A stretch of DNA of 35,370 nt from an uncultured Anaerolineae bacterium. GTDB lineage: Bacteria; Chloroflexota; Anaerolineae; JACIWP01. Made by a program: the position numbers and the translations under genes. The stretch spans positions 1-35,370 of the forward strand of contig CALIBQ010000079.1 in the NCBI GenBank assembly GCA_938049385.1, in the 5' to 3' direction. Below are positions 1 to 35,370 of this stretch, piece by piece (the first letter of the stretch is position 1; every line of letters starts with the position of its first letter). The notes under the pieces are model-generated. The model made no database searches. It had not been told where the DNA came from and saw nothing but the letters and a program-made list of their open reading frames with translations.

Positions 1-1151
1 ACCAGCCAGCGCGCCGGCGCCCGGAAGAGGTTGAACCCCGGCACCAGGCGGTACAGGATGTAATAGAAGGGGTTATAGCCGCCGAAGGCCAGGAACAGGC
101 CGGCCAGCGCCAGGCCGGCCCCTGCCAGTACGGCCTTGCGAGGCCTGCCGGCCAGGAGGCCCCAGGCGGCCAGCGCCAGCCCGATCCACCCGACGTATGC
201 CGCATATTCGCTGAAGACCATCTCCCCATAGCCAGGGAAGAAAGCGCGCACCAGGAGCTGGAGCTTGAGCGAAAAGGAGACGGCTTCGCGGTAGCTCATT
301 CCGCCGCCGCGGATGGAAAGCGAGGAAAGCTCCAGTGTGGGGAACAACTGGACAGCGCAGAGGGCCAGCGCCGCGCCGGCGGCCAGCCCCAGCGCGGCAA
401 CGCGTCCGGCCAGCCATTTGGCGGCTTGCCGGCTTGCTTGCCACCAACCGGCACGCCCAGCGCGCCAGACCCGCCAGGCCGCATGGCCGGCCGCATCCAA
501 CGCCAGGGCGAACAGGGCGATGTACCACGACTGCGTATGGCCGGCCAGGAAGGCAACCGCCAGCAGGCCGGCCAGGGCCAGCCAGAAGCCGAAGCGCGGC
601 CGGGCCGGCCCTTCCCCCCTGCCCAGTCCCATGGCGCGCTCCAGACATCCCAGCATCCAGGGCAGAAGGGCGGACACGGCAAGCTGGTTAACGTGCTCCG
701 CCTGGGCGCTGAGGAACCCACCCAGGGCGAAGAGCACGCCGGCCGCCCAGGCCCCCGCCCACGCCAGGCCGCGTCCGCGCCCGTACATATAGGCGCCCAG
801 GCCGGCCAGCGCCAGATGAAACAGGATAAAAGCGTTGATGGCATAGGGTGCCGGCAGGCCGATCAACAGTAGGTTCACCGGGTACAGGGTGCCGGCCTGG
901 ATGTTGGCGAACAGCGGCACACCTAGGAACAGATAGGGGTTCCAGAGGGGCAGACGGCCAGCGCGCAGGGCGGCCGATACCGCATCGCGCAAGGGATAGA
1001 AATAGGTGAAGAGGTCCACGCCAACCAGGATGCGGCCGGCGGCCAGACCAGACCAGAACAGCAGGGGCAGGAGGCACAGGCTGAGCGGCCACAGCCAGGA
1101 GACCGCCGCCTGCCGTATCAATCCCTTTGCCTTATACGCGGGTATCCGCAT
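1..1151 (-). CDS. YfhO-like polytopic membrane protein (C-terminus cut by window edge)
   Basis: This frame is open from an ATG at 1151 to the left edge, so the gene is partial at its C-terminus; about 383 residues are visible. The translation begins MRIPAYKAKGLIRQAAV, followed by a hydrophobic segment, then the phrases VGVDLFTYFYPLRDA, PLWNPYLFLGVPLFAN and GHTQSWYIALFALALDAAG, and later GYNPFYYILYRLVPGFN and FRAPARW. This pattern (acidic residue after the first helix, 'PLWNPY', 'GYNPFY..YRLVPGF..FRAP.R') is that of YfhO/GT-C-like bacterial membrane proteins thought to glycosylate surface polymers with lipid-linked sugars. An AAGGGG sequence lies about 9 nt before the ATG. The gap from the upstream GT39-like gene is only 15 nt, so the two are probably cotranscribed. 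The family assignment is confident; the substrate is unknown. Confidence 0.8.
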   Translation of the reverse strand, partial: MRIPAYKAKGLIRQAAVSWLWPLSLCLLPLLFWSGLAAGRILVGVDLFTYFYPLRDAVSAALRAGRLPLWNPYLFLGVPLFANIQAGTLYPVNLLLIGLPAPYAINAFILFHLALAGLGAYMYGRGRGLAWAGAWAAGVLFALGGFLSAQAEHVNQLAVSALLPWMLGCLERAMGLGRGEGPARPRFGFWLALAGLLAVAFLAGHTQSWYIALFALALDAAGHAAWRVWRAGRAGWWQASRQAAKWLAGRVAALGLAAGAALALCAVQLFPTLELSSLSIRGGGMSYREAVSFSLKLQLLVRAFFPGYGEMVFSEYAAYVGWIGLALAAWGLLAGRPRKAVLAGAGLALAGLFLAFGGYNPFYYILYRLVPGFNLFRAPARWL

Positions 1152-1166
1152 CGGTCCGCTTCCCCT

Positions 1167-2726
1167 TCACTCCACGCCCGGCTGGCCGGCAGCTGTCGCG
1201 CCGGCATACAGCTCATAGACCCGAAAGGTTACTTGGCCGTCCGGCCGCACCACATGAAAGCGCTCCTGCAGGGACAAGCCGGCGGCCTTCAGCGCTCCCG
1301 CGACCGGCTCCCACTCCCGGCACATGGGGAACACGATCCAGTGCGGGACGTCCGACCATGCGCGTACCCTCTCCGCTACCTCTTCGGGAGAAGTATACCA
1401 CTGGAAGGCGTACGGCGCGCCGTAGAGGTAGTACAGATAATGCCAGCCCAGCCAGTGATGGTGGATGACAGCGTTCGCCGGCACATGGGCGCGCAGGTAT
1501 TCCGCTACCTGGTCAATGCCCCAATAGGCGCCGTGGTCCCCGCCGGCGGGGTACGCGCCGAGCGCCGCTTGGCCGGCCGGGGAAAGGACCAGCAGGACAA
1601 GCAGGGCCAGCACCCCAAGCGCCGCCGGCAGTCGTACCTGCATCCACCTGCGCGATAGGACGAAGCTGAATGCCCGCCCCACCAGCACGGCGGCCAGCGG
1701 CACCAGGCCCAGCAAATAGCGGTCCCAGGTGTGGAAGCGCACCAGCCAGTGTCCCAGCAGGAAAAGCAGGGAAAAGCCGGCCGTCAGGAGGTCGAAGGCG
1801 GCCTCCGCGGAAAGCCGGCTCTTTCTCCAAGCGCGCAGGTTGTTCCATACCAGCCAGGTCAGCGCCAGGATGGCCAGCACGTTCAGGGCCGGCGATCCCC
1901 AGAAACGCCCCAGCCAGCCGGCCCAGTTCGCCGCCCGTTCTCCCCATTCCGACCAGGGGGCCAGGGACAGTCCACCGTAGCTGATCAAGCTCTGCTCGAA
2001 GTACTCCGGCCGGCGCAGGCGCATCAAATCCCAAACCAGCGCCGGCGCGAAGGCCAGCAGAAAGCCAGCGATCCCCCTTACCCACCATAGACGCAGTACC
2101 TGGCCGATGTCCTTCCCAGCCGCCGGCACGTCCTGCTTGGAGTGAAAGCGCTCCCACCAGATGCCAGCCAGCGCCATCAGCGGCAGGAAGAAGATGCCCT
2201 GCTGTTTGGTGGCGAAGGCCGCGCCGGCCAGGGCGCCGGCCAGCAGTGGCCGGCCGGCGGCCGCGGCGGCTAAGCCGGCGAGCACCCACGCGGTCATCAG
2301 CGGGTCGGTGAACGCGGTGATCGCGAACGAAATATCGAACGGGCTGAAGGCCAGCAGTCCCAGCGCAAGGATCGCCGCCTCCTTTCCGTAGACCCGGCGG
2401 GCGATATGCTCCACCAGCACCAGCGATACCATGCTGGCTGTCAGGCTCGGCAGGCGCGCCGTGAGCTCCGAGGCGCCGAAAAGGCGAAACATAAGGGCCA
2501 GCAGATAGGGGAACGCCGGCGGCTTGTCCACCGGGTAGCCCTCCAGCATGGGGTCAGCGCCGGTGGCAATCTGCAGTCCCCAGTAAGCGTAGAGGGCTTC
2601 GTCAGGATGAAAGCGGTTGGCAGTGAGGGGATGCAGGCGCAGGAGCAGGCCGGCCGTCAGAAGGACACCGCATATCAGGCGGTATGCCGGGGCCTTCCAG
2701 CTTACAGAAATGCTGTGCGCGCACAT
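1167..2726 (-). CDS. GT39 / ArnT-like membrane glycosyltransferase
   Basis: A 519-residue polytopic protein resembling the PMT_2 / dolichyl-phosphate-mannose-protein mannosyltransferase group (GT-C fold). After the first helix comes RFHPDEALYAYW with the acidic pair D42-E43 expected in the first extracellular loop of this family. The phrase DKPPAFPYLLAL, conserved in PMT_2 proteins, follows near residue 67. About ten hydrophobic helices occupy residues 130-410, and the C-terminal 100 residues form a soluble domain. It would transfer a sugar from a polyprenyl-phosphate donor onto an extracytoplasmic acceptor. Its partner is probably the GT2 enzyme encoded 17 nt upstream, which could make the lipid-linked donor, with the YfhO-like gene 15 nt downstream. 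Donor and acceptor cannot be read from the sequence. Confidence 0.85.
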   Translation of the reverse strand: MCAHSISVSWKAPAYRLICGVLLTAGLLLRLHPLTANRFHPDEALYAYWGLQIATGADPMLEGYPVDKPPAFPYLLALMFRLFGASELTARLPSLTASMVSLVLVEHIARRVYGKEAAILALGLLAFSPFDISFAITAFTDPLMTAWVLAGLAAAAAGRPLLAGALAGAAFATKQQGIFFLPLMALAGIWWERFHSKQDVPAAGKDIGQVLRLWWVRGIAGFLLAFAPALVWDLMRLRRPEYFEQSLISYGGLSLAPWSEWGERAANWAGWLGRFWGSPALNVLAILALTWLVWNNLRAWRKSRLSAEAAFDLLTAGFSLLFLLGHWLVRFHTWDRYLLGLVPLAAVLVGRAFSFVLSRRWMQVRLPAALGVLALLVLLVLSPAGQAALGAYPAGGDHGAYWGIDQVAEYLRAHVPANAVIHHHWLGWHYLYYLYGAPYAFQWYTSPEEVAERVRAWSDVPHWIVFPMCREWEPVAGALKAAGLSLQERFHVVRPDGQVTFRVYELYAGATAAGQPGVE

Positions 2727-2743
2727 AGGGCCTCGCGGCCGGC

Positions 2744-3436
2744 TCAGTCCACAAGGCGGTATTTCAGCAGGGTCCAGATAGCGATGAAGGCGTCTCTGCC
2801 CTTAATCTTCTTGCCCTCGTGATATTCGCGGCCGGCGTAGCTGATGGGCACCTCGTAAATGCGGTGGCCGCGCTTCAGCACTTTGGCGGTGATCTCCGGC
2901 TCCAGCTCAAAGCCGCGAGCGTGCAGGGGGATGGAGCGGATGACATCAGTGGCGAAGAGCTTGTAACAGGTTTCCATATCGCTCAATATGGTGTCATAGA
3001 GGATATTGGTGACGAAGGTGAGGAACTTGTTCGCCACCATATGCCAGAACATCATGGCGCGCCGCGGCCCACCCAGGAAGCGCGAGCCGTAGACCACTTT
3101 GGCCTTACCCTCGAAAAAGGGCTGGAGCATGATGTGATAATCGCGGGGGTCGTATTCCAGGTCAGCATCCTGGATGATGACGGCATCGCCGGTGACGTGC
3201 TGAAGGGCGGTGCGCACAGCGGCCCCTTTGCCCATATTGCGCTCGTGGTAGTAGACCTGCACGTCGGGCAACTGCGCCAGCTTCTCCTCCACCTGCCGGC
3301 TTCCGTCGGTTGAGCCGTCGTCCACGATGATAATCTCTTTATTGATGTTCACGGCGCGCACCCGCTGGACGATTTCTTCCAGCGTGCGGACCTCATTGTA
3401 TACGGGTATCACTACCGAGAGTTTGAATTCGGACAT
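2744..3436 (-). CDS. Family 2 glycosyltransferase, DPM1-like
   Basis: A 230-residue cytosolic GT2 enzyme. It opens with LSVVIPVYNE and carries DDGSTDGS (about 39-46) and DADLEYDP (about 90-97), the nucleotide-sugar and metal-binding motifs of GT-A folds, then GSRF. It has the length of the soluble dolichyl-phosphate mannose synthase-like group, without C-terminal membrane helices. It probably charges polyprenyl phosphate with a sugar (inference) for the GT39-like enzyme downstream. An in-frame ATG at 3454 would add six residues. The ATG at 3436 is preferred because AGGGGA stands 6 nt before it, and the sequence from MSEFKLS matches the usual family start. A promoter lies at 3481-3509, which makes this the first gene of the three-gene operon. 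Confidence 0.9.
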   Translation of the reverse strand: MSEFKLSVVIPVYNEVRTLEEIVQRVRAVNINKEIIIVDDGSTDGSRQVEEKLAQLPDVQVYYHERNMGKGAAVRTALQHVTGDAVIIQDADLEYDPRDYHIMLQPFFEGKAKVVYGSRFLGGPRRAMMFWHMVANKFLTFVTNILYDTILSDMETCYKLFATDVIRSIPLHARGFELEPEITAKVLKRGHRIYEVPISYAGREYHEGKKIKGRDAFIAIWTLLKYRLVD

Positions 3437-3480
3437 TGGCCGTCCCCTATCCATGACAGCATGCGCTTGATGATAGGGCG

Positions 3481-3509
3481 ATTATAACGGAGCCTTCCCC
3501 AGCCGGCAA
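3481..3509 (-). promoter_or_regulatory. Sigma-70-type promoter of the glycosyltransferase operon
   Basis: On the minus strand TTGCCG (3504-3509) and TATAAT (3481-3486) are separated by 17 bp. The expected transcription start is near 3474, about 38 nt before the GT2 start codon at 3436. The -10 is a perfect match to consensus and the -35 matches four of six bases. Confidence 0.7.
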
Positions 3510-3537
3510 ATGTCCGAGGGCAGGGCGTGAAGACGTC

Positions 3538-3571
3538 GGGGCGACTTGGCGACTCGTGGAGTCGCCCCTAC
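3538..3571. repeat. GTAGGGGCG-type hairpin at the 3' end of the lipoprotein gene
   Basis: GGGGCGAC (3538-3545) pairs with GTCGCCCC (3561-3568), and the outer edge includes the lipoprotein gene's stop codon. It starts with the same GTAGGGGCG word, read on the minus strand, as the terminator palindrome at 32154-32181 and the repeat inside the RAYT gene at 4947. No T-run follows on the minus strand, so it is more likely a dispersed palindrome or transcript-end stabiliser than a strict intrinsic terminator. Confidence 0.6.
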
Positions 3572-4170
3572 GGCGCGGCTTGTTCCACGATTTGCTCGGG
3601 GGAGCGCACCTCAATCTGGGCCACACCTTGATACAGCTCGATGTGACCGGAAACGCAGATAGTCTTCTGGTAATACATGTGCTCCGGCGGCTGTGGGAAA
3701 TTATCCCGATAGCGCCCCCAGATGATAACGTTGAGACGCTGTGGGTCGGGATACGGCAGGCCGATGTCCAGAAACGTGGGACTGCCGCCGGTCTTTTTGG
3801 CGAAATAAGTGCGCACCACTGGCCCGCAGGCTGTGCCTTCCTCGCCGGCGAAGAGGCCGGCCATCTCCCACGGGATGGGTGTCGGGGCCGCCGGCGTCGG
3901 GGTCTCGGTCTCGGTCGGGGTGGCGCTGGCGGTGGACGTGACAGTAGGGGTCGCCGTCACCGAGGCAGTGGGCATGAGGGTGGCTGTAGCAGTCGAGGTG
4001 GCGGTAGCGGTTGGAGCGGGTGTCCATGTCGCAGTAGGACTAGGGGGCGCCGGCGTGGCACTGGGCAGGACAGCGGCGGGGGTGGATGCGGCCGGCGGTG
4101 GGTCTGCTGTGGTTAGGCTTGTGCATCCTACCAGCAGAAGCAATAGTATCAGGGCCCAGAGTTTGCGCAT
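3568..4170 (-). CDS. Lipoprotein with Thr/Pro/Ala linker and OB-fold-like domain
   Basis: A 200-residue protein. Residues 1-16 form a lipoprotein signal ending in LLVGC, with Cys16 as the predicted lipidated residue. Residues about 17-105 are a low-complexity Ala/Thr/Pro linker of the type that spans a cell wall. The C-terminal domain (about 110-200) contains VIIWGRYRDNF, then KTICVSGHIELYQGVAQIEV and RSPEQI. The 'TICVSG.I..Y.G..QI.VRSPEQI' pattern is that of small OB-fold (tRNA_anti-like) domains found beside nucleases and in secreted proteins. A longer reading to 4605 exists in this frame but runs antisense through the PadR gene; the ATG at 4170, preceded by GGGAG and starting a clean signal peptide, is preferred. 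Function is unknown; extracellular nucleic-acid binding is only a possibility. Confidence 0.8.
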   Translation of the reverse strand: MRKLWALILLLLLVGCTSLTTADPPPAASTPAAVLPSATPAPPSPTATWTPAPTATATSTATATLMPTASVTATPTVTSTASATPTETETPTPAAPTPIPWEMAGLFAGEEGTACGPVVRTYFAKKTGGSPTFLDIGLPYPDPQRLNVIIWGRYRDNFPQPPEHMYYQKTICVSGHIELYQGVAQIEVRSPEQIVEQAAP

Positions 4171-4223
4171 GCGGCGTGCTCCCAAGCGTGATCGGCCCCG
4201 GCGGTGCGGGTGAGACAACAGAA

Positions 4224-4631
4224 CTACGTTTCGGCAGATTCCCCCACATGTGCTTCGTAGGCGTCCAGGAAGCGGCGCAGGACCGCCTCCGTGGCGCGCA
4301 GTTCTTCCACCCAGGAACGCAGATAATCCTCGCCGGCCGGTGTGATGCGGTACACGCGGCGGGGCGGGCCGCCAGCATGTTCGATGTCCCAATAGGACGT
4401 GACCATGCCCATGTCTTCCAGGTCCCGCAGGATGCGGTAAATGCCGCTCAGGTCCACGGGGTAATCGCCCAGGCCCAGTCGGCGCAGGCCCTCTGCAAGG
4501 CCGTAGCCGTGATTGGGTCCTTGGTGCAGGAGGAGCAAGAGCGCCGGCTCGATGAAGCGCCGGATGCGTCGGGGACGAATGCCGCCGGGGAACGGCCCGC
4601 CCCACGGACCATGACAGCCTCTTTCATGCAT
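4224..4631 (-). CDS. PadR-family transcriptional regulator
   Basis: A 135-residue winged-helix protein. The phrases ALLLLLHQGPNHGYGLAEGL, LSGIYRILRDLEDMGMV and GPPRRVYRITPAGEDYL are the recognition-helix and wing sequences of PadR regulators, followed by a short C-terminal helical part (residues 100-135) for dimerisation. The N-terminal 25 residues (His/Gly/Pro/Arg-rich) are unlike the family core. AAGGA stands about 8 nt before the ATG at 4631, and a good promoter lies 46-73 bp upstream. The lipoprotein gene follows 53 nt downstream and may be cotranscribed. PadR proteins usually repress neighbouring transporter or stress genes; the ligand and targets here are unknown. Confidence 0.88.
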   Translation of the reverse strand: MHERGCHGPWGGPFPGGIRPRRIRRFIEPALLLLLHQGPNHGYGLAEGLRRLGLGDYPVDLSGIYRILRDLEDMGMVTSYWDIEHAGGPPRRVYRITPAGEDYLRSWVEELRATEAVLRRFLDAYEAHVGESAET

Positions 4632-4676
4632 GCCGCGTATCCTTGTTTCGTCATAATCGCGGGTCCGACGCCGGCC

Positions 4677-4704
4677 ATTATAGAGCCGGCCGGCGAAAAG
4701 TCAA
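4677..4704 (-). promoter_or_regulatory. Sigma-70-type promoter of padR-like gene
   Basis: On the minus strand TTGACT (4699-4704) and TATAAT (4677-4682) are separated by 16 bp, with an expected start near 4670, about 39 nt before the PadR start codon. The spacer is GCCGGC-rich, and the motif AGCCGGCCGGCGA occurs twice as a direct repeat here (from about 4684 and 4704), which could serve as a regulator site. Confidence 0.65.
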
Positions 4705-4732
4705 GCCGGCCGGCGAGCTTCGCTCCGCACCT

Positions 4733-5269
4733 TCACGGCATATGCCAGCGATCTTCCTGCCAACGCGTAGGGTTGGTCAGGATGTAGTTCCTGATGTGTT
4801 CCAGTGCACGTTCATTCCGGATAATATGGTCCCAATAGCTCCTCTGCCACACAGGGACCCCAGGCGTCCCACGTGCGGCGTTGATACGCCGGGCGGAAAA
4901 CGTTTTCAATTGCCGCACGATTTCCGGCAGGCCGTGGGGGCGCGTAGTAGGGGCGGGTTCAGAACCCGCGTCTACAGAACCCGCCCTTACAGAACCCGCA
5001 TCCACAATAAAAATAATGCCGTGGACATGATTCGGCATTACCACGAACGCATCCAATTGGATGTTGGGGACATGATTGGGCAAGTCATGCCAGGTGAATT
5101 CCACCAGCCGGCCAAAGTGGTTCAGATGCATTTCCCCGCCGACGACCCGGCCGAACAGGCACTGGCGGTCCGCGGTGCAAAGGGTGACGAAATACGCCCC
5201 GGGCAGGGAATAGTCATACCCTTGCAAACGTAATGAGCGGCGGTGATGCTTCCCGGGCTCAGAGGACAT
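4733..5269 (-). CDS. REP-associated tyrosine transposase (RAYT, IS200-like Y1 HUH)
   Basis: A 178-residue protein of the Y1-transposase-like family. It starts with the typical RAYT phrases RRSLRLQGYDYS and GAYFVTLCTADRQCLFG and carries VVMPNHVHGIIFI, which contains the HUH metal-binding motif (His-Val-His). YWDHIIRNERALEHIRNYI near the C-terminus is the helix that carries the catalytic tyrosine in this family. These enzymes mobilise short palindromic (REP/BIME-like) repeats by single-strand chemistry. Residues about 89-103 are three 5-residue repeats (V-D/R-A-G-S) encoded by an inserted palindromic repeat (see 4947-5005), placed directly after the HUH strand; they look like a surface loop that tolerates insertion. 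The start at ATG 5269 gives the normal N-terminus. Confidence 0.88.
   Translation of the reverse strand: MSSEPGKHHRRSLRLQGYDYSLPGAYFVTLCTADRQCLFGRVVGGEMHLNHFGRLVEFTWHDLPNHVPNIQLDAFVVMPNHVHGIIFIVDAGSVRAGSVDAGSEPAPTTRPHGLPEIVRQLKTFSARRINAARGTPGVPVWQRSYWDHIIRNERALEHIRNYILTNPTRWQEDRWHMP
4947..5005. repeat. Palindromic repeat plus three 15-bp tandem units inside the RAYT gene
   Basis: GTAGGGGCGGGTTC (4947-4960) faces GAACCCGCGTCTAC (4962-4975), an imperfect palindrome with a one-base centre and 12 of 14 pairs. The right arm is then repeated: three 15-nt units starting AGAACCCGC occupy 4961-4975, 4976-4990 and 4991-5005. The unit length is a multiple of three, so the reading frame of the transposase is kept. 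Confidence 0.85.
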
Positions 5270-5307
5270 AAATGGGTCTATCCCTCCGGTGCTCCGCCGG
5301 CCAGGAA

Positions 5308-6201
5308 TTATCCCTTGACCGCGCCGACGGTGATGCCTTTGACGAAATAGTCCTGGAACAAGAGGAAGATGACCAGCATGGGGATAAAGGCCAGGGTGGC
5401 GCCGGCCATTCCCACGCCGATGTCTATCGTCGCCCAGCCGGCGACCAGCTTTGACACCCCGACCGGCAGGGTCAGCATGGTCTGTTTGTTGGTCACCACC
5501 AACTGCCAGATATAGTCGTTCCAGCCGAACATAAAGGCGAAGATGGCCAGCGCGCCCACTGCCGGCTTGGTCAGCGGCAGGACTACATGCCAGAACACGC
5601 CGAACTCCGACGCGCCGTCAATCTTGGCGGCATCCAGCAGATCATTCGGGATGCCCTGCATGAACTGCTTAACCAGGAAAATGCCGAACGGGTAAGCGGC
5701 ATATGGGATGATCAGCGCGAAGTAAGTGTCGAACCACTTCAGGTCGCGCATCATGATGAACAGGGGGATCAGGGAAATCTGCTTGGGGAGCATCATGGTC
5801 AACAGCAGGAGCCAGAACAGGAGATTCTGGCCCGGGAAGCGTTTCTTGCCGAAGGCATAGCCGGCGAGCGTGCTGGTGATGACCCCCAGCAGTGCCACCC
5901 CGGACGCGGCGATGAACGAGTTCAACAGCCAGCGCAGGGTTGGCATGCCGGCCAGCAGTCTCTCCCAATTTTTCAGGGTCGGATGGGTGGGAAACAGCTC
6001 AGGCGGGTACGCGATGGCATCGTGCTGGACCTTGAACGAGCCGGTGATCATCCAGTAGATGGGCATAAGGGAGAGCAGTGAACCCACAATGACCACTAGC
6101 ACAGCCAGCCACCAAAGCAGGCGGGTCAGGCGTGCGCTCCAGACGGCTTTCTGCAGTTGCAGGCGTTCGGCCTTGGCCTGGGAGACGGTGAAATCTGCCA
6201 T
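5308..6201 (-). CDS. Carbohydrate ABC transporter permease (MalG-like)
   Basis: A 297-residue inner-membrane permease of the binding-protein-dependent sugar importers. After a cytoplasmic N-terminus, the first helix ends in LMPIYWMITGSFK, a hallmark of MalG-type permeases, and about six helices are predicted in all. The EAA loop that contacts the ATPase reads DAAKIDGASEFGVFWHVVLP near residues 190-210. The ATG at 6201 lies 1 bp after the stop codon of the MalF-like gene, so translation is probably coupled. No ATPase gene is present; importers of this class often share one encoded elsewhere. The substrate is probably an oligosaccharide or sugar derivative. Confidence 0.92.
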   Translation of the reverse strand: MADFTVSQAKAERLQLQKAVWSARLTRLLWWLAVLVVIVGSLLSLMPIYWMITGSFKVQHDAIAYPPELFPTHPTLKNWERLLAGMPTLRWLLNSFIAASGVALLGVITSTLAGYAFGKKRFPGQNLLFWLLLLTMMLPKQISLIPLFIMMRDLKWFDTYFALIIPYAAYPFGIFLVKQFMQGIPNDLLDAAKIDGASEFGVFWHVVLPLTKPAVGALAIFAFMFGWNDYIWQLVVTNKQTMLTLPVGVSKLVAGWATIDIGVGMAGATLAFIPMLVIFLLFQDYFVKGITVGAVKG

Positions 6202-6202
6202 A

Positions 6203-7141
6203 TCAGTACTCTACCTCCTGCCCCAGGAGCTTGAACTGGAAGTAGGCGATGGAGCCGACGATAATCAGCAGTACCACACCCATCGCCGCGCCGTAGCCGT
6301 ACTTGTAGAACACGAAGGCGTTCTCGTAAATGCGGTAGACGATGGTCTGCGTGGCGTTGGCCGGCCCGCCCAGGGTCATCAACAACACCACCACGAAGAC
6401 TTGGAACACGTTGATGGTGGTGGTCACCAGGACGAACAAAGTGGTGGGCTGGAGCAGGGGCAGGGTGATCTTCCAGAATATCTGCCAGCCGCTGGCGCCG
6501 TCAATCTTGGCGGCGTCGTACAGCTCTTCCGAAATGTTCCCCAGCGCGGCCAGGAACAGGATGAGCGGCTGTCCGATGCTCCAGCTTATGACCACCATGG
6601 CCAAGGACAGCAGGGCGGTTTCCGTCTGCGCCAGCCAGCCGATCTTGGGGATGCCCAGCAGTTGATAGAAGCCTACCGCTTCCAATAGGTAGTTCAGCAG
6701 GCCGAAGTCGCGGTTGAAAATCCATATCCAGACCATGGCTAGGACCACGCCGCCGGAGACGACGGGCATATAGAAGGACATGCGCACAAAGGACTGCGCG
6801 GCGCGCGGCAGGGGATAGACAATCACTGCCAGAAAGATGGAAATGACCACCACTACCGGCACTACGATAAGCACGAATAAGAAGGTGTTTTTTAGGGCGA
6901 TGATGAAGACGTCGTCGCGGGTGAACAGGCGCACAAAATTGTCAAAGCCGATGAAGCGCCATTTGGCCTTGTTCACCCCGGCCTCGTAAAAGCTCAGGCG
7001 CAGGCCGTTCAGGAGCGGATACAGCACAAAGACGATAAAGGGGATATACGCCGGCAGGATGAACAGATAGGCGGCGCGCGCCTCCCAGATTTTCTGCCAC
7101 CAGGTGCGCCGGCGCTCCGGATAAGCGGCCGAAACGGTCAT
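6203..7141 (-). CDS. Carbohydrate ABC transporter permease (MalF-like)
   Basis: A 312-residue permease that pairs with the MalG-like protein encoded downstream. It starts with an Arg-rich cytoplasmic segment, then YLFILPAYIPFIVFVLYPLL and the typical 'LRLSFYEAG....FIGFDNFVRLF' phrase of MalF/UgpA-type permeases. The EAA loop is ELYDAAKIDGASGWQIFWKI. GGAGG lies 4 nt before the ATG at 7141. A strong hairpin (7167-7200) separates it from the binding-protein gene upstream, a common device to make more binding protein than permease. Confidence 0.92.
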   Translation of the reverse strand: MTVSAAYPERRRTWWQKIWEARAAYLFILPAYIPFIVFVLYPLLNGLRLSFYEAGVNKAKWRFIGFDNFVRLFTRDDVFIIALKNTFLFVLIVVPVVVVISIFLAVIVYPLPRAAQSFVRMSFYMPVVSGGVVLAMVWIWIFNRDFGLLNYLLEAVGFYQLLGIPKIGWLAQTETALLSLAMVVISWSIGQPLILFLAALGNISEELYDAAKIDGASGWQIFWKITLPLLQPTTLFVLVTTTINVFQVFVVVLLMTLGGPANATQTIVYRIYENAFVFYKYGYGAAMGVVLLIIVGSIAYFQFKLLGQEVEY

Positions 7142-7166
7142 CTCGCCTCCTACACATGTAACAGAG

Positions 7167-7200
7167 ATGGTTCTGGGGGCGTCCCCGCCCCCAGAACCAT
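7167..7200. promoter_or_regulatory. Perfect 15-bp hairpin between binding-protein and permease genes
   Basis: ATGGTTCTGGGGGCG (7167-7181) and CGCCCCCAGAACCAT (7186-7200) are exact inverse complements around a 4-nt loop. It sits in the 74-bp gap between the binding-protein stop and the permease start. With no T-run it is likely a transcript-stabilising or partial-stop element, as in other sugar importer operons where the binding protein is needed in excess. Confidence 0.8.
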
Positions 7201-7215
7201 AGTGAGCGTGGGCCC

Positions 7216-8676
7216 TTACTTGCCGAAGATATCCTTAGAGGCCTTCATCATGCCGTCAATGGCTTCCTGCGGCGTTGCCTTGCCCAGGAACATGGCCTGG
7301 AAGAAGGCCGGCATGGCGGTGCGCACTTCATAATAGTGCGGGCAGTTCAGGCCCATGGAGACCACGCCGTACTTCTTCACCCACTCGAGCGTGAGCTCGT
7401 AGTTCGGGTCGCCGGCCAGCGGCGCGCCCACCGAGTAGCGGGTGGGGAATTGGCCGCTGGAGATGCAGTAGTCGCGCTGCCATTTCTCACTGCTCAGGTG
7501 GATGAGGAATTTGGTGATCTCCTGCAGTTCATAATCGGAGCGGCCTGTTTTCTGGAACATCACCAGGCCGGTGGGGCCAACCGGCAGGCCGGCGGGCTTG
7601 TCGCCAAGATGCGGATAGAGGGTCATGCGGGCATCCATGGGGGCAGTGACCTTGCCCTCTTTTTGGGCCTGCGGGATGGAGACATTCACGGTGGACATGC
7701 CGCCGCCCATAAAGACGCCCTTGCCGGCGTAGAAGAGGTTGTTCACGTCCTGCCAGCCGGCGGTGGTGACGTCGGGGTTGATCAGCCCTTCCTTGTAGAG
7801 CTTGTTCAGGAATTCCATGGCGGCCAGCGCCTGCGGGTTGTCCAGGTCCAGCCCCTGGCAGTCGTCGCGCCAAGTGTTGGAGCCGGCGCCCCAGATGAAG
7901 GCATGCACCGCATAGTCGCCCTGCTCGGAGGCCACCTGCATGACCAGCGGATATTCCACGCCCACCTTGGCTTCCTTGATGGCCTTGGCCGCGGCGTAGA
8001 ACTCGTCGAAGGTCCAGTCGTGATCATCCAGCGGGAGCATGTCCAGCAGGCCGGCCTTCTCAAAGGGCGCGGCGTTGACGATCATGTTCTGGACCCAGTA
8101 GAAGATGGGCAGGCCGTGCAGATGCCCGTTGATGGTGTACAGCTCCAGCAGGCCCGGCAGGAAATCCTCCAGCTCTTCCTTGGGGATGACCTCCTCGAGG
8201 TTCACGGTCACGCCCTCATAGGCGTAGGTAGAGGTGCGGCCCAGGTAATCGCGCAGGATGTCAGGCGGGACGCCGCCGGCGATGGCCACCGGCACTTTCT
8301 TGGGCAGGTCCGCCCAGTCCAGCACCTGGATTTCTACGGAGACATGCGGATTGTCCTTGATGTAATCGTTCGCCACCATCTTCTCGTAATCCAGGGCGGT
8401 CTTCAGTTCCGGATGGCCTTTGACGTTCTGCGGGTCAAAGCGGGGATCCACCCAGAGGTCAATCTTGACCGGCTTCTTGACCTCCGGGGTGGGGGTGACG
8501 AGCACCGGCACCTCTTTCTCCACCACCACCGTCTTGACCACTTCTTTCTCGACGACCACTTCTTTAGTGACTTCGACGATTTGTGGGGTTGCCGGCGCGC
8601 ATGCGGCGATGAACAGGCTCAGGGCCAGCAGTGCTGCACCGATAACGGGGATAATCCATACCCATTTGCCTCGCAT
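7216..8676 (-). CDS. Extracellular sugar-binding lipoprotein of ABC importer
   Basis: A 486-residue family-1-type solute-binding protein. The signal peptide ends in LFIAAC, with Cys26 predicted to be lipidated. Residues about 34-70 form a Val/Glu/Lys-rich tether (EVTKEVVVEKEVVKTVV and so on) followed by a TPTPE segment, a style typical of Chloroflexota binding proteins. The mature domain contains DYEKMVANDYIKDNP, GGVPPDILRDY and the hinge-like phrase TGLVMFQKTGRSDYELQ. It would capture a carbohydrate outside the membrane and deliver it to the two permeases downstream. AAAGGAGG stands 8 nt before the ATG at 8676. It is the first gene of the operon, behind the promoter at 8989-9017. Confidence 0.92.
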   Translation of the reverse strand: MRGKWVWIIPVIGAALLALSLFIAACAPATPQIVEVTKEVVVEKEVVKTVVVEKEVPVLVTPTPEVKKPVKIDLWVDPRFDPQNVKGHPELKTALDYEKMVANDYIKDNPHVSVEIQVLDWADLPKKVPVAIAGGVPPDILRDYLGRTSTYAYEGVTVNLEEVIPKEELEDFLPGLLELYTINGHLHGLPIFYWVQNMIVNAAPFEKAGLLDMLPLDDHDWTFDEFYAAAKAIKEAKVGVEYPLVMQVASEQGDYAVHAFIWGAGSNTWRDDCQGLDLDNPQALAAMEFLNKLYKEGLINPDVTTAGWQDVNNLFYAGKGVFMGGGMSTVNVSIPQAQKEGKVTAPMDARMTLYPHLGDKPAGLPVGPTGLVMFQKTGRSDYELQEITKFLIHLSSEKWQRDYCISSGQFPTRYSVGAPLAGDPNYELTLEWVKKYGVVSMGLNCPHYYEVRTAMPAFFQAMFLGKATPQEAIDGMMKASKDIFGK

Positions 8677-8982
8677 TCTCCGTCCTCCTTTCGCGAATCA
8701 AACGGAACGGCATCTTCGGGACAGCGACACCTTCAGCCGACAGCAGGGAGGGCCAATCCCAACCTGCCGACTGCACAGGGGAAGGGTAATCCACCACAGG
8801 GCCGGCATCACCTCCTTATCCTACCAGCTACAGGGATGATGCGCTCATCCGGATATGGGACCTACCGCCGAAAAACGATATTGGACCTTGCACAGAGCGA
8901 GGATACCGGCTCGATGACGAGAAGCTGAGATGACTGCGGCGAAATCGCTCTGACCAGTGCAATGTGCTCTTATGGTCTGACC
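8677..8982 (-). other. Long 5' leader of the sugar ABC operon
   Basis: About 300 nt separate the predicted start point (near 8982) from the binding-protein ATG. I see no gene. A small hairpin GGATGA/TCATCC lies at 8834-8850. No known riboswitch consensus was recognised. Confidence 0.5.
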
Positions 8983-8983
8983 A
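8949..8983. promoter_or_regulatory. Candidate GntR/FadR-type operator pair
   Basis: TGGTCTGACCA at 8973-8983 is a palindrome that overlaps the expected start point. TCTGACCA recurs 27 bp further along at 8949-8956. The palindrome fits the TGGTCNGACCA pattern known for FadR-like GntR repressors, a placement that would block transcription. No GntR gene is in the window. Confidence 0.5.
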
Positions 8984-8988
8984 CTTTC

Positions 8989-9017
8989 AATATAGCATAT
9001 TTCCTGCGGTGTGTCAA
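8989..9017 (-). promoter_or_regulatory. Near-consensus promoter of sugar ABC operon
   Basis: On the minus strand TTGACA (9012-9017) and TATATT (8989-8994) are 17 bp apart. The -35 is a perfect match and the -10 matches five of six. It lies just outside the MITE-like element that begins at 9030. Confidence 0.8.
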
Positions 9018-9029
9018 GTGCCGCCGGAG

Positions 9030-9310
9030 AGGGTGTTGAAAAGGTACCGTCGTGACTATGGCCCAGGAGGCCGGCCAACGCTTGTCGGAAGTTCGCCGGC
9101 GGCTGGAAGCCGCCGGCTTAGGAAACGAAGCCCCTACGGGGCTTGGCACCGTAAGCCTGGCGCTTCAGCGCCAGGCGAACAGGCGAAGTGCAAGATAAAG
9201 TGGGACCCCAGCACTTTCATAAGCCGCGGCAGCATCTGCGAAGCCGGCCGGCGCCGGCCGACTTCGCAAACCCAGCCACCGTTTCAACCACCAGGCTTCT
9301 TCAACACCCT
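9030..9310. mobile_element. MITE-like palindromic element, copy 1
   Basis: AGGGTGTTGAA (9030-9040) and TTCAACACCCT (9300-9310) are exact terminal inverted repeats of about 281 bp of non-coding DNA. Inside are consecutive hairpins: arms around 9095-9117, GCCCC/GGGGC around 9129-9142, GCCTGGCGC/GCGCCAGGC around 9155-9176, and a long one at about 9237-9270 with arms starting TGCGAAG. The 93-bp core 9087-9179 recurs inverted at 16747-16839. No transposase is encoded, so it would have to be mobilised in trans. It ends 8 bp before the comEC stop codon. Confidence 0.8.
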
Positions 9311-9317
9311 CGCCAGC

Positions 9318-11690
9318 TTACCGCTGGCCGCGCACCCACACGCGCTCGCCGTCGCTGATAACCTCAATGGTGCCCTGCTGGTCGGTGCGCCACACAGTCA
9401 CCGCATGATTGGCCAGCCGGCGCAGTACCGCCTGCGTCGGGTGTCCGAAGGAATTGCCGGCGCCGGCGGAGATGACCGCCACTGCCGGCGAGACCTTTTC
9501 CAGAAGGCGATCCGTCGTGCCGGCGGCCGCGCCGTGATGCGCCACCTGAAGCACCGCCGCGCCCAGGTCGGCGCCGCTGTCCAGCAGAAGCGCTTCGCCC
9601 TGGCGCTCCACATCCCCCATGAAGAGGATGTAGAGGCGGCCGTAGGACAGCCGCAGTACGGCGGAGCAGTCGTTGTCGGCCAGCGCGTCCGGGCAGGACG
9701 CCGGCGGATGCAGGACCTCAAGCAGGAGGCCCTCTTCCGGCAGGCGAAGCTGTGTGCCGGCGGCCGCCGGCACCCTCTCCGCTCCCGCTTTCCGGATGCC
9801 TTCTACCCAGCGCTGGGTAATGTCCGCGCCCTCGGGGAAGCCGGCGTCCAGGCTAGTCGCTACCCGATAATGCTCCAGCACCCCGAAGAGGCCGGCGATG
9901 TGGTCAGAGTCCGGGTGCGTGGCGATGACCGCATCCAGTGAGCGGTCCCAGAAAGGCATGCGCCGGCCCAAATGGGACAGCACCAGCGCGCCGTCCGGCC
10001 CGCCGTCAATCAGCACCTGATGGCCGGCCGGCGTGACGATAAAGGCGGCATGCCCCTGGCCCACGTCCAGAAAGTACACGTGCAGATAGCCGTCGGGGAG
10101 GCTGAAGGCCGCTGTCCATACGAGCACCGCGCCCAGCCCCAGGGCGGAAAAGCCGGCGTATGCCGGCAGGTGCCGGCGCCCGTACTGCCACAGCTCCTGA
10201 CGCCGGTCCGCCGGCAGGCTTCCCCCCAATGTCAGGGCAACCAGCAGTGCGTAATAGATGAGGAGCAGGGCCGGCGTGAAAGGCGGCACAGTGACCTGCG
10301 CCCAAGGCAGGCCGGCCATCTTCTCGATGACCCAAACGGTATATGCCGCGAAGGGCCATGCCAGCCAGCCCAGTGCCTGGCCCAGCGGCATCCATACCGC
10401 GCCGGCCAGGGTCGCCAGTGCCCCCAACCCCAGCAGGGGCGGCTGTGCCGGAAGCACCAGCACGTTGGCCGGCAGTGTGGCCAGCGAAAGCTGGCCGGTC
10501 TGATACAGCAGGATGGGGAGCGTCCAGCACTGCGCCGCCAGGGTCACTAGCACGATCTCTTCTAGTATCTGAACGGGAGAGCGCCGGCCGGCCCACCCCA
10601 GCTTCTCGCGCAGTGTCTGCCAGCCTTTCCAGAGCATCGGGTACAGGGTGATTAATCCCAGCGTGGCGGCGAAAGAGAGCTGAAATCCCAGATGCCAGAG
10701 GGCATAGGGCTGGACCATGGTCATCAGCAGGGCGGCGATGGCCAGGCCGCGCAGGGCGGTGGAACGCCGGCCGGTCAGCAGAGCGAAGAGGGTCAGACCG
10801 CCCATGATGGCCGCCCGCACCACCGGCGGGTCGAACCCCACCAATAGGGTATAGCCGGCCACAGCCGCCAGCGCCGCGGCCATGGCGCGCCGCCGGCCCA
10901 GCGCCGGCGTCAGCAGAGACGTGACCAGCGCGGCCAGCAGGGTGATGTTCCACCCTGAGATGACCACGATGTGCGAGGTGCCGGCGGCGCGCAGGGCATC
11001 CTCCAGCCGGCCGGGGATGCCGCGCGCATCACCCAACAGCATGGCGGAGAGCAGGCCGGCATACGGCGCCGGCCAGATGCGCTCGACAATGCCGCGCAGT
11101 TGGTCCCTGAGGGAATACAGCGCCGCCATCAGGGGATGGCCCTGGCCGGCGCGCAGGAATTGGACGCGGGGATAGCGCATCAGGGAGTGTATGCCGCGGC
11201 GCGCCAGGTATTCCCGATAGTCAAAGACCCCCAAGCGCGAAGGGGTAATTGGCCGGCCGTCCAGCAGAAGCTCATCGCCGTAGCGGTAAGCCGGCAGGGC
11301 CGGCAGGATCACCTCGATGTCCCCCTGCACCGCCTGGTCCTGGCCCTGGCCGGCAAGGTGTACGGCACGCACATGCAGGCGCTGGACAGTGCCGGAAAGC
11401 TGTGGGGATTCGATCACAATGCCTTGTACTTGGAACTCGCCGGCATCGTTAAAGCGCTGAAGGCTGTTCTCAGCGGGAGGCGAGTGCAAGAGGAGCATGC
11501 GCAGGGCGCCCAGGCAGAACGCCAAGGCAAGCAATGCCCAGCGCTGTGCGGCAGAACGCCGGCGGAGCAAGCCAGCCAGCAGTACGCCGGCCGCAGTGCC
11601 GACCAGCCACCATGCCGGCGCCAGCCAGCCTTGTTCACCTATCCACAGGCCGGCGATCCATCCTCCCAGCAGGAACCAGAGCGTGTGCAA
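9318..11690 (-). CDS. comEC: ComEC/Rec2-type DNA uptake channel
   Basis: A 790-residue membrane protein with the three domains of ComEC. N-terminal helices and an OB-like region (about 60-190, containing YREYLARRGIHSLMRYPRVQ) come first. The Competence domain of many helices (about 200-510) includes GTSHIVVISGWNITLLAAL. The C-terminal metallo-beta-lactamase domain (about 530-790) has FLDVGQGHAAFIV, DGGPDG and ATHPDSDHIAGL, whose His/Asp residues bind metal. ComEC carries single-stranded DNA across the membrane in natural transformation, and the MBL domain is proposed to degrade the other strand. The start is a TTG at 11690, chosen because AGGAGAG stands 8 nt before it. It follows the PEP-binding gene by 50 nt. 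ComEA, ComF and DprA are not in the window. Confidence 0.93.
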   Translation of the reverse strand: MHTLWFLLGGWIAGLWIGEQGWLAPAWWLVGTAAGVLLAGLLRRRSAAQRWALLALAFCLGALRMLLLHSPPAENSLQRFNDAGEFQVQGIVIESPQLSGTVQRLHVRAVHLAGQGQDQAVQGDIEVILPALPAYRYGDELLLDGRPITPSRLGVFDYREYLARRGIHSLMRYPRVQFLRAGQGHPLMAALYSLRDQLRGIVERIWPAPYAGLLSAMLLGDARGIPGRLEDALRAAGTSHIVVISGWNITLLAALVTSLLTPALGRRRAMAAALAAVAGYTLLVGFDPPVVRAAIMGGLTLFALLTGRRSTALRGLAIAALLMTMVQPYALWHLGFQLSFAATLGLITLYPMLWKGWQTLREKLGWAGRRSPVQILEEIVLVTLAAQCWTLPILLYQTGQLSLATLPANVLVLPAQPPLLGLGALATLAGAVWMPLGQALGWLAWPFAAYTVWVIEKMAGLPWAQVTVPPFTPALLLIYYALLVALTLGGSLPADRRQELWQYGRRHLPAYAGFSALGLGAVLVWTAAFSLPDGYLHVYFLDVGQGHAAFIVTPAGHQVLIDGGPDGALVLSHLGRRMPFWDRSLDAVIATHPDSDHIAGLFGVLEHYRVATSLDAGFPEGADITQRWVEGIRKAGAERVPAAAGTQLRLPEEGLLLEVLHPPASCPDALADNDCSAVLRLSYGRLYILFMGDVERQGEALLLDSGADLGAAVLQVAHHGAAAGTTDRLLEKVSPAVAVISAGAGNSFGHPTQAVLRRLANHAVTVWRTDQQGTIEVISDGERVWVRGQR

Positions 11691-11740
11691 GAGAGCATCT
11701 CTCCTGCCCGCCGCCGAGGAGGATGAGCGCCAGCCAGGCT

Positions 11741-14080
11741 TCAGGCCTCTTCTTCCCCCTCGTAGGTGCGCAAATAGCCGAAGGCCTCGTCGGCGTCGCT
11801 GTTCATCACCACTTCCAGCAGTCGGCCGTCGGCGACCGCCGGCACGTCAATCACCCGCACCACATCGGCGAACTTGCCGGCGTCCGGCAGAATCTCGGTC
11901 AGCACATTGGGCGACTGCGTGAAAAATTCCTCGCGGAAAATGTTCGCCGGGTCGTCCGGGTAGAGGGGGAGTGGGTAAATCTGCGCCTCTACCAGGTCCT
12001 GGAAGAAATGGGTGCCGTAAGATACCTCCACCGGCTGTCCATCGTGGGAATGGGCAATCTCGATGAGCATGCTGGTGTTGTAAATCTCGGCATAGCTCAC
12101 CTTGACGCCCAAGTCAATGTTGGAAGACCCCCAGCGGCCAGGACCCATCAGGATGAAGCGCTGGCCTTCCAGGGCCTTGTTCAGCCGGCCGATGAGGCGC
12201 GCCAACTCCGTCTTGAAATGCGGGTCAGTGATCTGGGCGTACTTCTCCGGGTCCACATACACGATATAGCGGATGCGCTGTACCAAGCCGTGCGGCACCA
12301 GCCGGTTGGCGGAGAATATCTTATCCTCGTCCGGCACATCGGCGGGCAGGGGGAAGCGCTGTGCCGCGGCATAGGCCTGCGGCCGGCACTGCAGGAGGTG
12401 CAGGCAGAACTCGGGCTTCGGCCAGCCGCGCCGGATTTCCACGGTGAACTCGATGTCAATGGGGAAGTTGTACACCGCTTCCAGGCGCTTCAACACCGTC
12501 TTCATCAGGTTGACGAAGTCGCGGTTCTTCAGCAGGCCGTCGAAGGTCAGCACCAGCTTATCCTTGGGGAAAGTGCCGGCAGTCAGCGGCTCAAAGTACT
12601 CCCCGCGGTCCACCGAAGCCAACAGTTCGATACCGGTGATATCCTCGGACAGCACTTCGCTCACCGGCAGGGTCTTGAAGGTATTGTCCTCGAGGTCAAT
12701 GACGTCCACATAGCGCTGGGAGTACCAGCGGATCTCGCGGACGTTGCCCTCCGGCCGAAGCTCCGGATGGCTGAGCGCCACCATACGCGCATAGTCGTTG
12801 GCGACGCGTTCGACGGCACGGGTGCCCATACCGAAGACAATGCGCAGGAAGCCGTCCTCCCGACGGATGCGGCGGTTCCAGCGGAAGGGGTTGCGGCTGA
12901 AGCCCACGCCGGCCAGGGTGGGGTAGAAATAGCGCCCGTGCTGTTCCCCTTCGACCTTCTGGAGCAGGATGGCCATGCGCTCGTCGTAGTCAATCAGGCC
13001 CATGCGCTGGCGGTAGACCAGCACCTCGGGGCGCGCCACGCAGGAATAAATGTGGCGGATAGCGGAGAGCACCGCCTCCAGGTTCTCTTTGCGGGTGCCC
13101 TGGTTGGGGCAGAAGACGCTGTCGTATTTGCCGGCGAACGAGGTGCGGAAGTTATCCTCCAGCAGGCTGGAAGAGCGCACAATGATAGGCGCGTGGTTCA
13201 GCTCCTCCAGCAGGAGAGCGATCTGCTCGACAATGTCCTCAGGGAATCTGCCGCGGGCGTAGTGCTCTTTGACCTGGGAATACGTGGCCTCAATCTGCTC
13301 CCGCGTCTTGTACTTCTGGTTGAGCAGGTCATACAGGTGGTTGATGGACAGGAAGTCGTAGAAGACGTCGGCGCCGATGAAGTAGGACTCCGGCATGGCC
13401 AGGTAGGGGCGGATGTCGAAGCCGGCGTTGTCCGCTTCGGCCTGCAGGATTTTCCAGGCGAGGAGCAGGCCGGCCGCCTTGCCGCCGATTTTGCCGCGCC
13501 CGATGCGGCGCCGGCGAATCTCTTTCAGGTCCTGGATGGTGAAGTATTCCTTCGCCAGGCTGACAAAGGCAAGCTGATCGCTGATCATGCTCTTGATGAG
13601 CACGACAATGATTTCCTTCAAATGGTGCTGGACCTTGGCGCGCTTTTCCGGCGGAAAGCTCTCGTACTGCTCCGCCTGCGCGAAGAGCATATCCCAGGGC
13701 GCCAGCTCCGGGTTGAACGAGAGGATAATGTCTTCACGCGGGACGCGGTCCGCCAGCACCTCCTGGACGATGCGTTCGAACAGCTCATGCGGCAGGTTGT
13801 AGGCGAAGTAGAAGTCGGTGAGGGTATCCCGGACGCGCGACACCCGTTCCGCCCATATATCACTGGGTTCCTCAACCACCGGGTCCATCAATCCCTCGCG
13901 CCGCTGGGACTGGATGGCCTTTTCCCGCACCTCGCGCTCAAACTGCTCGCGCGAGATAATGCCGCGCGAGAAAATCTCCTCGCGCATGCGCTGTCGGATG
14001 CGGCTCGCCAGGATAGGATACTGGCTGAGCTCCAGATACAGTTTCAGGACCTTCGGAAGGCGATCGGTATCGCTGAACAT
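11741..14080 (-). CDS. PEP/pyruvate-binding (PPDK N-terminal, ATP-grasp) domain protein
   Basis: A 779-residue protein. Residues 1-190 are a helical region I do not recognise. From IGGKAAGLLLAW (about 198) to about 560 it resembles the nucleotide-binding domain of PEP synthase and pyruvate phosphate dikinase: PIIVRSSSLLEDNFRTSFAG near residue 300, then GVGFSRNPF and GMGTRAVERV. The last 150 residues contain RFILMGPGRWGSSNIDLGV and GTHFFQDLVEAQIYPLPLY, conserved in stand-alone members as far as I recall. I see neither the phosphohistidine swivel domain nor the PEP-utilising barrel, so it cannot be a complete PEP synthase. It may be an ATP-dependent phosphotransferase acting with a partner. It is downstream of the DUF192-ParA-Cys genes and 50 nt before comEC. 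Confidence 0.82.
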   Translation of the reverse strand: MFSDTDRLPKVLKLYLELSQYPILASRIRQRMREEIFSRGIISREQFEREVREKAIQSQRREGLMDPVVEEPSDIWAERVSRVRDTLTDFYFAYNLPHELFERIVQEVLADRVPREDIILSFNPELAPWDMLFAQAEQYESFPPEKRAKVQHHLKEIIVVLIKSMISDQLAFVSLAKEYFTIQDLKEIRRRRIGRGKIGGKAAGLLLAWKILQAEADNAGFDIRPYLAMPESYFIGADVFYDFLSINHLYDLLNQKYKTREQIEATYSQVKEHYARGRFPEDIVEQIALLLEELNHAPIIVRSSSLLEDNFRTSFAGKYDSVFCPNQGTRKENLEAVLSAIRHIYSCVARPEVLVYRQRMGLIDYDERMAILLQKVEGEQHGRYFYPTLAGVGFSRNPFRWNRRIRREDGFLRIVFGMGTRAVERVANDYARMVALSHPELRPEGNVREIRWYSQRYVDVIDLEDNTFKTLPVSEVLSEDITGIELLASVDRGEYFEPLTAGTFPKDKLVLTFDGLLKNRDFVNLMKTVLKRLEAVYNFPIDIEFTVEIRRGWPKPEFCLHLLQCRPQAYAAAQRFPLPADVPDEDKIFSANRLVPHGLVQRIRYIVYVDPEKYAQITDPHFKTELARLIGRLNKALEGQRFILMGPGRWGSSNIDLGVKVSYAEIYNTSMLIEIAHSHDGQPVEVSYGTHFFQDLVEAQIYPLPLYPDDPANIFREEFFTQSPNVLTEILPDAGKFADVVRVIDVPAVADGRLLEVVMNSDADEAFGYLRTYEGEEEA

Positions 14081-14185
14081 ACTGCCTTGCGCCGGCCGGC
14101 GCCGTTTCTCAGGGATTACATTACAGTGTATCCGAGCCGGCCGCTTCGCGCAAGTCGCCCTGCCGGCGGTTGTTGGAAAAGCGCT

Positions 14186-14638
14186 CTATTTGCGCCCCAG
14201 CAAGCGGGAGAACAATCCCCCTCCCCTCTTTCCTCGCTGTGCGGCGCTCCGCTCCTCGGATGCCTTTGCCCAGCGGAACACCTCGCATGAGGGGTATGCA
14301 GAGGTCAGGCAGTATATCTCCTGATGGGCATGGAATATTTCCAGCGGCTTGCCTGTCCGGTAACAACGGTGGGTTGGGCCGGCTTCCTGCAGGCGCTCCG
14401 AAGGATTCTCCTGTGTCCCCAGATAGGGGCAAACCGTCACCTCTTCCCCCGCTGGGGCAGGCTCCGCTTGTGAGGTTTCCGGTACGTATTCCTCGCCGGC
14501 GGGTGGGGCTTCTGCCGGCTCAACGGCGGCTTCCGCCGGCTTCGAAGCCGCATCGGCGATGAGCTGATCCAGGTCGGCAAGCGGATCGCCTTTCAGGCGC
14601 TGGGAACGTTTGGGACGGCGTGTTGGCTGTTCAGGCAT
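14186..14638 (-). CDS. Small four-cysteine protein, putative metal-binding
   Basis: A 150-residue protein of unknown function. Residues 1-65 are charged, then Ala/Glu/Pro-rich and probably disordered. Residues 68-123 hold four cysteines in the pattern VCPYLG (Cys70), HRCYR (Cys92), YCLT (Cys110) and PSCEVF (Cys118). This C-x21-C-x17-C-x7-C arrangement, with His90, His103 and His105, suggests a zinc or iron-sulfur site. Similar 'CPYLG...HRC...YCL...YP.C..F' modules occur in other Chloroflexota and actinobacterial proteins, from memory. The start overlaps the ParA stop by 8 nt, so the two are translationally coupled and probably act together. The C-terminus is basic (RGKRGGGLFSRLLGRK). Confidence 0.75.
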   Translation of the reverse strand: MPEQPTRRPKRSQRLKGDPLADLDQLIADAASKPAEAAVEPAEAPPAGEEYVPETSQAEPAPAGEEVTVCPYLGTQENPSERLQEAGPTHRCYRTGKPLEIFHAHQEIYCLTSAYPSCEVFRWAKASEERSAAQRGKRGGGLFSRLLGRK

Positions 14639-15383
14639 GTTCGAGAACCCTTTCTACCAGACGTGCGTAATCTATGCTCCCTGGTCCGGTGGGATCATAC
14701 TCGAAGATCGTCAGGTGGTGGCTGGGCGCTTCGGACAGGCGGGCGCTGGCGCGGATGGGTTCGGTGACGATGCCCGGGAAATGCTGTTGGAGCATGGCGA
14801 CGATCTCGTGCGATTTAGAATAGCGGCGGTCGAAAAAGGTGGGTATCACCATGGCCAGACGGACGGGGTGACCAGGGGAGAGCCGGCGTGCCCGGATGAT
14901 CTCGATGACCACGAGCCTGGCGCTGACGACCGCCAGATATTCCATTGACACCGGGATGCATACTTCTCGGGCGAAGTGCAGGGCGCATTCGGACAGCAGG
15001 TTGACGGACGGCGGGCAGTCCAGCAGGATGAACTCATAGCCGGCCTCCTCGATGCCGGCCAGCCGGCGTCTCAGCACATCCGGTCCCTCCTGCTTCATGA
15101 TGAGCTTTTGCTCTGCCTCCGTGAGCCGGCGGTCCGCCGCAATAATATCCAGCCGTGTGCGGGCACGCGTGATGCAGTCGAACCAGGATGCCCCTTCGAG
15201 CAGGAGTTCGGCGGTAGTATGCTCGTAATTCGCGCCGAGCCAGCTTGCCACGCTCCCCTGCGCGTCGAGGTCAATGGCCAGCACGCGGTGGCCGCGCATG
15301 GCCAACCCCATCCCCAGGTTCACCACGGTGGTCGTCTTGCCGGTCCCGCCCTTGAAATTGAGAAAGCACAGGATGCGCGTCAT
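14631..15383 (-). CDS. ParA/Soj-family ATPase
   Basis: A 250-residue MinD/ParA-type P-loop ATPase. The deviant Walker A reads KGGTGKTTT (residues 11-19), followed by LAIDLDAQGSVASWLG and LLDCPPSVNLLSECAL, the ParA Walker A' and B signatures, and PVSMEYLAVVSARLVV. ParA proteins form ATP-dependent dimers on DNA or membranes and position cargo such as plasmids, chromosomes or protein complexes. There is no ParB or parS-like partner here; the overlapping downstream gene encodes the four-cysteine protein, which may be its partner. AGGA lies 7 nt before the ATG. Chromosome partition cannot be excluded, but the setting suggests an orphan positioning ATPase. Confidence 0.9.
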   Translation of the reverse strand: MTRILCFLNFKGGTGKTTTVVNLGMGLAMRGHRVLAIDLDAQGSVASWLGANYEHTTAELLLEGASWFDCITRARTRLDIIAADRRLTEAEQKLIMKQEGPDVLRRRLAGIEEAGYEFILLDCPPSVNLLSECALHFAREVCIPVSMEYLAVVSARLVVIEIIRARRLSPGHPVRLAMVIPTFFDRRYSKSHEIVAMLQQHFPGIVTEPIRASARLSEAPSHHLTIFEYDPTGPGSIDYARLVERVLEHA

Positions 15384-15434
15384 GCGAGTTCCTGAAAAGA
15401 TTCGGACGCGGATGCCGCGGCCAATCCGCGGGGT

Positions 15435-15782
15435 TCAGAAGGTCACCTGAAGCTGGTCTCCCATTGCGGTGGCGGTTCGGGCGATGGTGCCGGCCGGCAG
15501 TTCGATCACATAGTGCACGCCTTTGTAAAAAGAGCCGAAGCGCCAGGGCTTCAGCTCCGGGTCCATTCCTACCACGCGGTCATACTTGTCCACATAGAGC
15601 ACGTCGATGGGGATGGACATGAACATACAGTGCACCCCCCGGCAGGGGATAATGGCCAGACCATCCCCCGGCGCCAGATGACGCACCCCGATCAATCCCC
15701 GCAGGCGGGTCCAAGCGTTGTTGGCGACGCGGCCGTTTTCCACCAGCACAGCATTGCGAGTCAGGTTGATCACGCGCAACAT
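15435..15782 (-). CDS. DUF192 family protein
   Basis: A 115-residue protein of the DUF192 (COG1430) family. It contains NAWTRLRGLIGVRHLAPGDG, then GVHCMFMSIPIDVLYVD, the family core, and ends HYVIELPAGTIARTATAMGD. The ATG at 15782 is chosen because GGGAG lies about 5 nt upstream and the protein then has normal family length; a longer reading to 16388 would run antisense through the protease gene. Many DUF192 proteins are secreted, but this one has no signal peptide. The role is unknown. It is the first gene of a minus-strand run that continues with ParA, 51 nt downstream, and diverges from the M50 protease across a 150-bp gap. Confidence 0.85.
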   Translation of the reverse strand: MLRVINLTRNAVLVENGRVANNAWTRLRGLIGVRHLAPGDGLAIIPCRGVHCMFMSIPIDVLYVDKYDRVVGMDPELKPWRFGSFYKGVHYVIELPAGTIARTATAMGDQLQVTF

Positions 15783-15857
15783 ATCATCTCCCAGCAAACC
15801 AACGTTCATTCGATGTGTGCTGTGCCCCAGCAGATGCTCTATGGGCCGAAAGTACCA

Positions 15858-15886
15858 TTGAAAGGCCGTCGCGCATCCGATAGAGT
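15858..15886 (+). promoter_or_regulatory. Possible promoter of the M50 protease gene
   Basis: TTGAAA (15858-15863) and TAGAGT (15881-15886) are 17 bp apart, about 47 bp before the chosen ATG. Both boxes are imperfect. No equally good minus-strand promoter for the DUF192 gene was found in the 150-bp gap. Confidence 0.35.
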
Positions 15887-15932
15887 GATTAGTGGACATA
15901 TCCGGTTCGGCGCGGGATGGGGTGTGAGTGTG

Positions 15933-16526
15933 ATGATCGAAGAGCTGGCCCTGAACAGCACGACGGCCATAGTGCGACTGCTGGCCATGCTGGCCGTGGC
16001 GACGATGGCCCATGAGCTGGGCCATGTTTTCGCGGCGCGGCTGTTTCGCATCCCTGTCCTGCGCATTGCCATCGGGTTGGGTCCAGTGATCTGGCACCGC
16101 AGTCTGCCGGCGGGCCGGGAATTCGTCCTGCGCGCCTTTCCGGTCGGCGTCATGATCGGTCTGCCAGGCCGGCAGGGCACTTTCCCGGAACGCCCGCCCT
16201 GGTGTGACCTGCTGATCGCCGCCGGCGGCCCCATCATCAACCTGCTGTTGTTCGTCGCACTGGCGGTGCTGGACGGCCTGGGCCTGATCGCAGACCCGCT
16301 TCTCCCCTGGGTCCGGACGCTGGCGCTGATCTCTGTCTTCCTCGGCATATCCAATCTGCTTCCCGTACCCGGCCTTGATGGAGGACATATCGTGATGCTG
16401 GCGGCGGTCAAGCTTGGCCTGAGAACATCCTCTCGCGGCCAGGCGGCGGTACAGAAAACGGGACTGCGGCTGACGGCGGCGGTGTGCGCCGGCGTCGTGG
16501 TGGCCCGCCTGCTTCAGCTCATTTGA
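15933..16526 (+). CDS. Short M50 (site-2-protease-like) zinc metalloprotease
   Basis: A 197-residue integral membrane protease. The first helix carries MAHELGHVFAARLF with the HExxH zinc motif (His-Glu-Leu-Gly-His). The second motif, LLPVPGLDGGHIV, supplies the Asp of the LDG active-site signature. About four to five helices are predicted, with PDZ domains absent, so it is a minimal version of RseP/SpoIVFB-type enzymes that cut membrane-embedded substrates. The start is uncertain: the ATG at 15933 begins directly before the first helix, and an in-frame GTG lies just upstream. An intrinsic terminator follows. Its substrate is unknown; a membrane-anchored regulator is typical. Confidence 0.85.
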   Translation: MIEELALNSTTAIVRLLAMLAVATMAHELGHVFAARLFRIPVLRIAIGLGPVIWHRSLPAGREFVLRAFPVGVMIGLPGRQGTFPERPPWCDLLIAAGGPIINLLLFVALAVLDGLGLIADPLLPWVRTLALISVFLGISNLLPVPGLDGGHIVMLAAVKLGLRTSSRGQAAVQKTGLRLTAAVCAGVVVARLLQLI

Positions 16527-16568
16527 GCTGACCGACCAATAGAATGCACCCGGGAGTTCACCCCCTTC

Positions 16569-16612
16569 AGCTCGGAGGCCGCCAAGCCCACCCTGCCTCC
16601 GAGCTTATTTTT
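16569..16612 (+). terminator. Intrinsic terminator after M50 protease gene
   Basis: AGCTCGGAGGC (16569-16579) pairs exactly with GCCTCCGAGCT (16595-16605), followed by TATTTTT. It ends the protease transcript about 43 bp past the stop codon. Confidence 0.85.
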
Positions 16613-16673
16613 GCCCCTGCTCATCTTCTCACATTATAGCATAAAAGGGCAAGTTCTTGAAAGCGGCTTTGGG

Positions 16674-16926
16674 AGGGCGTTGAAAAAAGCCTGACGCTTG
16701 AAACGACGGCCGTGTGTGGGAAGTCGGCCAGCGCCGGCTTCCCAGCTTCGCCTGGTGCTTCAGCACCAGGCTTACAGTGCCAAGCCCCGCAGGGGCTTCG
16801 CTTCCTCACCCGGCGGCTGGAAGCCGCCGGCGAACTTCCGTGTCCCCTTCCCCGTGTGCGGGGAAGGGGTGTAGGGGGATGGGGCGTTCCGGGCCGCAGT
16901 CACTAACAATGCCTTTTCAACACCTT
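16674..16926. mobile_element. MITE-like palindromic element, copy 2 (inverted)
   Basis: AGGGCGTTGAAAA (16674-16686) and TTTTCAACACCTT (16914-16926) are terminal inverted repeats with two mismatches. CTTTGGGA occurs at 16667-16674 and 16927-16934, a probable 7-8-bp target duplication. The core 16747-16839 is the reverse complement of 9087-9179 at about 87% identity by eye and keeps its hairpins. A further hairpin with arms CCCTTCCCC/GGGGAAGGG lies at 16843-16884 and recurs at 35046-35096. No protein is encoded. Confidence 0.82.
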
Positions 16927-17078
16927 CTTTGGGAAGGCCTTGCATACGCGCCGGTATACAGTGAGGCGGCTGTTTGCGCCGGCAGTGCCGACCAAACCAG
17001 GCATTCATTCCGCTGTGTGAAAAAACTGTCATAAAAAATTTTTCCCGCCCTCTAATGAGTTCTGTATCATATCGTATC

Positions 17079-17150
17079 GTCAGCCGCTGACAGTATATCA
17101 TTGAACATCGCTATTATCACTTAAGGGGTAAACCGGTCAATTCACTTGAC
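17079..17150. promoter_or_regulatory. Candidate operators upstream of the pilus promoter
   Basis: The AT-rich stretch 17000-17160 holds no gene. GTCAGCCGCTGAC (17079-17091) is a palindrome with a one-base centre. GTCAA (17136-17140) and TTGAC (17146-17150) form an inverted repeat with a 5-bp gap, ending 13 bp before the -35 box, a usual place for an activator. Confidence 0.4.
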
Positions 17151-17163
17151 GTAACGAAAAGTA

Positions 17164-17192
17164 TTGACAAAATCGCCATCCCGATATATAAT
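17164..17192 (+). promoter_or_regulatory. Perfect-consensus sigma-70 promoter of the Tad pilus operon
   Basis: TTGACA (17164-17169) and TATAAT (17187-17192) are exact consensus boxes with the ideal 17-bp spacing. The start point should be near 17199. Confidence 0.88.
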
Positions 17193-17198
17193 AAAAGC

Positions 17199-17652
17199 AA
17201 CAATTGAAGGCGTTCCGTGGATGGGGTGTACGCACACAGCACGCTTGGAGAAGTGATCCCCCTTCTTGTTCTCTCTGATGCCCAGGGTGGGGCCTGTATT
17301 TCCTTGCTTCTTCTCACACCGGCTAACTGAAAATCCTTCCTGTCCGTATTCTATCCCCGTCAGAGAACGGGCCGGCGCTCAGCGGGCGTTCGCTTGCTGT
17401 CAGGCGAAATAGGCCGGGGGTCTGCATCCCCCGGCATTAAGGGCCTTATTCCGAAAAGCGCTGGCTAATGGGTGGGATTATTGTCTGTGAAGAATGCTGG
17501 CCGGATAATACGGGGGAGGGGAGGTTGCGCGGGCCAGGCAGGAAACAGCCGTGTGCGTCAGAGTTCCCGGGCTCGCTCCAGGACCGCCCATCCTGGGGTA
17601 AGGGGCAGTAATTTCCTGAGAACCCACCAAATCCTGAAGGGGGTGAACGACC
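17199..17652 (+). other. Long structured 5' leader of the pilin gene
   Basis: About 450 nt lie between the promoter and the pilin ATG. Visible hairpins are GCCGGGGG/CCCCCGGC at 17413-17435 and CCAGGA/TCCTGG at 17578-17596; the end is a strong ribosome site, AGGGGGTG, 7 nt before the ATG. I could not match the conserved bases of c-di-GMP-I or cobalamin riboswitches. A 47-codon ATG frame at 17468-17611 exists but has no ribosome site. Confidence 0.55.
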
Positions 17653-17841
17653 ATGTTGCTCAAGTACTATCTGATGCTGAACAATTGGCTGAAGAGCGAG
17701 GAAGGCCAGGATGTCGTGGAATATGCCGTGCTGGTCATCTTCATCGCTCTGATTGTGCTGGTAGGCGTGGGCCTCTTTGGCCAGCAGATGAGGGATATTT
17801 ACAATCAGATTGCGGGTAAAGTCGCATCGGGGTTACAATAA
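17653..17841 (+). CDS. flp: Flp-family type IVb pilin
   Basis: A 62-residue prepilin. The leader peptide ends in EEG, and the processing site G|QDVVEYA (after about residue 18) has the invariant Glu5 and Tyr6 of mature Flp pilins. One hydrophobic helix follows (AVLVIFIALIVLVGVGLFG), then a short hydrophilic tail. TadV-type prepilin peptidase would cleave it and TadA, TadB and TadC would assemble it into an adhesive fibre. It has the best ribosome site of the operon and is the promoter-proximal gene. A hairpin 47 nt after its stop probably raises its level over the machinery genes. Confidence 0.95.
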   Translation: MLLKYYLMLNNWLKSEEGQDVVEYAVLVIFIALIVLVGVGLFGQQMRDIYNQIAGKVASGLQ

Positions 17842-17887
17842 CTCTGCCGCAACTGGTATGCTGTGCAATCTGAATAGGTGGGGTACT

Positions 17888-17922
17888 GGGCCCTGTGGGG
17901 GCGGTGGGCTCCCCCAGGGCCC
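17888..17922 (+). promoter_or_regulatory. Strong hairpin between pilin and pseudopilin genes
   Basis: GGGCCCTG plus a G-run (17888-17901) pairs with CCCC-CAGGGCCC (17910-17922) with one bulged T. No T-run follows, so partial termination or stabilisation of the short pilin message is more likely than a full stop. Confidence 0.7.
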
Positions 17923-17960
17923 TGCCCTAGAAAGAAGGGGGTATGTTCCGGAGACGGTAG

Positions 17961-18341
17961 GTGTATCACAGCCACACAGCGCGCGGGCAGGATGTGGTGG
18001 AATTCGCCCTGATCCTGCCCGTGCTTGTGCTCCTGCTGTTTGGCATCATTGAGTTCGGCCTGCTGTTCTATCATTACAACACGGTGGCCCTGGCAGCGCG
18101 GGACGGTGCGCGCGCCGGCGTGGTGCCCTCCGCCGGCGACGCGCAGGTCTACAGCGCGGTGTTCCGGGCCGGCATCGGCCTCGGGCTCCGGTCCGAAAAC
18201 GTCCGGGTGGATTGGACGCGCGAGATCGTCCGGGTCACCGTCTGGTATGACCATTATTTCATGACCGCTCCCATCATCGAAGCCCTCGGCGGCAATCCAA
18301 TTATCCGCTTGCAGACGACAGCCACAATGCGCAGAGAATAG
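17961..18341 (+). CDS. TadE-like minor pseudopilin, copy 1
   Basis: A 126-residue protein starting at a GTG (17961) with GGAG about 8 nt upstream; the nearby ATG at 17943 reaches a stop codon after five codons. A prepilin-like site RG|QDVVEFALILPVL has Glu at mature position 5, and the helix that follows (ALILPVLVLLLFGIIEFGLLFY) is the TadE signature. The C-terminal 90 residues are extracytoplasmic. TadE pseudopilins are processed like Flp and act as minor subunits or assembly primers. The processing site is nearly identical to that of the Flp pilin (QDVVEY versus QDVVEF). CpaB follows 11 nt downstream. Confidence 0.9.
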   Translation: MYHSHTARGQDVVEFALILPVLVLLLFGIIEFGLLFYHYNTVALAARDGARAGVVPSAGDAQVYSAVFRAGIGLGLRSENVRVDWTREIVRVTVWYDHYFMTAPIIEALGGNPIIRLQTTATMRRE

Positions 18342-18352
18342 GACACAGACGT

Positions 18353-19141
18353 ATGGGACGCTTACGCGGATGCCTATGGCTGACAGCGGGGTTGGTAGTG
18401 GCGTTGATCGCCGGCTTGGTCGGGTTCCTGGTGCTGACGCGTGCCTCGGCACAGCGGGCCGGCCCGGAACAGGCCGCGGCGATGCCGGAAGTGGACGTGG
18501 TGGTGGCCGCACGCTCCGTGGCAGTGCGTTCGGTCCTCACCAATGAAGATCTCCAGCTCACGAAACTGCCGGTGAATGCCGCGCCGGGAGGGGCGGTGAG
18601 CCGGCTGGAAGACGCCGTGGGGAAGATCACCCTGGTGGATTTGTACGCTGGCGAGGTCATCCTCTCCCAGCGTCTGCTGGACCCCAATGTGATCACCGGT
18701 GATGGCCGGCTGGCGCTGTTCGTCACGGAAAACGAGGTGCTGGTGGCCGTACCTGCCAACCAGCTCCTGACCCAATTGAATATACTGAAGCCAGGGGACC
18801 ATGTGGACCTGCTGTTCTCGCTGGATATCCCGGTGCAAACGGGCGCGCAGGCCGCCAGTGAGGAGAAGCGGGTGACCTTTGCCCTGCTCCAGAACCTGAC
18901 CATTGCCGCCATTATCCGCAGTGGGGCGTCCGCTGAAAATCCACAGGCCGGCGTGCCGCAGGCGCTTCTCCTGGCGGTGGACCCTCAGGACGCACTCGTC
19001 CTGAAACATGTGATAGACTCCGGCGCGATCGCGGATGTGGCACTGCGGGCCCCCGGCGTCGAACGGCCCTTCCCGGTGGAGCCGGTGGATATGGACTATG
19101 TCATCGACCAGTACCGCCTGCCCACCGGGCCGATACGCTAA
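18353..19141 (+). CDS. cpaB: Pilus assembly protein CpaB/RcpC
   Basis: A 262-residue protein anchored by one N-terminal helix (about 8-30). A SAF domain at about 45-110 (VDVVVAARSVAVRSVLTNED, then LYAGEVILSQRLL) is followed by the RcpC-type beta domain (LVAVPANQLLTQLNILKPGD, then VDLLFSLDIPV). In Gram-negatives it links the inner machinery with the secretin; with no secretin seen here it may instead line or stabilise a passage through the wall. AGGA is 9 nt before the ATG. The gene is between tadE and tadZ, as in many Tad operons. Confidence 0.9.
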   Translation: MGRLRGCLWLTAGLVVALIAGLVGFLVLTRASAQRAGPEQAAAMPEVDVVVAARSVAVRSVLTNEDLQLTKLPVNAAPGGAVSRLEDAVGKITLVDLYAGEVILSQRLLDPNVITGDGRLALFVTENEVLVAVPANQLLTQLNILKPGDHVDLLFSLDIPVQTGAQAASEEKRVTFALLQNLTIAAIIRSGASAENPQAGVPQALLLAVDPQDALVLKHVIDSGAIADVALRAPGVERPFPVEPVDMDYVIDQYRLPTGPIR

Positions 19142-19186
19142 TTCACTACGAACAAATATGACATCATTCTGGCATGTAGGGAGGCT

Positions 19187-20416
19187 ATGTTGGCCAGCTT
19201 AGTTCCAGGGGAAACCCTTCAGATCCTGCTCGTCAGTGCCCAAGAGGGGATGCGCGTCGAGGTCGGGAGGGCGCTGGCCGGCCTGCGGGTCGGGGACTAC
19301 CGTCTGCACTGGGTGTCACAGCCTGACCTGGCCCTGGTGCGGGCCTTAGATGTCCTGCCCCATGTGATCCTGGTGGACGATGACCTGGGGGGCGTCAATC
19401 CAGTCCATATTGTCGGACAAATCGCCTCCCAGTTCCCAGAGACCGCCGTGTTGGTGCTGATCGCCGGCGACGCCATGACGCTGGCACGCGAGGTGGTGCT
19501 CGCCGGCGCGCGCGGTTTCCTACCCAAACCGTTCAAGCCGGAAGAGCTGGTGACGTCCCTGCGTCAAGTGCTCGCCAAACAGGCGGTGCCGACATCCGGG
19601 CAAGCCGGCCTTCCTGCCGGCCGGGTGGTGGTCTTCTGCTCTCCCAAAGGGGGCACCGGGCGCACCACGCTGGCGATGAACACCGCCATCGCCCTGCGGG
19701 AGCTGTCCCGACAGGACGTGGTGCTGGTGGATGCGGACTACGCCGCGCCAGCGCTGGATGTGGCCCTGAACATCAATTCCTCAAGCAATATCACGGCCTT
19801 ACTGCCAAAGCTGGCGCGTCTGGATGCCGATTTGATCGGCCAGGTGCTGGCAACGCATAAATCGGGCGTCCGGGTCCTTTTGGCCCCGCCGCCGGCCGAC
19901 CTGTCTTCTTCCATCTCTCTACCCGATGTGCAGCGCGTCCTGGTATGGCTGAAGCGCATGTTTGCCTGGGTCATCGTGGACCTCGGCCTGCCGCTGGACG
20001 AAACGGCCTTCGGCTTTCTGGACGGTGCGGACCGCATCGTGCTGTGCGTCTTGCCGGAGCTGGTGGGTCTGCGCAACACGCGGCTGATGATCGACCAATT
20101 CTTTGATCGCGGGTACTCGCCGCACAAGGTCTGGCTGATACTGAACCGCGCCACGCTCAAGGGTGGGCTTTCCCCACGGGATATCGGCGAGCGCCTGCGG
20201 GTAGCCGTGACACAGACTATCCCGGATGATCAGGCGCTGGCCACGTATTCCATCAACCGGGGCGTACCGTTTGTGATGAGCCATCCGCGCAGTGCGTTGG
20301 GCCGTGCGGTGCGGGAGCTGGCCGCGAAACTATTGGAGGAGTCGCCGGCCGCCGTGCAGGAAGAAAACCGGCTAGAAGGCAAAGGACTGCCGAGATCGCT
20401 CCGCATTTCTCCATAG
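19187..20416 (+). CDS. CpaE/TadZ-like ATPase with receiver-like domain
   Basis: A 409-residue protein with two domains. The receiver-like part (about 5-130) has VILVDDDLGG and LPKPFKPEEL, which keeps the conserved Lys, but the usual acidic pair at the start is replaced (ILLVSAQEG), so phosphorylation is doubtful. The ParA/MinD-like ATPase (about 140-400) has FCSPKGGTGRTTLAMN, a deviant Walker A with Arg in place of the second Lys, and VLVDADYAAPALDVAL. TadZ/CpaE proteins place the Tad machine at a cell pole. AGGGAGG lies 4 nt before the ATG at 19187. It should work with TadA, TadB and TadC, all encoded downstream. Confidence 0.92.
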   Translation: MLASLVPGETLQILLVSAQEGMRVEVGRALAGLRVGDYRLHWVSQPDLALVRALDVLPHVILVDDDLGGVNPVHIVGQIASQFPETAVLVLIAGDAMTLAREVVLAGARGFLPKPFKPEELVTSLRQVLAKQAVPTSGQAGLPAGRVVVFCSPKGGTGRTTLAMNTAIALRELSRQDVVLVDADYAAPALDVALNINSSSNITALLPKLARLDADLIGQVLATHKSGVRVLLAPPPADLSSSISLPDVQRVLVWLKRMFAWVIVDLGLPLDETAFGFLDGADRIVLCVLPELVGLRNTRLMIDQFFDRGYSPHKVWLILNRATLKGGLSPRDIGERLRVAVTQTIPDDQALATYSINRGVPFVMSHPRSALGRAVRELAAKLLEESPAAVQEENRLEGKGLPRSLRISP

Positions 20417-20460
20417 TGAGGAGCTGTGCGGGATTCATGATAACGATGGGGGTATAATCC

Positions 20461-21414
20461 ATGGCCGGTGGCCCCTTACTGTTCGGTATTCTGCTGGCGC
20501 TCAGTGTCCTCCTGGGATTCATTGGCCTGTGGTCGCTGACCAATGTGCGCGATCCGGTCGAGGAGCGCATGCGCAAGTACGGCGTCTCGCAGGAACTGGC
20601 CGGCGAAGAGGAGGAGAAAAAAAGCCGGCGGCGTTCCTTGACGGGCCTGGCACGCCTGCTGACCGGCTTTGGCCTGGGGCACCGCCTGGCGCGTTCCCTG
20701 ATGCGCGCCGGCTTTCCCTTCACCGCCGCCGAATACACCGTCATCATCCTGGCCGCGGCCGTTGTGGGATTCACGGTCGGCACGCTGGCCATGGGCTACT
20801 CTCTGGGGATAGTCCTGGGCCTGCTGGGGCTTGTCCTGCCGGTCATGTATCTGCGCTACAAAGAGGGCCAGCGGGTGCGGGCCATCACCTGGCAGTTGCC
20901 TGATGCGCTGACCCTGCTGGTGGGCGCCCTGCGGGCCGACCTGGGGCTCTCCCAGGCGATGCAGTTCCTGGCGGATAACCTGCCGCCCCCGGCCTCCGTC
21001 GAGTTCGCCTGGGTATCACGCGCCGTTTCCCTCGGAATGCCGGTCAACCAGGCCCTGCGCGAGATGGCAGACCGGGTGGGGAGTGACGACCTGGCGTTGA
21101 TGGTCACCGCCGTCACCGTCCAGAGCGAGATGGGCGGCAACCTGGCCGAGACGTTAGAAACCATTGGCGAGACCGTGCGGGAGCGCATCCGCATGTTCCG
21201 GCAGGTGCGTGTGCTGACCGCCCAACAGCGTTTGAGCGGGTATATCCTGACCGCCGCGCCGATCTTCCTGGCTTTCTGGCTTTTCCTGACCCAGCCCGAT
21301 TATATTGGCCGCTTGTTCCAGCCCGGCCCGATTCGACTGGTGCCCGTCGTCGCCGTGGTGCTCCAGGTGGTGGGTTTTCTGGTCATTCGGAAAATCATGG
21401 ATATCGAGATATGA
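20461..21414 (+). CDS. tadB: Tad pilus inner-membrane platform protein TadB
   Basis: A 317-residue T2SSF-domain protein. Two N-terminal hydrophobic segments (about 1-25 and 95-130) precede the cytoplasmic F domain with QLPDALTLLVGALRADLGLSQ, and MGGNLAETLETIGETVRER, the standard GspF/TadB signature, follows; two C-terminal helices close the protein. It forms the inner-membrane platform that couples TadA ATP hydrolysis to pilin extraction, paired with TadC. Its stop overlaps the TadC start by 4 nt (ATGA), so the pair is translationally coupled. Confidence 0.93.
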   Translation: MAGGPLLFGILLALSVLLGFIGLWSLTNVRDPVEERMRKYGVSQELAGEEEEKKSRRRSLTGLARLLTGFGLGHRLARSLMRAGFPFTAAEYTVIILAAAVVGFTVGTLAMGYSLGIVLGLLGLVLPVMYLRYKEGQRVRAITWQLPDALTLLVGALRADLGLSQAMQFLADNLPPPASVEFAWVSRAVSLGMPVNQALREMADRVGSDDLALMVTAVTVQSEMGGNLAETLETIGETVRERIRMFRQVRVLTAQQRLSGYILTAAPIFLAFWLFLTQPDYIGRLFQPGPIRLVPVVAVVLQVVGFLVIRKIMDIEI

Positions 21415-22421
21415 GCACACTGGGTGAAGCAGGCGTTCCCAATCTTCTGCTTGCCGCACTGCTGGACTGGCCCATCTGGTCCCCGCTGGTATTTGGCCTG
21501 CTGGTAGGCCTGGCGGTCCTGTTCGTATGGATGGCATTTGCGCCGGCCTCCGCCAAGCAGGCGGTGGAACAGCGAGCTGAAGGGTATTTGAAGCGCGCGG
21601 CGATCCCCAGCGACCCTCGATTGGAAGGCTCCTTCATCTCCCGCGTAATAGTGCCCTTCCTGCGGGGCATCCTGCGTTTTCTGGGCCGGCTGCTTCCCGG
21701 CCGCAACGTGGAAGCGACGCGCAAGATGCTGATCTATGCTGGCGAGCCGGGCGGCCTGACGCCGCTCGACTTCTTCGGCCTCCAAATATTGATGATCGCC
21801 CTGCCGGCGGTGATATATCTCCTGGCGGTCGGCCTGAAACAGCCCCTGACGCTGGCACTTCGCAACACCCTGCTCATTGCCATACTGGGCTTCATGCTCC
21901 CACGCTTTTGGCTGAGGAGCAGGGTGCGTCAGCGCCAGCACGAGATCGCCCGGGCGCTCCCTGATGCGCTGGACATGATGACCATCGGTGTGGAGGCCGG
22001 CCTGGCCTTTGAGTCTGCCATGCTACGCGTCGGGGAACAGTGGCACAACGCCCTGACACGGGAGTTCGAGCGCGCCGTGGCTGAGATGCGGGTGGGCACG
22101 CCGCGTGACCTCGCCTTACAGCGCATGGTGGAGCGCACCGGGGTGCCGGACCTGGAGACCTTCGTGGCAGTGCTGGTGCAGTCCAACCAATTGGGCGTGC
22201 CCATATCCCAGGTTCTGCACGCCCAAGCGGCAGAAATGCGCCTGAAGCGGCGACAGCGTGCCGAGGAGCTGGCACGCCAGGCAGGCGTCAAGATGGTGTT
22301 CCCGCTCATCTTCTTTATCTTCCCAGCCATGATTGTAGTCATGTTAGGCCCTGCCATCCCGATTATCGCGGAATTCCTGGCTTCCATGCGCACCAGCGTC
22401 ACCAGCTTTCCGCTTCAATGA
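21411..22421 (+). CDS. tadC: Tad pilus inner-membrane platform protein TadC
   Basis: A 336-residue T2SSF-domain protein and paralogue of TadB. The F domain contains ALPDALDMMTIGVEAGLAFE and VPISQVLHAQAAEMRLKRRQ followed by AEELARQAGVKMVFPLIFFI, typical of TadC C-termini. Helices are predicted near 20-45, 115-165 and 285-320. It pairs with TadB as the assembly platform. The next gene starts 13-33 nt downstream, depending on the start codon. Confidence 0.93.
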   Translation: MSTLGEAGVPNLLLAALLDWPIWSPLVFGLLVGLAVLFVWMAFAPASAKQAVEQRAEGYLKRAAIPSDPRLEGSFISRVIVPFLRGILRFLGRLLPGRNVEATRKMLIYAGEPGGLTPLDFFGLQILMIALPAVIYLLAVGLKQPLTLALRNTLLIAILGFMLPRFWLRSRVRQRQHEIARALPDALDMMTIGVEAGLAFESAMLRVGEQWHNALTREFERAVAEMRVGTPRDLALQRMVERTGVPDLETFVAVLVQSNQLGVPISQVLHAQAAEMRLKRRQRAEELARQAGVKMVFPLIFFIFPAMIVVMLGPAIPIIAEFLASMRTSVTSFPLQ

Positions 22422-22454
22422 TTCGTTCATGACGTGAAGGGAACACAGCCGGAT

Positions 22455-24317
22455 ATGGACATCACAGATGAACGTTTTGCCGCCATAGCCGAACATCCGC
22501 TGTACAAACAGGGCCTTGCTCACCTGCAGGCCGGCGAATGGGACGACGCCATCCGATGCTTTGAGACCCTGCAGGACCTGTACGGCGTCAATCAGCCGGT
22601 ACAGCATGCCCTGAACGAGGCGCGCTTCAAAGCGCGGTTTGATGAGGGCGCGCGGGTGCGGCCAAAAGGGATTGTGTTCCCCTGGCGGCAGGTGGCGATC
22701 GCCGGCCTGGCCCTCATCATCGTGGCGTTTCTGGGCCTGCAGATACTCAGGCTCTGGAACACACAGGTGGTGCCGCTTCTGGCACAGATGCAGGAGCAAC
22801 AGCGCATCAGCCGGCTGGCGGCGGAAGGGAAGGCGTTTCTGGATGCCGGCCGGCTGGACGAGGCGCAGGCACGGTATGAAGAGGTGCTTGCCAGAGTGCC
22901 CGATCACCCCGAGGCTCTGGCCGGCCTCCAGCAGGTCCAGACCAAACGCGAGCTGACCGCACTCTGCGAGGAAGCGATGACCCGCTACAAGGCGGGGGAT
23001 TTCGCCAGGGCGCGCGAGCTGTTCACGGAGCTTTCCTTCCGCTCGCCGGGCTACTGCGACGCAAGCCGCTACATCGCGGAGATCAACCGGCAGTTGACCC
23101 TGACCGACCTGTGGAATGAGGCTGAGGCGCTGTACAAGAGCGGCGATTACCAGGGCGCCTCTCAACGCTACGAACAGATCAAGACCATGGATGTGAATTT
23201 CCAGCGCGAGCTGATCGCCGCCCGGCTCTATGACTGTTACTTCCAGCTCGGCAAGGCACTGATCGAAAAGAACCCGCCGGCGCCCGGTATGGTGCCTCTG
23301 GCACTGGATTATTTCGGCAAGGCCCTGGCCCTGCGGCCGCGCGATCCGCAGGCCTCCCTCGAACAGCAGATGGCCAGCTCCTTCCTGGCCGGCCAACAGG
23401 CATACCTGGCAGGCCGCTGGGATGCCGCCGCCGATGCCCTGGGCGCCGTGTATGCCCAGCGCCCAGACTACCTCCACGGCGCTTTTATAGAGATGCTGTA
23501 CGACGCTTACATTCGCAGTGGCGACCTTCATCGCGATCAAAAGGATTATCATTACGCCTGGGAACAGTACCGAAAAGCCTCGCTCCTGCCGGTCGGAGAG
23601 CCAGTAATGGCCCGGGCACGCATGGAAGAGGTCCAACCTATGCTGACGCCCACGCCGACACCCACGGCGACCGGCACGCCTACGCCCATCCCAACACCGA
23701 CGCCCATCCCATCTCCCACGCCCACCGTGGTGCTGGCGACCCTGCACAATAAGATTGTGTTCTGGGCGGACAAAGAGGGGCAGACCGGCTTCTGGATGAT
23801 GAATCCGGACGGCACAGGCCGGCGCTACATCGGCAACGACTTGAAACTGCGTCAGCAGTTCGAACAGTTGTGGGAGAGCGAGCGGCGCTCACCGGACGGC
23901 CGCTACCGGGTCTACGTCACCAAGGACAAAGGCGATTCCGCGCCGATGGTCTATATCCAAGGCGAGGTGGACCAGTGGGGCAAGGCCCCCACCTGGAAAG
24001 TCACCAAGGGCTTTTCCAAGGTCTCGTATGACCCGGTCTGGGCACCGGACGGAAGCCGCATCGCCTTTGTCAGCCAGGAGCGCACCAGCGATGATATCTG
24101 GGTCATCTACCCGGATGGAAGCGATCCGCGCAACCTCACCCCGAACGAGTGGGAATGGGACAAGCATCCCTCCTGGTCGCCGGACAGCACGCAGATCGTC
24201 TTCTGGTCCAACCGCACAGGAGTGAAGCAAATTTACGTGATTGATGTGAACGGGCAGAATCTTCGCCGGCTGAGCGAAACCACCTGGGACGAATACGATC
24301 CGATATGGGTGAAATGA
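22455..24317 (+). CDS. TPR - transmembrane - beta-propeller protein in Tad operon
   Basis: A 620-residue protein from the ATG at 22455 (an in-frame GTG at 22434 would add seven residues). Residues 10-60 look like one cytoplasmic TPR unit, and a single helix spans about 77-98 (VAIAGLALIIVAFLGLQ). Residues 110-390 carry more TPR-like units (YEEVLARVPDHPEALAGLQQ, then AMTRYKAGDFARARELF). A Thr/Pro linker at about 395-425 leads to a TolB/PD40-type propeller with WMMNPDGTG, PVWAPDGSRIAF, IWVIYPDGSDPRNLT and PSWSPDSTQIVF. It thus has one domain inside and a long arm outside. It is not a standard Tad component. A pilus-biogenesis scaffold or wall-spanning sensor is a reasonable guess. Confidence 0.85.
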   Translation: MDITDERFAAIAEHPLYKQGLAHLQAGEWDDAIRCFETLQDLYGVNQPVQHALNEARFKARFDEGARVRPKGIVFPWRQVAIAGLALIIVAFLGLQILRLWNTQVVPLLAQMQEQQRISRLAAEGKAFLDAGRLDEAQARYEEVLARVPDHPEALAGLQQVQTKRELTALCEEAMTRYKAGDFARARELFTELSFRSPGYCDASRYIAEINRQLTLTDLWNEAEALYKSGDYQGASQRYEQIKTMDVNFQRELIAARLYDCYFQLGKALIEKNPPAPGMVPLALDYFGKALALRPRDPQASLEQQMASSFLAGQQAYLAGRWDAAADALGAVYAQRPDYLHGAFIEMLYDAYIRSGDLHRDQKDYHYAWEQYRKASLLPVGEPVMARARMEEVQPMLTPTPTPTATGTPTPIPTPTPIPSPTPTVVLATLHNKIVFWADKEGQTGFWMMNPDGTGRRYIGNDLKLRQQFEQLWESERRSPDGRYRVYVTKDKGDSAPMVYIQGEVDQWGKAPTWKVTKGFSKVSYDPVWAPDGSRIAFVSQERTSDDIWVIYPDGSDPRNLTPNEWEWDKHPSWSPDSTQIVFWSNRTGVKQIYVIDVNGQNLRRLSETTWDEYDPIWVK

Positions 24318-24318
24318 C

Positions 24319-25668
24319 ATGGTGAACTTCTCGCGCAATTCCAACCTCACATCCAGACCAGCAGTCTCGCCCACACGGGTGCGCAAGGACGAGAATGAAC
24401 GCAACCGGATGATCCGAGAGAAGGTGCACCGCCGACTGTTGGCGGAACTAAGCCCCACCGTCCGCACGGATAATGTGGAGGAGGTCCGCCGCGCCCTGGA
24501 GCGCATCTTCGATCAAACGCTCGTCGAAGAGAAGGTGCCGCTCAGCCGCATCGAGCGGGCCGAACTGTTCGAACAAGTGGTGGCCGACATCCTCGGCTAC
24601 GGGCCGCTCCAAGCCCTTCTCGAGGATGAGACCATCACGGAAATCCTGGTGAATGGGCCGGAGCAGGTCTTTATCGAACGGGATGGAAAGCTGGAGGAAA
24701 CCAACCTGCGCTTCCGGGATACCGAGGACCTGATGCGCATCATCGAGCGCATCGTGTCTCCGCTGGGCCGGCGCGTCGACGAAAGCAGTCCTATGGTGGA
24801 CGCGCGCCTGCCGGACGGCTCACGCGTCAATGTCATCATACCGCCCCTGGCGCTTAACGGCCCCTGCATCAGCATTCGCAAGTTTGCCAAGGCGGTATAC
24901 TCGATGGAAGACCTCCTGCGGCTCAATACGCTTACTAGGGAGATGGCGGAGTTCCTTAAGGCATGCGTGCTGGCGAGGCTGAACATCGTCATCTCCGGCG
25001 GCACATCCACTGGCAAAACCACCCTGCTGAATGTGCTCTCTAGCTTCCTGCCGAACAACGAACGCATCATCACCATCGAGGACGCGGCGGAGCTTCAGCT
25101 CCAGCAGAGGCATGTGGTGCGGCTGGAGGCGCGCCCGCCCAACGTGGAAGGGCGCGGCGAGGTCACGATCCGCCAGCTCGTCATCAACGCCCTGCGCATG
25201 CGCCCGGACCGCATCGTGGTGGGCGAGGTGCGCGGCGGCGAGGCGCTGGATATGCTTCAGGCTATGAACACCGGCCATGACGGCTCGCTGACCACTGTGC
25301 ACTCCAACTCGCCGCGCGATACCCTGCACAGAGTGGAGACCATGGTGTTGATGGCCGGCATGGACCTGCCCCTGCGCGCCATCCGCGAGCAGATCGCCTC
25401 CGCCTTCGACTTGGTGGTGCACTTGGACCGCCTCAGCGACGGAAGCCGCAAGGTGGTGCGGGTGACCGAAGTGCAGGGCATGGAAGGCGATGTCATCGTC
25501 ATGCAGGACATCTTCCAGTTCGTCCAGACCGGTGTGCAGGGGAACCGGGTGGAGGGCTATTTCACCGCCACCGGCGTGCGGCCCAAGTTCATGGACAAGG
25601 TGGAAGCCGCCGGCATCTTCCTGGACCCGAGCATCTTTGCGCCGGCGAAACGGAAGGAAAAACGCTAG
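24319..25668 (+). CDS. tadA: Tad pilus assembly ATPase TadA/CpaF
   Basis: A 449-residue secretion ATPase of the VirB11/CpaF family. The N-terminal domain (about 60-210) has [20 protein letters not shown] and [20 protein letters not shown]. The Walker A is [11 protein letters not shown] at about 227-237, the Walker B and Asp-box region is [12 protein letters not shown], then [20 protein letters not shown] and [17 protein letters not shown] with the His-box. It forms a hexamer that powers extension, and perhaps retraction, of the Flp pilus. The ATG is 1 nt after the stop of the TPR-propeller gene, so coupling is likely. Here tadA follows tadB and tadC rather than preceding them. Confidence 0.95.
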
Positions 25669-25678
25669 GAGCGCGACG

Positions 25679-26731
25679 TTGGAACGGCTGACCGATATCC
25701 AGAAAAGCTCTGTCCGACCCGATGAAGCCATCCGACCTGTGCCGCTGGCCGAGGTGATGGAGACGGTCGAGAGTGAGGTAGCCGCCGGCAACCTGGAGCA
25801 CATGCGGCCCTTCCCGACCGGTTTCCTCCCGCTGGACGAGGTGCTCAACGGGGGAATCCGGCGCGGCGAACTGCTCATCATCGGCGGGCCGACGGGCGTG
25901 GGCAAAACCATCTGGGGACTGCAAGTTGCCCGCAATGTGGTGCATCGGGACCCCGCCGCCGGCGCCCTGTACGTCTGCTACGAGCACAGTGAGGCCCACC
26001 TCTTCTCCCGCGTGCTGTGCCTGGAAAGCGCGGAGATGGGCCATAAGGACGACGCGCTGACCATGCGTCGGCTGACGGAAATGTCCCTCAACGCGCCGCC
26101 GGGCGCCGGCCTGCTGGCCATGCTCCAGCGGGTGCCGCGCTACGCCGCTGTGCTCGACAGAGTGGCTTCCTACGCCGGCCGGCTCCTCGTCGTTAGCGCC
26201 AGCGGCCGCAACTCTACGTTGGACGAGATCCAGCGCTGGACGGAGGGAGCACTGCGAACGGTTTCGAGCAAGCTCCTGCTGGTGGTAGACTATCTACAAA
26301 AGATACCGGTCCCCCGGGTGGTGCTGGAACAAGAAGAGGAAGTAACCGTCTTTCTGGCGCACGGCCTGAAGGAGCTGGCACTAACGCTGGATATCCCGGT
26401 GATTGCCATCGCCGCGTCCGACCGCCCGGGCCTGAAAGCGAAGCGCATGCGCTTCTCCGACCTGCGGGGCAGTTCTGCCCTGCAGTACGAGGCGGATATC
26501 GGCCTGATCCTGAACAACAAATTTGCCATCGTCAGCCGCGAGCATCTGATTTACAACCCCCTGCAGGCAGAGGCCATGCGCAACTGGGTGGTCCTCAGCG
26601 TGGAAAAGAACCGCGCCGGCGTGAGCGCGGTGGACATGGAATATGCGCTTGACGCCGCACATTTCCGCATCGTCCCCGACGGCAACTTCGTCCGCGAGCG
26701 CCTGGTGGATGAGAAGATAACCCTGGAATAA
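25679..26731 (+). CDS. DnaB-helicase-like RecA-fold ATPase in Tad operon
   Basis: A 350-residue protein starting at a TTG (25679) with TAGGAG 7 nt upstream and starting right after tadA; a longer reading back to 25490 would overlap tadA. It matches the C-terminal domain of replicative DnaB helicases: PTGFLPLDEVLNGGIRRGEL, Walker A GPTGVGKT (about 70-77), Walker B LLLVVDYLQ (about 199-207), and DLRGSSALQYEADIGLIL, which resembles the DnaB arginine-finger region. There is no DnaB N-terminal or primase-binding domain, and residues 1-40 are short and variable. It could be a KaiC/DnaB-like ATPase that remodels something linked to pili, or act on DNA. Its presence inside a Tad operon is unexpected. 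Confidence 0.85.
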   Translation: MERLTDIQKSSVRPDEAIRPVPLAEVMETVESEVAAGNLEHMRPFPTGFLPLDEVLNGGIRRGELLIIGGPTGVGKTIWGLQVARNVVHRDPAAGALYVCYEHSEAHLFSRVLCLESAEMGHKDDALTMRRLTEMSLNAPPGAGLLAMLQRVPRYAAVLDRVASYAGRLLVVSASGRNSTLDEIQRWTEGALRTVSSKLLLVVDYLQKIPVPRVVLEQEEEVTVFLAHGLKELALTLDIPVIAIAASDRPGLKAKRMRFSDLRGSSALQYEADIGLILNNKFAIVSREHLIYNPLQAEAMRNWVVLSVEKNRAGVSAVDMEYALDAAHFRIVPDGNFVRERLVDEKITLE

Positions 26732-26774
26732 AGAGGGGCGGCAGATCGAAAGGTAGGCTGGACAGAGCGCTGCG

Positions 26775-28559
26775 ATGGCGGAACTTCTGGCAGCCGGCGG
26801 AATTGTGGAACAAGACTCTGTGGCCCTCTACCTCAGCGAAATGCTGCCGCAGGACTGCATTATTGTCGCCGATGCTGTCGTCTATCAACGCCCCCTCGAT
26901 GCCGTCGTCATCAGCCCTCAGGGATTAACACTGCTGAAGGTTGTAGATTGGGCGGCCATGACGCGGTTCGCGCGGCGTGAGCTGGGAGAGGAAGGCGCCG
27001 GCGTCCGGGCGCGCTATTTGAACGCCGGCGCTCAGCAGGCCGTGCAGGCCATGAAAGCATTTCTGCAGGACGAGTTTCCATATCTTAACCCAGTGGTTCG
27101 CTGTTTCCATGTGGTGCGCCTTCCCAACTCCGACTCCCCGGAATGGAAGGTGCTGGAATCGTCGGGCCTGCGGCAGGAATCGCTTGCGGAGACCCTTATG
27201 GCAGAAGAAATGGCCCCAGATGCGGTGCTGACGGATGAGGAAACACGGCAAGTCCTTGGCGAAGCCCTGCGCGACCGCTGGATCGCCCGCTCCCAGCGTG
27301 CCCAAAAACCCTTCATTTTCCGCTCGGGCGGCCTGTTCGGCCGAGGGGCCAGGGCCTGGACCATTCGCGCCCTGGTGCGGCACATGGACCGCCACCCTTC
27401 GGACGGTATACACCATCTGAGCAACGGTACCCTGGAGAAATGGCTGGAGGAAATTGGGGCGCCGCACCTAGCGGAATTGGCCCATACAGCACTGCGCGAG
27501 TCGCCAACCGATACCCGTCAGGCGCTGGAGCTGTTCCTGGTGGGCACGGGTCTGGTGAAGCGCCGGCGCCCCCGGGTGCGGCCCAAGCGAGTGAACCTGG
27601 GGTACATCATCGCCGACGATACCGCCACCGCCGTCGTGCGCCTGCACCGCAAAGGCGGTTACTGCTTCGGGGAACTGCGCACCAGCCATCCCTGGATGCA
27701 GGTGGAGCCCAAGTCTTTCCAAGGGGAACCCTGCCGTGCACTGGTCACGGTCAATACTTCCAGTCTGTTAATTGACCCCGAACCCTATCATGCCAGCGTG
27801 ATCGTGAGTTCCCGTGCCATGGCGGAGCCGGTGGAAATACCGGTGCGCTTCCGCGTGGTGGCCATGCCGTCGCCCCTGCACCGGGCGGTGCTTCGGCCGG
27901 CGGGGGCCTTTCTGCTCCTCGGCGCGCTGGGGGCCGGCATCGGCCTGCTGATGGCGCTGGCCGGGGTATGGCCAGGGTGGAACCTGCCGATGAACGCTGT
28001 GCTCGGGCCGAACCTCGCCGGCGCGGCCATGGTGGGCATATTCTGGGCACTGCTGGGGGTTATCTGGCGGGCACTGCTTCCGCCGGCCTGGCCCTTCCTG
28101 TACGGGCTTCGGCGCCTGCTGGTGCAGGTGCTGATCTGGGCGGCTGTCCTGGCAGTCAGCATGCTTGCCGGCTGGGGGCTGGCATCTTGGCGTCTGGACG
28201 TCTCCCTGCCGTCGCTGGGAAGCCTGCTCCTCTTCGCCGTGCTTTACGGCCTGGCGCCGGCCATCGTGCCAGCAGTCATCACCGAGGAGGCCCGGGCACG
28301 GCGCGCCGGCGGCGCGGTGGTGGAGAGGGCCGGCCGAACACGCCGAGCGGCCCTCCTGATCGCCGCCCTGGTGCTCCTTCTGATTGCGGCGCTGTTCCTG
28401 CCGCAGATTATCGAGCGCGCCCAGCAGAGCGCCCAGCTCCAGAAGACATGGGCCGGCGGCCAGCAGTGGGCGGCCGATGTCTGGACCAGGTTGAACGATA
28501 TCGTGGACGAGCTGTTGCGGCAGTTCTACCTGCGCCTGTATGACCGCCGGGCGCCGTAA
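26775..28559 (+). CDS. NERD-like / Ig-like / five-helix membrane protein
   Basis: A 594-residue protein I cannot assign to a named family. Residues about 36-60 (RPLDAVVISPQGLTLLKVVD) resemble the core of NERD nuclease-related domains, but the lysine expected in the '.V.V' strand region is not clearly placed. Residues 60-270 are mixed alpha/beta. Residues about 275-365 look like an Ig-fold module (LRTSHPWMQVEPKSFQGEP, then VTVNTSSLLIDPEPYHASVI), and about five helices fill 375-545 before a short amphipathic tail. It lies 43 nt after the DnaB-like gene and is likely cotranscribed. The NERD-like part suggests nucleic-acid contact, which would fit with its neighbour, but this is inference. Confidence 0.65.
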   Translation: MAELLAAGGIVEQDSVALYLSEMLPQDCIIVADAVVYQRPLDAVVISPQGLTLLKVVDWAAMTRFARRELGEEGAGVRARYLNAGAQQAVQAMKAFLQDEFPYLNPVVRCFHVVRLPNSDSPEWKVLESSGLRQESLAETLMAEEMAPDAVLTDEETRQVLGEALRDRWIARSQRAQKPFIFRSGGLFGRGARAWTIRALVRHMDRHPSDGIHHLSNGTLEKWLEEIGAPHLAELAHTALRESPTDTRQALELFLVGTGLVKRRRPRVRPKRVNLGYIIADDTATAVVRLHRKGGYCFGELRTSHPWMQVEPKSFQGEPCRALVTVNTSSLLIDPEPYHASVIVSSRAMAEPVEIPVRFRVVAMPSPLHRAVLRPAGAFLLLGALGAGIGLLMALAGVWPGWNLPMNAVLGPNLAGAAMVGIFWALLGVIWRALLPPAWPFLYGLRRLLVQVLIWAAVLAVSMLAGWGLASWRLDVSLPSLGSLLLFAVLYGLAPAIVPAVITEEARARRAGGAVVERAGRTRRAALLIAALVLLLIAALFLPQIIERAQQSAQLQKTWAGGQQWAADVWTRLNDIVDELLRQFYLRLYDRRAP

Positions 28560-28615
28560 TAATCTCTGCCTGCAGGTGACAGTTACCTCTGGCTAAAGGC
28601 GAGGGAGTGTGGCAT

Positions 28616-29053
28616 ATGCGGAGAAAATCGGAGCGAGGAGCGAATCTGCTGGAAATGGCCATTGTAACGCCGGTACTGCTTCTTCTGCTGGCCGGCGTGG
28701 TGGATCTGGGCCGGGCGTTTTACTCCTACGTTGTCATCGCCAATGCTGCCCGGGAGGGAGCGCGCATTGCCTCGCGCCTGCCGTGCTATCCGGAGATCAC
28801 CCAACGCACAGCTCTGCGGAACGAGATCATCAACGCGACCCTGCAGGAGGCGGCCAACAGCGGTGTACAGTTGTATCCGGGCAACGTCATCATTGAACCG
28901 GACCCGCTGTCAGCGTGCGCCGGCCGGGGAGAACCCATCAGCGTGACGGTCTCATTCCAGTACCGCACCTGGATGGCCAGCATCACCGGCATCGGCGATT
29001 TCGTGCTGTCCAGCACCACACGCATGATCAAGTTTGGGAATGATCAGATGTGA
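28616..29053 (+). CDS. TadE-like minor pseudopilin, copy 2
   Basis: A 145-residue protein. The ATG at 28616 is chosen because GGGAG lies 8 nt upstream; a GTG at 28607 would overlap it. The prepilin-type site is RG|ANLLEMAIVTPVL with Glu at mature position 5, followed by the hydrophobic helix LLLLLAGVVDLGRAFYSYVV and AREGARIAS, which is standard for TadE-domain proteins. The remainder is extracytoplasmic and has two cysteines (in PCYPE and SACAG) that may form a disulfide. It differs clearly from the first TadE-like protein and is probably a minor pilus subunit. TadG follows 58 nt later. Confidence 0.9.
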   Translation: MRRKSERGANLLEMAIVTPVLLLLLAGVVDLGRAFYSYVVIANAAREGARIASRLPCYPEITQRTALRNEIINATLQEAANSGVQLYPGNVIIEPDPLSACAGRGEPISVTVSFQYRTWMASITGIGDFVLSSTTRMIKFGNDQM

Positions 29054-29111
29054 ACAGGGTTGGGATATTGACACCCGCCCCGGGCGGCTTGTGCCGCGAA
29101 AGGAGGGCACC

Positions 29112-30212
29112 ATGAACTGGCTCAAACATCAACGAGGGCAGACGCTCGTCTGGGTAGCGTTCGCCCTGCTGGGTCTGCTGACCGTCATTGCCTTCGCCAT
29201 AGACTTCGGGATGGTGTGGACGGAGCGCCGGCATATGCAAAACGCTGCCGACGCCGGCGCCCTGGCCGGCGCCCGCGAACTGTGCCTGGGCGGCAGTGCA
29301 AGCGCCGCCCGAGCCAAGGCCTTTGAGTACGCCATCACGCGCAACCACCGCCCCTGGGCACAGGAAGCGACCATCACCATTGGAAGCAATACCGTCACCG
29401 TCCTCGTCGTCGAACGCGTGCAGGTCTTCTTCGGCGGCATCATCGGGATCCCCATTGTGACCGTCAGCGCCGACGCCACCGCCGCCTGCGGCAAGGTCAC
29501 CAGCGCCTGCGGCCTGTGGCCCGTCGCCTTCGACATCGACCGCTGGCAGTATCTGATCCAGGCCGAGCAGTGCAATAAGCCTTTCTACGTCTGGGATGAC
29601 GATCAGATTGTGGACTGCAAGGTCTACGACTGCGACCTGGACAATGATGGCGATGATGACGTGGTGGTGGGAGGCGACCGGGGTTGGCTGGACCTGTCGG
29701 GGGTGCTGGATGTCTATTCCCACGTATGCCTCCAGCCGGGCTGTGGGGAGTCAGAGCTCGAATGCTGGATCCGCAACAATTCGGGCACGAAGATTGACCT
29801 GCCGGCCTGCATCTCGGGCGACTCTGGCGTTAAGGCCGGCATCAAGGACGGTGTGAATGCTCGGAAGGGGGACACGGTGGCCGTGCCGCTGTTTGAGTCG
29901 GTAGGCTGTAAGGATCCCTCGGGCAACTGCCCGGGCGGCATGCGCTACTGGATCACCGCCGTCGGGTGCATCAAGGTGGTGGGCTGGGACCAGAAAGTGC
30001 GGCTGGACCCCATCGAACTGCCCACGCCCACCCTACCGCCGCCCGGGGTAACGCCTGAACCGACGCCGACAAAATCGCCAAAGAACCCAATTATCGGCAA
30101 GGCCATCGTCGCCATCATGGACTGCAGTAACTCGTGCATGACCAACTGCGGCAGTACCTCCGGCGAACCGGGCGAACCCTGGGAGTACAAGGCGGTGAGC
30201 CTCATCAAGTAG
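29112..30212 (+). CDS. TadG-like protein with Cys-rich, possibly Ca-binding domain
   Basis: A 366-residue protein from the ATG at 29112 (AGGAGG 5 nt upstream); the reading from 29034 adds unsupported residues. The N-terminus is the Flp/TadG signature: RGQTLVWVAFALLGLLTVIA, then the hydrophobic helix and RRHMQNAADAGALAGARELC. The outer domain is cysteine-rich (at least a dozen) and holds DLDNDGDDD at about 175-183, an EF-hand/dockerin-like acidic loop that may bind calcium. A Pro/Thr linker near 305-335 leads to a second small Cys-rich C-terminus (SNSCMTNCGS). There is no VWA domain as in many TadG proteins. It is probably a surface-exposed pilus-associated protein. Confidence 0.8.
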   Translation: MNWLKHQRGQTLVWVAFALLGLLTVIAFAIDFGMVWTERRHMQNAADAGALAGARELCLGGSASAARAKAFEYAITRNHRPWAQEATITIGSNTVTVLVVERVQVFFGGIIGIPIVTVSADATAACGKVTSACGLWPVAFDIDRWQYLIQAEQCNKPFYVWDDDQIVDCKVYDCDLDNDGDDDVVVGGDRGWLDLSGVLDVYSHVCLQPGCGESELECWIRNNSGTKIDLPACISGDSGVKAGIKDGVNARKGDTVAVPLFESVGCKDPSGNCPGGMRYWITAVGCIKVVGWDQKVRLDPIELPTPTLPPPGVTPEPTPTKSPKNPIIGKAIVAIMDCSNSCMTNCGSTSGEPGEPWEYKAVSLIK

Positions 30213-30216
30213 GGGG

Positions 30217-30315
30217 CTGGCTTGTCCAGACCCGTTGTAGGGGCCTGGCTCGTCCAGACCTGTGGGGTCCGGCTTGTCCAGACCCATCGCGCAGGGACGG
30301 CTCATGAGTCGCCCC
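30217..30315. repeat. Imperfect tandem repeat and palindrome before the Ig-repeat gene
   Basis: Three units close to CTGGCTTGTCCAGACCC begin at 30217, 30245 and 30269 (24-28 nt apart). Each contains a small CTGG/CCAG hairpin, although the third begins CCGG. A palindrome around CTCATGAG (30294-30315) follows and resembles the terminator at 32154. With 254 nt to the next start codon, the region may regulate or partly stop transcription between the pilus genes and the secreted protein. Confidence 0.65.
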
Positions 30316-30466
30316 AATGATAGGGGGCGCTGGAGAAAGGGGGTGATGGTCAGCACATGGGTGAAAGGGGAGCGGCCGGCTCTGCCCTTCCCTCCGCGCG
30401 GATGAAAACTGTCTCACGCCGGCAGTGTGTCCTGATACCGTATGAAAACGCAAAGGGAGGTGTCAA

Positions 30467-32134
30467 ATGAAATTTCTGCAAACAAAGAGGGGTCGTATTG
30501 CCGCGGCGCTGGCGATCGCCGTACTGCTGGCGCTGGGCGCCGCCTGGGCCGTCTTCGCCGACCAAGTGGTCAATACCATTGACACTACGGTGGACCCTGC
30601 GCTGGAGATCGTGACGATTACCGCCGGCGGTTCGGCAACAGTCGGCTTCTACATTAAGACAGAAAACAATATACCCCCAGGTGATGTAAACGGGTGCAAT
30701 GCGACGGGTAATGACCCGGCGACTGTGACCCTTTCCGTGCCGGCCGGCGTCACCGCAAGCTCAACTTCCCTCACTTTCACTGGCTGCGGTACGGCAAACG
30801 CAAAAACTGTCACGTTCTCATCCAGCACCGCAGGCGAGTACACCATCTCGGTGGCCAGCGTGACGGGAGGCAGGAGCGGTAGTTTGTGGGAGACGGCGCC
30901 GGCGGCATTCACCCTGGTTGTCAACCCTCCCTCCGACACTACGCCGCCGGTCATCACGCCAAACGTCTCCGGCACGCTGGGGAACGACGGCTGGTATGTG
31001 AGCGATGTGACGGTGAGCTGGACGGTGGTTGACAACGAATCAGAAATTACCTCCATGTCCGGCTGTGATCCTACCACTATTGCCTCGGATACTGCCGGCA
31101 CGACCCTGACCTGCACGGCGACCAGTGCCGGCGGGACCAGCTCCGCATCTGTCACCATCAAGCGCGACGCCACCCCGCCCACCATCACAGGCTCCCGCTC
31201 GCCCGGCCCGAACGCTTACGGTTGGAACAACACCGACGTGACGGTGACGTTCACCTGCAGTGACGCCCTCTCGGGCATCGCCTCCTGCGGCCCGGATGTG
31301 ACGCTGAGCGGCGAGGGCGCGGGCCAGTCGGCCACCGGGACGGCGGTGGATCAGGCCGGCAACAGCGCCAGCACCACCGTGAGCGGAATCAACATCGACA
31401 AGACCCCGCCCACTTTGAGCAATCTCACTGCCACCCCCAACCCGGCGGCGGTCAACACCCTCGTAACCTTCAGCGCTGCGGTGGAGGATACTCTATCCGG
31501 CCTGGCCCAGGTGGTGTACGAGTACAGCTTGGACGGCGGGAGCACCTGGACGCCGCTGACCGCCACCAGCGCGCCGTGGAGCGTCAGCATCACCTTCGAT
31601 GCGGCCCATGTGGTGCTGGTGCGGGCGCATGCCGTGGACAAGGCCGGCAACGTGAGCGGTGAGGATGCCATCCTGCTCGCTGTGTACGACCCCAGCGGCG
31701 GATTCGTGACAGGCGGCGGCTGGATCATGTCGCCGGCGGGCGCCTATGCCGCCAACCCGGCCCTGACCGGCAAGGCTACCTTCGGCTTCGTCGCCAAGTA
31801 CCAGAAGGGCGCCAACGTGCCAGTGGGCAACACCGAGTTCCAGTTTCACGTGGCGAACTTCAAGTTCAAGAGCACCTCTTACGAGTGGCTGGTGGTGGCG
31901 GGTGCCCGGGCGCAGTTCAAGGGCGTCGGCACGGTGAACGGCGCCGGCAGTTACGGCTTCATGCTTACCGCCATTGACGGCCAGGTATCTGGCGGCGGCG
32001 GTGTGGACAAGTTCCGCATCAAGATTTGGGATAAGGCCACTGGGGAAATCGTCTATGACAACCAGATGGGCGCCGGCGATGCGGCTGATCCCACCACCGC
32101 GGTGATGGGCGGCAGTATCGTTATCCACAAGTAA
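30467..32134 (+). CDS. Large secreted Ig-repeat protein with post-COAP-1-like C-terminal domain
   Basis: A 555-residue exported protein. A signal peptide of about 30 residues (AALAIAVLLALGAAWAVFA) is followed by Ig/HYR-like beta domains with the repeat phrases TTPPVITPNVSG, DATPPTITGSRSPG and DKTPPTLSNLT, at about 165-405. The C-terminal domain (about 411-555) begins GGFVTGGGWIMSPAGAYAAN and contains GKATFGFVAKYQKGANVPVG and YEWLVVAGARAQFKGVGTVN, matching from memory the post-COAP-1 type domain of extracellular bacterial proteins. It has no visible LPxTG anchor. AGGGAGGT is 5 nt before the ATG. It follows tadG by 254 nt and is closed by a strong terminator, so it is probably a surface or matrix protein made with the pilus. 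Confidence 0.82.
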   Translation: MKFLQTKRGRIAAALAIAVLLALGAAWAVFADQVVNTIDTTVDPALEIVTITAGGSATVGFYIKTENNIPPGDVNGCNATGNDPATVTLSVPAGVTASSTSLTFTGCGTANAKTVTFSSSTAGEYTISVASVTGGRSGSLWETAPAAFTLVVNPPSDTTPPVITPNVSGTLGNDGWYVSDVTVSWTVVDNESEITSMSGCDPTTIASDTAGTTLTCTATSAGGTSSASVTIKRDATPPTITGSRSPGPNAYGWNNTDVTVTFTCSDALSGIASCGPDVTLSGEGAGQSATGTAVDQAGNSASTTVSGINIDKTPPTLSNLTATPNPAAVNTLVTFSAAVEDTLSGLAQVVYEYSLDGGSTWTPLTATSAPWSVSITFDAAHVVLVRAHAVDKAGNVSGEDAILLAVYDPSGGFVTGGGWIMSPAGAYAANPALTGKATFGFVAKYQKGANVPVGNTEFQFHVANFKFKSTSYEWLVVAGARAQFKGVGTVNGAGSYGFMLTAIDGQVSGGGGVDKFRIKIWDKATGEIVYDNQMGAGDAADPTTAVMGGSIVIHK

Positions 32135-32153
32135 AGACAGGACGTGTCCTGCT

Positions 32154-32187
32154 GTAGGGGCGGCTCATGAGCCGCCCCTACTTTTTT
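32154..32187 (+). terminator. Perfect palindromic terminator after Tad operon
   Basis: A 28-bp perfect palindrome (32154-32181) has outer ends GTAGGGGCGGCTCA and TGAGCCGCCCCTAC and is followed by six T residues (32182-32187). It also belongs to the GTAGGGGCG repeat family seen at 3538-3571 and in the RAYT gene. Confidence 0.92.
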
Positions 32188-32201
32188 GATGCCCTCCACA
32201 G

Positions 32202-32231
32202 GTGACAATTTGCCGGCATGTGGTGTATAAT
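32202..32231 (+). promoter_or_regulatory. Promoter of the MBL ribonuclease gene
   Basis: GTGACA (32202-32207) and TATAAT (32226-32231) are 18 bp apart. The expected start near 32238 gives a leader of about 22 nt before the ATG at 32260. Confidence 0.6.
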
Positions 32232-32259
32232 ATCCACATCACATGCATAGAGGCCCGAC

Positions 32260-33663
32260 ATGGAAATCCAGTTCCTTGGCGCCGTGCGCACCGTCACTGG
32301 CTCCATGCACCTGCTGGAGGTGAACGGCTTCCGGCTCCTGCTGGAATGCGGGCTGTTTCAGGGCCGCCGGCAGGAATCCTACGAGCGCAACCGACAGCTC
32401 CCCTTTGACCCCTCCTCCATTGACGCTATGGTGCTCTCACACGCCCACATTGACCACTCGGGCAACATCCCGAACCTGGTGCGGCTGGGCTTTCGCGGCC
32501 CGATATACAGCACGCCGGCCACCCGCGACCTGTGCAGTGCTATGCTCCAGGACAGCGCCCATATCCAGGAGGAAAACGCCGCCTACGTGAACAAGCAGCG
32601 CGCCCGTCAGGGCCTGCCGCCAGTAGAGCCTATCTACACTGTGGCCGATGCGGTCGCCTGCCTGCCCTCGTTCGTCAGCGTGGGCTATCACCGCCCCATG
32701 ACCATCGGCCCGGGCATCACCCTGACCTTTTACGACGCCGGCCATATCCTGGGTTCCGCCTTCGTCGTGCTGGACATCGAGGAGAACGGGCAAAGGCATC
32801 GGCTGATGTTCAGCGGGGATGTGGGCCGGCGCGACCTGCCCATCCTGCGTGATCCGGAGACCGTGCCGGGGGTGGATTACCTCATCCTGGAGAGCACCTA
32901 CGGCAACCGCCGGCATGAGACGCCCCAGGACGCCGAACGCCGGCTGCGCGAGATCGTCATCGCGGCATACCGCCAGGGCGGCAAGGTCATCATCCCCGCC
33001 TTCGCCGTCGGCCGCACCCAAGAAATTGTGTATCATCTCCATCGGCTCTGGGAGGCGCGCAAAATCCCGCGCCTGCCGATCTTCGTGGACAGCCCATTGA
33101 CGGTGAACGTGACCGAGATATTCCGCCTGCATCCGGAATGCTACGATGAAGAAGTCCGCGGATTCATCGCTTCCAACCACCAGAGAGACCCCTTTGGCTT
33201 CCAGGACCTGCATTATATCCGTTCCATGGAGGAGTCGAAGGAGTTGAACTTCCTGCGGGAGCCGGCCGTTATCATCAGCGCCTCCGGCATGGCCGAGCAC
33301 GGCCGCATCCTGCACCACCTCAAGAACAACATCGAGGACCCGCGCAGTGTTATCCTGCTGGTGGGGTTCCAGGCGGAGCACACCCTGGGCCGGCGCCTGC
33401 TGGAGCGCCAGCCGGAGGTGCGCATCTTCGGCGAGCCGTATCAACTGCGGGCGCGGGTGGAGCTGATCACTGGCTACAGCGCCCATGCCGATTATGAGGA
33501 GCTGACCGAATATGTGCGCGGCATGGAGCTGGGCCGGCTGAAGCATATTTATCTGGTGCATGGGGAGGAAGACGCCGCCCAGAGCCTGGCGGAAAAACTG
33601 CGCCCCCTAGGAGGATTTGTGGTATCGGTGCCGGCGGCCGGCGAGAAGGCCGCGCTCCAGTGA
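32260..33663 (+). CDS. Beta-CASP metallo-beta-lactamase ribonuclease-like protein
   Basis: A 467-residue MBL-fold enzyme of the YSH1/CPSF-like (COG1236) family. Its parts are: MEIQFLGAVRTVTGSMHLL; metal-binding HAHIDHSG; a metal-site Asp in SGDVGRRDLPIL; ESTYGNR; the beta-CASP region (IIPAFAVGRTQEIVYHLH, then DSPLTVNVTEIF); and the RMMBL end GYSAHADYEELTEYV. Relatives in bacteria and archaea are RNA-processing exo- or endonucleases. GAGG is 6 nt before the ATG at 32260. It has its own promoter and is followed by a small membrane protein 14 nt downstream, so the operon seems unrelated to the pilus. Confidence 0.93.
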   Translation: MEIQFLGAVRTVTGSMHLLEVNGFRLLLECGLFQGRRQESYERNRQLPFDPSSIDAMVLSHAHIDHSGNIPNLVRLGFRGPIYSTPATRDLCSAMLQDSAHIQEENAAYVNKQRARQGLPPVEPIYTVADAVACLPSFVSVGYHRPMTIGPGITLTFYDAGHILGSAFVVLDIEENGQRHRLMFSGDVGRRDLPILRDPETVPGVDYLILESTYGNRRHETPQDAERRLREIVIAAYRQGGKVIIPAFAVGRTQEIVYHLHRLWEARKIPRLPIFVDSPLTVNVTEIFRLHPECYDEEVRGFIASNHQRDPFGFQDLHYIRSMEESKELNFLREPAVIISASGMAEHGRILHHLKNNIEDPRSVILLVGFQAEHTLGRRLLERQPEVRIFGEPYQLRARVELITGYSAHADYEELTEYVRGMELGRLKHIYLVHGEEDAAQSLAEKLRPLGGFVVSVPAAGEKAALQ

Positions 33664-33677
33664 ACCGGAGGTGAAAG

Positions 33678-34220
33678 ATGCGCAATCGGGGCCTGCTGTA
33701 CGTGGGCATCATGGTGCTACTGCTGGGCTTGTTCTTCTTTCTCACCAGCCTGGGCGGTCTCCTGCTGGGACCGGACAGCCCCTTGAGCATGCGCCGGCTG
33801 TGGCCGCTCCTGCTGGGCTGGGTGGGAGTAGGCTTTTTTCTGCCGGTCCTTATTTGGTGGGAGAACCGTCGGCAGTTGTACGGGCTGACCTTCCCAGCCG
33901 TCCTGTTCCTGGTCAACTGCCTGGCGTTCCTGTTCACCAGCCTGACCGGCTACTGGCGCGCCTGGGTCTATCTGTGGACGGTGGAGCCGCTGGCGGTGGC
34001 GTTGGGCCTGCTGGCGCTTTACTTCCTCGGCCGGCGCGCCCAGCCTCTGCTTATCGCCGCCGCCATCGGCGCGGCCAGCCTGGCAGTGTTCGCCATCCTG
34101 GTGGGACTGCTGGAGCGGCCGGCCGGCGGGTTCGTCGGCGCTTTCCTGCTCCTGCTGATCGGTGTGCTCCTGGTCATCGGCGCGCTGGTCCGCTCCCGCG
34201 GCGCGAGGCCGCCGGCGTAA
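33678..34220 (+). CDS. Small multi-helix membrane protein of unknown function
   Basis: A 180-residue protein with about five to six predicted helices (about 5-30, 40-60, 70-92, 98-118, 124-143 and 148-170) joined by short basic loops (WENRRQ, LGRRAQP, RSRGARPPA). I do not recognise a family. GGAGGTGAAAG places the ribosome 2-8 nt before the ATG, and the gap to the ribonuclease gene is 14 nt, so it is probably cotranscribed with it and with rsmG. Confidence 0.7.
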   Translation: MRNRGLLYVGIMVLLLGLFFFLTSLGGLLLGPDSPLSMRRLWPLLLGWVGVGFFLPVLIWWENRRQLYGLTFPAVLFLVNCLAFLFTSLTGYWRAWVYLWTVEPLAVALGLLALYFLGRRAQPLLIAAAIGAASLAVFAILVGLLERPAGGFVGAFLLLLIGVLLVIGALVRSRGARPPA

Positions 34221-34245
34221 GTGTCTTTCTGCAGAGCGTGTGCCA

Positions 34246-34983
34246 ATGAAGCTTTTGGCAGAAGGCGCGCGGCGGTTCGGGTTGACGCTGACGCCGGCCC
34301 AGCTCGAGCAGTTCCGCAGATACTGCGATGAGCTGATGGAATGGAACCGCCGCTTCAACCTGACCGCTATCGAGGAGCGGGACCAGATCCAGGTCAAGCA
34401 TTTTCTCGATTCCCTCTCCCTGCTGACCGTCTGGCGCCCTGAAGGCCAGCCGAGCGTGATGGATGTGGGCGCCGGCGCCGGCTTCCCCGGAATCCCGCTC
34501 AAGATCGTCTGTCCGCAGATACGGCTGACGCTGGTGGAGGCCACCGCAAAAAAGGTGGAATTCCTGCGGCACATCATCGCCCTGCTGGGCCTGAGCGACA
34601 CCATCGCCCTGCACGAACGGGCGGAGGCGTTGGGCCGGCGGCCTCCCTATCGGGAGCAGTATGACCTGGTGGTGGCGCGGGCGGTGGCAGGCCTGCCGGA
34701 GCTGGCGGAGTACACCTTGCCCTTCGCCCGGGTAGGCGGGTTGGTGGTGGCCTATAAGGGGCCGGCGGCGGCCCAGGAGGTCCAGAAAGCAGAGTTCGCG
34801 CTGACGGTATTGGGCGGCCGGCTGGAGCGGCTGGTGCGGGTGGAGGTGCCGGGCCTGGCGGAGGAGCGCTATCTGGTGCTGATACGCAAGGCCGCGCCAA
34901 CGCCGGCGCAGTACCCGCGCCGGCCGGGCGTCCCGCGCAAGCACCCGCTAGGAGGCGTTGCGCGCAACAGCGGGGAGGGATAA
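34246..34983 (+). CDS. rsmG: 16S rRNA (guanine527-N7)-methyltransferase RsmG
   Basis: A 245-residue SAM-dependent methyltransferase that modifies G527 in the 530 loop of 16S rRNA. It has ELMEWNRRFNLTAIEERDQI, KHFLDSLSLL, VMDVGAGAGFPGIPLKI (the SAM site), LTLVEATAKKVEFLR and DLVVARAVAGLPEL. The end YPRRPGVPRKHPL is standard for RsmG, followed by a short extra tail. The ATG at 34246 gives the normal N-terminus; a longer reading to 34162 would overlap the membrane-protein gene. The ribosome site is weak. It is 25 nt downstream of the membrane protein. In many bacteria rsmG sits beside parA/parB; here it does not. Confidence 0.95.
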   Translation: MKLLAEGARRFGLTLTPAQLEQFRRYCDELMEWNRRFNLTAIEERDQIQVKHFLDSLSLLTVWRPEGQPSVMDVGAGAGFPGIPLKIVCPQIRLTLVEATAKKVEFLRHIIALLGLSDTIALHERAEALGRRPPYREQYDLVVARAVAGLPELAEYTLPFARVGGLVVAYKGPAAAQEVQKAEFALTVLGGRLERLVRVEVPGLAEERYLVLIRKAAPTPAQYPRRPGVPRKHPLGGVARNSGEG

Positions 34984-35001
34984 AAATACAACCGGTGAGC
35001 G

Positions 35002-35096
35002 AGAGTGTTGAATAAAGAATTGCCGTCGATTTCGGTACAAGCTAGCCCACCCCATATACCTTTCCCCGTGCAAGGGGAAGGGTACAGGGGGTGGGG
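35002..35096. mobile_element. Partial third copy of the MITE-like element
   Basis: AGAGTGTTGAA (35002-35012) resembles the terminal repeat of the elements at 9030 and 16926. About 33 nt later comes a nested hairpin (35046-35096) with CCCACCCC outer and CCTTTCCCC/GGGGAAGG inner arms, homologous to 16843-16884 at a similar distance from its terminal repeat. The 93-bp core and the other end are absent. Confidence 0.6.
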
Positions 35097-35236
35097 TTTC
35101 AGATACTTGTTAATATGGGACTCTTGTGGGCCACGGCTCTCCTTCTGTTCCGGTGCCGACCCGCCGTGGTTTCATGACCTTCCATACTTCAATCAAGGGG
35201 TTGATAACTTGCTGTCCTTCATTAAAAGAATAGAAC
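35097..35236. other. Unassigned stretch before the transposase remnant
   Basis: I see no gene or known site here. An 80-codon frame at 35005-35247 crosses the repeat and is judged spurious. It probably contains the non-coding end of the adjacent insertion sequence, but I could not locate the inverted repeat. Confidence 0.4.
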
Positions 35237-35370
35237 CTATTTCATAATTCGATCGATGCACCATAGAATGATGGCAATCAAGCAAAAGGCTTTATACATA
35301 TGCACATCACGGTCATAGCGAACTACCAAACGACGGCAGTTGTCCATCCAAGCAAAACAGCGCTCCACAA
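35237..35370 (-). CDS. IS5-type DDE transposase, C-terminal end (cut by window edge)
   Basis: The minus strand is open from the right edge to a TAG at 35237-35239 and encodes VERCFAWMDNCRRLVVRYDR, then DVHMYKAFCLIAIILWCIDR and IMK. The VERxFAW...RRLxxRYxRD pattern is the catalytic-Glu region of IS5-group transposases. Only the last 44 codons or so are visible, so whether the gene is intact cannot be judged. Its GC content is lower than that of the rest of the window, consistent with recent arrival. Confidence 0.85.
   Translation of the reverse strand, partial: VERCFAWMDNCRRLVVRYDRDVHMYKAFCLIAIILWCIDRIMK

Follow-up and report, generated by a model that had tools for sequence, protein, structure and literature searches.

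The window analyzed here, a stretch of 35,370 nucleotides from an uncultured Anaerolineae bacterium, contains a single same-strand run of Tad pilus genes reaching from flp (17653) to 32134, and a gene for a DnaB-like ATPase lies inside it. The features are as follows.

17653-17841, forward strand: Flp-like pilin, 62 aa (Flp_Fap 22.9 bits, below the cut-off of 32.2)
17961-18341, forward strand: TadE-like minor pilin
18353-19141, forward strand: cpaB/rcpC (TIGR03177 97.9 bits, over the cut-off)
19187-20416, forward strand: cpaE/tadZ, receiver-like part plus MinD/ParA ATPase
20461-21414, forward strand: tadB platform protein (T2SSF 65.3 bits)
21411-22421, forward strand: tadC platform protein (T2SSF 63.9 bits)
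22434-24317, forward strand: TPR protein that also has a TolB-like beta-propeller; its gene, placed between tadC and tadA, is conserved in loci of this Tad subtype
24319-25668, forward strand: tadA, VirB11/TadA motor ATPase, directly upstream of the DnaB-like ATPase gene (T2SSE 227 bits; TIGR03819 350 bits)
25667-25671, forward strand: ribosome-binding site AGGAG, sharing bases with the stop codon of tadA and separated from the TTG by 7 nt (read from the sequence)
25679-26731, forward strand: DnaB_C-only ATPase gene, 350 aa, TTG start (Pfam DnaB_C 79.8 bits; AlphaFold2 pLDDT 93.4; Z 31.1 to DnaB 4esv)
26775-28559, forward strand: M594, a conserved membrane protein partner encoded downstream, containing a PapD/ASH-like beta domain
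28607-29053, forward strand: TadE-like minor pilin
29034-30212, forward strand: TadG-like protein
32154-32181, forward strand: intrinsic-terminator-like stem (12 pairs) plus T tract, closing the gene run (consensus scan only)

The order of the run is flp-tadE-cpaB-cpaE-tadB-tadC-TPR/TolB-tadA-DnaB-like ATPase-M594-tadE-tadG-Ig-like protein. The open reading frame of the DnaB-like ATPase extends from a TTG at 25679 to a stop at 26731 and, with tadA ending at 25668, the gap between both genes is 10 nt. An earlier note on this DNA had read a TTG start at this distance from tadA and a strong ribosome site, and the coordinates, together with the AGGAG 7 nt upstream, confirm this. The genome separately encodes a full-length DnaB of 453 aa with normal motifs (contig C30) and a RadA with KNRFG (contig C4), and the Tad-linked protein is therefore a third one. 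A second, ordinary Tad locus of the same genome (L175, contig C4, 43000-62000) has the order cpaB-cpaE-tadA-tadB-tadC and no DnaB-like gene.

Some other genes of this region deserve a short description. In the AlphaFold2 model of M594, residues 262-363 form a beta domain resembling PapD/ASH (MSP) domains (Z 13.1), and behind it come long helices that probably span the membrane; the N-terminal part is only weakly NERD-like (Pfam E 0.21), and neither Pfam nor NCBIfam gives the protein a name. The last gene before the strong terminator (30467-32134) encodes a large protein that looks exported, may contain Ig-like repeats, and could be a pilus-associated surface protein. Farther on, at 32260-33663, this bacterial genome encodes a beta-CASP nuclease that, among NCBIfam models, scores highest with type VII CRISPR Cas14 (439 bits, below the cut-off of 800) and next with archaeal aCPSF1 (318 bits).

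The DnaB_C family of Pfam (PF03796) covers residues 46-329 of the ATPase at 79.8 bits against a cut-off of 27. Pfam reports no match to the DnaB N-terminal domain, and in the AlphaFold2 model the stretch ahead of the linker helix is only about 22 residues long, so that the proposed DnaB-type RecA fold without this domain is borne out. The comparison with DnaB, RadA, and KaiC profiles, which had been suggested as a check, gives DnaB_C as the best match, with the equivalog models for both DnaB (TIGR00665, 73 bits vs a cut-off of 385.25) and RadA (34.4 vs 403) falling far short. The AlphaFold2 model, built from 87 sequences, has a pLDDT of 93.4 and a pTM of 0.91. Its best structure match is DnaB (4esv_F, Z 31.1, 276 aligned residues, rmsd 3.1), followed by G40P (Z 30.8), T7 gp4 (27.4), RadA (23.4), and KaiC (around 22). 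Residues 19-334 superpose on DnaB 158-441, including the region of the linker helix, which in DnaB docks on the neighboring subunit.

The earlier note had also raised a KaiC-like regulator of the pilus. Such a protein might act on the pilus as a timer or an autokinase. KaiC chains do align at Z 22, and the KaiC family of Pfam (PF06745) comes out just above its cut-off (27.6 vs 26.6 bits), though over a P-loop segment of 66 residues only. However, the protein has a single domain, all NCBIfam KaiC models stay far below their cut-offs, and both sequence (79.8 vs 27.6 bits) and fold (Z 31 vs 22) lie closer to DnaB. We consider a KaiC-like timing or autokinase role very unlikely.

The residues expected of a hydrolytic DnaB-type ATPase can be located as follows.

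25874-25909, forward strand: Walker A region, residues 66-77, LIIGGPTGVGKT (G75 and K76 in 87/87 family members)
25982-25987, forward strand: catalytic Glu102-His103 after strand 2 (E in 87/87, H in 86/87)
26285-26302, forward strand: Walker B VDYLQK, residues 203-208 (D204 in 87/87)
26405-26497, forward strand: H3/H4-equivalent segment, residues 243-273 (alignment, family columns, and contrast with true DnaBs)
26603-26620, forward strand: trans-acting finger motif EKNRAG, residues 309-314 (K310, N311, R312, and G314 in 87/87)

The motifs named beforehand, i.e., Walker A GGPTGVGKT, Walker B VDYLQ, and SDLRGSSALQYEADIGLIL, are all present. The protein is a DnaB-derived ATPase core with a linker helix, a full set of hydrolytic residues, and a trans-acting finger. 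With DnaB, its best match in both sequence and structure, it shares the RecA-type fold, the linker helix, Walker A and B, the catalytic Glu, and the K/R finger, but it differs in missing the N-terminal domain and in having the equivalents of Gln362, Glu382, and Gly384 replaced. A246 aligns with Gln362 of GsDnaB, the H3 glutamine and gamma-phosphate sensor of DnaB, and Ala occupies that column in 82 of the 87 members. R263, G264, and S266 (R in 76/87, G in 83/87, S in 71/87) are found at the positions of R381, E382, and G384, the DNA-contact triad of GsDnaB (PMC6391071), whereas true DnaBs of the same class retain SQLSR...DLRESG. The channel loop of the family is still basic (R256 in 86/87, R263 in 76/87), but since the gamma-phosphate-sensing Gln and the DNA-contact Glu are lost, a processive, replicative-type helicase activity is not expected from these residues. 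RadA/Sms is likewise a hexameric DnaB-like ATPase, whose KNRFG resembles the KNRxG of the family; nevertheless, x is mostly A, G, or S here, the F is absent, and the score of about 34 bits compares with a cut-off of 403.

We then turn to the distribution of the family, as sampled in Chloroflexota and Actinomycetota, for which many of the genomes are fragmented metagenome-assembled genomes (MAGs). A search of 60 relatives recovered family members at E < 1e-70, clearly separate from DnaB and RadA, and among 298 genomes of the class a profile search detected the family in 46. To read gene neighborhoods, we used the Tad proteins of the window itself together with HMMs made from their orthologues. 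In a tree of 100 rows, the protein of the window belongs to a clade of 19 Anaerolineae proteins (support 100/100), all 19 of which are encoded, as far as the contigs reach, in one type of Tad operon with the order cpaB-cpaE-tadB-tadC-TPR-tadA-DnaB-like ATPase-(M594)-tadE-tadG. The proposed survey of Chloroflexota Tad operons for the gene directly after tadA consequently gives a positive answer throughout this clade.

Elsewhere the arrangement differs. In 21 Actinomycetota loci (about 20 genomes, Acidimicrobiia and others) the gene directly follows tadC, in the order cpaB-cpaE-tadA-tadB-tadC-DnaB-like ATPase as far as the contigs reach, and it also follows tadC in other Chloroflexota classes (G710; locus L249). 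These classes further show it divergent from flp-tadE-tadG-cpaB-cpaE-tadA (G767 and G638; locus L252, with the cluster flp-tadE-tadE-tadG-cpaB-cpaE-tadA, and similarly L250). The adjacency to tadA noted earlier thus holds for the window's clade, while other linked members sit after tadC or diverge from the tad genes. Overall, a tad gene lies within 1 kb in 43 of the 101 members and within 5 kb in 51, in at least three arrangements, and the linked/unlinked label changes 10 times on the tree vs 33.5 times with shuffled labels. Two genomes carry two copies: in G391 (L184, L183) each copy follows tadC in a separate Tad locus, and in G416 (L178, L190) one of both is unlinked.

About half of the family, including an Anaerolineae clade of 24 rows, is not located beside tad genes. 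No functional partner was found among the neighbors of this unlinked clade, where synteny is at the level of the lineage only (e.g., AMMECR1); some neighbors resemble, by eye, a sigma factor and lipoate synthase. One weak TadE match in an otherwise unlinked clade (L104) was given no weight as linkage.

The family also co-occurs with TadA, which was detected at E <= 1e-80 in 208 of the 298 genomes. TadA is present in 46/46 Anaerolineae genomes with the DnaB-like ATPase vs 163/252 without it; in one of the 46 (G151) it is a fragment at a contig edge that only direct reading revealed. The association (Fisher p 2e-8) ignores shared ancestry and is supportive only, as is that for the 27 genomes in which the family occurs solely in its unlinked form (p 3e-5, again ignoring shared ancestry). 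On the other hand, Tad loci of the same subtype without the gene exist in G032, G181/G204, and G198/G267, and in a TadA tree, of which several deep forks are weakly settled, these loci nest within the gene-bearing clade. This implies three or more losses of the gene inside the operon clade to which it belongs, and makes it an accessory rather than a core part; G164 (L172), branching outside the window's Tad subtype, was left out of the count. A change in rate specific to TadA after gene loss was considered as a hint of contact and rejected: TadE, TadG, and M594 diverged equally in these lineages, and there is consequently no TadA-specific signal.

Do these patterns reflect a function of the pilus, or merely a housekeeping paralogue that happens to lie near tadA? 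A hitchhiking DnaB paralogue, or an assembly accident, would have no pilus role and would sit well with the repeated losses. The catalytic residues of the family are invariant, however, and the linkage recurs in two phyla and at least three arrangements, which largely refutes this explanation and leaves it barely credible. Neither of the findings named beforehand as fatal to the idea, a housekeeping paralogue or an unconserved adjacency, was obtained, and the claim that a separate ATPase of DnaB type is linked to Tad pili stands. We are confident that this is a genuine Tad-associated ATPase family and, because the gene recurs inside Tad clusters of two phyla, a second motor or regulator, as yet undescribed, is probable for these pili.

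As for other origins, a plasmid source was rejected as no plasmid match was found, and a phage source as viral contigs give only ordinary DnaB-type matches (best 90.6 bits, where family members reach about 200 bits and up). One family member (L269, 307 bits) lies on an unannotated faecal contig of 6.8 kb without tad genes, deposited as 'Bacteriophage sp.' (MT839844.1), which is probably not a phage. Defence-gene models gave no match.

How might such a protein act on a Tad pilus? According to published descriptions, one bifunctional ATPase, TadA/CpaF, both extends and retracts Tad pili (PMC12019362). TadA/CpaF and PilT/PilU are motor ATPases of type IV filaments, but belong to the PilT/VirB11 family and are not DnaB-type; PilU is described as a second ATPase for one pilus (PMC6821130). 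A positional parallel comes from archaea. The Epd pili are the closest relatives of Tad, and FlaH adjoins the major ATPase there (PMC6668835), while in archaella ArlH is a RecA-fold ring stimulating ArlI (PMC8978795). Both cases share with our locus a RecA-fold ATPase gene beside the gene for the secretion-type motor ATPase of a type IV filament system (PMC6668835, PMC8978795). ArlH/FlaH, however, is KaiC-type and homologous at the level of the RecA fold only, not a member of the same family. ArlH does not hydrolyze ATP, whereas the DnaB-like ATPase keeps all hydrolytic residues, a point in favor of hydrolysis, so that the analogy is a loose one. A regulatory role analogous to that of ArlH is a plausible candidate.

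The reading we prefer, tentatively, is that of an accessory, DnaB-derived ATPase ring modulating the TadA/TadBC motor of this Chloroflexota/Actinomycetota Tad subtype. The protein would form a hexameric ring via the linker-helix contact known from DnaB and would hydrolyze ATP. The ring may dock on the cytoplasmic face of the TadA hexamer, of the TadB-TadC platform, or of both, and could modulate the single bifunctional motor there, either in its engagement or in a switch between extension and retraction, much as the ATP-binding ring ArlH acts on ArlI. Motor control is favored by the preferred gene positions beside motor and platform genes, by the changed DNA-coupling residues, and by the pairing of a motor ATPase with a RecA-fold partner in type IV filament systems of archaeal descent. 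Against it count the members unlinked to tad, about half of the family, and some same-subtype loci without the gene; in addition, the basic channel residues R256 and R263 would fit nucleic-acid binding.

Alternatively, the protein could share only transcription with the tad genes and act in trans, for example as a nucleotide-state sensor for expression or for pole placement with CpaE/TadZ, without touching the motor. The presence of cpaE in the same loci agrees with this, as do the unlinked clades, which suggest a function tolerant of separation, but the preferred places beside tadA and tadC, in two gene orders, point back to motor and platform, and we hold such a regulator to be quite improbable.

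The main rival is a DNA-translocating motor. Here the Tad pilus would bring in single-stranded DNA for the DnaB-like ring to pull or process, and the Tad loci would be machines for DNA uptake or transfer. The DnaB fold, linker helix, and complete ATPase residues would suit it, and so would the basic channel loop and the Arg263 retained in most members, whereas almost all members have lost the counterparts of Gln362 and Glu382. Transformation of Micrococcus luteus needs Tad pili (PMC4322843), and an FtsK/SpoIIIE-like translocase, a DNA-motor-like gene of another ATPase family, adjoins its tad-1 cluster (PMC8467076). The latter also qualifies the earlier statement that helicase-like genes are absent from known Tad loci. 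Our literature search on DnaB, KaiC, or helicases with Tad/Flp pili found no description of the gene, which is no proof of novelty, but M. luteus tad-1 does have its translocase as a neighbor (PMC8467076). A survey of Chloroflexota pili, comprising about 1,234 Tad systems without secretins, does not mention the gene in the sections consulted (PMC12488501).

The ComEC gene 14 kb away had been put forward in favor of DNA uptake, an argument that did not survive. ComEC is found in 31/34 genomes with the DnaB-like gene vs 36/36 without, hence it is as frequent without the gene and undetected in three gene-positive genomes. In the window it is on the other strand, and wherever ComEC and the Tad-linked gene could both be placed in another gene-positive genome, they are on different contigs. 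A competence link through ComEC was therefore rejected.

More in favor of a DNA motor is a sister clade of eight rows (L111-L118), with several copies per genome in some cases. A Replic_Relax-like protein is encoded near seven of its loci and a TrwB/TraG-like coupling protein near six, next to ParB-like neighbors. As these loci resemble integrative conjugative elements, a nucleic-acid role is likely in that branch. Loci L111-L117 (e.g., L114:5220-13200) hold a TrwB/TraG-like protein, a small membrane protein, a lipoprotein-like protein, ParB, and Replic_Relax, and are possibly an undescribed integrative conjugative element of Chloroflexota. All in all, we judge a DNA-translocating motor unlikely for the Tad-linked proteins, and the fuller proposal, in which Tad loci are DNA-transport machines with their own ring-helicase-derived DNA motor, related to the one on conjugative-element-like loci, less likely still. 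If true, it would mean a Tad-based system for DNA uptake or transfer distinct from competence of the ComEC/ComFA type.

Returning to control of the TadA/CpaF motor, a second, apparently hydrolysis-competent ring whose gene is conserved beside tadA or tadC in two phyla would be a candidate for a dedicated control ATPase, or for a DNA motor, of a Tad pilus. Archaea show a similar arrangement in the pairing of ArlI with ArlH, though the RecA-fold subfamily is another one here, and this would suggest that such rings have been recruited convergently to the motors of type IV filaments.
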